NCBI RefSeq assembly: GCF_019649055.1
Contig: NW_026570251.1
Span: 1,116,001 to 1,180,000 of the forward strand
Reading direction: 5' to 3'
Length of the DNA stretch: 64,000 nt
Origin: Paramacrobiotus metropolitanus
Lineage: Eukaryota; Tardigrada; Eutardigrada; Parachela; Macrobiotidae
Part shown: positions 1-64,000 of the stretch, piece by piece
How positions within the stretch are numbered: the first letter of the stretch is position 1
Layout: each line of letters starts with the position of its first letter
Position numbers and translations under genes: made by a program
The notes under the pieces: generated by a model
Databases searched by the model: none
What the model was told of the DNA's origin: nothing
Seen by the model: only the letters and a program-made list of their open reading frames with translations

Positions 1-36
1 AAAACTGCTTCAGAACATTTAGTTATAATTATGTAC

Positions 37-313
37 AAAATATGTGCCTTTTAGCATAATTAAAGAGGGTTTTAAAAGTTTTAAAAGTTTAAAAAATATG
101 TGCCTTTTAGCATAATTAAAGAGGGTTTTAAAAGTTTAAAAAGTTTTGAATGTTTTGAAAGTTTTAAAAGTTTTAAAAGTTTTAAAAGTTTTAAAAGTTT
201 TAAAAGTTTTAAAAGTTTTAAAAGTTTTAAAAGTTTTAAAAGTTTTAAAAGTTTTAAAAGTTTTAAAAGTTTTAAAAGTTTTAAAAGTTTTAAAAGTTTT
301 AAAAGTTTTAAGA
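37..313. repeat. 9-bp minisatellite (GTTTTAAAA)n with a 56-bp duplication beside it
   Basis: From about 130 to 313 the sequence repeats the 9-mer GTTTTAAAA almost without change. Just before it, a stretch of about 50 bp beginning AAAATATGTGCC at 37 occurs again at 93, so the array seems to have grown out of a local duplication. Because the unit is a multiple of three and lacks stops, every frame is open; these frames are not genes. The array lies in what should be an intron or downstream part of the otopetrin gene. Confidence 0.95.
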
Positions 314-459
314 CTTGGCCCACTTTGTACCTACAGTGAAATAATACATATGTACATTAAATTTACTGTAAAATAAAATATTAATATAGACTACTAATAT
401 TAGATAAGGACTAAAAATAATTCGTAACTGGTGGTGTAACTGTGCACGGTGACCTTTAC

Positions 460-2912
460 CTGGGAATTTTTAAAGATAAAATATAATTGTAGCAGGATGA
501 AGATGATGGAGATACAGGGATTAAGTCCCATGACGATGCCGAAGCAGGAGCGATTCTCGATGAACACGCCCAGCTGCATGCACGAATAAATAACGGCGCC
601 CACGGCGAACATGGTGGCGCCGAGTTTCAGGTAGAAACTGCCGGTGTACACGTCATTCGTGGCCATAATCCGGCTGACACTGCTGGGCGAGCGCCGGTCA
701 CGACGCCGCGGTCGGCGTTGTCGGAACATCCACAGGAAGGCGAAGCTGATCCACAGGATACTGATGGCCATCAGGAAGAAGTCGTACCACTGCGAATGAC
801 AACGTAAAGACACGCTACAACGGCCAATGCAGATTTAGATTAGATTTTTTTAACCTTTTCATTTAATAAGTTTATCGAACCATCTAGTAAAGATTGTTAT
901 AAGTCGTTAAATTAAAAGGATTGGCTATACTAAATGAATAAATTAAATGGGTTCGGAGAGTTAACTAATTTGAATTAAACGAAAGAACTGTTTAGTTAGG
1001 TAATTAATTAGTTAATTTCAACCAATTAATTAACTAATTAAGTAATTAACTAATCACTGTTTTTTGCAAACTTTACCTAATTAATTTAAAGTTTAAATTA
1101 TTTATTTTATTTTGAATTATATTAACTGAATTAAGTAATAAAATATATAAATACCGTAAGTCATAACTAAGCAATCTAGGAAATAAATAAAATTAAATTT
1201 TAATTTATCGGATTATAGTTGTGACTTGTGAGCATCATCGAGTATGTTGGGCTGTCCTGTATAATTAAAAATTTATAATTATGGGCAATACTGACCCGCG
1301 CATAATTAGGATCCATTTTGGTGGTCAGCGTGGAGGACACCGCCAACAGGAAGCCGGTCATCGTGACCAGGATACCGTAGAGGGCGCTGATGTGCGTCGA
1401 CAGCTCCTCTTCTCTAACAGCGCAAAAGGTCACCTGTTATTCTTGCTGATTAGTTGCACGTCGCGCTCCAGCGACTTAGTTTTTTTGCAATTACATAACA
1501 TTATTTCCACAGAAAAGCGTACCTCAATAAATTCGTACATGATAGCTTTGTTGAATATATCGTTCGATAACTATGCTAACAATTGTATTACATATTTTAA
1601 TTACAGTAACTGCATGATGACTACAACAGTGATTCGAATATACGAGTATGCACAAATTTGCGGCATACACAAATTTCTTCTCAGAACGGTAAAACGCGCT
1701 CATGCATTGTGAGAATTTTGTAGTCTAAGGGCGCGTACAAATGGTTTGTGATCCGTAAATATCTGAATTTGTAACTCGCACCGCTTAGTATACGAGATCG
1801 CAGCGCAACGTTTCCAATCTTTTGATATTAATTTCTATTTCTAAATTTATTTTTCTTTGGGCAGCTGATAACTTATTGTTAGCTGGTAACACAATCTAGT
1901 ACAATTGTGCATATGCACATATCTGTACGTATCGTATATCATTGTGACATTATTATGTACTCGTATTTATTATTTCTAAATTCAGTTTTTACTTCATAAT
2001 ACAGCCATGAGCCATTCATTTTCGTATTTACCAACTAATCTGTAAATATTGAAGTATAGCAACGTAATATATTGGTATAAAATTAGTCAACCACGTGACA
2101 AAAAAAACTGAATATTATATACGACACATTGTACTTGTAGGATCTAAGAATTAATACAATAAAATTAATATCTCCTGTGATGTAATTATGTTTGTGCTGC
2201 TCAGCACTTACTGGCCATGCAGACTGGAATGCATAATATCGTGGATGGAGTCATGGCGCTGCGGCGACAGTTGGTCCATCAGCGACATAGCACGCGGGAA
2301 GCGGTGTTCGAAATCGGCTTTCTTGCCATCCTCACTGGTGACCGACACCGTTAGCGGCGTCTGCCTGAAAGGTCACCACCAATAACATTACTGCATATTC
2401 CAAGCAGAACTATCTCCGTAAAAAACTGTACAAAATTAACAAACAGATCATATATACTATATTCGTAAACCAATATATAAAAATTATAAAAAACTAAAAT
2501 TAAAATAAAATAATATAAAAGAAAAAAACATAAATATAAACATATCTGAAATATAAAAAATATAAAGTATAAAAGATAGAAAAATAACAATTAGAAAGGT
2601 AGATAAAAGTAAGAATAACATAAATAAAGAATGCAATAATTATAATAAAAAATAGGTTATGCCGTAATATGAAATATGTAGGTTCAGGCGCATTAGATAC
2701 ATTCGGTTGGCGCTGTCGGGATGCAGGAGACTGAAGAGCGGCTCCGGTTTAACACCACTGAAACTGACGTAATGATCGTCCGGTTTATCCCCCGACCGCT
2801 CATCGGCTGGATTCTGTCCGCTGAAAACCGACGCCGATTTCAGAGCGTCCATCACGCGCTGTCCGAAACGCTGGACGGCTTTCTGCTCGTCTATATGCGT
2901 AGCGTTGTCCAT
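460..2912 (-). CDS. Otopetrin-type proton channel, 5' half (partial, continues beyond position 1)
   Basis: Otopetrins are multi-pass plasma-membrane proton channels. Four exons can be joined on the minus strand: 2912-2701 (ATG at 2912), 2364-2212, 1413-1296 and 789-460. All have GT donors and AG acceptors, and the phases agree, giving 813 nt or 271 codons ending in phase 0 at a CAG|GTAAAG donor. The first about 125 residues are polar and cytosolic. Four hydrophobic segments follow: around HISALYGILVTMTGF, around YDFFLMAISILWISF, around LKLGATMFAVGAVIY and around CISIIFILLQLYFIF. The third and fourth, with the intervening cysteine and the closing YFIFKNSQ, are characteristic of the otopetrin N-terminal domain. 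A family member usually has twelve membrane segments, so about two thirds of the protein lies left of the window. Family recognised by eye, not by a search. Confidence 0.85.
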
Positions 2913-3200
2913 AATAATTTTGATTGCTATTCGTTTTTGAAAAAATCGGGCCTTAAAATCACACAGAAAAATTTTCTTTTACAAAGCAAAATAAAATAAC
3001 GGACGAAGTTTACTGAAACCATTTAAGAAATTTAAAAACAAAATAAAATTACATAATAAATTCTGAAATTGCCAAATAAAGCCATTTGCACTAAAAAATG
3101 CATGCACTCTCACAGAATAACAAATATTGCGAGTAGTTAATTCTTACATTAATTTAAAGATAAAAGGAAATATGCGAAATAGTAAATAAATAAAGTACAC

Positions 3201-3578
3201 TCAAAAAATAATAAAATGCTCAAAAATTAAATGGAGAATTACAGCTATAACAGCCTGTAATTGGCCACCGGCAAAAAACACTGTATTAAAATTGGCTTCC
3301 GTTGGACGAAAATGTCTGACATAAAATTCAACAAACGGCGTCTTGTGTGCTCCTGTTTTGCCGGTCTTAATTACCGTGCAGTTTTTGCCGGTACAAAAAG
3401 CCATTAAGCGTTTTGCAGACTCCAGCGTAAATAAATCCCCCAACGCGGCCATTGTAGCCGGCACACGGTTAAAAGGACTTCTCATGAAAGCCGGCATTGT
3501 GCGGCTGCGCCTTACACCGAGCTGGTTACTGTATGCTGCTGAATAAACAATAAATACTGTAGCTAAACGCAGTCGCAT
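3201..3578 (-). CDS. Possible small secreted protein, unknown family (125 residues)
   Basis: A single uninterrupted frame of 125 codons lies between the otopetrin start and the 3' end of the glycosyltransferase gene. Its first 15 residues (MRLRLATVFIVYSAA) look like a signal peptide. The middle is basic and contains two cysteines within CTGKNC. The C-terminus is hydrophobic. Base composition is more GC-rich than the flanks, as in the real exons here. I recognise no family. The opposite strand is also open over 67 codons (3343-3546), so the coding strand is not certain, and chance openness or degraded inserted DNA are alternatives. Confidence 0.35.
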   Translation of the reverse strand: MRLRLATVFIVYSAAYSNQLGVRRSRTMPAFMRSPFNRVPATMAALGDLFTLESAKRLMAFCTGKNCTVIKTGKTGAHKTPFVEFYVRHFRPTEANFNTVFFAGGQLQAVIAVILHLIFEHFIIF

Positions 3579-4210
3579 TGTTTATAACTTTATGCAGTGG
3601 GTAACAAAAAAACCCGGCTTCGGGTAGATTATTTGCGTTTGTTGCTGGTTACGTGCGCAGAATCACGATCAACACGTGTGGAAAGAACTGATGGAAACCG
3701 GCTGGAATATATTTCATCAGCAGAATTTTTATAAGATTAAATGAGCAAATATCAGGAGCGATAATTTGTCTTGTCATTTACATTTATTTCTTTACACTGG
3801 TGACGAAATTCTGCCGAGCATGAAAACATATTACGTTTATTTATTCAAAATTATTATTTCATTTTTAGATGTTTTGGCTAGTTTTAATTTTGGTCAATTT
3901 GATTTATTTTAAGCAGAAAAAATTAAAAATAATTACAGTATACTCTTAATTTAATTGTGATTTTGAAAGACGTATTTTTTTACTTAACGCGTTTTGTTAC
4001 TCTTTTTACTTATTTTTTTACTTAATTTATTAGCCCTTAAAGGAGCTATTGTACTTTACTATTTTCTGACATTATAATATAGATTGTAATTCTTTATTAT
4101 TTAATTCATTCGTTTCGCTGTGGTGTATTCATGATATGTGTATGTTAATCAAACGATGTAATATCTAAATTTTTGGTACAGTTGCGAAAATGTTCCCGCT
4201 GAAAGTCGCG
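3579..4210. other. Intergenic region, one short hairpin
   Basis: No gene is supported here. Positions 3611-3626 contain the perfect short hairpin ACCCGGCTTCGGGT after a run of A. It resembles a bacterial terminator stem but lacks a following T run. The rest is AT-rich. Confidence 0.5.
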
Positions 4211-6938
4211 TCAAAGACATTTGGCCGGCAAGCGCATATACAAATGTTTAACACAATTATGATAAAACAAGTTACGCTTCCCCTCCGCATCCGTCCCGTG
4301 AATTATAAAAAAATTCCGCCCGGCACAGCGTTCACTGCGCACCTCTTTATACGAAAAGGAATATTCAGCCACATTCAGCAAATTTAATTGTAGCATTTCC
4401 GGCAGCTGACCGGCAATAAATACATCATCGATCCAGTGTACCGGTAGCCGGGTGGCGGCCTGCAGTAAATCGGGGATACGGTCCGCCGGGAAGATGTACA
4501 GGTAGCCCATCATGTAGGGCGGATAGGTGTCGGCCGGGTACTCGGATTTCGTGAGGAACCTGTAAAATAATTAGACTTCCAACAATTTATCTAAAGCATA
4601 CTTACGAAAAAAAAGCTGAATAATGAGAACCTAAATAACTGTAAAAATTACATAGACCGGAAAAAATTCTAAAAAAAATTGGGAGAATAAATAATTTTTC
4701 AACTTGGGCAAAAACCCTGGCAAATAATGTAACTGGCCACGTATAGACGTAAATAATTTTGATGCATAATGCATTTCATTATCCAGGGAATATCGTCTAT
4801 AGCGGTATAAATGGCATTTACCGGTTTGGCTTATTTGCTAGCTTGTTCATCGAATGCACACACGGTTTAATGTTTCCACCATTACCGACCCAATTATTTC
4901 CTATAAATGTTTGATTTCGTAGAGTAAGGGCTATTTGTTCGAGTCTTCGGAAACTTGTGAAGGCTCTTAATTTGTGACAGTTTAGTTCACTCAAATGCAG
5001 AATATCGATTAAACATAAAATTCTTCTACTTTTCGCATTAGTTTTTAAATATTACAAAATAATTTATTGGTAGGATGGAGAGTAAACAATTTTTAAAAAA
5101 AAACATTTAACCAATATTCAAATAAAAATTCAAAAATATTAATCAAAGGCTATCAAGCATTTTACTCGTATTTATTTATTGGTTTCCTTCGTGTTCAGCA
5201 ACGATGATTACACACTACGGCTACAAGTTCCAAAAACAACCAAAATCATTCCCTTCCACAAATTTATTTCTGCCCGGCAAAGTGCCTAAAACTGCGGCAG
5301 CGTTTCCCTTCATTATCGCTAGACTGATGCGTTGTTTTAAGAAAGCGGTAGATCGGCTTTCTCCTGTCTTTCCCCGCTTGATAATTTGCAATTATCAAGC
5401 ATTATTCACTTGTGAGCATTACAAAACTGGCAGACATTCATTCATATAGCGTTATAAACAACTGGCATATCGTTATTTTGCAGACACATTTGCAAACATG
5501 AGCCCTCACACTACGAAAATCATACCACATGCACAATCGTCGGCAATAAGTGCGTGAAAATCTTGCTGTATCGATCGACAAACAGACAATAATTGATGAA
5601 GTAATAGTTAATTAAATATTACATGTACTATATATTATAGTGTATGCAATATATACTTGATAATTAATTAACTCTTTAAAGGAATATGCATATATTTTTA
5701 AATACATATAATTAACTGAATTAAATTGATCCTGAGTAAGGACCAAGAAGTTAAATTTAATTAATAGCTCGAGCGTGCGCCTATAAAATGATACCAAGAA
5801 AATTACCATTTGAGACCATCTTCCGGGCGGTTGACCTTTCGCATCTTCTCATTGGCCACAATCCAGCCGGTGACCGACCGCCCCGCTTCCGGCAGTCGCA
5901 AATAGCCGAATATCCCAAAGACATTAATCCACGTGTCCTCATCGGCTTTTCCCATGAACCGCGCCCCGCTGCAATGTTCAACGCCCCAGCGGAAGAAGCG
6001 CAGGATCAGCTGCGTCTGATTATAATACGAATCGGGAATATCGTCAATTTGCAGGAGATCTCCGTATAGCGCGTTCTCCGCCAATAATTCCTCTTGAAGC
6101 AGTGTGTCGTTGATGCCGCCGAATCCGAAGATAACCCGCACCCCACACAGTCGCCCGTGGGCGGCCCATGTCTCGCGGATAGCGGCGCGGTCGGCCGCGT
6201 GGGCGGGGCGTGAGGGACGAAGAGAAGGAGCGAGGGTGGGGCGGTGGGGTCGCATTGTGCCGGTCGAATTTTTCCGCCGGGATTTTCATGAAGAAATGCA
6301 TCGGTCTTATGAGAGGAAATTATTTCCGAATTATCTGTTTCTAGCAACAAATTCAGTGTTTTAAGTAATAAATGTCGTAATACTTTTTTACATATAACTT
6401 AAACATACTTAGCAGTTTTACGATATTTTTAACAATTTACGATATTTATTTTCATAATAATTGATTCTCTAATTCTCTAAAAGGTTTTCTATTTTTAATG
6501 CAAATCTTTTTTTAAGATTTTGAAATTAAATAAAAATAAAAATTATAGCAAAACTTGATCACAACGTGTAAGTTTTCAAAACCAAATTCAGCATATTTAT
6601 TACGTTCTATTTCAGTCTAGTACTTATTAATTAACTCGCTAAGACTGTCAAATTCCAATTTTGCACTTTTAAACGTTTAATCTTAGGTTTTTATAACAAT
6701 TTTGAATTTCTGAAAATAACCGTTTTGAAACTTATAAATTTCGTTACGGTTTTCGCCGGTTTTAGTGAAGAAAAAAGCGGAAATAAATTTTTCTCTACCA
6801 CTTTAAAAAAAATCATAAAAGCTAGGAACGTACCATCGCTAGAGTTGTGAAGCGGTTTTGTTTCCAAACATTCAGCGCCACAATACAGCTGAGCAGAATC
6901 AACGAGAATCCCACAATCTGTAGCGCATTAACACGCAT
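4211..6938 (-). CDS. Beta-1,3-galactosyltransferase-like enzyme (GT31), three exons, one apparent frameshift
   Basis: GT31 enzymes are type II Golgi membrane proteins that add a beta-1,3-linked sugar from a UDP-sugar donor. Exon 1 (6938-6834) encodes 35 residues with a signal anchor around IVGFSLILLSCIVAL. Exon 2 (about 6305-5807; an alternative acceptor at 6340 does not fit the phase) carries the AIRETW motif, the SYYNQTQLILRF helix and KADEDTWINV, whose DED is the metal-binding DxD. Exon 3 (4559-4211) begins by completing a KW pair and carries YPPYMMGYLYIF and IDDVFIAG, equivalents of the family's YPPY..G and EDV..G motifs. The exons total 953 nt, one short of 318 codons. The missing base falls near 6195-6207 in a GC-rich run, between a hydrophobic LLLFVPHAP strand and AIRETW. 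Either the assembly lost a base or the allele is broken. Confidence 0.85.
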
Positions 6939-8040
6939 GATCGCTGATTTACGGCCATGCGGTCGCACTTATACGAGTACATTCGATATTCCGGCATTTC
7001 TTTGCTACTTTTGTCTGCCTTCGGATCAGCATCGCATACTCTGTACATCGTTTCTTCACGGCACACTTCAGGCGAAAAGGTGCGTTTCTTCGTTGCAAAT
7101 GTCTTCACCACAATTTAGGTCAGATTATCGGCGACTATTAATTTCACAGCTACAAAAATTACATAGCTTCTTTTCCGATACAACGGAAACCGCGGTTCAA
7201 GTTACCCACGCCTGCTGCATGTCTGCCGTGTAGTACGCAGCTGCATCAACTCTGAAGATCAACATATTAAAGATATAAGTAATTATTAACGATAAGTACT
7301 TAATAATAAAACATTACACCAAATTTATCAAAAACTTTATAAACATCATTATTTAAATTGTACTGATTTTGTTGGTTTATTAAAAATTAATGTTTTTATA
7401 TCATATTATAATTTATTTATTTAAATTTATGATATTGTAATACTTGATATTACATTAAAATTACCAAATTGCAACAGTTATATCAGACTTTATTGTTTTT
7501 TTTATAAATTTATTCAAATCGAAAACATTGAAGTTCAGTGCTAGAATTTCCGGTGGAGGCGCCAGAAAACTATGTTTGCGGAATAGCGTAATTGATCGAT
7601 CACATACTGGTCAAAATCGATGTGAGAAAATACTACAAGTTTCGGCGATTTCGTAGTGTAGTGGATATCTTTCCATATGTCGGCAAAAAAAATTGAAAAA
7701 TTTAGAGTCAGTGCAAAGTCGTGCTGCGATTTACAAAAATTAATGCTGCTTCCGGAATTTTTTCTCTTCTGCTGACGTTTTTATACTCTTACTTATTTTT
7801 TTTATTTATTTTGTTTTATTTATTTTGACGTTAGTTTTTTTTACGTTTTTTGTGACTGTTACACTCATACTTTTTTCCTGTAAATTCCGTATCTTTATAT
7901 GTTTGCGTAACACGAGTTCTTACCAAAATTTGTTTCACTGTGTTGCAGAGTTTCTTGCATCTTTCTAATTTTTTATAAATACGATTTCTAATTTCTAATT
8001 TCTGCATACTATTTCTAACAGTACTGTATGTGATTTCTAA
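6939..8040. other. Intergenic region between divergent genes, no gene seen
   Basis: AT-rich DNA upstream of the minus-strand glycosyltransferase and the plus-strand THAP gene. Open frames around 6850-7230 overlap glycosyltransferase exon 1 or lack any coding signature. About 60 bp at 7930-7990 (GTTGCAGAGTTTCTTGCATC) reappears with changes at 9120-9175. Confidence 0.5.
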
Positions 8041-8050
8041 TTTCTAGAAC

Positions 8051-8203
8051 GCCAGAAAGTGCATCAGCGGCGCTGCAGCGCTTCGTCAATCGTCATTGGG
8101 CGCGTTGAATGAAACTGCCGCCCATGAGCGGTTAGGCTGTCCGCTGTTTGAACGCAGTGCGTCTCTCCCTACAGCGCCTTTCTGTGCGTTTATCCAGTGT
8201 TCA
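8051..8203 (+). pseudogene. Possible fragment of a bacterial LysR-type regulator helix-turn-helix
   Basis: A frame of about 50 codons after a TAG at 8045 reads with the spacing of a LysR HTH domain: an SGAAALRQSS helix, a second helix ending ETAAHE, then RLGCPLFERSA, the hallmark end of that domain, followed by a degraded LT-like tail. It is GC-richer than its surroundings and has no start codon or downstream domain. If right, it is a small relic of bacterial DNA. Chance similarity over about 40 residues cannot be excluded by eye. Confidence 0.4.
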
Positions 8204-8639
8204 AACATATGTCACCAATTGGATAAGTACTTACTGTAGTAATTAATTTCATATTTTCATCCTTTTTTTAATCTCGCCCTCTCCCATTTATGGACATCCA
8301 CAATTGCACAGCTAAAATAATTTCGCAGCTTCTTATAATCAACCGCAAGCACGGTGTATTTAGCCACGCCTCACGCCTGTTTAAAGTGCAGCAAGCGGCT
8401 GCATCCACTCTGCAGCGTGCATGGTGAATCGGTCGGCCGGACCAGTTCCGTCGTGCTGTGTAATGGACTCCAGCGCTCTCTTCGCTAAGAAAATTATAAA
8501 CCCCGCCCAGCAGCTACCATGTGCAGCCAATAGAAATTCACCATACGGACCGGCGCACGCTTCGTTCCGACCAAATCGAGCGTTTCAGACCGGTTCTCAC
8601 TCTGCACCTATCGCTTGGGGTCCGCGTAACGAGCTCGCC

Positions 8640-8801
8640 TACTCTAGTGAGGTTTCACGCGCGCTGCTCAGCACACGTTTTTGACTCTGTTTTTAGCTTT
8701 TAAATTTTACGGATTGTTAATCAACGTAGTGCGGTGGCTTTTTTCATCTGTTTTCTGGACGTGGATAGAATTTGGTGCAAGTGATTGATTGTGCGTTACA
8801 G
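8640..8801 (+). other. Likely non-coding 5' exon of the THAP gene (start approximate)
   Basis: A strong donor, ACAG|GTGAGT, lies at 8801/8802 and a good acceptor, GATTTGCAG|CGAG, at 9453/9454, ten bases before the first ATG at 9464. The simplest reading is a spliced 5' untranslated leader joined to the first coding exon. The 5' limit is a guess, and no clear TATA box is seen. Confidence 0.45.
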
Positions 8802-9463
8802 GTGAGTACAGGGATTTCTGCAGATGCTCTTTCCTTACTGATTGCTGGTTGTAGCTGTGCAGTTGCACACCGCAGAGGACTTTGTGATTCTCCAACTCTG
8901 CTCGCTTTCCAACTGTTTGTTTATACCGTGTACAAGTAAACTTGTGATTTTTTTAAATTTTATATTCTTACAAATGTAACGGTTTCAGATTAGTCTTTCG
9001 TAGTTTTTCATCTTTGAAAAAATTTGACGGGGTTGCAATCGTTCCACTTTGCTGCTGGCTGCAGTTCTCTGTGTGAGGAATAATTCCACTCGCGAAATTT
9101 CCGAATAACATTTGTATTTGTTATCACTGTTTTGCAGAGTTCCTGGCATCTTTTAATTTTTTACATATATTATTTTCCCCTGCGTTATCTCCAGAAATTA
9201 TTTGAAAGAATTCTGCGCAGTAAGCACTGTAAGCCTTAATAAATTGTGTTAAATGTTGAACTCTTCGGGAAAACATTTCATTGGCTGGAATGGAGGATCA
9301 GGCCAATCAGAATTGGCGATGCTGAGCACAAGCCAATTATAATCCGCCGTTGTTATTTTTATTTTTAATATTTTCTGTGCGGATTTATTGTGGTTGCCAA
9401 CGTTTTCCCGAGCCGCTGCCATGATTACGCTGACTTGAACTGTCGATTTGCAGCGAGCGGAGA

Positions 9464-12400
9464 ATGGGAGAAGTGATGGCGGACGGGACGGAGCTGATCC
9501 TGTCGGATGACGAGGATGCGCCCCTGACGGCGCCCCTCATCACCCTGGACGATGCGGTGATCGACGATCTGCTGGCGGCCTCCACCACCACCCCTACCCC
9601 CACCGCCGCCCCGGGGGTCAAGCAGGAGATGAGCTTGCAGGAGGCCACGCCAGCGGCGGAGCGCCAGGACAGCGAGGAGGAATTCCCGGGGGCCTACGAA
9701 ACGGGAGAGATCCTGCGGCGCCCCGGCCCCGCGCCCCTTAACGGGGAGGAGGGCGAGGGGCGTCCCGCGGAGGAGTCCGAAGATATGGATGTCACGGTCA
9801 GTCCCACGCAGCTGCTGGCCGGAATTGAAGGTACGAAAAACTGGAAATTTTCAGAATTTATTGGGAATTTTTAGAGTTTGTTAGCAGTTTTCTGGATTTT
9901 TTATGGGAATTTTCTGTGCAGTATCATGAGTTATATTCGATTTATTTGCTTATCTAACATTAAATTCTTCATATGATGGCATTGGATTTGGAGGAATTTT
10001 TTTAAAAAAGTTTATACATTTCCCGGCAAATAACTATTCGAAAATGACGCAAAAGAAAATTCCAGTTATCATCATGCAAAATTATTAATTCTGATAATTT
10101 CGGTTATGTTTGAGAGCAGCTAAAATAATTATAATAATTGGTCAGTTGTGGGATCTGTATTTTTAATGATTCTAATTTTTTAGCGTAATTAAATAAATTA
10201 GCTCTAATTCTCCGCTGTGCCGGCTCTAGTAATACAGTGCGCGTTGAGCAGGATATTATAGTTTTCCGGAAAAAAATTTTCAGTGTTAAAATGTTAAATG
10301 CTAATGGGAAAATTATGCACTGAAATAATATAATATGTATGACTGCTACTGATTTTGCTGTTTGAATGTAATCACGAATTCCGCATAGGGTTTGTGATAA
10401 TTTCATAGAAATCGTTTCATGAGACCCGTCACCCGTGGAATACTTTTTTCCATTAAAATACAGTACTTACGGTATTATAAATACATTTATAAATTATGGT
10501 AGGAAATATAATTGTAATTTGTCATTACAGGTAATTATACAGCTAAACACTTGTTCAGATTGTGATAACAAAATCGCTGCATTTTCCAGTAAAAAACGGG
10601 CAATTTAATATCGCGGTTTGGTTACGATAAAATCCGTGGCATTCCGTGCCGATGATTACACATTTGGCATCCTTTTTCTATTTCAGACGGACTGCCGGAT
10701 GAACCGTTGCCCAGCACATCGGGCGCGACGGATCCCGACGTGGAACCCCCGCCCGCGGCGGCCGGAGAGTCATACGACCCGGATATCAGTATGGAGCAGC
10801 CGAGCATGGAGGAGTGCTCCCCCATCATGACCTCCAGCACCAACGCCGTCATGAACCTGACGCTGGACGATCTGGATGTGGATGAAGTGGCGGCGCAGCG
10901 TCGACAGTCCGCCGCGGACGGTGACGATGATAACGATGTGGAGGACGACGCCGCGTCCGACAAGAGCTACGTGACCAATGAGGAGGATCAGACCGCCACC
11001 GCCTCCGAGGTAAACGAGCCGGAGGAGGGCGCCGGCTCCGCGGAGCACATGGAGAATATGCTGAAGAGTATCGGGCTGGAGTCGCGACAAGATGATGTAA
11101 GTCAGCCAGAAATTTCGCCATTTTCTGCTGTCGTATGTGTTGGATTTTTAGTTAAAAACAATTTTTAACCGGTTATTTTTCCAGTATTTTTTGCTTAATT
11201 TGTGTCATCGCAGTTAGTTTTTTAATTTGATCCATAAAACGATGAAAATAGTAGTGAGTTCTGTTTTAGACCGGTTATGTTTCCTGTATTTTGCTGAGGT
11301 TTAATTCGTGTTATTGCAATCAGTTTTTCAGTTTGATCCATAAAAAGATTGAAGAGTTTTAAATTCCATTTTTAACCGGCTTTTTTCCTATTTTGTTTAA
11401 GGTTTAATATTTTCTGATGAATTAATGCTTTTGATTTTTACATTAAAATATGGCTAATTCCGCTTGAAAATAATTTTTGTTATTTTATGAAATTTGGCGG
11501 CTGGCGATTACTTTTTGGCTTTAATACAATATTGTAAAGATTCTTTTTTCATTCGACCAAATTATACGGCTTGATTTTCAGTTTAAAGATTTCTACAGAA
11601 TCTGAGTTTTAAGATTTGAAGTGATGTTTTTCTCGTAGCCATGTTGTCTCACTTTAAAGTTTAGTTTTAGTGTTGGCGCAGATTTTATTTTTATGGGTTT
11701 CTCAGAGGACTAATTAAGCACTCCCTCGTTTTTTATTTCAAAACTTCACTTAAACACGTTTTAAGAACATTTAAACAAACAAAAGTTCATTAAACATCTC
11801 CGCTCTTTCAACGGTACCCATAACAGAAGCGGCGTTACCCCGCTGTATCTCTAGAGACAGGCGCTGCCGGAGAAATTCGTGTGAGCGAGCTTCTCCTGAA
11901 TGGGTCCGTAGACGCTTTCCCAATTCTTTTATGATTCTTTTATGATTAAGCACTTAAAATCAATAAGAGGTGATTATTAATTATTTACGGAATCTTGAAA
12001 TTGGTTTTAGTCGGGTAGAAAAAATTATTAGTGTTGATTTAAAAATTTCAAAAAATATGTATTTCTCTGCCATGGCAGTGTAAGAGCAAATAATAATACT
12101 TAAATTTCATTAAAGTATCAGTCAAACGCAATCTGTAACGCTTTAGCATGCCGACGAAATTGTGCCTAATTTGCAAATGACGAACACCGTCGGGATGTGT
12201 TAGGAAATATCATCCACGCAGAAAACGCCAATATAAAAATATGCAAAATCATCAGTTGTATATTATTGTTTGAATACGGAGAAGAAGATTAATTTAATGA
12301 AGTACGTAATGAATTAGTTGATTATGAATCTCTCCGGTACACAGATTCCATCATGGATTGCTCAGCAAATATAATGGCTTTTGTAGTGTAGGGGCGCAGG

Positions 12401-15400
12401 CCGATAGTTGTTGACCGTTGTAGAAGCGCACATTGGCACACCATACTAGTATTATGTGGTGACTGAGTTACTGTACTACATAATGCATTAAAATTAATTA
12501 ATGAATCCTTTCTCACTTTTTCCTGTAAATTTTTGATATGCAGTTGCAGTATTCGTAGGGCAGATTCAATCCACGCACAGGTTTGTTGCAAGCAGAGTAT
12601 TGACAGTTGTCAGTTGTCATTATAAAAATAAAATTAATAATTACCAAAAATAACTGTTTGGTAAAAGTTTTCAAATGCCTGCTTTAAGAGTGCTTTTGTC
12701 TTTATTGGGCAAAGGCGCAAAAGCCATCAGAATAATAAAAAGTCCATTCGCTGATTCGCGTATAAGTACTAACAACTAACAAGTACTTACTATAAGTATA
12801 ATGTACTAAGGCCTTGTCCCGAATTCGAAGCGAATCTTGTTGCGATACAGCAACTCACACCTCGCGAGGTGGCTTCGCATACCGTATCTGTGGGCGTGGC
12901 CACTGCATACAGCCAGCTCGTGCGGTTGAGCAACCGTACCAAAGCTAGATTCGCTTCGAATGCGAGACGAGGCCTAACAGTAACATGTAACAAGTACTGT
13001 ACTTAGTAGTTAGTACATACTAATTAAAATGTTCTTTACCGCTGCTAGCGAACAGGGAACGTAGTGCCGTGCGCATGGTTAACTACAGAATTCCACTGGT
13101 GAACGTAATAACAGCGCGCTAGTCACAGTGCGCATCCCCCGCAATCCCTGTTCCGTGTTGTCTGCGCCTGAACTTAGTTCGAAAATACTCTTTGTTCTGA
13201 TTTTCCGATTTCCGTGTGCTTTTCGTGTCTGGCTCGTCTCTTTCCACTTTTCCGACTTTGAAAACATTCCCATTTAATTCTGATCCCCTAGATTCTAGTC
13301 TCAACGATTTTTTTTACATTTCTGGCCATTGCTGGACGATAGCCCGTGTGTGTATGTGGCCTGTTGGTGGTGGATGTGTTGTGAGTGTTCTGTGTCGGAT
13401 CACTGATGGAGACCACGACGGCGACCCCGTCGCACTCCTTTGTCGTGCTGCGTTCGCGCATTATCCCGCGCACGTCGCCCGCGGAGATGGAGGGGGTGCT
13501 GCCCAATGTAGCGGCGCAGAGAAAGGTTCGTGGGTGATCAATTTGCGCTGGGTTGGGATGAGATAGGATCATAGGACAGTGGAACAAGCACGAACCCTGT
13601 GGCGAACTGGCTGGTGCTTTCCGTCTTCGCAGTTGATCAGTGTTGCGCGTTGCGGTCTCGTCCGCTTAATTGACGATGGGAAATCGTGGGTTGGGATTTT
13701 ATAAGTTGGTCGTTGAGGTGGGAGGGTGGTCCAAGCACGAAGAAAGTTGGTTTGTCTGCGGGATGCGGGAACCTGGCTGGTCCTAGCAAATCGCTCTGAG
13801 TGCCGTTTTTCGATCATCCGTCCGTATTTTTTTTAATATAAATGTATTAATAATCCATCATCTTGGGTTGATTGTCACTTTTCAGCAGGCATTGAGATTT
13901 TCGTCGCTTAGATGGTTCTCAAAACTCAACAGAGTATTACTGAGTGTTTAGTCTTTAGTGTGCAGACAGTTTAGTTTAGTCTTTAGTGTGCAGACAGTTT
14001 AGTCCAGAAAAGTGAGAAAACTGAATTTACTATCAGAATCCTGAAAATAGTGTGGAAAAAATACAGTCACGTTGGAAAAAAAATTAAATAAATATTTCTG
14101 CATCATACAATTAAATCTAGCTATTAATATTGACCCTTTACAATAAAAAAAAATTATTGATTGAGACATCGAGTCCCATTGATTTCTCCTTGCATAAATC
14201 ATAGATGACATTTCACATTTGTATATTTTTGGGTAAAGCCAGCTAATAAATGGCAGCGCATATTATGGGCAATTTAAACCTGGATTGGCGGTAAAATTTC
14301 TTTTTTTGGTATCAGGAATAATTATTTATTTGTGAAGAAATTAACTTCTAATTCTAGAAAAATCTACTGTAATAATTTCCAGTAATTTTATCAGGCTGCG
14401 CGTTGACTGTAAGCCATTATTTTTATTTATTTTACCGTATTTCTTGTTTTCCGCAGTTGAACGAAGGCAATGAGCGTCGTGCCGCCGACGACCGCGAGCA
14501 CTCGTTGGAGATCGAGGCCCCACCCATGCGCCCGGCCCCCACCCACTCCCCGGCGCCCTCCGCCGCCTCCAGCGTGCGCTCCGCCACGCCCTCCACCCTG
14601 TCGACGCTCTCGGCGGCCAGCGGCAGTCAGGGCCGCCCCCCGGGGTTCGCGCGCCGCACCGGCGGAGTGCCGCCGCGTCCCGAGGCCCCCAAACTCAGCG
14701 CCAACTCCACGGCCAAGGCACAGCTGCGTCGCTGCATCGTCAGCAGCTGCCGGCACTACAATAAACCGCAGCACGGGGTCTTCCCCTTCCCGCCGCTGGA
14801 GGGCCGCGCCGCCGACCGCAACCGCTGGATGTCGGCGATTAATAACAGCGCGGCGCGGAATCACGCCGTTAGCGGGGCGTATCTGCTGCATGACAACACG
14901 GCCGGGGTGTGTCGGGAGCATTTTCGGGAGACGGATGTGCTGCCGGATGGGACGCTGCGCAGGGGCTCCGCGCCGGTGCGCTTTGACGTCCGCCCGGGCT
15001 ACGGTAAGACGGCCAGTACGAAAACTTACGTTCTGCGAAAATTATGGTGTTTTAACCATATTTCTGAAATTGTCGGTTTTAATTTTTATTGATTTGATTC
15101 AAATTGATTGATTTTACGGATTTGTTTTGGATTGGACTGTTGGTGGTATTTCTTCTTTGTAAATGTTTTGGTGTAAAGTATCGTATCTTGTTTTGTTACT
15201 ATTATTTTCAACTAAAAAAATATTTGCAAACGAATTTCGAAAATTTTGCGGCTTATTTGTAAATGTTTTGGTGTAAAGTATCGTATCTTGTTTTGTTATT
15301 ATTTACAACTAAAAAAATATTTGCAAACGAATTTCGAAAATTTTGCGGCTCATTTCGGTGTGCTCATTTTTCGCTTTTTGCTGTTCATGTACACATTGCA

Positions 15401-17828
15401 CTACGATATCGCTATTCGCTTGTGGTATTTGGTACTATTTACAGCTGTATCTGCCTTGGTTATTCTTGCTATCTTGCATTACCAAAAACTGAATCACTAA
15501 AAACATTTTCCAATAGCCTGTTCGAGTCTCCGTTCATATAAGTACTTAGTTTGGTTACCGTAGTTGTTATAATGATAATAAAAATTACCGTCTTCATTTT
15601 TTATAACTTTTTTGGTACACTTTGAAAATACGAGTATTATTTTTTTTTGGTTTGATTTTATGAGATAAATACTGGATTCATCGTTAATTAGCTACGTACG
15701 TACTGAAGTCATGAACATTGCTGTAAATTAATGAAAGCGGAATAAAAAGAAGTACAAAATATGCCATGCTGTGTTGAAACGTTGTGTGTCACTGTGTTGC
15801 AGAGCCGCCGGCCACGGGTAAATCGCAGTTTGCCAAGAAATCCGTCGGCCTGCCGGAGCCCAGCACCTCCCGGGCCTGCACGGTGGCCGGGTGTAAATCG
15901 ACGAAACCGGGGCATGTCCACATGGCACCGCCGGCCCTGGTAGCCAAACCACCGGGCCGCACCATCAAAAAGACGGTCCCGCTGTCCAGTGTGCCGGTCC
16001 CCGTGCCGGTGCGCAGTCAGTCCGTGGCCAAGAAGAAGGGCGGGATTGTGCGGGCGCCGCAACGCAGCAGCACACGACTGGCGGTGCAGTTATCGCGCAG
16101 GTACCCTTGCTCGTTGCGATGGCGTAAATGTCGTACCGGTTAACAACTTAACATTACCGTAACTGAAACCGAAATTAATTGGGAAATTCTGGAAATAATT
16201 ATGAAAAAAATTTCCCGATTTTAATAACTTGGTACGGTCAACTGTCTGCTACGTAATAAAATCTGTGCGCTGTTTTCCTTTTTTTTTGCTTAATTTGAGG
16301 GAAATTAATTGGGAAATTCTGGAAATAATTTTGAAAAAATTTCCCGATTTTAATAATTTGGCACGGTCGACTGCCTGCTGCGTAATAAAATCTGTGCGCT
16401 GTTTTGCTTTTTTTGCTTAATTTTTTAGTTCCTTCTTATTAGTAATTTTATGATATTAATATTGTGCAGCGTGTTATTGTCAGTGGATTGCTTTTTATCG
16501 AAAGTGGGTGGTTTCTTCACTCTGCTCGTTTTGTACGTGCCTTTCAGTTGTTTAAAATTTCCGTTCATTATAATTTTGAATGGAACCTTTTTTTTACATT
16601 AAATTTTAGCTTCAGTTTTTCTTGAGTAATGAACTTGATACAGTATATGTGTTGTGTATTATCGTTGTGTTGGGTTTGTCCAGATTTTTTTGTGGAATTT
16701 TCGTTTCATAATAATTTCCGGTTTTTTTTACCGCTGAACAATTTCTCAACTGTTTTGAACATATCAGCAACTTTTCCCCAATTGGCGACCGTATGTTGAC
16801 GGGTTTCTGGATGATGGTGTTGATGTTATCAGCAGGGAATCGGAGGACGGGGATTACGATGCGGATATGGACTTCCCCGATGAACTGCCGGTCGCCGATG
16901 ATGCCGAGCACGTGGCGCAAGCACCGCTGAAGATCGTCCTGCAGAAGGCGCAGCCCGCCCCACCACCGCCGCCGCCGCCCCGACGGAACGTGGTGGCCGC
17001 CGTGGAGGAGGTGTTTGAGGAAGGGGATGATGAGGAGGACGAGGAGGAGGATCCGGTCAATCCTCGGGAGCCGTTGAAGATCATTCTGCAGAAGATGGTG
17101 CCCGTGACGCAGCAGCGACAGAATGAGCAGCGCGGATCTACGTCGAAAGGGCCCATGATGACGCGCGCTGTACAGGTCAGCGGTTTTTGGTGGAATTTTG
17201 CTGCGGTTATTTTCAAAGTCGTAATTCAATCATAAATTCGTGAACAACAGTTTGGCGTTTCGTATCACTGAGAGGAAAAAGCAGTTGAATCAACAACATC
17301 GACAGGAATTTTAAATAAATGTGAAAAATCGCATGAGGAATTAATATGGTAAAATTTATTGCGTATTTCCATGTGGCATCACCGAAGAATAGATGCCGAC
17401 ATGCCGTTAATGTTGTTTTTTTTTATTATAAAAAGATAGATTTATAAATTGCGTCTAATTTAATTAAAATTTAATAAAAGATTGAATTATGATGGTGTAT
17501 TCAGATAAATAAACTCCATATTGTTGTTATATTTTGATTGAGAATTTTGGAAAAAGAATTTGTTTTTATTTTGACTTAGAAACGTTGAAAACATCGAAAA
17601 CATCAGTAACTGTAGTGAATACCCATATACCCCAAAATATTTTTATGATGGCAACGTGAACGATCCTTCTCGTACAAATACACGTATCCTATTTGTGAAA
17701 TTGCCAGATAAGTGCCAATTGAGAAAATATAAAAATAAGCGAAATCGAATACCTCCTAATAATAATCGCATTAAATACAGCACATTATTTCTTTAGGATG
17801 GTAAAAGTTGTGCTTTCTCGTTACTGCA

Positions 17829-17880
<52 letters not shown>

Positions 17881-20800
17881 GATAATCGAAAGAAATTCTG
17901 GACGTGAAAAACGTTCAAGAGAAAATAAAATTGAATACGTAGTGTCATAAAAAAAATCGAATATGTAGCGACATAAAAATCACAGTACATTAGCAGGATG
18001 ATTTCTTTAACGGTTGCAACGGATTGTTTTTGTGTATGCAGGTGCAAGACGAAGAACTGGAGGCGGATTCGGATGAGGAGGAAGTGGAGGCCATCATCCG
18101 CGAGGCGCACGAAGAGATTGTGGATCTGCGGTTGAAGGTGGAGGACGCCGAGAGCGCCCTGACCACGGAGAAGTTCAAGGTGGCCCATCTGGAGGCGCGG
18201 GTGGCGGCGTGGATGCGCGAGCACTTCCAGTGCCAGGCGCAGGAGACGGAGCGCATCGAGATGCTGGATAAATTGGCACAGTATTATCTGGCGCGCGCCA
18301 AGAAGGTGGAGGAGGATAAGCGCGCCGTCGCCGCCGAGGTGGAACTGTTCCGCGCCAATTATGTCCGCGCGCAGAAGGAGACGGAGTCGTATCGCGCCCA
18401 GATTATTGAGTTGCAGGTGAGGAAGAAATTTATAAATGTGTTATTTTTATTTTATTTTAAACATTTTATTACTTTTTTATTTTATTTTTTTTCTGTTTTA
18501 TTTCAGACGTTTTCTTCCATTTCATTTTAATCACTTTTTCCTATTTAATTTTGGAATATTTTTTTAGTTGAATGAAAAATACTTCGCTTGCTGCTGTAGA
18601 CAGCCTGGTGTACAGCCTGTTGGTTTATCCAGAACAGGGTTACGAAATTTTCATTAGAATGATCTAGTTAATGGTGATTAACAGCTGGTATTTTATAATT
18701 ATTTTTCTTTTGGCATTTTTTAAATGAAGTTGTCTTTGAATTGGGAATTTCGGTTGGTGATTTATTTTTGGAGATAGGAAATGTTCCATTGTTCCTGAGA
18801 AATATTCCCAAAAAAATCCCGTTAATTCGTATCAAAAGTACTGTATGTAAAGATTATTAAAGAGTATGGTGGTTCTGAAAAATTCTGCTTATGCGTTTTA
18901 TAATTATGAAATTAACAAAAATTGCAAAAAAAAATCTGATGAAATTATGGGAAAAAATCGCAGAAGAAATGTTGGTGATTTGTGTCATAATTTATCAAAA
19001 TTGAAAATATTTCACAGGAAAGAAAATGCAGAAAAATTTTGAAATTACGGGAAAAATTACATGCCACGTGTGCCATTTTTGATAAAAAAATCAGTAAATT
19101 ATGTGCGTGTAATATTAACGAAAATTTGAAGAAGTTCCGGATGAAATCCTAAAAACTCTGTTATTTTTGACATAGACCACATCGGCGCGTCAAGTGGAGC
19201 TGGTGGTGCAGACCAAGACCAAAAACGAGAAGGAAGCCATGGAGACGATCGCCTCGCTGCGCCGGCAGCTGGCCGAGAGCGTCAGCGCCAACCAGACGGC
19301 GCGCAAGACCTACGTCAACCTGCTGAACAAACTGGGCATCCCCGTGCCCGACGAGATCGCCGCCCTGGCCGACGCCGGCACCGTCAACCGCAACGCCACC
19401 ACCACGTCACCGGCCAAGGCCACGCCCGCCAAGAAAGCCACGGCGGCCGCCAAGAAGAAGGCGGCGGAATCGGCTGCCGCGGCGTTGACCCCGCCGGCCA
19501 AAACCGCGCCCCCGCCGACCCCCGTGGCGGCCGCGCCGGTGACCGCCAGTCAGCCGGTGACGCCCAGCGCGTCGTTCAATCCGCGGCAGACACGACAGCG
19601 ACAACGCGAGCAGGAGGCTGCCGCGGCGCAGCAACAACAGCAGCCGCCCGTGATGGTGCAGCAGCCGATGGCGGGGTACGGCGTGCAGCCGCCCCATGGC
19701 GGGTGGAACGGGTATGGGCAGGCGCAGACGTCGGTCATCCAGCAGACGCCGGGCGGGAGTGCCTTCAGCCAGCCCACCTATCAGGTTATCAAATTTGTTG
19801 AACGGGAAATTAATGCACATAACTACTCAAATAAATATCCGGATTTTTAAAATTTTCCCGTAATAATCAAGTGATAGTAATTGTCCCATAATTTTGTTCG
19901 TACAAATAAATTACAGTTCTTCATTAATTTTTCCCCAAATAAAATAGCAGTAAATAATTTTCCCGTAATGTTTTAGTATATTTTGCCAGTTTTGGGTTTG
20001 TTATTTAATGAAAGAAAAATGAAAAACAAAATTTTTTAATTTGTTTTGTCTGTAACTTGTGCTTCGATTTGTAATTTAATACAAAGTAAAAACATAATAC
20101 TGTACGTAAATCTAATTGCTTTATTGATATTTTGGTTTGCATTCGATTTAAGGAAAACTACTGATGTAACAATTTTTAAACCGTGTTCGGTGATTCAGAA
20201 AATGAAAATAAATATAGAAATAATTATTAACTGGAGGAGATTTTTTTAGTCCATTTCTTGGCGACGAAGACTACGTTAGCGCGTTGAAAATGTACGGTGC
20301 AACGTAGTGCTGTGGCTCTTTCCGAAGTGTCCATTGTCAGACATACATAACATGAATTCCCATGTTCGGTTTTCATTAATTTCTTTTTCTCTATTCTCTG
20401 TTCATTAAAATTTGCAGTTACTGACATAATGGTTACCATTTTTTTTCATTTCAATTTTTTGCTGCATAATTTATGACAATTTTCTAGGCACATTTGATCT
20501 GAAATTTCGCCGCATCCAGAACTAACCGCTAATTATCGAAGTCTTTTAATTATCCTTTTTGATAATATTATTTGTCACTTTCTGGCTTAGTTCTTCCATT
20601 TAATTACCAATCGCGAATAAGAATAAAATTATTTTCGGTTGTAGAAAAATCTAAATGTATAATAAATTTCAGAAATATTAATCATATATTAAGTAATTTC
20701 AGAAATAATAATTTTAATTAAAATTAATAATATGCTGACTGTATTTTATTTTGGGTGAATTGCAGGCGCAGCCGGAGACCAGCGGACGGAAGCGCGGACG

Positions 20801-20897
20801 GCCGCGTCGCGAGGACACCGAGCCGGCCATTCCCTCGCCCAAGAAGCCGCGCGAGAGCTCCGTCGACCGGGCCGTGCGCTATTTGATGAGCTTGTGA
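9464..20897 (+). CDS. THAP zinc finger / coiled-coil / AT-hook nuclear protein, eight coding exons
   Basis: Exons 9464-9830, 10687-11096, 14457-15003, 15803-16100, 16836-17175, 18042-18416, 19176-19784 and 20766-20897 all have GT-AG borders and compatible phases. They sum to 3078 nt, 1025 residues plus TGA. Domains in order: an acidic, Ser/Pro-rich disordered region (1-340); a THAP finger (about 350-433); a partial second THAP-like start (about 466); a Pro-rich and acidic part with two PLKI(V/I)LQK motifs; a long coiled coil (about 655-835); an Ala/Pro/Gln-rich tail; and a C-terminal AT-hook, GRKRGRPRR. THAP fingers and AT-hooks bind DNA, so a nuclear chromatin or transcription role is inferred. 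A second ATG at 9476 is an alternative start. I know no standard family with this exact order. Confidence 0.85.
12810..12974. mobile_element. PIF/Harbinger-like MITE, 165 bp, in an intron
   Basis: Terminal inverted repeats of about 28 bp (left end GGCCTTGTCCCGAATTCGAA, continuing GCGAATCT; right end the same with three differences) are flanked by TAA at 12807-12809 and 12975-12977. GG-starting repeats with a 3-bp TAA duplication fit the PIF/Harbinger superfamily. It has no coding capacity and lies in the intron between exons 2 and 3 of the THAP gene. Confidence 0.75.
13406..13525 (+). CDS. Alternative first coding exon of the THAP gene
   Basis: Forty codons from an ATG at 13406, beginning METTTATPSHSFVVLRSR, end at AAAG|GTTCGT in phase 0, exactly the phase needed to join the exon at 14457. 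The exon at 11096 also ends in phase 0, so this exon can replace the first two. That gives an 806-residue isoform lacking the long acidic N-terminus. It has the high GC of the other exons. An internal cassette use is not likely because stops occur upstream in frame. No promoter motif is obvious. Confidence 0.6.
14457..15003 (+). CDS. Exon 3 of the THAP gene: the THAP-type C2CH zinc finger
   Basis: After a Ser/Ala/Pro-rich linker, the zinc ligands are the two cysteines of RCIVSSC (first Cys codon at 14733) and the C and H of VCREHF. Between them are FPFPP, matching the conserved proline region, and RNRW, supplying the invariant tryptophan. The domain closes with GSAPVRF, in the place of the AVPTIF-like end. 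The first pair is spaced C-x4-C, within the family range of two to four. The exon ends in phase 1 at TACG|GTAAGA. Confidence 0.85.
15157..15355 (+). repeat. Tandem duplication, period 100 bp, in an intron
   Basis: The stretch starting GTAAATGTTTTGGTGTAAAG at about 15159 repeats exactly 100 bases later, with a 4-base deletion and one or two changes. It lies in the intron between the THAP exons 3 and 4 and looks recent. Confidence 0.9.
15803..16100 (+). CDS. Exon 4 of the THAP gene: degenerate half-copy of the THAP finger
   Basis: This exon contains ACTVAGCKSTKPGHVHMAPP, which lines up with the start of the real finger in exon 3 (RCIVSSCRHYNKPQHGVFPF): same C-x4-C, a KP pair, a glycine and histidine nearby, and a proline block. 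There is no tryptophan and no second C-x2-H pair, so it cannot be a full zinc site alone. A basic, proline-rich stretch follows. An old internal duplication of the finger's first half is the likely origin. Confidence 0.6.
16171..16427 (+). repeat. Tandem duplication, period 130 bp, in an intron
   Basis: The stretch starting GAAATTAATTGGGAAATTCT at 16171 repeats at 16301 with about half a dozen changes. It lies in the intron after THAP exon 4. Confidence 0.9.
16836..17175 (+). CDS. Exon 5 of the THAP gene: acidic/polyproline part with a duplicated LQK motif
   Basis: An acidic start is followed by APLKIVLQK, a run of seven prolines, a second acidic block of about 20 Asp/Glu-rich residues, and then EPLKIILQK. 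The two nonapeptides are nearly the same and may be short helical docking motifs. Starts in phase 2, ends in phase 0 at ACAG|GTCAGC. Confidence 0.75.
17830..17877. repeat. TA dinucleotide microsatellite
   Basis: About 24 uninterrupted TA units in the intron before the coiled-coil exon of the THAP gene. Confidence 0.97.
18042..18416 (+). CDS. Exon 6 of the THAP gene: coiled coil
   Basis: All 125 residues are highly charged and helical with regular hydrophobic spacing (for example AHEEIVDLRLKVEDAESAL and KKVEEDKRAVAAEVELF). No proline occurs in the body. The heptad pattern continues into the first about 55 residues of the next exon (19176-19784), giving a coiled coil of about 180 residues that probably mediates dimerisation. 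Both borders are in phase 0. Confidence 0.8.
20766..20897 (+). CDS. Last exon of the THAP gene: AT-hook tail
   Basis: The exon encodes 43 residues and a TGA. It holds SGRKRGRPRRED, a textbook AT-hook built around GRP, and a second basic patch, SPKKPRE, that may act in nuclear import. Exon 7 upstream ends at a weak GTTATC donor at 19785, so reading through into the intron, with a short alternative tail, is possible. Confidence 0.8.
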   Translation, partial: AQPETSGRKRGRPRREDTEPAIPSPKKPRESSVDRAVRYLMSL

Positions 20898-22980
20898 AGA
20901 AGTCCCTGCGGAAATTTTGTTGGTCTGACGAAGAAACAAGTGCGCATGATGAGTCTGGATGGATCGTTCCTCGTAGTTTTTAATCGTTTCCAGCGCTGGG
21001 CGAATTTCACATCATTTTATACTGAAAATCACTTTGATCTTTTCACAAGAATGCGGCATGATGCGGCTGAAAATGGCTGTTTGTTTATAACTTGGAAATA
21101 ATCGCGGTATTTGTTGGGTATTATTTTTGTTAGTGTTTGTTCTTTGGAATGAAAACATGACTGCTTGTTGTACGAGATATGAATGACTTTGGATTTGTAT
21201 GATTAAAACTTATTCGGATTAATTCAGTCAGTGCACTGTTACGCCGCTTTATTATCACTTTAAAAAAAATAAATCAACCGGAGAAAATTAGAATTAGTTT
21301 GTAAAAAGTAAAAAAGAAAACTGTTCATAAAAAAACTGTACAGAAACCTTGTTCATAAAAAAACTGTACCGAAAGCTTTTTGCTGTGAGAATTAAAATCG
21401 TCCCGCCATTTTTACACTAAATTAAGAGGAGAACCACACAAACAATACCAGAGAAACGATAATTAAATGTCTTTGAAATCAGTTTTTTATTTTCGAAAAA
21501 AGAAAAATAAAAAACTGGAAGCTGAAGAAGGAAATTTTTATACACGTCCACTACACTGCCTTTACCAGAGTAGCATATAGTCTAGTCACAGAGCCACAAC
21601 ACTACATTTTACCGGCGATTTTCAATATGTACTCGTACGTTAGTGTCTGACGAATCCTCCGCTTTAAAACTAGAATGATAAGGAATCAAATATCATGCAA
21701 CGTTGCATTTTGATTTACCGTAGTTCACAGAAACGTACCAGAATAATAATTATATGCATTTTTTCGAAAACGTGAACTATAACTGCGTTCAGTCGATCAA
21801 AAATATGGAAAAACATCAACTTATTTGGTAACTGGCCATTAGTGGCCAATGAATTGGGAAAAAAATCATTACTTAACAGTTAGTTCTGTATCTAAACTGG
21901 TCTACCAAAAACGACCCCAGTAATTGTTCAAATTTTCTAATTATTCCTAAAATTGTTTGACATATAGAAATGATAATAGCATATATGCGAGATGTGGTTC
22001 AAGGCTTTAAGGCAGATTTTTACAAGTTTTGCCCAGTAATTCCAGAGAAAAAATACTTAATGATTCGTTTAACACGATGCAATGCAAATGGGATAAATTG
22101 GAACCAAATGTTTTTAGAAATTCAATTCAAATTAGGTGACCAGGCAATTGCAGTGGTCTGAATCTTGAAGTGGGAAATTTTAAAAATTAATTTTAGAAAT
22201 GTTATTAGATGGGGGAAATGATCAGATTTAATGCCGTTTTACTTAAAAATTTAAAATCTGTGAAAAATACCGATACACGCTACGACAATAATTCAACGTG
22301 AATTATTATTTTGAAAGCAAATAAATAAGTCAACACGAAACAAATTTCACAAAAGTGCAATCATTGCGATTCTTATCCGTAGCTGTGCAGATTGTTTTCA
22401 TGACATAGCTCACTGCGGGCTCGCCGGGCCGTCAAAACGTGTGTAGCAGCGACGCGGCAAAAGCCGCGTTCCTGGTACATGTGTACTGGCGGCCCATAAC
22501 TCGAGGATGACCTTTTCGCGTGACCTTTTCTGCGTTACAAGAAGCTACAGTTGAAAATTCTGAAAAATTTTAGCGAGACTGAGCGCAATAACTTTTGCAG
22601 GAACTGTTTCAACCGTCCGCTTTTTTTCCCTTGTTATAGGAGGTATCGTACTAGACACTTTGCGCCCGCGGCCGGTTGCTGAGCGGCACATGCTTTGAAA
22701 ATCTGCGCTTCTTGAATTACACGTAGTTTATCCGAATGTGGCAAATTGCGTATTTCATTATCTTAAGCGGATACCCATCGTCCTGCCGTTGCCGTTCTCG
22801 GAAACGTTCCTCTATGGTACACGAAATAACAGATGAATAATGGTTAAATAGCAACAGTACAAGTACAGTGAAGTACGATGATAGCATGACAAAGACAACG
22901 TGTAACATTCGTAAATCTACCGAACACTAAAGACAGTCAGACAAAACAATATCAGCATAAAACTCAGAATCTCCACACGC
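20898..22980. other. Downstream region of the THAP gene, no further gene seen
   Basis: AT-rich. It contains a short duplication of GTTCATAAAAAAACTGTAC at about 21323 and 21351, a perfect stem CGCGGCAAAAGCCGCG near 22454, and a 17-base segment near 22425 (CTCGCCGGGCCGTCA) that recurs inside the inverted-repeat element at 25.4 kb. No open frame here has a recognisable domain. Confidence 0.5.
21268..21273 (+). promoter_or_regulatory. Possible polyadenylation signal of the THAP gene
   Basis: AATAAA about 370 bases after the stop codon. It is the first canonical signal downstream on this strand that I noticed; usage is inferred. Confidence 0.35.
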
Positions 22981-22982
22981 CA

Positions 22983-24070
22983 CACCAACTAGATCACTGG
23001 TTGAATGGCGAAAACGCGCCGAAGCGCTTTGGGGTAATACTCGCCCCAGATCCCATCGGGCATGACACACAGAGACTCCGAATTTACACCTCCACGTCCC
23101 ATCCACCAGTGATGGGTTACTGAGTTTTTGGACCTCTTACTTACTCTTACTGTTGCAATACTTTTGACTTACTTTACTGTTACTTTTTCGCTGCCGCAAA
23201 CGCTACTTTTACTTAATGTTTACTAATTCACCTAAAAGATTACTTACTCAGTAAGCCAAGTAGCAACAAGTACTAATTACCAAAACTTGTGTTAGGAAGG
23301 AAATTTCGCGCGAAGCGCGAAGGTGACGAGCGAATTTATGGCGAAATCGTTAGAAATAATTTCTAAGAAATTCCATTAAAAATCGTATTATCAGTACAAA
23401 TATAGCCAGCCAGAATTTTTCCCTACTTTTTACTTACTTTTACTGTTATTTTAAAAATCTTACTTACTGTTACTGTTACTTCAGGTCCAAAACGTTACTG
23501 GTTACTGAATCCTTAATATTAGGCTACTGTTTACTGAGTAACTTTCCCTTACTTACTGCCTACTCAGTAACCCATCACTGCCATCCACCCATCCAGAGGG
23601 TTCGGGAGATCCACTCCACGGTCCAATTTGAGCGAAACGACAGCTTCCAGAATGAACATCCATGCGTCCCCGAAAACAGAAAACACAGAGCCCCCGAACG
23701 CTGCACCAACTAGGTCACTGGTTGAACGGCGAAAACGCGCCGAAGCGCTTTGGGTTAATACTCGCCCCAGATCACATCGAGCACAACATCCAGAAACTCC
23801 AGGCTCCCCACCCTCAGGCCGCATGAATCCGGAATGCGAAAATGACGTATGCAAGCGACGGCAAGTCTCGGAGTCAGCGCGGCTCCCGAGCGCACATCCA
23901 CGGTTTCCAACCTCACCGTTCCCAAAAGCAAAAACAGCAGAATCCCCGAACGCTGCACCAACTAGGTCACTGGTTGAATGGCGAAAATGCGCCGAAGCGC
24001 CTTGGGTTAATACTCGCCCCAGATCACATCGAGCACAACGCTCAGAAACACCGAGCTTCCCGCCAACAGG
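22983..24070 (+). repeat. Tandem repeat of about 240-250 bp, three copies, split by a transposon
   Basis: The string CACCAACTAGRTCACTGGTT begins copies at 22983, 23704 and 23956. Copies two and three are 252 bases apart. Copies one and two are 721 apart, but subtracting the 474-bp transposon at 23107 and one 8-bp duplication leaves 239. Copies two and three are open in one frame (23628-24128, 166 codons), so the protein would carry the repeat APTRSLVE(R/W)RK(R/C)AEA. Whether it is translated is unknown. Confidence 0.8.
23107..23580. mobile_element. hAT-like MITE, 474 bp, with 8-bp target duplication
   Basis: Perfect 19-bp terminal inverted repeats CAGTGATGGGTTACTGAGT and an 8-bp duplication CCATCCAC at 23099-23106 and 23581-23588. 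Both are hAT features. The inside is rich in TTACTTACTGTTAC-like runs and has no coding capacity, so it depends on a transposase elsewhere. Confidence 0.9.
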
Positions 24071-24508
24071 GCCGACGAAGTCTTCTCCGCGGGATGAATT
24101 CAGGAACCGATTCAACTCCATGATATGAGAGACGGATGAACAAAGCGAATCAGATCCACCAGATGAGTATGGCGAAGTGAGATGTTACACGGGTGCTAGA
24201 GAGTTTCCAGTGGCGGATGCTGGCAGAACCCGACCGTGAAAGCGCTCTGGACTTGTCCCTGCCAATCTGGCTTTAACCAGAATGGCAGGGCTCAGTTTAC
24301 CACACAAAAATATCCGCAAAAACAAAATGACAACACAGGAAACTCAAACTCTAGACAAAGACTGTCTAGAGGAAAAAAATTTCTACTGGTTAAATGGTGT
24401 ATTTCGCCTTGGAGCTCTCTGGTACGTATACTATGTAAAATAGTGTTTATGCTAAAAAAAATGGACGGAAACCGTTTTGTAATAGAATAATTAATTTCTT
24501 GGGACGTA

Positions 24509-24774
24509 CAAGCCCGTTTTCAAACTGTAGACCGCTGTAACCGGGACATTTGAAAAACGTGGGCTTGAGCCATTCAAAGTGCTTCGGCACGTCACGGCGT
24601 ATTGATCATTAACGCCACTGCGGTGTGAGGGGTGTGTGAGAGAGACAAGTATGAGATAGACTGAGTGCTCTACGCCAATGCATCCAGTGTAGAGTAGATA
24701 AAATCTAGCCTTTAACTGTGCGCTTATTCACTGCGTCGCGCTTACAGCGGTCTACAGGTTTGAAAACGGGCTTG
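24509..24774. mobile_element. Tc1/mariner-type MITE, 266 bp, TA target
   Basis: Inverted repeats of about 32 bp begin CAAGCCCGTTTTCAAAC and end ...ACCGCTGTAA, the right arm having one extra C. Both ends abut TA. A TA duplication fits the Tc1/mariner group; the terminal sequence alone does not prove it. No coding capacity. Confidence 0.75.
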
Positions 24775-24782
24775 TACATCAT

Positions 24783-24829
24783 ACACTAAAGTTACACTAT
24801 ACTGTATGTGACTAAAGCCACTTTAGTGT
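24783..24829. repeat. Short foldback next to the MITE
   Basis: ACACTAAAGT at 24783-24792 is the exact reverse complement of ACTTTAGTGT at 24820-24829. It begins nine bases after the TA-flanked MITE. A run of TATATTATATTG-like sequence follows to about 24910. Confidence 0.6.
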
Positions 24830-25105
24830 GATAAATTTATATGGTATGTATTATATTGTATTATATTTTATCATATTATATGTATCATATTATATGGTAT
24901 ATGGTATGCAGGAATCTGTAGAATGCGTTTACCAGCTACGGGTGAAAGGAGTTCGATTTCTCTATTATAAGAACTTTTAAGTGTCAAATCGAAATAATTA
25001 TAGAAATTTTTTGTTAATTTTGGAATACGTGCACGTACAGAATGATATGTTATGCTATTAAGCCTGTTACATATCTGTAGATGTGCCGCTTATTTCACCA
25101 ACGAG

Positions 25106-25244
25106 CAGTGGCGTAACGAGCCTAATAATTTGGGGGCCACGGCCCACCCAAACGAAAAGTTATAGCATAGAGTCTATGGGAACGGCCTACCCCAAAGCCA
25201 GTACTTGTGGCCCACCCCAAACCTTTGAGCTCGTTACGCCGCTG
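25106..25244. mobile_element. hAT-like MITE, 139 bp, with 8-bp target duplication
   Basis: Ends CAGTGGCGTAACGAGC and, inverted, CAGCGGCGTAACGAGC (one mismatch in 16). The 8-mer CCAACGAG flanks it at 25098-25105 and 25245-25252. CAGTGGCGTA is a typical hAT terminus. It is a different family from the element at 23.1 kb. Confidence 0.9.
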
Positions 25245-25256
25245 CCAACGAGCTAT

Positions 25257-25483
25257 GGGGCATCCATAAATTACGTACGCAGAAAACCACGATTTTTTAC
25301 CCCCTCCCTCCCCCTTCGTAGCGGTCCGTCACGTTTGCTTGACACCTGCCCCCTGGTTCGCTCGATCGTAATATATGGAGCTGACCACCCCCTCCCCCTG
25401 GGTTCGCCGGGCCGTCACAGCTTGTCACGTTTTTCGACCCGTCCCTCCCTGGTTCGCTGCGTACGTAATTTATGGATCCCCCC
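25257..25483. mobile_element. Inverted-repeat element, 227 bp, superfamily unclear
   Basis: Arms of about 26 bp: GGGGCATCCATAAATTACGT followed by ACGCAG on the left, and the reverse complement on the right with GGGGGGATCC at its tip. TAT flanks both ends. It starts five bases after the target duplication of the neighbouring hAT element, so the two are nested or adjacent. Inside are C-rich runs and two CCTGGTTCGCT-like boxes. The TAT flank does not match the usual PIF/Harbinger target, so I leave the family open. Confidence 0.7.
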
Positions 25484-25489
25484 TATGCG

Positions 25490-28200
25490 AACCAGCGGGC
25501 AGATTTGTACTGTATGAAATCGAACGCAGAGTACCCAATTACCCAAAGGATGAATCCAGTGCTTAGCAACGCTCCGCACGGAGCCACATATTCATCGTAC
25601 GTTTTCAAGACACACGACTTCTCTGCTATCGCTATTATATGATCGAATTATTCGAATACGCAAAAATGTCCTTGCGTTTTATTATTATTGCGCTCAATAG
25701 GTGTTTGCAGCGACCTGAAACAAAGTTTCTTCTAAATCCACTCTTCACTGTGCTTTTGAGTAATGGTTTCTAATACTGATTACGTATTCCTAGGATTTTT
25801 TGCAGAAAAGCTGTAATTGCTTATCTGCCATGGTACTGTGGTTTCTGCGCACATTGCCAATTTTCCATTCAGGTAAGTGCAGCCCGTTTTTGCGCTGCCC
25901 TTTTCCCGAAATGGGGTTCTTAGGTTCATCGTGACCCTTTTCGGCAGTTGGTAAATCATGGGAACTCATACATTAGGTATCGTGCAACCAGTTTTCCTCT
26001 TATCGCCTCTCTGCACGATAATCGGTCAGGAGGCTTCTCTTTTAATGACGGCTTTGAAAACGACACTTTTCAAGTTTTTCTGAGGCAAGATCTTTTGCTG
26101 TATGCGCTTAACTGGCCGTTAATCCTGGATTTCTAAAAACGATAGTTTGCGAAAAGACTTCAAAAACTTGCCTTGTTTGCGTTTTCATCATTTTATGGCT
26201 GCCATGTTAACTGAAATTAGTCACACGATTACATGTAGCCGGTCTTTTCAGAGAATCCAAAAGTTCAGAACTACATATACGAGTATACTACTACTTAGTC
26301 GCTGGACTTTCAAATTTCCAGCTGAATTTCTTTCTCCCGGGCAATCATTTATATTTTCATCTAGCATTATTCCTTGCGTACATTCATGCAGGGTTTCGTT
26401 TATAATGTTTCTGTTGCTTTTCCCTGCGTGAAGTTGCTCGTCACGCCACAGATTTTCCAGTTGCCCTCATACACTGTCCTCTTGCATGAGAACTTCCCGC
26501 AGCAAATTAGGGATTTTTTCCATCCGCCGTTCTGTATTAGGTTAGCGATATGATTGTTCAGCATGACCTTCAGTACGTCATGCGTGTGATGCCTTTCTTT
26601 TATCCTGCTTAAAAGATATTTAACCGATAACGATCTGGGCGTTTATTGTATTATTTATTATGAATACTAATTTATCATCAATATACTGTAAATGCTACAT
26701 ATTTCCGCTGGCTGGCGCACCACGATGTTGGCGTGACTCTCTTGCCGCCTAGTCGCCTACCGCCTATCACTAAATATCCGTTTGTTTCGTCGAATGTATA
26801 AGCAAACAATCAAGGATTTTAAGAAGATCCGTCAAACAAAAACCACTACCTTTAAGTCGGTGCCTGGTACACAAGATTTCAAACATTTAAAGTAGCCAGT
26901 TGGGTGTGCCGTCCCATGTGGCGATATGTGTAAATTCGGGAAGCTGTACGACTTTCCACCCCAAGCGAAACCGGATGTACTCTGTAGAACCACCGTTACA
27001 GCCGTTATTTATTTAATAAATCAACATGATGGCTTGCATATTTCAAAGTGAATTTCTGGATACCTTAAAATTATGGAAACTTTAAGTTACACCAGCGTTA
27101 TGAAAATTACACCATTCCCTCGGAAAATTACACCATTAAATAAACTCCGAAAAAAGGCTATGAAATTATAATAATTAGAAATAAAAACTCAAAAGTTTTC
27201 AATAAAGGATCTTCCATTGTGCAGGTAAAAATCCGTGTATGCAAAAAAACCCTTGGCGACTTCCCGTGCACGCAGCCGACCAGTAGTCTCGTTTTCTGAA
27301 CGGAAACATGGAGCATCACAGCACATTCGAGGTCCTTGCTGTCCAGTGTGCGTAACAGGCCGTGACCATTTGCATTTGGGAACGTGTTATTGGTTATGGG
27401 CGCCGTACCATTTTATTTGCGAGTACTTGTACTGCAGAGTCGCAGACCTTTGGCTCATTGATCGACTGCTGGTAGCTGGAAAACTGGCTAAATCATTTTT
27501 TCGTCGCAAGAGCAGTCTCACTGGCTGCAAAGTTGGCCAGGAAGTACGTGGCCTGTTTTTTGTATGACGAACGAAACGTTATTTTGAAAGAAGCGCTAAA
27601 AATTGATCTTTGCGGCGGATATATTTGTGATGCATCGTTGTCATCGTCTTCGATGATTAGCGATAGAAAAAGTGCCCGAGAAATTTTACTCCTTCAGGCT
27701 GCGAACGATACACCGTTAACCACGTTTAGCCGAATTATAACCAGTATCTGTACGTACATTTTGCTCAAAGCGAGTTTTATCTACGTGTTTCTTTCGCGGT
27801 TGTTGTTTTCGTGACTGTAACTGACTGATGGTTTTTTGGGTATAATTTCCTCGTAATTGTTTGGAACGCGTTTCTCGGGCGGCTCCCGTATTTCTTCGAC
27901 AAGAGTTATCTTTTCAGCGCTTAACGGTTTCCGCATTCGGTTTCTACGGGAACGGTAGGTAGCTCATGGAACTCCACAGTAATTTTAGCCGTACGCCTGG
28001 CATATCGGAACCTGTGAACGTATAAGCATTAATTACCTGAACATAGTACAACGCGGTGGGTTGGAAGTAAACACTCCCTCCCTAGATTTGTTTGGTTTTG
28101 CGTATAGTGCCAAGGAACTGCAAAGGCGAAATTAGGTGACAGTAGCGTTTTGCAAACACCGAATTGCACGGGGTTTCAGTACGCACTCTTGTGACGACGT
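25490..28200. other. Region without a recognisable gene
   Basis: Moderate GC, no long open frame, no splice-consistent exon set and no repeat border that I could find. Short minus-strand stretches near 27.2-27.6 kb read weakly like degraded coding DNA but with many stops. Confidence 0.4.
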
Positions 28201-28239
28201 GGGGGTGTTTTTAAATGATTTTACCATTGCCATACTTAC

Positions 28240-28600
28240 GTTCGAGCACGTATGCATGCATCCCTTATTAGAGAACTAGGGAAAAAATCTGCAAAACTAC
28301 CACCCATTTCCGGCAGAGCGGATGTTGTATCGTCGAGGTTATTGTTAGGCAGTTGCCCGTATTCGTTAGCAGATACGGTCTCCGGTGGCACCAAAGCATA
28401 CCGAGGCAGGCGGCAGTTAGGTTCGGCTGCAGATGGAATGCGAATTGTTGTTGTTGGGCACAACAGAGGTCTAAAGCGTTTTTACTGGCATCCAGAAGCG
28501 CTGGGCACGTGGCAGACTACGATTAGGTCGGGACCGTCGTTGATAGTGGTGACATCCCGTTTATCTTTGATGAGAAGACCATGGCATCTACAGTAGGAGC
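28240..28600 (-). pseudogene. Degraded coding stretch, unknown family
   Basis: Read on the minus strand, about 115 codons with one internal stop give a protein-like sequence (KDKRDVTTINDGPDLIVV, then PSAAEPNCRLPRYALVPPE). The bias looks like old coding DNA. I recognise no domain. It sits upstream of the module-sharing repeat copy at 28.8-31.3 kb and may belong to that element. Confidence 0.3.
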
Positions 28601-28839
28601 GATCAGGGGGGCTTCATGGGAGATTTCTTTAGGTTACCGGTGTTCCATGGTGAGCAGTTCCACGGGTAATCAGTTCTCAAGCACAGCCCCTTTGGATTCA
28701 CCGCCACTGTAACCAGTGCCAGTAAAATAATAATAATAATAATAGCAACGAAAATGTGTTAAGAAAACGGGAATAATAATTAAGTATTCAGTTGGCTGCC
28801 GGCTTATTAACTTCAGTTTGTCTTATGTACTAAGACAAA

Positions 28840-31335
28840 CTTCTTCTGTAAGAAACTGCCGCAATGGTTCGGCGTATGACTTTTCCGCTGCTATCAAAAT
28901 AAGAGGTCACTTTATCCGCTAAACCAGCGGCATATCAGTATTAAATAAACGATTCTGTTGGTAGGGTCTTTTAAATTTTCTTTAATACAACGTACCGCCG
29001 ATCATAACAACTGCCGGTGTCACGTGTTCAAGCCGTCCTCGGTCAGAACGGAATGATAACAATTTCGATACTTCTATATATTATAAGTTCGCCTCCTGCC
29101 TGTAACTGATTCGATAATCCTATCGTTACTGAAAAATTTGTTTTAAGTTTACTGTAACAGTTAGCAGAGTGCTATAGCGGCAGCTTCGCATTTCGATGCT
29201 TTCTGCAGATGTTTTGAGCCTTCCCCAAGTACATAGATGATCCCAGGCTTCGTGTTCCATATTAAAAGCTGCATAGCAAACGCAGCTGATAGGTAAATAA
29301 CAAATAAAGAACGAATACCAAACGCGATATTAATGCCGTGCTAGCTGCCAGATCTGCCGTGCTCAGATCTGGATGGGCCTCTTGTTAGAATAACGATAGG
29401 AAGAATGGTTCTTTGTTGCGCAGGAAGGAAAAACAAAAGTTTACGTTTTTTGGGTTATTTTATAAACGGGATCGCAGCTATTCACATACGCCTTTAAGTA
29501 AATCTGTGGTTTTTGGGGTAACTTTACAATTTCTATCAAAAATTCGTCTAGATTTCTGGGTGTTGTTCGTGTACCTATGCCTGCCGAGACAGCTGTTCGT
29601 CGTAACACCACGGACACCGGTAAAGTCTTCCATCGTTGTCGAGTGTCCTCGCTTAACCACGGGTCGCACGCGTTCCTCGCGTTTCATCCAGGTTTTGTGG
29701 CGTTCATTCAACTCGGCTGTCCTTTTGGTGCTCTCGCGTCCAAAGTTTCTCAGGACGTTATGGTTGACTGTAAAGCCAAGCGATTCCAATTTTGCTACGC
29801 TTTCTCCACACTACGGTGTGTTTAGTACGTATTATTTTGCGGCCGATCAGATTTGGAAGGTGTGTGTGTGTGCTGGTCGGTAATGTTGGCCGGGATCCTA
29901 CGTTTCTAATGTCTTGAGCGCTGATTTCGTAGTTGTTTAAAAGAAGTTAAGTCAGTAACTGCATAAAGTACGAACTACTTAAGCAAACCGTTGTACAGCT
30001 CCCTATCGGCTGTGTGATTACATCAACTTCTTAATTTTGGCCTTGGGTTTCCGTGCTTGGCAGCATTTCAGATAGCGTTAGCTGATATCCGTTTGCTTGC
30101 CGAATACGGAAATCATAAGGGTGTTTCAGCTACTACGGTAGTAGTTGATGAACTAGTGGTAAGCGATATGAAGCACCCGAAGAAAGCAATTTGCTGCAGA
30201 TTATCGAAATTAAAAATTTCTAGTAAGGTTCGTTGATAATACGCGTACAGTAAATGTGCAGAAATCAACACCAAAGAATTAATTACCGTGCACCTCTAAC
30301 TCCTTACTGTATTTTATCACGTAAAACAAGCAAGCGATTAAACTGCGACACAAATCAATGTTGTTCCATAGTAATACTAATACCGTACGTGGTATCAGCA
30401 TTAGTGGCAGCAACATTATGAAACTGATTACTTGTAACTTCACAGGAAACTTACTTATTTAAACAGAAATTAATTATTACAGTTTTATTAATCACGTACT
30501 TATATGTTGTGCATACGGGGCATTGGTGACCTACATCATTCTGAACTTTATTACAGCGGTCGAATAAATACGTGCCTAGTGCGTACCGAGGGTGTACAAG
30601 TACAGTATACCGCTAATTCATAGGCAGCACTATCGGCTGTGCACAACACCGTACAGATAAGTACAATTCAGCGGTGTTTTAATTTATACTGCGTTAAAAT
30701 ACAGTAAGTAAGTAATTTTTGTCATCCACTGTATCTGAACAAGCCAGCATTAAGAACTGTAAGATTTCCAGTTTTCCACAAAACCAACTTCCGTTCTCCC
30801 ATTATTCACAAGGCGACTACGTTTATTCTAATTCAACAATAGAGTGTTTCTAAATATCTGTGTTCTGCACGCGCCTACGCGGATTTGCTTATGCAGACTC
30901 CATGGCAACCGCGCGCTACGTTCGACAGGGTGTCTGTCTGTAATATTACGAGTATTTATCAGATTAATGCACCGGAAAATTATAATCAGCCTACCTTAGT
31001 TAAGTACCTTTAGTGAGTCCTCTGTCATGCAACCTGTGTTGTTTCACTAGCAGGATGTGCTGTACGTGCGCGATCTAAATTTTATGTCATCTTTTATTTC
31101 AGCCCACTCATTTGTTGCCGTAACGTTTTTTTTCCCGACGTGTTACAACTGAACATAAATTACATTTTTTTCAACTTACGCTTTCTTGTGATCTTTAATT
31201 TTTAGGAAACCTGAGAGCAACATTAAGCAGCGGAGTATAATATGGAGATCCTTACCTATTTGCACTGCAAGGCTCCAAATTCGATAATTACGGTAAGCCG
31301 CCATGAAAGGATAATTCCATATCGTGACGGCTCGG
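28840..31335. repeat. Copy 1 of a large dispersed repeat family
   Basis: Shares a hairpin module of about 85 bp (30049-30130: GGTTTCCGTGCTTGGCAGCA) with copies at 36.8, 52.5 and 60.8 kb. It shares a terminal module (30890-31330, from GACTCCATGGCAAC through AAGCAGCGGAGTATAA to GGTAAGCCG) with 47.5, 53.6 and 61.6 kb. It is too diverged to give clean borders. A minus-strand stretch at 29478-29789 reads protein-like (NERHKTWMKREERV) without a known domain. Confidence 0.6.
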
Positions 31336-33142
31336 CTCACGAACATGTAAAATCAGAGTGATATTAGTTACTGTTATATGATAAGTAAGTGTGAACCCTT
31401 ATAGGCACACCTTTCCATTCCCATTCTTTATAGGCAACCTTTTTAATGAAAAGCGCTTAGTCCTTAACAATAGTATTACAATACAGTATACAGTTATAGT
31501 GAAATTTTTTGGGACGATTGTAATAATTTGTAACGATACGCGGAGATCAGAATATTATTATGAAGATGAATTTACCACATTTTGCCGACCGCATCTCACG
31601 GTCTGAATCTTTTTGGAATCTGTCTTGCTGCCTCCTGCTCTGAACCTGATAATTAATTCTTCTCCCGTTGTCTTGCTACGCGCCTTCCGCGCTTCCTGCC
31701 CACTTATGCGTTCTTGCTCCGTGGAATGACCGTGCATCCCACCCGCTGTCACCCGTGTTAATATTAGTCAGCTTCCGGTAAGCATCGCTGCCTGCCGTGC
31801 CAGCCAACTGGCTCGACATATCGTGGTAAGGTAGATTATCCAACCCACTAAAACAGCAGCTAAACGAGTTACTGTTATAGTGTATCAGGCTGGTATTACT
31901 GGACGATTTAGTATGCCAGCCAATCAGGGCCGAATGATTTGCGCGTCCTGTGACCAGAAAATCTCTGGCGTTCGTTAGATCGTTTTCGGTCTTCTTCTGG
32001 CGGTCTTGAGCATCGGATAAACCGTTCGGCCGACATGACTTCCGATCCATACCTATTTAATACGACATGATCGCCACCCAAGCGCTCTTTTTCGTAGCAG
32101 GTTTGGCAAATCTGCTGGTAGCTGAGCTAGTGTCCAGACACCGGTTCGGTTACTTGGACTATACCTGCCTCAAAGCGCGATTAAGGAGACGGCAGCGGAC
32201 TTGTGTTTCTCTAATTTTGCTTCTTTAATTAAAGGGTGTTTCTGAAAGTTTTTTCTTGCATGACGGTGTCGGGACGCGGACGCCCTTTCTTCCAATCAGT
32301 TTCCGCTAACAAAAAAACTGGCATTAAGATCTTCTTCTTCATCATTGTTGTTTACCCTTTATAAACGCTCATCGTTTGTGGTAGAAGCACTTTTCGTTGG
32401 CTTTTCCAGTGACTCCGCGAAGCTACTAAGAACTTTCGTAGACGTTTGGTGTCCGTTTCGAACTACAACGCGACAATTTGACCAGTCTGGCAGGAATGCG
32501 TTCTTTAAGTGCGCAGTCTTTGAACATTTTGCTGAATTCGTCGATCATTTTTACAATTTCAGCTCTTTCCTGCTGGAGTTTAGTATCGTCTGAGTTCGCT
32601 GTCTTTCGTGCGTAATTCTCGATGGCTTGCGCTCTATGACGGTTGTTCCTGTCGATCGATCGCGATTGATCGCCAGGGCGGTGATAGATTTTTCTATTAG
32701 CTTTGGAGCGAAATAAGGGTATGTAAACGTGGACGACAATGCAGAGTTCAAGCGAAGCAATAATACGTTAACAATACGCAACTGGTTCTTAAGTTAAAAT
32801 AATGAAGAAAATAAAATTATAATATTCCCTTGAAAAGAACTATCTCTGGTCTCTGGTTATCACTGCTGTCACGCTGAATACAAAACAAGTACGACCGTAC
32901 GAACACCGCGACAAAACCGCTAACGAGTTGCTAATACAATTATACAACAGGACATATGCGCACAATACTAAGACTGGTTAATATACATTATTATACATGA
33001 CCGCAACGCTGTCTAGAATTCGGAGTAATTTTTGGAAACCTGGTAGCGGGAGGCTACTCTCAGATGATAAGATGCGACAGCTAGTGCTTCGGGTTTCCGG
33101 CGCCACTCGAGGTTACCACTGTACGAGGGACCGCGTTAACTA

Positions 33143-33508
33143 TCACAATCTCGGTCCGTTACCCAATAAGGTTCTACGCACGCCCCCGGTAAAGCACGAC
33201 CTCGGTCCAACGATGAGCCTTTCCGTTCGTATCGCTGAGCCTACCACCGGTAACACGGAGCAGATCCATTCGTCAAAGCGCACGCGAGCATACGCCAAGG
33301 GGTTCTTAGCAAAATGAGCTTGACGGGTCTTACCTTCGCCTGAATATTCATAACGTTGGCCTGTACGGGTTTCCCACAATTTATTGCGATTATAAAATTC
33401 TTCGTTAGCGGCCCGGTCAAGGTCTATCAGTTTGTTCACAAACTCTTTCTGTGGCTGTGACAGAGCTGCTTTCGACGCTGTCGAAATGATAAATAACAAC
33501 GAACTCAC
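33143..33508 (-). pseudogene. C-terminal-like fragment of a DUF3987-type protein (tentative)
   Basis: A 121-codon open frame that is mainly helical and charged, with QPQKEFVNKLIDLDRAANEE followed by AKNPLAYARVRFDEW. The last part recalls the helix after the ATPase core in DUF3987 proteins. A P-loop piece of similar type lies at 49.7 kb in another copy of the same repeat family. It starts with no upstream exon that I can join and is surrounded by stops, so I treat it as a relic. The match is weak. Confidence 0.25.
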
Positions 33509-33599
33509 GTGGAAAAGAGCGCAACTACGAGCATTATGGGCCGCTAGAACAATGGTGTCAATTGTGATGAAAGCCAGTGGGCATATAAATGCTTGCGTG

Positions 33600-36500
33600 T
33601 ATTGAACACTACTGCTAACGTCAGATGCGCAGTTTCACTGGGTGGTTGGCAAAAGGGAATCACCACCAAGTCGGCTTTAACAATCCTTTGAAATGCATCT
33701 TGACAGCTAATTTTGGTAGGGCGAGCAAAAATCCCATTCTGTTACGCATAGTTGATTATGCTTCCTACCCTATGATCACACTTACCCAAAAAACACCCCA
33801 CGGTTGCTATTGCCCATTCCAATGATGACACTGCGTACAATGGTGTCGGCATGATCCACAAAGAAACCAGGAAGAATTGGTTTATAACAATTAACTACCA
33901 GGCTACAGCCGTCACTCTCGGCTGCGGGGTCGCGTTTATTTGACAACATTTTGAAACATGTTTCTACGGAAAGCTTCTCAATCTCGCAAAGGTCCTCTGC
34001 AGAGTACAAATATTGGAAGCATTCTGTAGGAGACGTGATCTTTTCGTACGCTTTTCGTGTGACAGCAGCGAATTTCTATAACGATTCTACAGTGTATATT
34101 TCTGTTTCTATCAAGAAGAAAAAATTTCAACGAAAATATTTGAAAAGCAGTAAAAAAACCTACACGTTTTAGAAAAGTTACAAAATGCGATTATTATAGC
34201 ACAACCAGTGCATGCCGACAACTTTTCTTTCCAATGAAAATAAGTTCTTCTCCATATAAAACAGTTGAAAAAATTAAGTTGGTTCGTAAGGGAAAGGAGT
34301 GACGGGAGATTATGCATTCTGCGAGCTGGGACAAAAAAATTTTGATACGAGTTTAGTTGGTACGATTGCTAAGGCGCATGCCTTTTAAATATCTCGAAAC
34401 ATTTTTCTAGTTGTTGATCGCTTAAAAATTGTCCATAAAACGAAACTAAACAATTCAGAATACAAGTCATTCGCGAGAAATGGAGAAAAAGGGATGCCAC
34501 CATTTCGTTCAGCCGCCCGTTACTTACATGGCACAGTGCTCCCACTTTGTTACCACGGTCTTCCCTCGATTGCTCATGCAGTAATCCTAAATTACGAATG
34601 CGATATAGGATGTGTTCAATGCTAAAAGGAATTCTTAATGTTCCAGTTACTTACCGATTGTAAGCATTAATTCGTGCTGAATTGTACCATGCGAGATAGC
34701 AGCAGAGTTAAGTGGGCAACACGCAACAACAAGGGCACCGTAATGCCAAACGTAGACATACGGATCTTACTATATCTTCAAAAGGACTGGCGTGCTCTGA
34801 CTATCGACGTGCAGCTTAGAGTGCGATTTTACGTCTATCAGCAGTTACCCTTCTGGAAAACTGGAATATCGCTTAAATCATAAAATGCTGCAGTCAACGC
34901 TTCGACTTCCCGGCGGCCATCGAGGTTAATACTGCATTAGAAACCGTGTCAAGCTTTGACCATCGCCTATCGACGCACCGCCTTCTGCTCTTCCTCCGTT
35001 GTCAACGGTTCCTCTTGAGTGACGAACGGCAGTCACGCCCAATAGGGTCTCGTGTCGCCAAAAAAGCAGTACCTCGGTCCATCGCTTCGTCATTTTGGAT
35101 CGCGTAGTTTACCGCCGGTGCCGTGAATGAGAACCACTTCGTCGAAGATTTGGCAAACATATGCTGAGGTGTTGTCAAAGATTCACAACCTGGTACCTTG
35201 TCTACGCGGTATGCCGGTTCTCCAACATCGGTTCGATATGCTGTACAAGGTCATTTAATAGGTACTCCCTAGTTTAAAAGTGCAGTGCATCTCAGACGCC
35301 GTCGACAATGTGAAGTAGTAATGCCAGTTTTAGCAAGACTACGTCAAATTTCGGTAACGAAGTCCTGATTTTTTCGATTGCCTAAAAGTCGTCAGTCTTA
35401 TTGAACTGCTTTTGTTTTTTTCCTGGGAAAGGTGCAGGTTATTTGCGAATTTATGGGTTCCGTGAACTTGGAGCGGTAAAGCTAGCTTTAGCAAGTAGAC
35501 ATCCAGTTTCGGTGATGGAGTCACGGAAAATGAATGTTTTCGCTTGCCCTTAAATCTCAGGCTTTTTTAACTGCTTCTGGTTTTTCCCGTAAAAGTCACA
35601 TATCTGTACTTGTGAATTTATTGGGTATCGGCTCAATAACTTACAGCTTATCTACCGGCCAAGTTTTTTCTTCGAGAAGCTCACATTGTGGTCCGTCGAA
35701 TGACTTTCCACCGCTATCGAAGTGAAAGGTCACTATTCCCGCTAAAGCGGAATAGCAGCGTTACATGTTATTGCCGTCATCGGTACAAAACGGAATGACA
35801 ATATTATCGCACTCATTATCCGTTCGAATGCTATCGCTGTTCGAGAAATGTATCACCAATGAAAAATCTGATGTGAATTTACTGCTGGCGTGAATGGAAC
35901 TCCTAACGATTGCGTTCTTTTTTCCATAGATGTTTGGAATTTTCTCAAATAAATGTTTGCAAGCTTCTTGTTCAATAATAGAAGCTTCAAAAGAAACGCG
36001 ATTGATTGGTACAACACAAATAAGACAGCGAATAACTAAGGAGAAAGTGGAGGAACTCCGAACCATGCCGGCGACGAAGCCTAATTTGTTTATGGATTAC
36101 ATGTCGGAGGCTCAACGGATAGAAGCGGGGCTGCCGGAGACCGTGCTGCATTTCGGATTCGTTCATGAATCAATCGCAAATGGTAGCCGCCGGTACAAAC
36201 AGAACCTCGTGAGTTACCACAGGGTTTCCTCGATCGCGGTCAGGTTCCTGTTGTAGCACAAACGAATGGGGGCTTTCTTTGGGGACAAAATTAATAAGAA
36301 AAGCAGGATCTCAGCAATCCACATATGTACGCTGCTAAATTTTACGGTAGTTGGGTGACCTTCGGCATTTCTACAAAATACTGGTCAAGTTTCAATCTCA
36401 TTGCCTGTCCGTGCATGTGTTTTGTTACTGTTTCAGAAATGCCCGAGATGGCTGTCAGCCTGTTTTACCGCTTCGTATTCTCCATAATACTGTAATTATT

Positions 36501-37410
36501 GTGTGTTTAGTGATATTGTAGCCGGTCCGATGCGGAAGCTGTGCGTGTTGAAGCCTGAAACTATACTTGAAGTTACATAATTTGGCGGTCTTTTCGGTGT
36601 ATGTTTTGGCGATGTAGAGCGCAGATCGACGTCGGTGGGTATTGCACAACTTTTCAGTGTCTTTTTGAATGCTGTTTTCGTAGTTATTACAACAAGTAAA
36701 AGCAGAAAGGAAAAGCTAGCTAAAACGACATTTGTTGCGTGCAGAGAATGCCATAGCTTTATGATTACGCTATCTTCTTGATTCTGGTCCTGGGTTTCCG
36801 TTTTTGGCAGCATTTCAGATACCGTCAAATGGTGTCTGTTAGCTTGCCGAGTACGGAAATCATGAAGGTGTTTTCACCAGTCCACGAATTAACGATAAGC
36901 AGATGTTATTTAGTTAGTATCTGGATTCTGGAATATTGCAAAGTACTGTAAGCAATAAAATATCGTACGATATTCCAGATCTACTGTACATCATCATAGA
37001 TTTCCTGTGAACGGTTAAACAGGATGACTATGTTTTTTACTTAAAACAGGATGACTATGTACAATGTAGGACTAAATGGTCGCATAGCCCCATACCCAGC
37101 ATTCTGTACGCAAGCGGTGCAGTGAACTTGTACGAAACGGATATTTTGAACTCAGTCGTAAAGTGCACTGCGCTGCATTCGTACTGAATGTGGAGATGTT
37201 GGGTATGCGACCATTTTGTCCTAAGCTGTACTATACGTTTTTTACTGTTATACTCGGAGCTCCTCAAAAAAAAATCAATCAGACAACAAAAACAATGTTT
37301 TCTGCTGTTACTCATTACTGTGCACAGCGCTGCACTGTGTACGCTAGTAATCATCGTACAAGGAGTACTATACATTGCGTTCGTTAATAATTCCATTATC
37401 AATAGTTTAA
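33600..37410. repeat. Copy 2 (left part) of the large dispersed repeat family
   Basis: A segment at 33940-34090 (TTTTGAAACATGTTTCTACGG, CTCGCAAAGGTC, CTGCAGAGTA) recurs at 59220-59390. A segment at 35580-35760 recurs at about 58150-58330. The hairpin module is at 36795-36870. The copy's terminal module is missing here but present at 47.47-47.97 kb, on the far side of the retroelement array, so the array interrupts this copy. Two related segments at 35328-35395 and 35490-35560 form a local tandem repeat. Confidence 0.6.
35761..36066 (-). pseudogene. Degraded coding stretch inside repeat copy 2
   Basis: An open frame of 101 codons, continuing past one stop into ALAGIVTFHFDSGGK and LLEEKTWPVDKL down to about 35640. 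The opposite strand at 36000-36256 also reads protein-like (EELRTMPATKPNLFMDYM), so the true strand is uncertain. No family recognised. Confidence 0.3.
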
Positions 37411-37449
37411 TACAAGTAATTGCCATTTAGTTGTCGTTTGAAAAAGCAC

Positions 37450-37600
37450 AATGAGCTTAAGAATTCCAAGTAGGGAACCTTAACATCACTTAGAGCTGAA
37501 GAAAACTTAAAAGCCCAAGACCGTAAAACTTCTAAGAATTTTAAGAAACCGACAAACCCTAAGAAGCCTAAGACTAAGAGTACTGTAAGTGGACACTGTT
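37450..37600 (-). repeat. CCTAAGAA-type minisatellite tract
   Basis: Degenerate AAGAA/CCTAAG units (for example CCTAAGAAGCCTAAGACTAAG-like at 37558) are the reverse complement of the TTCTTAGG tracts found inside the array at 40.2-42.3 kb and at 48.7 kb. Confidence 0.6.
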
Positions 37601-37716
37601 CTAAAAAAAATTCCAGTAAAACTAATTTTCCAGAAATACAGTACGTGGCTTCTATAGTAAATGTGTTATGCCAAAGTATCCTACGCCGAATACGTATCAT
37701 TAATCATATTAGTTAT

Positions 37717-38449
37717 ATGAATACTAAACATCTCTAGCAGGTCTACGGCTTCTCCTGTTAGACCGCGGTAATCTCCGCTTCTGCTCATCCGATCTTCATG
37801 CTTCAAAATGTTTTGAAAACCTCTCAGTGCGGCGGGTGATCTAAGACCAGTCGTTGTTTGCTGAATTCAGAACCGCTAATCCAGTGGTCATTCAAAGGCT
37901 TGTTGCCATGGATGCCATAGGCCTAACAAAGTCTGGTCTGGTGCCACGGGCATTAAATTTGAATAAAGAAAACCTTGTGGGCTTAGTGAAGGAATCACTT
38001 CAGACACTTCACTGTCCACAGTAGCTTATTAGAATTTGGAGAGTTTAGCAGAACAAGCGTAAAATCAGCAGCCGAGCCACAAACCAATCAAACTTTAGGG
38101 GCAAAAGGTCAATACTCCAAAAACTAGGCTTTAGATGTTCTGACTTAAAAGAAAGAAGTGAAATTGCTAACTTAACCGATAATGCCAGTAATCGCTAACA
38201 AAAAAAGGCAAATCACTGACAAAAAAAAGACAAATTTTAGCGGATGCAGCCGCAAGTTGACTGCAGAGCATTCCTGTCATCCGTTAAATCTGATAAACTG
38301 AACAAGATCTGTTGTCTTTATCAAAAACCAATTGTCTTCAAACAAAATAATAACTGCTGTTGCTTCCTCGAATCCACTGCAACCTTTGAATTTTAAACTG
38401 ATTATTTACCTAGTCGTAAGCCAATATTCATCCGTGCTCAGCTTGTTAT
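37717..38449 (+). mobile_element. Short DIRS-derived element A1 (non-autonomous)
   Basis: Its first about 200 bp (ATGAATACTAAACATCTC onward) match the 5' end of the full DIRS-like element at 42356, including a conserved GTTGCCATGGATGCCATAG box. Its end, CCAATATTCATCCGTGCTCA then GCTTGTTAT, matches that element's 3' end. No coding capacity remains. It abuts the next copy directly, with no host DNA between. Confidence 0.8.
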
Positions 38450-39090
38450 ATGAATACTAAACATCTCTTGCAGGTTTTTGGCCTTTCCTGTTAGACCGCG
38501 GTAATCTCCGCTTCTACTCGTCCAATTTGCGCGCTTTAAAATGTTTTAGAAACCTTTCAGTTTGGCGGGTGATCTAAGGCCAGTCTTGTTTTGCAATCAT
38601 CAAGTTATTAAGGCCAGTGGTCACTGCAAAGCTTGTTACCATGGATGCCATAGAGCTAACATGGCTGGCCGGTTACCACGGGCACATTAAATACTGCACT
38701 CAAACAACAAGAAAAGCTTCGTCTTCGCGTCTGCGTTTCTTCTTTTCACGGGCTGAGTGAACAAGTCATTTCGGCCACTGCACTGGCTAAAGCAGCTTAT
38801 TAATTTGGTAATTTCAGAATCCGGTCTCTGCATTTGCTAGGAGTAGCTTAATAATTCAGAAATTTCAATAGAGTAAAAAACCTAGCAGGCGAGCAAAAAA
38901 CAATACAAACTCTGGGTGTAAAAGGTCAATAACGCAGTACGCTCGCCGCGGACAACCATCTTGAACACTTGTCCGGCTTTGTCATTCTGACTTTTCGGGA
39001 AACTGGATTACATGCTAAGCAATATGCTGCACATGAAATACAAAGTTTTAAAATCGTCGTAAGCCAATATTCATCCGTGCTCAGCTTGTT
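38450..39090 (+). mobile_element. Short DIRS-derived element A2 (non-autonomous)
   Basis: Same 5' start (ATGAATACTAAACATCTC) and same 3' end (CCAATATTCATCCGTGCTCA) as A1, in the same orientation, with a diverged middle. Its right end joins the first member of the second family at 39091 (ACTACATCCGTAAC). Confidence 0.8.
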
Positions 39091-39435
39091 AACTACATCC
39101 GTAACAACCATGACAGAGTAAGGTTAAAAAACCTATGTTTGGGAGAACGGGTAGGCCGATTTCAACGCGGTCAAGTGCGCCAGAACCGCTGCAACAACGC
39201 GGTGGATGTTACGCTATTACCGAGACGATGCGCCTCGAGGGGAAAAAAGGGGACCGGAAAGGAAAGTTGTTACCATGGGCCTCCATAGACATACATGGAC
39301 AAGTTGTTCCCATGTGTGTAAATGACACGACACGCCTCGGCCAGCGGCCTCGATGCGAACAAAAACAAAAATAATTAATCACCAAAAGCCGACGCCGATA
39401 ATTGGTTACGGATGTAGTCCTCCGTAAACTGTTAT
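39091..39435 (+). mobile_element. Family B element, copy B1 (most diverged)
   Basis: Begins AACTACATCCGTAAC and ends GGTTACGGATGTAG, near-perfect inverted ends. The inside carries the family body (TTTGGGAGAACGGGTAGGCC and a TTACCATGGGCCTCCATAG box) with many changes. The junction to the next copy spans 39404-39449. Confidence 0.75.
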
Positions 39436-39808
39436 CTACATCCGTAACCACGTATACACGATTGATAATGTAGCCAATGTTTGGGCGAACGCCTGAACTG
39501 ATTTCGACGCGGCCAAGTGCGTTAGAATCGTCTCAACGGTGCGAAGGTTCATACCCTATTCCGGAATCGATACGCCCCAGAAGGGAAGGAGCAACCCCAA
39601 AAAACAAACTGTTGCCATGGGCCCCCATAGAAAAACATGGGCAAATGCATTGTCTGTTCGCGGACCGTTCAGGAAAACCGAGGCAGACCGCAGCCTTAGG
39701 CATCGGCACGTTACAAAATATTGAAAATTCAGGAAACATATGCAAAAATTAATCGCAGTCAATCCCACCAGCCGACCAGCGTGTTCGATATACTGTACCT
39801 CGTATTTT
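39436..39808 (+). mobile_element. Family B element, copy B2 (3' truncated)
   Basis: Begins CTACATCCGTAACCACGTAT and carries the body TGTTTGGGCGAACGCCTGAA, but stops after CAGTCAATCCCACCAG and a short unique tail, without the minisatellite and without a right arm. The next copy starts immediately. An open frame of 91 codons (39477-39752) corresponds to the small frames in the other copies. Confidence 0.75.
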
Positions 39809-40580
39809 ATCTACATCCGTAACCACGTATACACGATTGATAATGTCGCTAATGTTTGGGCGAACGGCTGAACCGATTTCGACGCGGCCAAGTGCGTTAA
39901 ATTCATCTCAACGGCGCGAATGTTCTTACGCTATTGCGCCATCGATACGCCCCAAAAGGGAAGGAGTAGCCCCAAAAAACAAATTGTTGCCATGGGCCCC
40001 CATAGATATACATGGTAAATACATTGTCTGTTTGCGGGCCGTTCGGAAAAACCGAGACAGACCGCGGCCTTCGGCATCGGCACGTTACAAAATACTGAAA
40101 ATTTAAGAAACATGTGCAAAAATTAATCGCAGTCAATCCCACCAGCGTGATTGGTATACCTCGGATTCTTTCATATACGATATTTCTTAGATATCTTAGG
40201 TTTCTTAAGTTTTCTTAGGTTTCCTAGGTTTCTTAGGTTTTCTTAGGTATTCTCAGGTTTCTTAGGTATTCTTAGGTTTCTCACGTTTCTTAAGTTTCCT
40301 AGATTTCTTGGGTTTCTTTGCTTTCTTAGGTTTCTTAGGCTTTCTTAGGGTTTCTCAAGTTTTCTTAGATTTTCTCTTTCTTAATTTTCTTAGTTTTCTT
40401 AGCGGCTGAGACCAATGCAATCAACCGTTGCGAAGTGTGCATTGCGTAACAAACTTGCGCCGCAAAATTTGCGCCGAAATACCCGGGTCTAACCACGCGT
40501 TTCCGGGTCCGACCAAAGAATCCGGCCGACCAAGAGTTTTTCTCAGTCCTGTTACAGGTAAACGGATGTTTAATAATTGT
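39809..40580 (+). mobile_element. Family B element, copy B3 (type 1, long tail)
   Basis: Starts TATCTACATCCGTAACCACG. Contains a frame of 89 codons (39837-40106, MSLMFGRTAEPISTRPSAL) shared with B4, B5 and B6, then a TTCTTAGGTTT tract (about 40185-40400), then AGCGGCTGAGACCAATGCAA and a unique tail. Its right arm is degenerate (ACGGATGT near 40563). B3 and B5 share the same tail type. Confidence 0.8.
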
Positions 40581-41115
40581 TATCTACATCCGTAACCACG
40601 TATACACGATTGATAATGTCGCTAATGTTTGGGCGAACGGCTGAACCGATTTCGACGCGGCCAAGTGCGCTAGATTCGTCTCAACGGCGCGAATGTTCTT
40701 ACGTTATTGCGCCATCGATACGCCCCAACGGGGAAGCAGAACCCCCCAAAAACAAACTGTTGCCATGGGCCCCCATAGGCTAACATAAGCTAATGCGGAA
40801 TGACAGAGACAGACCGCGCCCTTCGGCATCGCTTCGCTAATAATTCATGGAAAACTGTGAAAAACGCTACAAAATAAAGGTTGCTTATATTTCTTCGGAG
40901 TCTTAAGTTTTCTTAGGTTTCTTAGTCTTCTTAGACTTCTTAAATTTTCTCAGAATTATTCTCACATTCTTAGTTTTCTTGGGTTTCTTAGGGTTTCTTA
41001 GGTTACTTGTTTTGCTCAAATTATATTTCCAGTTTTCTTGAGCGGCTGAAATCAACCTTCGTCGAACTAGTGCACGACACAAAATTTGGTGCGGATGTAG
41101 ATACCGTAAACTGGT
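40581..41115 (+). mobile_element. Family B element, copy B4 (type 2)
   Basis: Same start and body as B3 but another second half: CTTCGGCATCGCTTCGCTAA, CTACAAAATAAAG, a short TTCTTAGG tract, then AGCGGCTGAAATCAACCTTC. It ends with the intact right arm CGGATGTAGATA at 41092-41103. B4 and B6 share this type. Confidence 0.8.
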
Positions 41116-41808
41116 TATCTACATCCGTAACCACGTATACACGATTGATAATGTCGCTAATGTTTGGGCGAACGGCTGAACCGATTTCGACGCGGCCAAG
41201 TGCGTTAAATTCGTCTCAACGGCGCGAATGTTCTTACGCTATTGCGCCATCGATACGCCCCAAAAGGGAAGGAGTAGCCCCAAAAAACAAATTGTTGCCA
41301 TGGGCCCCAATAGATATACATGGTAAATACATTGTCTGTTTGCGGGCCGTTCGGAAAAACCGAGACAGACCGCGGCCTTCGGCATCGGCACGTTACAAAA
41401 TACTGAAAATTTAAGAAACATGTGCAAAATTAATCGCAGTCAATCCCACCAGCGTGATTGGTATACCTCGGATTCTTTCATATACGATATTTCTTAGATA
41501 TCTTAGGTTTCTTAAGTTTTCTTAGGTTTCCTAGGTTTCTTAGGTTTTCTTAGGTATTCTCAGGTTTCTTAGGTATTCTTAGGTTTCTCACGTTTCTTAA
41601 GTTTCCTAGATTTCTTGGGTTTCTTTGCTTTCTTAGGTTTCTTAGGCTTTCTTAGGGTTTCTCAAGTTTTCTTAGATTTTCTCTTTCTTAATTTTCTTAG
41701 TTTTCTTAGCGGCTGGGACCAATGCAATCAACCGTTGCGAAGTGTGCATTGCGTAACAAACTTGCGCCGCAAAAGTTTGTGTACGGATGTAGATCCCGTA
41801 AACTGGTT
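41116..41808 (+). mobile_element. Family B element, copy B5 (type 1)
   Basis: Nearly identical to B3 through the minisatellite (about 41485-41710) and the CAATGCAATCAACCGTTGCG box, then a shorter tail ending in the right arm TACGGATGTAGAT at 41782-41794. The open frame 41007-41414 runs across the junction from B4 into B5. Confidence 0.8.
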
Positions 41809-42355
41809 ATCTACATCCGTAACCACGTATACACGATTGATAATGTCGCTAATGTTTGGGCGAACGGCTGAACCGATTTCGACGCGGCCAAGTGCGCTAG
41901 ATTCGTCTCAACGGCGCGAATGTTCTTACGTTATTGCGCCATCGATACGCCCCAACGGGGAAGCAGAACCCCCCAAAAACAAACTGTTGCCATGGGCCCC
42001 CATAGGCTAACATAAGCTAATGCGGAATGACAGAGGCAGACCGCGCCCTTCGGCATCGCGTCGCTAATAATTCATGTAAAACTGTGAAAAACGCTACAAA
42101 ATAAAGATTAGATAAAATAAAGCTTAAATAAAGATCTTAGGTTTCTTAGTTTTCTTAGACTTCTCAGGTTTTCTCAGAATTATTCTCGCATTCTTAGTTT
42201 TCTTAGGTTTTCTTAGGTTTCTTAGGGTTTGTTAGGTTACTACGTTTTCCTCAGATTTATTATATTTCCAGTTTTCTTGAGCGGCCGGAATCAACCTTCG
42301 TCGAAACTAGTGTACGACACGAAATTTGGTGCGGATGTAGATACCGTAAACTGGT
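41809..42355 (+). mobile_element. Family B element, copy B6 (type 2), abutting the DIRS-like element
   Basis: Nearly identical to B4. Ends with CGGATGTAGATA (42332-42343) and the spacer CCGTAAACTGGT (42344-42355), after which the DIRS-like element starts instead of another family B copy. B3+B4 and B5+B6 together form a dimer repeated in tandem. Confidence 0.8.
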
Positions 42356-42691
42356 TATATGAATACTAATTATCTGTGCCAGACCTTCGGCCCCTCTCCT
42401 TTGAGGCAAAGGATCTCGGCTTCTACTTTTCCAATTTTGCCACTTTAAAGTGCATAAGAATGCTCTCAGCGCAGCGGTGGATCTAAGATGGTCAACCTTT
42501 TGCTAAAATCATTTGGCTGGGTCCAATGGTCAGCCATAAGCTTGTTACCATGGACGCGATAAGAAATGAAAAAGATTCTTGCTGGAGAATCTGAGTATAA
42601 CGAGGTCAAAACGGCTGACCCTTTGCTGTTATGAATGGATCGAAAGCGGATTCCGGACCTAAAGCGGATCCAGACCTATCTGCACTCAAGC

Positions 42692-42700
42692 CTATATATA
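42692..42700 (+). promoter_or_regulatory. TATA box of the DIRS-like element
   Basis: CTATATATAG about 105 bases before the ORF1 start codon at 42804, followed at about 30 bases by CAACCTGTTTTCAGTTAG, a plausible start region. Position and sequence fit a polymerase II promoter for the genomic RNA. Confidence 0.5.
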
Positions 42701-42803
42701 GCAGCGACCACGCACCAACCTGTTTTCAGTTAGTTCTAAACTTTTGCCTGTTCGGCTTCTTTTCGTGAGGTTTTTCTGATACTGTGTAATAAGTAGTAGT
42801 AAA

Positions 42804-44051
42804 ATGGTTCAGACACGAGAAGAACTGGAAGCACAAATGTGTGATGAGTTAAGGGGCATTTTGAAGGGTTTAAACTTAATCACCACCGGCAACAAAGACG
42901 TTCTGATTAAGCGTGTCCTTGATCACCAAGCGGATTCATCCACCAACAACAGCACCAGCAAGCAGCCAGAGCTTGAACTATCCTGCGGAAGTGTTGAGGG
43001 ATTAGCCGAGATAGTAGGCCTGGGTGAAGCCGCTATAACCATCCTGAAGAATCAGCGATTCACGACCGTCGAGAAGGTCCTCACCTTGTCAAAAGAAGAT
43101 CTCTGGGAGCCGCCCCTCAATGCCATTCCTCTCTGCGACCGCAAAGATTTGCTGACCTACATCAATAATTCCGGCCGCAACGGAGACTCTGTCATCATCG
43201 TTCCCCCGCTAAAGGTCACCAAAGCCGATGCCGCAGAAATCAAACCGGACACACGCCGCAACATCCTGCCAGATGACCTTGACCTCCCATCACAACGAAG
43301 CAGTCCAACCCGTTTCTTTGGCCCAGCGAGAATTGGTGAGTGTGACCTAAGAGAAGTTTTAAATTCTAAAGGTGACTTGTCCAAAATTGCTCGTAATTTA
43401 CCGCGACCGCATACTGTTGTGTATTCCCGTGCGCAAGCAGATAAGAAGAAAACGGTTGGTGCTCTGGATCTCACTTACGAAGAGTTTATGAGCGGTTCAC
43501 AGATGCTGATAAGTCAATTGAGTACGATGCCGGGTCACTCTGAAACTCTCAGAGAATATGCTGAGTATATTGCGTTTCTGTCGAGCAAACGCCGCCATTA
43601 CGATCCGCTGGCTATTTTAGAATTTGATGATGCCTTCCGGCAGTACGCCGATTTTGCACACTGCTCGTTAAATGATTTCAGTGCGTGCGCTTATCTAATT
43701 CATGACAGTTTTCATGCGGGCACATTGTTGACTACAGGCGGGTATCGTGGTAGAGGAAATCGTGGTGGTCATGGTGGTTATGGTGGTTACGGTGGGTATG
43801 GTGGCTATCGTGGTAATGGTGGTCCTCATCGGTTTCGCGGGCGTGGCCGTGGGTTCAACCACGGCCGGGGTCATGGTTACGACATGCCGCTCGGATGTTG
43901 TTTTGCCTTCAACGAAGGACACTGCTATTACGGGGAGAGTCAGTGCGGATACGAACACACCTGCGCCAAGTGTCGCCGGAGAGGGCACAACATGCAAGAT
44001 TGCCCACGCAACCAGGACGGAAACGGACGTGGAGCCAAGAGCGGCGGGTAG
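42804..44051 (+). CDS. ORF1 of the DIRS-like element: Gag-like protein with SAP-like and zinc-finger domains
   Basis: A 415-residue protein. Residues 5-40 (ELEAQMCDELRGILKGLNL ... KRVLDH) resemble a SAP DNA-binding helix pair. Residues about 62-115 resemble a helical SAM- or HhH-like fold. Residues about 225-310 are a helical core, probably the capsid-like part. Residues 311-360 are a Gly/Arg/Tyr-rich tract rich in RG and GGYGG. The end has a CCCH-like finger (C-x7-C-x6-C-x3-H within CFAFNEGHCYYGESQCGYEH) and a CCHC knuckle (CAKCRRRGHNMQDC, 387-400). It should bind nucleic acid and package the element's RNA; that role is inferred from position and fingers. Confidence 0.8.
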   Translation: MVQTREELEAQMCDELRGILKGLNLITTGNKDVLIKRVLDHQADSSTNNSTSKQPELELSCGSVEGLAEIVGLGEAAITILKNQRFTTVEKVLTLSKEDLWEPPLNAIPLCDRKDLLTYINNSGRNGDSVIIVPPLKVTKADAAEIKPDTRRNILPDDLDLPSQRSSPTRFFGPARIGECDLREVLNSKGDLSKIARNLPRPHTVVYSRAQADKKKTVGALDLTYEEFMSGSQMLISQLSTMPGHSETLREYAEYIAFLSSKRRHYDPLAILEFDDAFRQYADFAHCSLNDFSACAYLIHDSFHAGTLLTTGGYRGRGNRGGHGGYGGYGGYGGYRGNGGPHRFRGRGRGFNHGRGHGYDMPLGCCFAFNEGHCYYGESQCGYEHTCAKCRRRGHNMQDCPRNQDGNGRGAKSGG

Positions 44052-44055
44052 TGAG

Positions 44056-45984
44056 AGTTGTTGGGTCGCGAACCATGGTTTGTGTGTCAAAAATGCTGTT
44101 GAAAATGGCAATGTTTTGGGTACAGATAATCATTTTACTGCCAAATCAATCCATGTATTTTCTGAAGTGAATCATAACGCGAGTAATTTTATTGGTTGTG
44201 GCGAAACTGTTGTTATTAATAAAAATGTTGAAAATTGTTCAGACGGTTTGGCTGATGAAGAAGTTCGACAATGTAGTCCTTTATCACGTAAACTGGTTGA
44301 GTGAAGAAAATATTTAAAAGATGATCCAGATCGGGAATTCATTTTAGATGGTATTGCACACGGTTTTCGTTTAGTGGATGACGCCGTTAATGTTTCCGCA
44401 GCCGAATGTGAGAATTACAATAGCGCACTGTCACCAACAAATAAAGGTTTTCTTGACGAAATTTTTCGTGATGAATTGAATTCTGGTAAAATAAGTCGGC
44501 AGTCGTTCAAACCAGTCAGGGTACATGCAATCGGCGCTGTGCCAAAGAAAGACTCGGACATTCCGCGTCCGATTACCGATTGCAGCAGGCCACATTGTGA
44601 CTCACTGAACTCCTACATGAACCCGGATCAGTTTTCCTTTGCAAGTATCGACGATGCCATTGCGCAAAGTGCAGCCGGTTGTTATTACGGTATTGTGGAC
44701 ATAAAAAATGCATACAGGCAGGTACCGGTTTTTCCTGCCCACCGGCAATTTCAGGGATTTAAATGGGAACTTGACGGGGTCACGTCATACTTTATCGATA
44801 ACTGTTTGTGTTTTGGCTTAGCATGTGGCCCCGCAATTTTCCATCGCATTTCATGCGCAATTGCCCGTATTGCGAGATTGATGGGCATAATTATTGTTCC
44901 TTACCTGGATGATTTTTTAATTATTGCGCTTACCTGGTATCTTTGCGTAACTGCACAAAATAAGTTGATTGAATTATTGATTGCTCTCGGTTTTCCAATT
45001 AACTGGAAGAAAGTTGTTCCACCAACTCAACGGGTACAATTTCTCGGTTTGATTTTGGACTCTAACAATGAGATGATTGAACTCCCTTATGAAAAAATTG
45101 TTAAAATTGTGAAACAATGCGAGTCTATACTTTTGTTTGAGAAGGTCACGAAAAAAGAGCTGCAGCAACTAGTTGGTCACTTGTGTTTTGCGTCTCGCGC
45201 CGTTCGTGGCGCTCGCACCTTTTCTCGTTTGTTTATTGACTTTATGAATACTTTAAGGGAAATTCACCACCGAGCAAGAATAACAGCACCCGTAAGACAT
45301 GAGTTGTTGTGGTGGATTAAGGTAGCGCCAATGCTTAATGGTATTTTCTCTTCCAAATTCGGGAAGGAACGTCGCCGTGTGTTTGTCAATACTGATGCAT
45401 CATTGGGTGGGTTCGGCGCTGTTATGGGAAATAGTTGGGTAGCTGGGGCCTGGGACGATAGTTTTGTTCCTGCAGATATGTTAATAAAACGATGCTGGTT
45501 GTTAGCCCCCCATGTGCACAACAGTTTAAAAAATAACATCAATTTTCTAGAGCTGATTGCAGCCTGTGCAGCAGTGTTGGTGTGGTGTCAGGTATTCCGT
45601 GGATGCGAAGTGGTCATTGTCAGTGACAATGCATCAACGGTAAGTTTTATAAACCGTGGAACGACTGCAAACATTCATGCCCTCAAATGGTTAAAGTTGT
45701 TATTTCATGCCTCGTGTGACTACGACTTTGTTGTTACCGCTAGGCATGTCGCAGGTGTTGATAACGATATTGCTGATGCGCTCAGCAGATTGTCGGAGGG
45801 CGAAACACAGTTAGCACGGTTCCTGTCAATTTATGGCGCGCCACATAGTCATGTCGGCGTGTATAAAGAGTGTTTTTACAGGTATCCGAACGCTATTACT
45901 TCAAAAAACTTTGAAGAGATTACAGCTTTCAGCTTATGCGCCAAAGTCGCTGAAAACGCGGAAAGTACAGTGGGAGAAATATGA
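44056..45984 (+). CDS. ORF2 of the DIRS-like element: reverse transcriptase and RNase H
   Basis: The open part runs 44374-45984 (536 codons from the ATG at 44374). Protein-like sequence continues upstream in the same frame (KYLKDDPDREFILDGI and before) through a TGA at 44302-44304 to about 44056, overlapping or touching ORF1. The TGA is therefore probably a nonsense change. Counting from 44374, the RT active site is YLDD at 177-180. RNase H has D341 (NTDAS), E393 (FLELIA), D418 (SDNAST) and D468 (IADALSR), so all four catalytic acids are present. This enzyme copies element RNA to DNA. Confidence 0.9.
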
Positions 45985-46878
45985 AACGTTTTGCGCCAAG
46001 TTCCGTCTGATCGCGGTCCCAGCAGAGCCACGGACGCTTGCTTTGTATGTTGCGTATTTGTCAAAAACGATGGAATACTCCTCGGTTGCAAATTATCTCG
46101 CCGCGGTTGCAAGTTTACACCATAATTCTGACCATCCCGCACCGGATTTGCAACATTACTCTGTGCAGCAAGCACTAGCCGGTTTAAAGCGGTTGCGGGA
46201 AGAACACCCGAAACGAAAAGCAGGCGTGAGTGTTGAACATTTGTTATTGATTTATTCTCATTTGAACCTGGTTCCTGCGCATTGTAGAGAAACTTTTTGG
46301 TGCGCTTGTCTTTTCGCCTTTTACACCCTGTTGCGGCGAAGTAATTTGTTTTGGTCCAAAGATAATAAATCGTTTTTGCGCGCTCAGTCCGTGAAGTCAT
46401 CAGGTACAATATTGATGGTTACTGTGCCCGTTTTGAAAACGGCGAGGTTTATGGGGCAAACAATAACTGTTCCTGTGAAAAGTGTCCCAAATTCTGTGTT
46501 GTGTCCAGTGAAAGCACTCCTGGCGATGAACGCCAGGATAACTTTATCACCGTCAGACCCGCTTTTATCGTACAAAAATCTGAAAGGTCACATAGTTCCA
46601 CTGACGGCGCAAAAATTTACTGAGTATCTACGAACTATTTTGAAGTTTGTAAATCTGCCGTATGGTTTATTTTCTCCCCACTCTTCCGGAGAGGCGGGGC
46701 GACATTCGGTATGTCTAGTGGTTCAACGGCAGAAGAGCTAAAAGCTCAAGGTGGTTGGCGCAGTGCATGTTTTGAAAAATATGTGGAACGTGACGCAGCG
46801 CTGCAAAAACGCTTCGTTATGAAGGTGTCTGGTGGTGTTTCTTCTGGGTTGCTTGGGCATGTAAAACCCGTCAAATAA
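45833..46878 (+). pseudogene. ORF3 of the DIRS-like element: tyrosine recombinase, frameshifted at its second catalytic box
   Basis: The frame starts at an ATG at 45833, overlapping ORF2 by 152 bases. It shows a helical core-binding domain (around KRLQLSAYAPKSLKTRKVQW) and the catalytic domain with the first arginine in YTLLRRSN (R168 or R169). At about 46680, in the H-x-x-R box, the frame moves: SPHS is followed by a different frame that carries the rest of that box, a KAQGGWRS segment in place of the third box, and the KYVERD tyrosine, up to a TAA at 46876. A single lost base explains this. The enzyme would integrate circular DNA without cutting a target duplication. Confidence 0.85.
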
Positions 46879-47391
46879 AACGAAGTTGTTCATGTTGGCA
46901 GACTTTGTGTGTTTAGGTCAAGATGTTGTTGTTCTTGCGAAAATTGTTGCCGTCTGTTGTACATGCATAGATCATGAGTTGAACATCCGGTGCACAACAC
47001 CGCGCCCAAATAAATATCCCATGCTCTTTGTACAACATCGGTTTCCGTTTGTCCTCGACGTTTGACCGTAGTTATGCATACAGTTCTGGGTCAAGTTGTG
47101 TTAGAACAGTAGAAATACCTGTGCTCCCACAAAACAATAAGCACAATAAGTAAGCACAATGCAAAGTAAAAATTCATGTTAAAATGTCAGTCATCAGCGC
47201 AAAATGCAACTTACGTACAGTATAATATAGACGGTCCTGGTTCCTATTAACTTACAAATATATACAGTCACTACAGCGTGTCAAAATAATTATTGCTAAA
47301 TACACGTACGGGTTTCGCAATATTATAACAGTTTGTAAGCAACCAAAATTCAACACATCCTTGAAATTACTAATTCTTATAGTCATCAGCC
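46879..47391 (+). other. 3' untranslated region of the DIRS-like element
   Basis: Non-coding AT-rich sequence between the recombinase stop and the right end. I could not find a copy of the left end here, so an A1/B1-A2-B2 split-repeat layout is not visible. Confidence 0.5.
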
Positions 47392-47414
47392 AATATTCAT
47401 CCGTGCTCGGCTTG

Positions 47415-47975
47415 TAATTAATATTAATTATGCCAAAATGGCAGCGCATCGCTCAGTTTCGTTGTATTTATGCGCATTAGCACAGGATAGGCTTGCACGT
47501 TGCTGCGCGCCGGTACGAGTTTGTATGCAGATTGCATAGCAACTAAGTGTCCGAACGTTTCGCCAGCGGTGCTTACAATCGTAATGATCATTAGATTAAT
47601 TATTATTACCGAAAAAATTTATAATTTACTTAAGTACTTTAGTACGAGTACTTGGTTACTTCATTTTAGCGAGTGCTGAGAAGCACACGTGCTATTTCAC
47701 GAGCAACCGACGGACACGTGGTGAATCGTGACAGTACCGTATGATGGTTGTCGCCATTTGCGTAAATGTACCTGCAGTTTGCTGTGCACTCGCGATTCAG
47801 ACTATGCGTCTGCCTTTTCAAGTTATGTAGAATTCGTAATTGATGAACCATTTTTTGCTGTCTTTCGGTTACTTATTAGTCCTGGCCTTTAATTTTCAGG
47901 AAAAGTGGGGAAAACTTTAAGCAGCCAGCTGACTGTAAATGCGGAGGTAAGTCGGCTTAAATGTATGGCAAGCCC
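47415..47975. repeat. Copy 2 (right part) of the large dispersed repeat family
   Basis: Carries the terminal module (TATGCAGATTGCATAGCAAC at 47524, AACTTTAAGCAGCCAGCTGA at 47916, GAGGTAAGTCGGC) otherwise seen at 30.9-31.3, 53.6-53.9 and 61.6-61.9 kb. It completes the copy interrupted at about 37.7 kb. Confidence 0.55.
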
Positions 47976-48639
47976 GAGTGGACTAAAGTAGAGAAAACAC
48001 TAAACTATGTCGAAAGATTAGCCAATTGTGAGAAGGTCTAGTCTTTACCCAAAATCATTAAAGTTTGTCTGCTTTTCTGTGTTGTTTTTTTGCCGAGCGA
48101 AGCGAAGCATTCTATACTTCAGGCCAGTCCGAATCTTTCGTTGTTTGTGTGTCTCTCTGTCTGTCACCACGATTGCAGATGATCCCAAAGACCAATCGCT
48201 TCAAAATTTTTAGGATGAAATTCTGTCATAATATCTCGGTTAAGTTCAAATTTGAGCTGGATCTGGCCACGGGATAAAAACTGGGATTTCCGTTAAAATC
48301 TCATACTGCTTAATTGTATCAGCTACCAAAGCGCTCTGTGCAGAGCTTTAGGATGCTGTGCATCTTATGTGCAGTGTGCAGATCTGCAACGCACGGTTTC
48401 AGTAATCAAAAATGCACTAAAATCATAACACGGTTTTCAAATCACAAATCAAAATCGAATCACGATTTTCGTCGTCTGGAATTTATCGGAATCCAAACAA
48501 AAACGAGTTAACCCTATAGTTTGGATAATGAGGGAAGATTATGGAGCTGAAGCTCCGCACTTGGCTTCTGAATTTGGACTGTTCAACTTGGGTTTCTAAC
48601 TGGGACTTCTCAACATGGACTTCCACTTCCTAGGTAGCT

Positions 48640-48825
48640 TCAGTTTATTAGAGTTCAAAAATTTACTAGAGTTTTCTAATACTTTTTAGGATTTTGAGAT
48701 CTTAGGTTTCTTAGGTTCCTTTGGTTTTCCTGGGTTCTTAGGTTCCTAGGTTTTTGGGTTTTTCGACTTCACAGAATTCCTTGGTTTCTTAGATTTCCTG
48801 GTTTTTTAGGTTTTTTAACTCAAGT
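48640..48825 (+). repeat. TTCTTAGGTTT-type minisatellite tract
   Basis: Degenerate units (CTTAGGTTTCTTAGGTTCC, TTGGTTTTCCTGGG) of the same kind as in family B copies, but outside the array. No other family B sequence is attached. Confidence 0.7.
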
Positions 48826-49439
48826 TGAAAAGTGCTTGTCCATTTGTAAAGTCCAAGTTATGCAATCCATGTTAAATACACACACACACTGTATGTGTGT
48901 TGTGTCCATATGTTGAACATTTGTACGCCGGGCTTAAGAATATCCGAAATTCCCGTTTTTTGTTGACCCACAACATGAAAAACAGTTATGGGACGAACAC
49001 TTCGATCTCACTAATGCTCACACAAGAGAGCGGCTATAGTGTAATTTGAAAGATAGTCGAGCATTAGCTAGCCGCAGAAGGTTGGAAGAGTGGATGCATA
49101 GCGTTCAACAATGATTCTGTGGTCACCTTTTGGGCCTTCACATTCGCGAGGCTACGTTATACACGAAAGAGGAGTGTATTCATTTTAAAAAGTTAATTTA
49201 TAGTTTAAACTGGGCTGCAATGAAAGGTAAGCTGGAATAAATTGTTGAAAAAAAACTTTAATGCTTTCTTTCAAACTGCTGATTCAAGTCACGGGATCAG
49301 ATAAAAGAAATCTTATTGACTAAACATTAGTTGTTGGAAATCTTAAAGAGAACGCTTGATTTTTGGCGCGCGGGCATTTTTCGCATAACTGTGAGCGATC
49401 TGTATAGTTATGCGAAAATTGCTTGAATCGACTCCTAGA

Positions 49440-50057
49440 GAGTGCCATTATTTTTCAAAGGTCGGAAAGGGCTTTCGCACGTTGAACGCTAGTCCTTTTT
49501 TGCAGTAAGTTTTGGCAAGAGCACTTACGTCGTAGGCGTTGTTCATGAGATTAATAAGGGCGCAATTTTTCTTGTTAAAGATTTCGACAATGTCGCCAGT
49601 TTCATCTCATAAAATTGTGAATGCCCCGGCGTTTGAACGGATGCACTCATCTACCGCTGGAATATTGAAAATTTTTTACCTTTTGCAAAGCGATGGGCTG
49701 CTAAATTTGAATGCTGGAATAGTGGCTCTACCTGGCAATGTCGACAGCAAATAAGCAATTTGCTCTCCGCGCTCGTCTTGTACGTGAGCTATTATTTTCT
49801 GACACAGGTTTTGAAACGGCGACGACTTTCCAGCAATTGCTGGTCCAACAATGAACAGCTGTACAGCTGTGTTATAAGTCAGCTCCTCTTCGGGATACGA
49901 TTTTAGGACCACTTTTCCGTGGGTCAGTGTCGCAGTTAAGCCAAAAAGCGACGCGTACACTGCCATACTCTGTAGGTGTGGTTTGGTGCGTTTTTGCCTC
50001 CGAGAACATATATTGCGACACCTTTCTGCTTACAAGTTTGCTGACGTAGTTTAACAT
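49440..50057 (-). pseudogene. P-loop protein fragment, DUF3987-like (degraded)
   Basis: On the minus strand, 49966-49676 is open: a hydrophobic lead (YNTAVQLFIVGPAIAGKSS) containing the Walker A pattern G-x4-G-K-S, then helices. Beyond a stop, the same frame continues with GDIVEIFNKKNCALINLMNN and YCKKGLAFNVRKPFPTF. The order of P-loop, acidic strand and FNKK/LINL block resembles DUF3987, helicase-like proteins often found in mobile elements. At least three stops break it. An adjacent frame (50057-49872) adds an upstream piece. Confidence 0.4.
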
Positions 50058-50229
50058 GAAATGTACAGAAGAGTTTCAACTGTGACCCAGGTCAGTTAAA
50101 ACAAAAGACTAAACAATCCCAGCAGAATTAGTTTGAAACCAAAGTTAGGTTTCAAAAAAAGAATAAAGAATCTTACACGTTAAAGACGCACTTTAATGAA
50201 ATGACAAAATCGTTCATCAAGTTCGCAAA

Positions 50230-50565
50230 CTAAAGGCTGTTGAAAAGTTCTCGTATATCGTTAAAAAAACAGTTTGCTTTTGAGCACTCGGTCTTGCCAT
50301 ATGACTGACACCACATTTTCTTACACTGTAACTCAGTTTCAAGAATGTAAAAGAAATTTTTTGATGTAAAAGAAATATTAATGATCATGATGTAAATATG
50401 TAACGGTTCATCCCAAGAAGCACTACCACATGATTCTCTGTAATGGCCTTCATCGCACACTTTAAAAAATCTGCGGCGAATGCCGTAAGCTCGTGTTGGA
50501 TAATTCCGTGAGTCGACTTTTATTATTTTATTTTTGTACATATGCACAAAACATGAACAGGACAA
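50230..50565 (-). pseudogene. Cysteine-rich open stretch upstream of the P-loop fragment
   Basis: A frame of 111 codons whose ends look coding (RAYGIRRRFFKVCDEGHYRE and LQCKKMWCQSYGKTECSKAN) and whose middle does not. Six cysteines and a histidine could form a zinc site. It is oriented like the P-loop fragment and lies about 300 bases upstream of it, so it may be an exon of the same dead gene. No family recognised. Confidence 0.3.
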
Positions 50566-52159
50566 TGTTACGCATTAGGACAATCTCTGTAAACCTTGTG
50601 ACCATGACGTCCTGATGATGGCTCAGTAGCACTAATGCTCGCTGTTCTTTGTCTGCCAACCTGCACACTGGGCGACAAAATGCGGCCACTCCCAGTATGA
50701 CTCTACGCCGTGGGGCGCGGTTTTTCAGCCATATCGACTTCGGGCGCTAGCGTCCAATACATGCGAAAATTCCAGTTCGTTAGTTTACTGAGGACAGCGT
50801 TGAGTTACACTTCGGATCCTGTATCGGTGATCTCAAAGATGACCTTTCGCCGGTGAGCTTTTGGTCGGTTATCCCGTAAAACTTTACAGTCGCGACATAC
50901 TTTACGAAACCATTTATTAAACTAACTGGTTTTTTCTTGAGTTTCGAAAGAATACTCCTCTAACCGATCCCCCACAGTAGCGTTTCTAACTTGTAAGTTA
51001 CAAGTATCGGTCGTGCTACCGCGCGACCATTTGTGTTCTAGGTACTGAGATGAAAATCTAGAAAAGGCCGGTAATGATAGAAGTATGACAGATACTGTAT
51101 TTGGTGAATAGGGTTTTTGTTGTTTGTTGAACCTATTGATGATCCTTAAATGGAAAATATTATAATGGATAATTCTTGTGATGGTGATCAATACGTAGTC
51201 AACAAAGTAATGCTTGATTATCTGTTGACAAAATTAACATTTCCGTTCAGTTGACTGAAAGGCAAAGTATACATTAGGAATAATTATTGGTAATAAGAGA
51301 TGATTAGTTTTTCTGTAAGGATTGATTAATAAAGTTTTCGAGATGCTTGTGGTTTTGCGTCCTTGTCGGATCTCCTTTCTCCTTTTCGCGAGAGTAATGT
51401 CGTATTGTTCGAATATGAGCCCCATATGACAGCTGATTGTGACCGGTTTCGAGGTATACTTTCAAATTCAGGATATGATATTATTTTCAAGATCGTATGA
51501 ATACTGAAAAATGGAAATTGTTTTAGTTTGGAGAACTACTGTATGGATTAATGAGAATATAAATGCAGTTTTGGAACAGTTAGAATTATGATTATACTTA
51601 CGTGTTAACTGGATCTGCGTGATTGAGTTCTGGCAATAGTATAGGTTTCGACCAATTCGACTTATTCAGGTGATGTGTGGTTCCCATTGTAGAAGATTTT
51701 AGGAGCAAATAAAATAACTGTGCAATTAGTAATTTGAAAAAAAGTTTTCTGGGCGTAAATACCGATCCCAACAGATCCCTCACAGTAGCGTTTATAAGTT
51801 ACGTATGGCGTACACTCCAGTTTGTCCGAAACTGCATTATTGGCAACACTCGTACTATCTGCAGTGTCGACGGTGAACTGCAAAGGGGGAGCGGGACCCG
51901 CTTGGAGCCGCACCATTTCCACCGATTTTCTTTTATTCAGTATTATAAATCTCTTTTGAAGTGTTACTCAAAAGCGTATCGTGATGTTTCCCCGGGATCT
52001 CAACCGGGGCCCGGTGGCTGCGCGTTCCCTTTTCAGTGCCTGTTTGACTACCCTCAAATTAAGCAGGAAATCCTGATATACGCAAAGTCTTGAACTATAT
52101 CTGGACAGCACGATTCCTAAACATTTCCGCGCCATGATGGTTTCGTCGCGGTGTGATCG

Positions 52160-53965
52160 GATTGGTTTGACGGTATCACGAATGCTCTCATCGTGTTTCG
52201 TTCAAGTGGAGCATTGTTCGTTGAAATCGGCCACTAATGACGTCATGAGGGACTGTCAAGCCTGGTATTCTGTTGGCGCGATGTTCTCTTACCGTGTTGC
52301 TAAGCTGTGCACTGTACTTCTACCCCGTCTGCGGTTTCGCTCGAGTGTACTTCTTGCCGATGCGGAGAACAAGGAGAACGCGGGTGGGTATGGCATACGT
52401 TAAATGTTACGACTGCTCTTTTCGTAGTTGCTACAAGTTACAATTGTGCAAAGTATGAATTTTAACTACAGTACCTTGCCCTCAAAATCTGAAATGCACA
52501 GCTTCATTACTGTGTAGTTACGCTAACTGGTTAGATTTAGCCTTTGGGTTTCCGTTTTTGGCAGCATTTCCGATATCTTCAGTCGATATCTGCTTGCATG
52601 CCGAAAACGGAAGTGGTAAGGTTGTCTCCGCCGATGCACTGTGCAGTACCAAGTGCACGAAGGAAACAGTTTGTTCCAGATTGTACAAGACGCAAACCAA
52701 ATTATTCCTGTGTTCTTTCTTGATCCAAATGTGCAAAAGTACTGTAACTGGCGCGTTTATGTGAGTGTAACAGCGTACTTTTAATTGAGTTACTGTACTG
52801 CGCTATTTTACGCATGTCTATACCTATCCGTACCTACAGTCTGTACATGCATGCGATAAATTACCGACAAAATTCAGGTTTTACACACACCTACTAAAAA
52901 TTGTAAAATAAATCAATGAGGAAAATGTTGCAGCAATAGGAAAGTCAGTGTTATTGTTAGGAGCCAAAACAAGCCGTGCGTGGTTCGGCTTGATCTGGGT
53001 GCCATTTTCCAGTGATCCCATTTTCCAGTGATTGATTCCACAATGCCATGATCTACCAGTAGGTGTCATTTTCCAAATACTGTAAGTAAATACGATGGTC
53101 GAGTGACTGTGTTGAGTACATGTCACTCACTGTCAGTACCGGTAGTACTAGTATACAAGCCAATAAGCATACTGTACTATACTATACAACTCAATAATTA
53201 TGTTACAATGCCATATTAATTTTGTAATTCTGGTACATAATTCCATGTACAGCGTATCTCCTTTGACAATCGTCATAAGCCTTTTCGCGACGTGCAGTAT
53301 TTGTACATTTTGTTGTCGCAATGTACCAGGCAAGTGCGAGTACTTAGTAATTTAACTTTTTTTAAAAATCTAAAATATTTCAAGTTTTTTAAATTAAACT
53401 TTTTTTAAAAATCTAAAAATATTACTCGCACTTGCCTGGTTCACTGCGACAACAAAATGTACAAATAACAATCGAGCAAAAACTTAAAAATTTTTATCGA
53501 GTACAATAAATTTAAGCATTAATACCCCAAATTACAGTTTTTATAGATCGAACGCGTAGGCATAATTTTTCGCCATGCTACTGCGTGTTACTGCACGCCT
53601 GCGCGAATAGTTATACAGGTTCCATGGCAACAAAATGCCCAGACATTCGACACGCTGTTAATAAAATTTACATATTAATAATTAATTTACTGGTAGTGAG
53701 TCAACATCATTCTCGCAAACTCGCATTCTGAAGGGAGCCCAGTTATGCGTCTTTCACTCTTTCTTTTATTTCATCCCAGTTCCATTTGCTGTAGTAACTG
53801 ATGGAAAATAACATGCTGTTAATTTTTTTCCGTCTTATCATTTGTAATCAGCTTTAATTTATTGGAAACTTGGCGGAAGTGTTAAGCAGCAGAGTATAAT
53901 GTTAACAGTTAAGGTAAGCCGACTTCCATATGACGACGGCTCGATTCCAGAATACAAGTCATACA
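52160..53965. repeat. Copy 3 of the large dispersed repeat family
   Basis: Positions 52190-52460 match 60490-60720 (AGGGACTGTCAAGCCTGG, CGCGATGTTCT, TTGCCGATG). The hairpin module is at 52545-52625 and the terminal module at 53590-53955 (GGTTCCATGGCAAC through AAGCAGCAGAGTATAA to CTCGATTCCAGAATACAAG). A 170-bp foldback is inserted at 53.3 kb. Confidence 0.65.
53298..53467. repeat. Foldback of about 170 bp (long inverted repeat)
   Basis: A 45-base left arm at 53298-53342 (TATTTGTACATTTTGTTGTC ... CAAGTGCGAGTA) is repeated inverted at 53423-53467 with two or three differences. The 80-base loop contains a direct repeat of AACTTTTTTTAAAAATCTAA. It could be a MITE or a duplicated palindrome; no target duplication was recognised. 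Confidence 0.85.
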
Positions 53966-54450
53966 ACGACTTACCATGTCCCGAACGCGGCATTCCGTCC
54001 GGCATCTTCGCAATAGCGATGGAAACTGGTCTCATTCCAACCACAGAACCCGTCGATCATCGAAACCGCACGCCACCAACGGCGAGCTACAGTACCCGTC
54101 AACCTCGCCCGGATGCACCGGCGCGGTCTCCCCGACCAGCACGAAATCATCAACACTGACGTCCAGCGCCGTCGTCTCCAGCGTCAGCTGACAGCCCGGC
54201 TCGAAGAATAAATACACCGGGCCGTCTGCCAATGTGGTGTGGGCGTGGCGCGCCAGATTTCGTACTCGTACTCCTCGTCGAAGATCTTCACGTTCAGTTT
54301 CAGGTAACCGCCGTGCACATCGCGCGGGAAACGGTAGCGAAAAATCAGTTTGGTGAGTTGGGCGGGAACTGGTTGACGTACATGGTGATTAAGCGCGTCG
54401 CCGGGGTGGGTGCCGAGGTGTCGGTGGGGATGGTCGCCAAGAAGAAGTTG
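53930..54450 (-). pseudogene. GC-rich gene fragment with frameshifts, unknown family
   Basis: On the minus strand, three frames in succession read protein-like: CNFFLATIPTDTSAP, then FRYRFPRDVHGGYLKLNVKI, then TLADGPVYLFFEPG and ALDVSVDDFVLVGETAP. The shifts occur near 54340 and 54240. Composition is that of the real exons in this window. A TCTAG acceptor-like site precedes the first part at about 54460. I do not recognise the family; beta-rich, perhaps extracellular. Confidence 0.45.
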
Positions 54451-54892
54451 CAGGCATCTAGAAACAAATGCAGTACTTCTAGTGTATGGTTTTATGATCG
54501 TAATTGGTGAATTAATTAATTACAGTTCAAAAAATGGTTAGCATCACAATCATAATTCTTGGGACAAGTTAATCATCTGTTGGCCTAAAATAATCGAGTA
54601 TAGTCCTTTGCTTAGCACGGGAAGCAGCGGTCAGTTCGTCCGCGAAGTGCTTTTTGCAAGAGCCTTTCCCGTGCCAGTTTTTGAATATTTAGTGTTTGCG
54701 CACTTCCCACATTGTTCTCATGTCAAAACGTAGTAACAACGACAAATGCTTCTACGTGAAGACTTCGAATATTTGCCGTTCCCGGACGGGTTGATGAGCC
54801 GCTCTGTGCATAGCTGGAGGTCAGATTCACCAAGAGAAAATATCGTGACCACTGGCACCTATAAGAGTTTTCACGGTTCAAAGGGATAAGCA

Positions 54893-55170
54893 TTAAGCAA
54901 GCTGTGCTACAGGCCCCCAAGGCACATACCCGCCGCCGCCGGCAACGAAAGCGTTCGATGCAGTCCAGCGAGAAGACTCAATCTGTAGCGAAGGCGGTAG
55001 CGGCATTCCGGCACCATCTTCCGGTGTATCAGTAGCAACGTCACGCAGGATCCACGCTTTCGTTCGGGATGGGCTTGGGCTGGCCTCGTTCCGTGTCCAG
55101 GCGTACACCCTTGCCTACAACCAGCCATATTATTCATCCAAGCAAGGTGCAGCGCAACGCTAGGTGCCAA
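54893..55170 (-). pseudogene. GC-rich coding-like fragment, unknown family
   Basis: The frame ending at 54893 reads AWTRNEASPSPSRTKAWIL, then DVATDTPEDGAG, then FVAGGGGYVPWG. It may be an upstream exon of the dead gene at 54.0-54.4 kb, since the strand agrees and the distance is about 450 bases. No domain recognised. Confidence 0.3.
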
Positions 55171-55814
55171 GAAATAATTACGTACATGGAAAAATGTAAG
55201 GAGAATTACAGGCTTGATTAAATTGTCGTAAAGTGAATTATTATTCCGGTGTGAACTGTGAAGTTATGATTACATCATTCTATGATTGGGATGGAACTGT
55301 AGGGTCAAAATGCATTTTCAGACGTTTTCATTTCAAGTTTCAAAACAGATCGCTCAAAATCAAGCTGTACTTGACATTTAAAACGGTTGGAAATGAGAAT
55401 AATATTTAAAAATGTTTTAATAATAATTTGCCGATATACTGTACATTTCTTTTTAAACATTTCTGAATGTGTTTACATTAATTTTTTTTAAAGACAACAA
55501 TATTTCCATTCCAAAGACGGTCCAAAACTGCTGAATTTCATCTTTACCGAGCACAGCTACGCCCAGAGCTCTCAGCGGCATTTCTGAACCCAAAATGCCA
55601 ACATATTATTGAAAAACATTCAAAATTGTTAAAAAATGACGGTCAAAAATTTAGTGAATAATCAATAACTTAGTGAATAAAGGGCAGCACTGGGTGCCAG
55701 GCTCAAACAGAGAATCGCTTGTTTGCCCATCCTCAAATTGCTCAGAATGCGTTAAAACGAATTACCGGCTTTTTCTCCCTCTGCGGTTGTAGATCACAAA
55801 TCTAGAATCCCTGT

Positions 55815-56600
55815 CTATGTAATGAGGTTTATTAAGGCTCCTACGAGCTGGGGACACTTAAGAGGACGGGCATTCTGACGCTGGAGATATCGCAGCGTCA
55901 TTGTCTGATTGAGCGGAGTAAGTGCAAATCGTCGCGCCAGGTGGCGCGTGATGACCTCCCATAAAAGCTGTAATCCATCGGCGTGATATGCATCAGGCAG
56001 CCAACAACTTTGGACGACAAACTCTGTTTCCTTCACCCGGCACTTATCCCAAATCCCGTCCGCAAGCGGTTTGCGAATCTGTTTCCGATGAACTCCCGCA
56101 TGGTGTCGGGCAGTGACACTTGCAGGGATACGAAATCATTGTTGCAGTAGTCCCTCAGATCTACTGTCGTTCCTGGATACCAGATCCAGGCGCCATCGGT
56201 CCCACGGTGCAGTAATACTTGCACAGCGGCAGCTGGCAAGCGCACTTCCTTGTTGTTGCTCGTAGGGAAGCGGAAGATGCATCCGAACTGGACCCACAGC
56301 GCGCGCTATCCGGCGCATCGGAAATCAATAACCAGGCCGCCCTTGGCTACGTCGATGGTTTCACCGTGCTGCAGGAATCCGACGACGAGGACCTCAACGG
56401 CGTTCAGGCGTTTAAGGAATGCTCGCCATCTCCGTACAGATGCATGATGCGTCGGTAGGCGAGCGGTAAGGAGGCGACATGCTGAGGTGGGCGCATGTCG
56501 GGGGTTGACTTCAGTGGCAAGTCAATGCGCATTCTAACCGGTGTCCAGGTTAGCTTCGGTGTCGGTTATTCACTCTTCACAATAGCGTCGTCATCGATCG
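55815..56600 (-). pseudogene. GC-rich gene fragment with stops and frameshifts, unknown family
   Basis: Minus-strand pieces run in order: LNAVEVLVVGFLQHGETIDV, CIFRFPTSNNKEVRLP, VQVLLHRGTDGAWIWYPG, DYCNNDFVSLQVSLPDTM, then after a frame change KVVGCLMHITPMDYSFYGR. Together about 230 codons of old coding sequence with at least three breaks. No family recognised. Confidence 0.4.
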
Positions 56601-57149
56601 TGATGACAAACAAGGGACGCTTTCCTGAAAGAGCGGGCATTCGGCAGCAATAGCCAGTCAGTGCTTCATGAAAATTATGCAAATACCACTCAACGTGATG
56701 CTCCATGGTCTGGGGGTAACCAGTCGGGCGGCTAGAAAGTTTTTGGCTAATGAAATATTTATTGATCTGAGTTTTATTATGGATGGTAAGAGTTCAGAGC
56801 AGTAGGAAATACCACAAATATTATTTATTCGTAATACACGAATAAAGTTTGGTCGTACAGCAAAAAGCGTTAGAATTTTCGATAAATATTACAATATTGA
56901 AAAAACTCAAATGAACGAACTGAAAACAAGGATCAACCCTTTTCTCCAACGCTCTGGCCTGATCAAGCTGTCGGCGCGCGGCTTTTCGAATAATCTCCTG
57001 ACGTTCCGCCATTATGTGTTGCGATACAGCCATGCACGACGTTTCTCTCAAAAACAGCTGGAAATTTTCTCGTGAGCACTTTTTACTAAAAATACCACTT
57101 AAATAAATGAAGTACATTGGGTAACAAACCGCCTCTTGCCGCGACCTTA

Positions 57150-57650
57150 GCCACGCCCACGCATCGCAGCTACTTCCTGCACGTGCGAGTCCTTCTTCCC
57201 CTTTTTTGTTATCACGACTTCTTTCGCACTGCTCTGCCAACTCAAGCAACCTGTCAAACTTTTTTAACAGATGACTCTGGCAAATGTGCACCGATAGCGT
57301 TTGCTTGCTTTTTCCAGCTGTAATAGCTGCACACAGATGTGTATCCGCATACTTATACTTGCTGACCTGAAACCGCAGCTTCCTAGCGACACTCACTAAT
57401 GACTCGCCTGCCTGCTGCTTGATGGTCAGGAAACTCGCCCGTTCTGTCCATAAGTTCACAGGCTTGCTGTAAGCAGTTTTCTAATTTCTCTCAACAGCCC
57501 CGTCACCGTACTTACTCGGTTCGTGCGAACTACACATCGAAACTGCCATTTCCAACGCCGGCGCGCTCAGCGAGTTGACGATTAATTTCGCTTCTGACCG
57601 CCTGGAGTCTTCGTCATTACGACGTAGCTGTCTTGGGTCAACTTTCATAG
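57150..57650 (-). pseudogene. LTR-retrotransposon Gag fragment
   Basis: A minus-strand segment from MKVDPRQLRRNDEDSRRSE at about 57647, through a frameshift near 57490, into FLTIKQQAGESLVSVARKLR and LLKKFDRLLELAEQCE. The KQ-GES-x7-LR pattern and the later LLELA helix are characteristic of Gypsy-type Gag capsid regions. No protease, RT or terminal repeats accompany it, so it is an isolated relic. Confidence 0.55.
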
Positions 57651-57899
57651 ACAATTTTCCTTATAATTTCAGGGTCAGATCAAAGCAGTTTACCATGTAC
57701 ATGTACCTTCTCTTCCGAGGTCAGCGCGTTCGAGCTCGATGAAGCGTATAGAATAATGAAGCGCACCAAAACAACAGCACACTGGGACACAGCGGAAGAC
57801 AGGGCATAAGTGCAGCCGATCCCTGGGACGATGGGAAAATTCAGCCAAACCTGTTTTCTCGTTGATACTCGTCGACGATAAATTTTCGATCTACTTTTC

Positions 57900-60800
57900 C
57901 CCGTGCTTCTTTCAACCGGGGTTTAACACGCATCGGAGACCCCGTTTTCCGGAACGTCAACCAACCCACGTCAACGCTTTTTTTCCAAACCAACTGTAAA
58001 GCACATTAATTAAGAGTAATCGTTTCGCCAGGTCCAGGTGGCCCACGATGATGCTAGGCTTCCTGCGTGCTTTAACGATTTCGCAACGGACTTATGCTGC
58101 CTCTAAACTTCATTTCGCATTAAAACTGGCAACCCGACGTCCGAGGTTTTTTCCTGGAAAAGTTACAAGTTAACTATTTGCAGGCTTATTGGGTACTGTT
58201 TTCATAACTTGTAGGTCGTTTTACCGGTCAATTCTTTCATACGTTAAGAAATTGACAGCACAGTTCAGCGGATGACTCTCCGCTGCTGTCGAGAACTGGT
58301 AGGCACGGAAGTAAGGGATCACCACTGGCCAACTAGCGCAGGAGTGGCAGCGTGAACCGTGTCGCTTCTTGGAACGGGTGGAAAAGGAACGCCCGCGGTT
58401 ATAATCTACTGTGCAATTTATGATGTACAGTGCGCAGTCACTCGGCAGCGTACGTTTGTTAGCGCTAGCGCTAGTACACACCGTTTGTTCTCAATTCATA
58501 GCTGCTGTGTACCAGTATTGTTTATTTTGCCCTTAAAATGCGTTGCACTGTAAGGTTAGAACCGTATGAACTTCTTCTCACAAACAGACAAACAAAAAAC
58601 AGTATTCACGGGCGCAGATGAAAACGGGCATAGTACTCGGGAGCTTACGAGCACAGGCTACCAGGGTGTTTTAGTTTGTAGAACTCTTGTTTCTCAAATG
58701 CTTTCCCGTAATCCAGTACTACTGCAGGTGTCGTAGCTAAGCTAACCAACCGTATTTAAGTTTGTTCTATCGACGTCAGAGATCCGTATCAGATGTTAAC
58801 CAGTGTAATTGTAAGCTGAAGATAAAATTTACAGAAAACTGTATCTCGCTAAATACATTACAGCATGTTTTTCTATCCGCATAAATACTCTTTGAGGGCT
58901 GTCAGCTGTGCAAGCAGTTTGTTACGTTCACTGTAAAATAAAATTTTACCATTATACGCCCAACTTTCCAGTGGGTCTTGTAGCAGCCAAGCCCAGCTTG
59001 GGTTACGAAAAGTGCGCACAGCTTTTTGGTCTCGTCGACTGCGTGAGACTCTTTTGCTCTTTTATTTTGCGGTACAAGGTCATGAAACAGTTAACTATGT
59101 ACATACTCAATGCAACAGTTATCGTGGATGTCAAGAATGCAAAAGCCATGGATTATACGCTGATACGGGAGAACTGGTTTGAAGCAGTTAATTAAAAGGT
59201 GACAATAGTCGCGATTGGCTACAAGGTTGCATTTTTTGGAAAATGTTTTGAAACACGTTTTACGGAAAGCTTCACATTCTCGCAAAGGTCATCTGCAGAG
59301 TAGAGATGTTGGAAACATTCTGCGGGAAACGTGGACTTTTTAGTATACTTTTCGTTTGACAACAGCGAATTTCTATAACACCTAAGCATTTTGACAACAA
59401 ATTATCTTCTGATCAATATATAAAAATCTTTATAATTCTGGAAAAAGGTTTTGTCGGTTTCGATATTACTTTAACTTAGTCACTTTGCAACGTTAAGGAA
59501 ACCTCAAAAGTATTGAGAATCGACATTGTTGTGATTAATTCCTATTTTGAATTTATTTCGTTAGTCGAAAAGCAGAATATCAAGTAAAAGGCGAACATCC
59601 ACTGAAAAATAGATAAAAAAATTTTCCTTAAGAATTTTAACAGTTATATGTATGGAGGTGGATGCGGTTTCCGAATAATACCACTGCCACAAATTCGTCG
59701 GCTGACAGGGTACTCGCGCAAGGAAACCCGACAAAAAACACCGGTAAAACTCTCACCGGTCGCGCTCGATGGCTTCGGCGGCGGCATCCACGGTGCGTAG
59801 CTGCTGCAGACTCTGTCCAAGAAGTCCCAGCAGCTCCGCATACCGCACAACTTCGGCCGCGGCGTGTCGCGTGCTTCGGGAGGTTTTGTGCGCGCTGACC
59901 AGCACTCTGGTCCAATTTTCGGCCCGGAGGGCCAGGTCCACCTGCTGCCCGATATATCGCTTTAGCACTACCTGGCCATTTTTGTAGGCTGACGGGCAGG
60001 TGCGGTGGCCGGTCATGTGGGCGCGTCACCACATGACGGAATGCCTCGTTAGGGTCTATCCGGCAATTCCGCTGCCAGACGCCGGAGGGTTGTCGGTCTT
60101 CCGCGGCCAACAGACCGGCTTCCTCCGCCGCGAGGCTGCATTCACGCTGACGCGCGCAGGCTGGGTGCGATGTTGCGCCATTTCGGCAATGTCCATTTCC
60201 AACCCCCGGCGAAGCTCAAGTATGAATGAATAAGAATGCGTATGAATGAATGCTTGAGTCGCGTCAACGGCGGCGCTGACACGGGTCACCTGGAGGACAC
60301 CACCCCGTAGTACGCGAGCCGGTTGAGTACATGCAGTTTAAAACAAACAAATAAAAGATATGTTGATTAGCACAGCCCAAGCAAAATTTATTTTGGGCTC
60401 CTCTTGACCTCGGGCGTAGTGTGCTGCCGGGCGGTTTTATTAATATATTATTATATTGCATATAAGTGTTTCGTTCAAATATATTAATGGAGCGCTGTTC
60501 GTTTAAATCGGCTACTTATGGCCCCATCAGGGACTGTCGAGCCTGGTGTTCTGTTGCCGCGATGTTCTTACCGAGTTACGAAGCTATGCCTTACATTGCT
60601 CCATGGTCGCTATATTTTTAGTCGGTGTTTTTCTTGCCGATGGAGAGTAAGCAAAACGTGGGTGAGTATGTTTTTAAAGTTTCGGGTGCTATTTTCCTAG
60701 TTGTAACCAGACATACTTGTGCAAAGTACGAACTACGCTGTAATCTGAAATACACCGGATTACGCTAACTGGTGAGATTGGGCCTTGGGTTTCCGTGTTT

Positions 60801-61985
60801 GGCAGCATTTCAGATATCGTCAGCCGATATCCCTTTGCATGCCGAACGCGGAAATCGTAAGGGTGTGTCACAAATGGGGTAAGCTGTGCAGCACCACGTG
60901 TACGAAGAAAACATTTTTTAGAAACTGTAGAAAATCCAAAATTTATTCCTATGTTTTCTGATAGCAAATGTACGTTGTGAAAACTATGTCGCTCAATACC
61001 GGGTAGTGTACCACTCAGAATGCACAGAATAACAATGGGTAGTACATAGAACCCAATAATTATAGTTCATATTGATGTTATGTTCCTACATTTGAGGATT
61101 GTCATAAGCAACTTCCGAAACATTTTATACAGAACTGTGGCAACATATTGATTCATCGTTACTGTACAGATACTGAGTACATATAAGTACGAGATGCGAG
61201 GTACGAGGTATCTGCCTTTTATAAGAAAGCTCGCATATTCTTTATTCTAACGTTTCACCACTACACTTAATTATTATCATTTTAAGGTACTACAAAATGT
61301 TAAGAACGTAAATCAGCCAGATTCTTAATAATTAAAATGTGGTAGTCCTGGTGAAATATTTTGCATCTTCATGCAGAGTGCAGTAAATGTTATTGTCGCA
61401 GACTCGCAGTCTCGCAGTGCACAACGCTACAAAGCGAGTAAATATTCTGCATTCCTTGGCAAGCATTTTCAAATTTAACGAATAAAAAATTAGCTAAAGG
61501 TCGAACGAAAATAAATAATAGTTAAACGAAAAATTGGAAAAATGTGGATCGATTAAGTAAAGATCGAACGTGTAGGTGGAAATTCGCAGTGACTGCTGCA
61601 TGTTACTTACTGCCAGCCTGGTCAAATTACAGAGTATTTATACAGATTCCATGGCAACCAACTGCCCCAGATGCTCGACACTCTGTTAATAAAGTATACA
61701 TAGGTAATTTACTTTCAGTGAGTCAACATCATCCTTGCACACTACAACTCGCGACCCAAGTTACCGTATGCGTCTTTCTATTATCTCGTTCAAGTTCCAT
61801 TTGCTGCCGTAACTGATGAAGATAACTTGCTATTTTATCCGTCTTATTGTTCAGGATCACCTTTAATTCGAGGGAAACTTGCGGAAGCATTAGGCAGTGG
61901 AGTACCTGTACTAATAAGGTAAGCTGACTGGACCGGCAAGTTCCACATCGCGATGGCTCGATTCCAGAATCCAACCATTAGATAC
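57900..61985. repeat. Copy 4 of the large dispersed repeat family
   Basis: It shares 58150-58330 and 59220-59390 with copy 2, 60490-60720 with copy 3, the hairpin module at 60785-60870 with all copies, and the terminal module at 61600-61980 (GATTCCATGGCAAC through TTAGGCAGTGGAGTA to CTCGATTCCAGAATCCAACC) with all copies. The order of two modules differs from copy 2, so rearrangement or nested insertion has occurred. Confidence 0.65.
59640..60235 (-). pseudogene. GC-rich helical gene fragment with frameshifts
   Basis: On the minus strand, pieces read ELRRGLEMDIAEMAQHRTQ, ECSLAAEEAGLLAAE, NEAFRHVV, then the 87-codon stretch 60016-59753 with YKNGQVVLKRYIGQQVDLAL and AEVVRYAELLGLLGQSLQQL. All are helical and alanine-rich. 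Frame changes at about 60150 and 60040 break it. It sits inside repeat copy 4, which has no counterpart of it in the other copies. No family recognised. Confidence 0.4.
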
Positions 61986-61993
61986 ATAATTAT

Positions 61994-62250
61994 GAGGACA
62001 GAGCTAGTATCTTCGGTAGCGCATCCACATGTGCGAGACTCTTTGAACACTGGGCGAACGCACGGATTGACTTAACCGCCAACTGCGTAAGGTTGCCAAT
62101 CCACGTTTGAATTGGGCAGTGTCAGCTAGCGCACCCATCCACGGTTGGCGTCTAAGTTGATCGTGCGTTCGCAACTTCGCACAGTGTTCGTCACTGTTCA
62201 AAGAGTCTCGCAAATGTGAATGCGCTACCGAAGATACTGGCTCTGTCTTC
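61994..62250. mobile_element. Foldback MITE, 257 bp, with 56-bp inverted ends
   Basis: The first 56 bases (GAGGACAGAGCTAGTATCTT ... ACTCTTTGAACA) are repeated inverted at 62195-62250 with five or so differences. Complementarity resumes further in (GCGAACGCACG against CGTGCGTTCGC). No coding capacity and no certain target duplication, so the superfamily is open. Confidence 0.85.
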
Positions 62251-63190
62251 GTATTGATTAAGTAGCACTTTAATTCACAAGTAATGCGTGGACAGCTGTT
62301 ATTACAACTATTAATTGCTTTTAGTTACTGCATGCGATACCTTCTGCTACAAGACCATTTGCGGCGGCCACGGTTGGCCTAAGACGAGGTCGTAATTTGA
62401 GGCGATATTTGTAATTTCTATGGTATAAGCTTATCCGGAAAATGCCCAATCCGTGCAAGCGGGAAAAATTGAGCGCCTGGGGTAGAGACGCGAGATACAT
62501 ACATACATGCATTATATGTAGGGAGTTTTTGTTTTTGTATAGCTGCGGGATACAGTGTGTGCAGTCGAATTCTATCCATAGAACTCTTAGCGTTGGACTT
62601 CTGCACTTGTCTCCTTGAAATAGTTCGTAATCGTACATCACGATCACAGTATTTGATTTATTTTATTTTTGTACGCTTTACCGACCAGCGTCTTCGTACA
62701 GTTGAATAACAATAGTTGAATAACAATACGCAGGTACTATTGTTGCTGTATGCGGGAGAGTGTGCGCCGGTTTGTTTCAAATGAATTGTAGGTGCTGATT
62801 AAACCACGCAGTGGGCATCAGATTCGTCTGTACCGTTCATTTAAATGGAAAATCAGGATGTAGGTGTATCGTGCTTTTACTGATGACAAAAACCAATCAT
62901 AGATCACGGCACCGGTACGGATCGTAAATTAACAGAAATAACATATTCAGGCGCATAATTATCATACTTCCGCCCCCAATTATGCTTGATCTTGTAGAAG
63001 CGCACATCACTGAAAAAATTTATGCTATTGCGGTCACCTTTATTTACAGTACTGGAATTTTAAGGTGATCTGCCAGTGCCATAAACTAGTACAAGGTAGC
63101 CTCGCGCATCCGCGCTCGGCACTTAAGTACTGGATAATATTGGCTTTGTTTTGGAAAGGTCATTATAAATATAATTATGAAGCCTGACAT
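62251..63190. other. Region without a recognisable gene
   Basis: Mixed composition. The longest open frame (62321-62647, minus) shows no domain. A short direct repeat GTTGAATAACAATA occurs at 62702 and 62716. Confidence 0.5.
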
Positions 63191-63229
63191 TCAGAATTTC
63201 CGACGTTCTGACAATTTTAATTTTTCACG

Positions 63230-63895
63230 TTATAGAGTTCTGATGTTCTGACGTGCTAACGTTCTGACGATCTAACTTTTCTGCCTTCTTACGTTCTAAC
63301 GTTCTGATGTTCTTACTTTATGACGTTCTGACGTTCTGACGTTCTAACGTTCTGACGTTGTTACGTTCCGGCGTTCTGACGTTCTAACGTTTTAGCGTTC
63401 TGATGTTCTAACGTTCTGACATTCTGCCGTTCTTACGTTCTGATGTTCTTACTTTATGACGTTCTGACGTTCTGACGTTCTAACGTTCTGACGTTCTAAC
63501 GTTCTGGCGTTCTGACGTTCTAACGTTCTGGCGTTCTGACGTTCTAACGTTCTGACATTCTGCCGTTCTTACGTTCTGATGTTCATACTTTATGACGTTC
63601 TGATGTTATAACGTTCTGACGTTCTAACGTTCTGGCGTTCTGACGTTCTAACGTTCTGACATTCTGCCGTTCTTACGTTCTGATGTTCATACTTTATGAC
63701 GTTCTGATGTTATAACGTTCTGACGTTGTTACGTTCTGGCGTTCTGACGTTCTAACGTTCTGATGTTCTTACTCTATGACGTTCTGACGTTCTAACGTTC
63801 TGACGTTGTTACGTTCTGGCGTTGATATTCTAACGTTCTGACGTCATGACGTTCTGACGATTTTACGTTTTAAATTTGACGTTTTGACGCTCTGA
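63230..63895 (+). repeat. 8-bp minisatellite (GTTCTGAC)n with higher-order repeats
   Basis: About 80 units of GTTCTGAC and variants (GTTCTAAC, GTTCTGGC, GTTGTTAC). Longer blocks such as CATTCTGCCGTTCTTACGTT followed by CTGATGTTC and TACTTTATGACG recur at about 63420, 63554 and 63660, so the array also has an order of about 105-135 bp. Confidence 0.95.
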
Positions 63896-64000
63896 AATAC
63901 TTATGGACTTTTGCATGACGTACTGTAATATACATATTTTACCTAAAGAGCAAGTATTTATGCATCCGCTATAGTCTCCGTGGTTACACTCATTATGTTA

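Follow-up and report, generated by a model that had tools for sequence, protein, structure and literature searches.

Short DNA units joined exactly end to end form arrays of up to 34 units at many loci of the 169.8-Mb genome of the tardigrade Paramacrobiotus metropolitanus, and their organization points to a form of mobile DNA in an animal that lengthens as further units join the ends of those already present. The arrays probably arise from a founder unit that comes first and is then extended at its left end, unit by unit, through site-specific recombination, with segmental duplication and fusion contributing. Several features were observed directly: unit ends and their exact junctions, array polarity, histories of neighbouring units that are for the most part independent, F units next to T intermixed with F units lacking it, the pairing of arms within a unit, and one exact single-unit difference.

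The array in the window and its terminal unit

In the window (the whole 64,000-nucleotide stretch analyzed), nine units in the same orientation lie head to tail at 37712-47414. No other DNA was recognized in between, in agreement with an earlier note that had described nine elements without intervening host DNA; all of the junctions quoted there are present in the sequence. Joins read ..CCGT..(C)TTG/ACTG|GTTAT.., with short inverted arms. All units are on the + strand; the junctions are unstranded features. The leftmost, a D unit of 733 bp (37712..38444), has its left end at 37712, adjoining non-unit DNA, and its right end extends to 38444; it is 99.0% identical to one of the D units of the C30 array. 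A D|D junction within 38421-38460, with arms AATATTCAT and ATGAATACT, leads into a second D unit (643 bp, 38445..39087) with exact junctions on both sides. The following T2 unit (344 bp, 39088..39430, the last base being common to the next unit) has the ends GTTAACTACATCCG on the left and CGGATGTAGTCCTCCGTAAACTG on the right, and is 99.7% identical to a T2 unit in L017, on a different contig. Its junction with the first T unit (39404..39449) has 14-bp inverted arms and, folded as single-stranded DNA, reached -14.6 kcal/mol (z -6.9). T units, delimited by their ends, occupy 39431..39805, 39806..40578, 40579..41113, 41114..41805, and 41806..42353, the last directly left of the founder-type unit. 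The first two have degenerate right ends, accounting for the 2 of 8 internal junctions with a degenerate left side (39805/39806 and 40578/40579). Two T|T junctions are intact, one with 12-bp perfect inverted arms CGGATGTAGATA/TATCTACATCCG (41092..41127) and one with 13-bp inverted arms (41782..41821). The unit at 39806..40578 is a near-copy of 41114-41805 (661/664 identical positions), and that at 40579..41113 matches 41806-42353 at 504/528 positions; part of the array was thus produced by segmental duplication.

The right end of the array had been described as a full DIRS-like element. This assignment was rejected: the terminal unit is a gene-less, founder-type D' unit of ~553 bp, split into a left part (42354..42567, +), recognized by alignment to the D' units of L017, L021, L026, L027, L028, L031, and L007, and a right part (47076..47414, +) ending in GCTCGGCTTG at non-unit DNA. 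Between them lies a nested 4.5-kb split-direct-repeat (PAT/Ngaro-type) retrotransposon (42568..47075, +), cleanly inserted; insert-free copies with the uninterrupted site ..GATAAGAAATGCATAC.. are present in L017 and L028. The window copy consists of A1, ORFs, and B1 only. A 98% identical copy at C99 (L035) reads B1-A2-B2, and its A2 matches the A1 of the window, so the A1..B1-A2-B2 split direct repeats of PAT/Ngaro elements were recovered via the C99 copy. The nested element encodes a Gag-like ORF with a SAP domain and a zinc knuckle (42804..44051, +; knuckle CAKCRRRGHNMQDC, read by eye), a reverse transcriptase/RNase H ORF (44305..45984, +; Pfam RVT_1, E 1e-13, with RT_RNaseH found only under the cut-off, E 0.031), and a tyrosine-recombinase-like ORF whose frame is broken near its 3' end (45815..46741, +). 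That broken frame gave no Pfam match to PF00589 and no match to solved structures at E<=0.01. PF00589 was detected in P0122 and P0126, homologues of the C99 copy, and under the cut-off (E 0.038) in the C99 recombinase itself, where R..HSFR..GGW..Y, read by eye, is what we take to be the recombinase motif. At E<=0.05, Pfam found no methyltransferase domain, a feature of the DIRS/PAT group, in any of the three window ORFs; on domain content, this absence favours a Ngaro-type element. No 9-mers, direct or inverted, are shared between 42354-42803 and 46854-47415, where DIRS1-like inverted terminal repeats with an internal complementary region were sought. The own junction of the PAT/Ngaro-type elements of this genome likewise reads CCGT..GTTAT.

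Unit ends, arms, and polarity across the genome

Genome-wide searches returned 110 matches to the T left end, 368 to the D right end, and 156 to the T right end, with 0 for reversed control patterns. Joins between units therefore exceed chance, and unit ends are flanked by such arms across the genome, as the earlier note had anticipated. Unit counts come from a fetched sample of loci where T left ends cluster, and are biased accordingly toward clusters; L004, L005, L008, and L009, which overlap L027 and L017, were excluded. In this sample, another unit's left end stands at offset 0 after 177 of 207 right ends. T right ends numbered 164 matches; counted by eye, 71 of the 72 with letters shown run straight into a unit, six of the 71 facing variant left ends. 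Among the 100 exact D right ends listed from 453 matches, 59 are followed by a unit and 41 by no recognized unit. A further unit type, T-left/D-right (1172-1181 bp, with one copy of 1054), occurs at C71, C32, and L019 with 97-99% identity. The short units yielded no coding remnant better than E 0.14, the nested element excepted, and their claimed retroelement nature is unproven. Similarly, no coding sequence for a recombinase (the counterpart of an integron integrase) was found in the 206 units compared, other than in the window's nested element.

The earlier note had likened the junctions to tyrosine-recombinase sites, and this holds for their arms and asymmetry. Of 95 T-class units, 81 carry a left arm exactly reverse-complementary to their own right arm (shuffle maximum, 56), although relatedness among units leaves few independent events. 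Joining a unit's own ends places inverted arms around an asymmetric spacer in units D, T, and T2. The likeness fails for the spacer, which measures 12-18 bp against the 6-8 bp typical of tyrosine recombinases according to the available part of PMC3212892. D arms are shorter (7-9 bp). Folding of D-type (including D|D) and mixed junctions did not surpass that of shuffled sequences, arms are dissimilar in 13 of the 197 units classified, and the T-D unit spread with unmatched arms, so matched arms may not be needed. In a search for a helper among 129 recombinase matches, 12 loci and 5 more were scanned and the other places among the matches listed were compared by eye only; none of these showed an element that both encodes a recombinase and bears its own D or T ends. 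At the scanned loci, a unit end within limits occurred only in the window's own stretch, besides three T-right-like matches with 6 mismatches.

The arrays are polar. Of the 18 F or D' units found in chains of at least two units in the cluster-biased sample, 16 occupy the right end of their chain, a count reached in 0 of 20,000 shuffles (maximum, 9), and all 18 are preceded by T or Tb. T2 is followed by T/Tb 32 times, compared with a shuffle mean of 13.7. Among 84 typed places, 70 are F, with T as left neighbour in 33, host DNA in 36, F/D' in 1, and D in 0; of ten D' places, one follows D and one follows F/D'. Since one D' place follows D, the statement "never after D" is limited to F. Exceptions to the polarity are D units that end the arrays in L026 and L010, a D' within the L026 array, and, in C30, a D unit that comes after a truncated D'. 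An initial idea that arrays end exclusively in F or D' was abandoned in view of L026, L010, and the 41 of 100 listed D right ends that no recognized unit follows. A T-F pair alone at host DNA is rare, with L001 as the only case in the fetched sample. F units also stand alone in non-unit DNA, and ten could be read on both sides; these are 10 of 13 F-type stretches with a right end, after exclusion of L049 (a D unit follows), L050 (odd right end), and L059 (doubled left end). A 3-bp target duplication was weighed for these lone F units, but nine of the ten agree with T[A/T/G]-[A/G]-T[A/T] and need no duplication, L065 being the exception; no host site free of the insertion was identified for them.

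In the favoured model, a founder (F, D', and probably other units with a D-type right end) would first enter host DNA, its target being short and resembling T[A/T]-R-T[A/T]. Other families would then contribute units one by one in the same orientation, first T and then T2, D, Tb, and T again, each inserted either at the left-end GTTAT of a unit already in place or at an internal junction. Every insertion would recreate the same site, so the stack would stay open to more units. We infer the enzyme, the circles, and the helper: a tyrosine recombinase acting in trans, perhaps one encoded by this genome's PAT/Ngaro-type elements, would carry out site-specific recombination on circular DNA of the units. 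Homologous recombination would duplicate, fuse, and trim blocks of units. Accretion at junctions, as first proposed, is retained in its repeated, precise insertions. The choice of junction does not appear random, given that in the fetched arrays F/D' usually occupies the right end with T/Tb directly to its left, and the near-identical T units of the window indicate that part of the growth occurred by segmental duplication.

Histories of neighbouring units and rival explanations

A tree was built from 21 F rows, of which 7 have T on the left; placing these requires 7 label changes, 5 of them forced by well supported branches; three further rows (L007 and L031, which are not F, and L059, doubled) raise these to 8 and 6. 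F units that adjoin T are therefore intermixed with those that do not, and T was gained (or lost) repeatedly; repeated loss could also produce the pattern. Histories of neighbours are uncorrelated for T2-T, T-D, D-T2, and D-D (r -0.09 to 0.11), compared with r 0.44 and 0.52 when the two terminal 300-bp segments of one unit are set against each other, and weakly correlated for T-F (r 0.35, p 0.02, n 8) and D-T (r 0.26, p 0.03, n 14). Of 206 units tested, 192 had a qualifying hit, and for 149 of these the closest relative lies in a different array. Comparison of neighbour pairs gave 11 matches that reach >=96% on each side, 9 of them inside one array and two, both T2-T, between arrays (169 pairs). 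This scarcity led to rejection of a single duplicated composite unit, the alternative that the earlier note had named. The single-unit difference is in C30, where a 524-bp D unit is exactly present or absent between flanks aligned at 729/729 (with a 3-base gap) and 262/263 positions. It lies in two block copies and adjoins a fusion of two Tb units, and the ~20 bp of common end sequence could serve homologous recombination there. Of the nine gains or losses listed as candidates, this is the sole case in which a gap of one unit is flanked left and right by >98% identity.

These observations bear on other routes to an array. Units might be pre-joined as multimeric circles or reverse-transcribed concatemers, a ready string entering beside the founder in one event, as the recurring order D-T2-T, the length of many arrays, and the rarity of solitary T-F pairs would suggest; we consider this unlikely, since such strings scarcely recur between arrays (the two T2-T matches among 169 pairs) and C30 differs by exactly one unit. 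Unequal crossing-over or tandem duplication, as in a satellite with higher-order repeats, is supported by a 5.04-kb tandem duplication in C71, the duplicated block in C30, and the T-T-T-T alternation in the window. That it mainly built the arrays is quite improbable: most closest relatives are in other arrays, just 9 within-array pair matches were seen, neighbour histories are mostly uncorrelated, and neither the lone F units nor the intermixing of F with and without T would be explained. Movement of the whole array as one composite transposon could account for the T-F correlation, but is largely refuted and very unlikely; it was rejected on the abundance of lone F (host on the left in 36 of 70, and ten read on both sides) and the intermixed tree, and array content and order vary as well. 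An assembly artefact, to which the location of some arrays at contig ends (C3, C15) might point, is scarcely credible beside a median divergence of 5-10% from the closest relative in most families, unit orders that vary by locus, and non-unit flanks on both sides at several loci.

Comparison with known systems

The Cassandra TRIMs of plants are a single family with common long terminal repeats. According to the accessible part of PMC7215508, they are gene-less elements in long tandem arrays. The tardigrade units share this, but their arrays comprise mixed families joined at short recombination-type sites. DIRS-1 clusters at Dictyostelium centromeres contain a tyrosine-recombinase element said to target its own copies and thought to integrate as circles; the part of PMC5633606 available describes this targeting as showing no evident preference for sequence, with the element constituting the content of centromeres, while the tardigrade units are gene-less, join exactly end to end, and have an ordered polarity. 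TATE, a tyrosine-recombinase retroelement, forms tandem clusters in Leishmania telomeric repeats, with the coding element at one relative position; ordered arrays of several gene-less families, as in the tardigrade, are not described for TATE in the available text of PMC6681497. The nested element resembles PAT/Ngaro elements, as presented in the accessible part of PMC4157794, in its reverse transcriptase, recombinase, and A1..B1-A2-B2 repeats (in the C99 relative); it differs in that the window copy lacks A2-B2, has no methyltransferase by Pfam, and is a passenger in a D' unit. The accessible parts of PMC4157794, PMC11071193, PMC6681497, PMC3212892, and PMC5633606 contain no description of such arrays, and a literature search, with most subscription papers outside its reach, found none.

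If the proposed mechanism is correct, site-specific cassette accretion is not confined to bacteria, animal tyrosine-recombinase elements can build ordered, growing arrays, and the poorly known integration step of DIRS/Ngaro-type elements becomes testable. Natural junctions in this one genome number in the hundreds, and it also offers many host targets and at least one difference of a single unit.

In bacterial integron cassette arrays and tandem integrative elements, circular units are inserted site-specifically at resident sites, giving polar, excisable arrays of one orientation. The tardigrade stacks are likewise polar, of one orientation, and presumably extended at resident sites from circles. 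They may, tentatively, be regarded as an integron-like cassette system in an animal, in which gene-less T and T2 units that do not enter host DNA alone insert singly at a founder's left end in one orientation and can drop out exactly, one at a time; such cassettes would then be parasites of the attachment site of another mobile element. Unlike integrons, the tardigrade system has a platform without an integrase gene, units in which no genes were found, and other site sequences, and it resides in an animal genome.

Composition of the array and its nested element

In the assembly (169.8 Mb in 533 contigs; the window is contig C31:1116001-1180000), nine units lie head to tail at window 37712-47414 in the order D, D, T2, T, T, T, T, T, D', all families of short gene-less units joined at GTTAT. 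Re-reading of the window sequence confirmed the junction sequences and inverted arms described in the earlier note, and the left side is degenerate at two junctions, 39805/39806 and 40578/40579. T units contain a 9-10-bp degenerate repeat resembling TTTCTTAGG (40158-40420, 40890-41030, 41465-41730 and 42130-42260). An internal box resembling (A)GCTTGTTACCATGG / CAAATTGTTGCCATGG recurs by eye in both D and T units (37897-37919, 38629-38652, 42539-42559 and 39980-40000), which are otherwise hardly alike. An inverted repeat with 71-nt arms, 73% complementary, lies immediately left of the array (37059-37231), and an ORF at 14376-15092 encodes, by eye, a candidate THAP-type zinc finger.

The final unit had been read as a full DIRS-like element; it proved to be a gene-less D' unit with a nested coding element. 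D' units at L017 and L028, loci elsewhere in the genome, continue uninterrupted through ..CATGGACGCGATAAGAAATGCATAC.., where the window copy has 4,508 extra bases (42568-47075) carrying gag, RT and recombinase ORFs. Because the D' copies at those two loci lack the insert that holds the ORFs, a full DIRS element is ruled out; the coding element inserted into a unit without genes and is carried there as a passenger. No other coding sequence of this kind was found in the 206 units compared (best E 0.14). A 98% identical relative on contig C99 shows split direct repeats in the PAT/Ngaro-type arrangement, B1-A2-B2; its B1/A2 join is CCGTAGTTAT/GAAAAAGATT, and the join in relatives L036 and L037 is the same except for one letter. 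PF00589 in homologues of the nested recombinase, together with R..HSFR..GGW..Y in the C99 copy, presumably the tyrosine-recombinase motif, points to a putative recombinase; the Pfam score of the C99 protein itself is under the cut-off (E 0.038), and in the window copy the reading frame is disrupted close to its end. By eye, a short hairpin-like palindrome (AGATTCT..AGAATCT or a variant of it) opens the A2 left ends of PAT/Ngaro-type elements (L035, L036, L037, L042 and L045), immediately past GTTAT or TTAT.

Arrays, arms and founder-type units across the genome

Pattern searches matched the T left end 110 times, the D right end 368 times and the T right end 156 times, with no matches to reversed controls. 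Twenty-four stretches were read, most picked for the presence of T left ends and thus a biased sample, comprising 214 units and a longest chain (run of contiguous units) of 34; another unit's left end followed at offset 0 after 177/207 right ends. Among the matches listed, a unit followed 71 of the 72 T right ends whose next letters were displayed (164 matched in all) and 59/100 exact D right ends (of 453). The D pattern disfavors A at its last place and so misses some D-D joins; both patterns under-sample host flanks with A there. With 41 of the listed D right ends lacking a recognized unit, D-type right ends therefore often adjoin non-unit DNA, whereas T units hardly ever do. T[A/T] followed all 100 listed D right ends (of 453), including those 41.

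In 81/95 T-class units the left arm was exactly reverse-complementary to the right arm of the same unit (shuffles, mean 41 and maximum 56), counts that represent few independent events since the units are related. The arm-adjacent base covaried (T/A in 57, A/T in 36 and A/A in 2), and of the three units bearing CTAAATCC, two had it together with GGATTTAG. Such pairing within a unit, not with its neighbor, is what a circle, joining a unit's own two ends, would need.

A search for F-type left ends, F and D' being founder-type units, found 84 places (70 F, 10 D' and 4 unclear; reversed control, 3). The left side was T in 33 F units, host DNA in 36, F/D' in 1 and D in none; for D' it was host in 7 and T, D and F/D' in 1 each. 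In chains of at least two units, the left neighbor of F/D' was T or Tb in 18/18, and F/D' occupied the right end in 16/18 (within-array maximum 9 in 20,000 shuffles). A recognized right end and then non-unit sequence followed at 15 of these 16, in one case for only ~8 bases before the next array; at L019 no right end was recognized. Exceptions to this polarity are arrays ending with D in L026 and L010, an internal D' in L026, and D after a truncated D' in contig C30. The unit after T2 was T or Tb in 32 cases, where shuffles averaged 13.7; the 184 neighbor pairs include nine units without a recognized right end before the next left end. The target T[A/T/G]-[A/G]-T[A/T] fitted 9/10 lone F units used, L065 being the misfit. 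At L017 (C5 ~1817892-1818340, + strand), a lone F lies in opposite orientation inside an apparent T/T2 junction, with junction parts on both sides. F left ends are crowded at L059 (C139:232650-233500) and L057 (C70:585370-586000), two or three of them with no more than one right end read, as if F had entered or been duplicated at its own left end.

Proposed growth of the arrays

The results are best accommodated, we think with somewhat better than even probability, by a model in which a founder (F or D', and probably further units of D type) would enter host DNA first. Units would then be added one by one at the GTTAT to the left of the founder or at an inner junction. The reaction would be site-specific, would preserve the site and would presumably be catalyzed by a tyrosine recombinase acting in trans. 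Segmental duplication also enlarges arrays: duplications were found in C71 (5.04 kb), in C30 (blocks) and in the window (T39806/T41114, 661/664 identical). Of nine candidate gains or losses of whole units, all but one were less exact or due to duplications: in a duplicated C30 block, a 524-bp D unit of one copy is exactly absent from the other, with flanks matching at 729/729 aligned bases (one 3-base gap) and 262/263. Next to this difference, one copy has two Tb units where the other has a single fused one.

On a tree of 21 F rows, lone F (14) and T-left F (7) were intermixed, with 7 label changes, 5 forced by well supported branches and no fewer than in shuffles; T was thus gained, or lost, repeatedly next to different F units. 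Since F stands alone as often as it has T beside it, gain is the simpler reading. Pairwise distances of left and of right neighbors showed no correlation in T2-T (29 pairs, r 0.11, p 0.24), T-D (16, r -0.09), D-T2 (19, r 0.03) and D-D (26, r 0.02), and a weak one in T-F (8, r 0.35, p 0.02) and D-T (14, r 0.26, p 0.03). The first and last 300 bp within one unit gave r 0.44 and 0.52 as a control (30 units of at least 500 bp each, the parts overlapping in shorter units). The closest relative lay in another array for 149/192 units with a qualifying hit (206 tested), as partly expected given that other arrays together hold more units.

An integron-like animal cassette system, in which gene-less T and T2 insert singly, in one orientation, left of a founder, is a tentative reading that we hold somewhat below even. 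Neither probability is put higher, given the weight due to D-type units and to repeated loss of T. The simple recombinase picture is opposed by the long spacer between arms (12-18 bp), by D-type and mixed junctions folding no better than shuffles, and by the spread of a unit with unmatched arms. Unlike arms occurred in 13/197 classified units (T left and D right in 11, D left and T right in 2); one T-left/D-right unit of 1172-1181 bp (one copy 1054 bp) recurs at 97-99% identity twice in C71, once in C32 and three times in L019, preceded by D or T2 and followed by T or T2. At least 129 places in the genome match one tyrosine recombinase, and among those examined no recombinase element bounded by its own D or T ends was found. 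Duplication of one composite unit, the alternative to accretion raised in the earlier note, is ruled out, as the 169 contiguous neighbor pairs compared gave 11 matches at ≥96% on both sides, 9 within one array and only 2, both T2-T, between arrays, which are therefore not copies of one string.

Relation to known systems

No description of arrays in which several gene-less families are ordered together with a founder was found in the accessible parts of the literature searched. Among known systems, DIRS-1 reportedly targets copies of itself and uses circles (PMC5633606), TATE forms tandem clusters within telomere repeats (PMC6681497), movement as circles has been proposed for Cryptons (PMC3212892), and Cassandra occurs in tandem arrays (PMC7215508).
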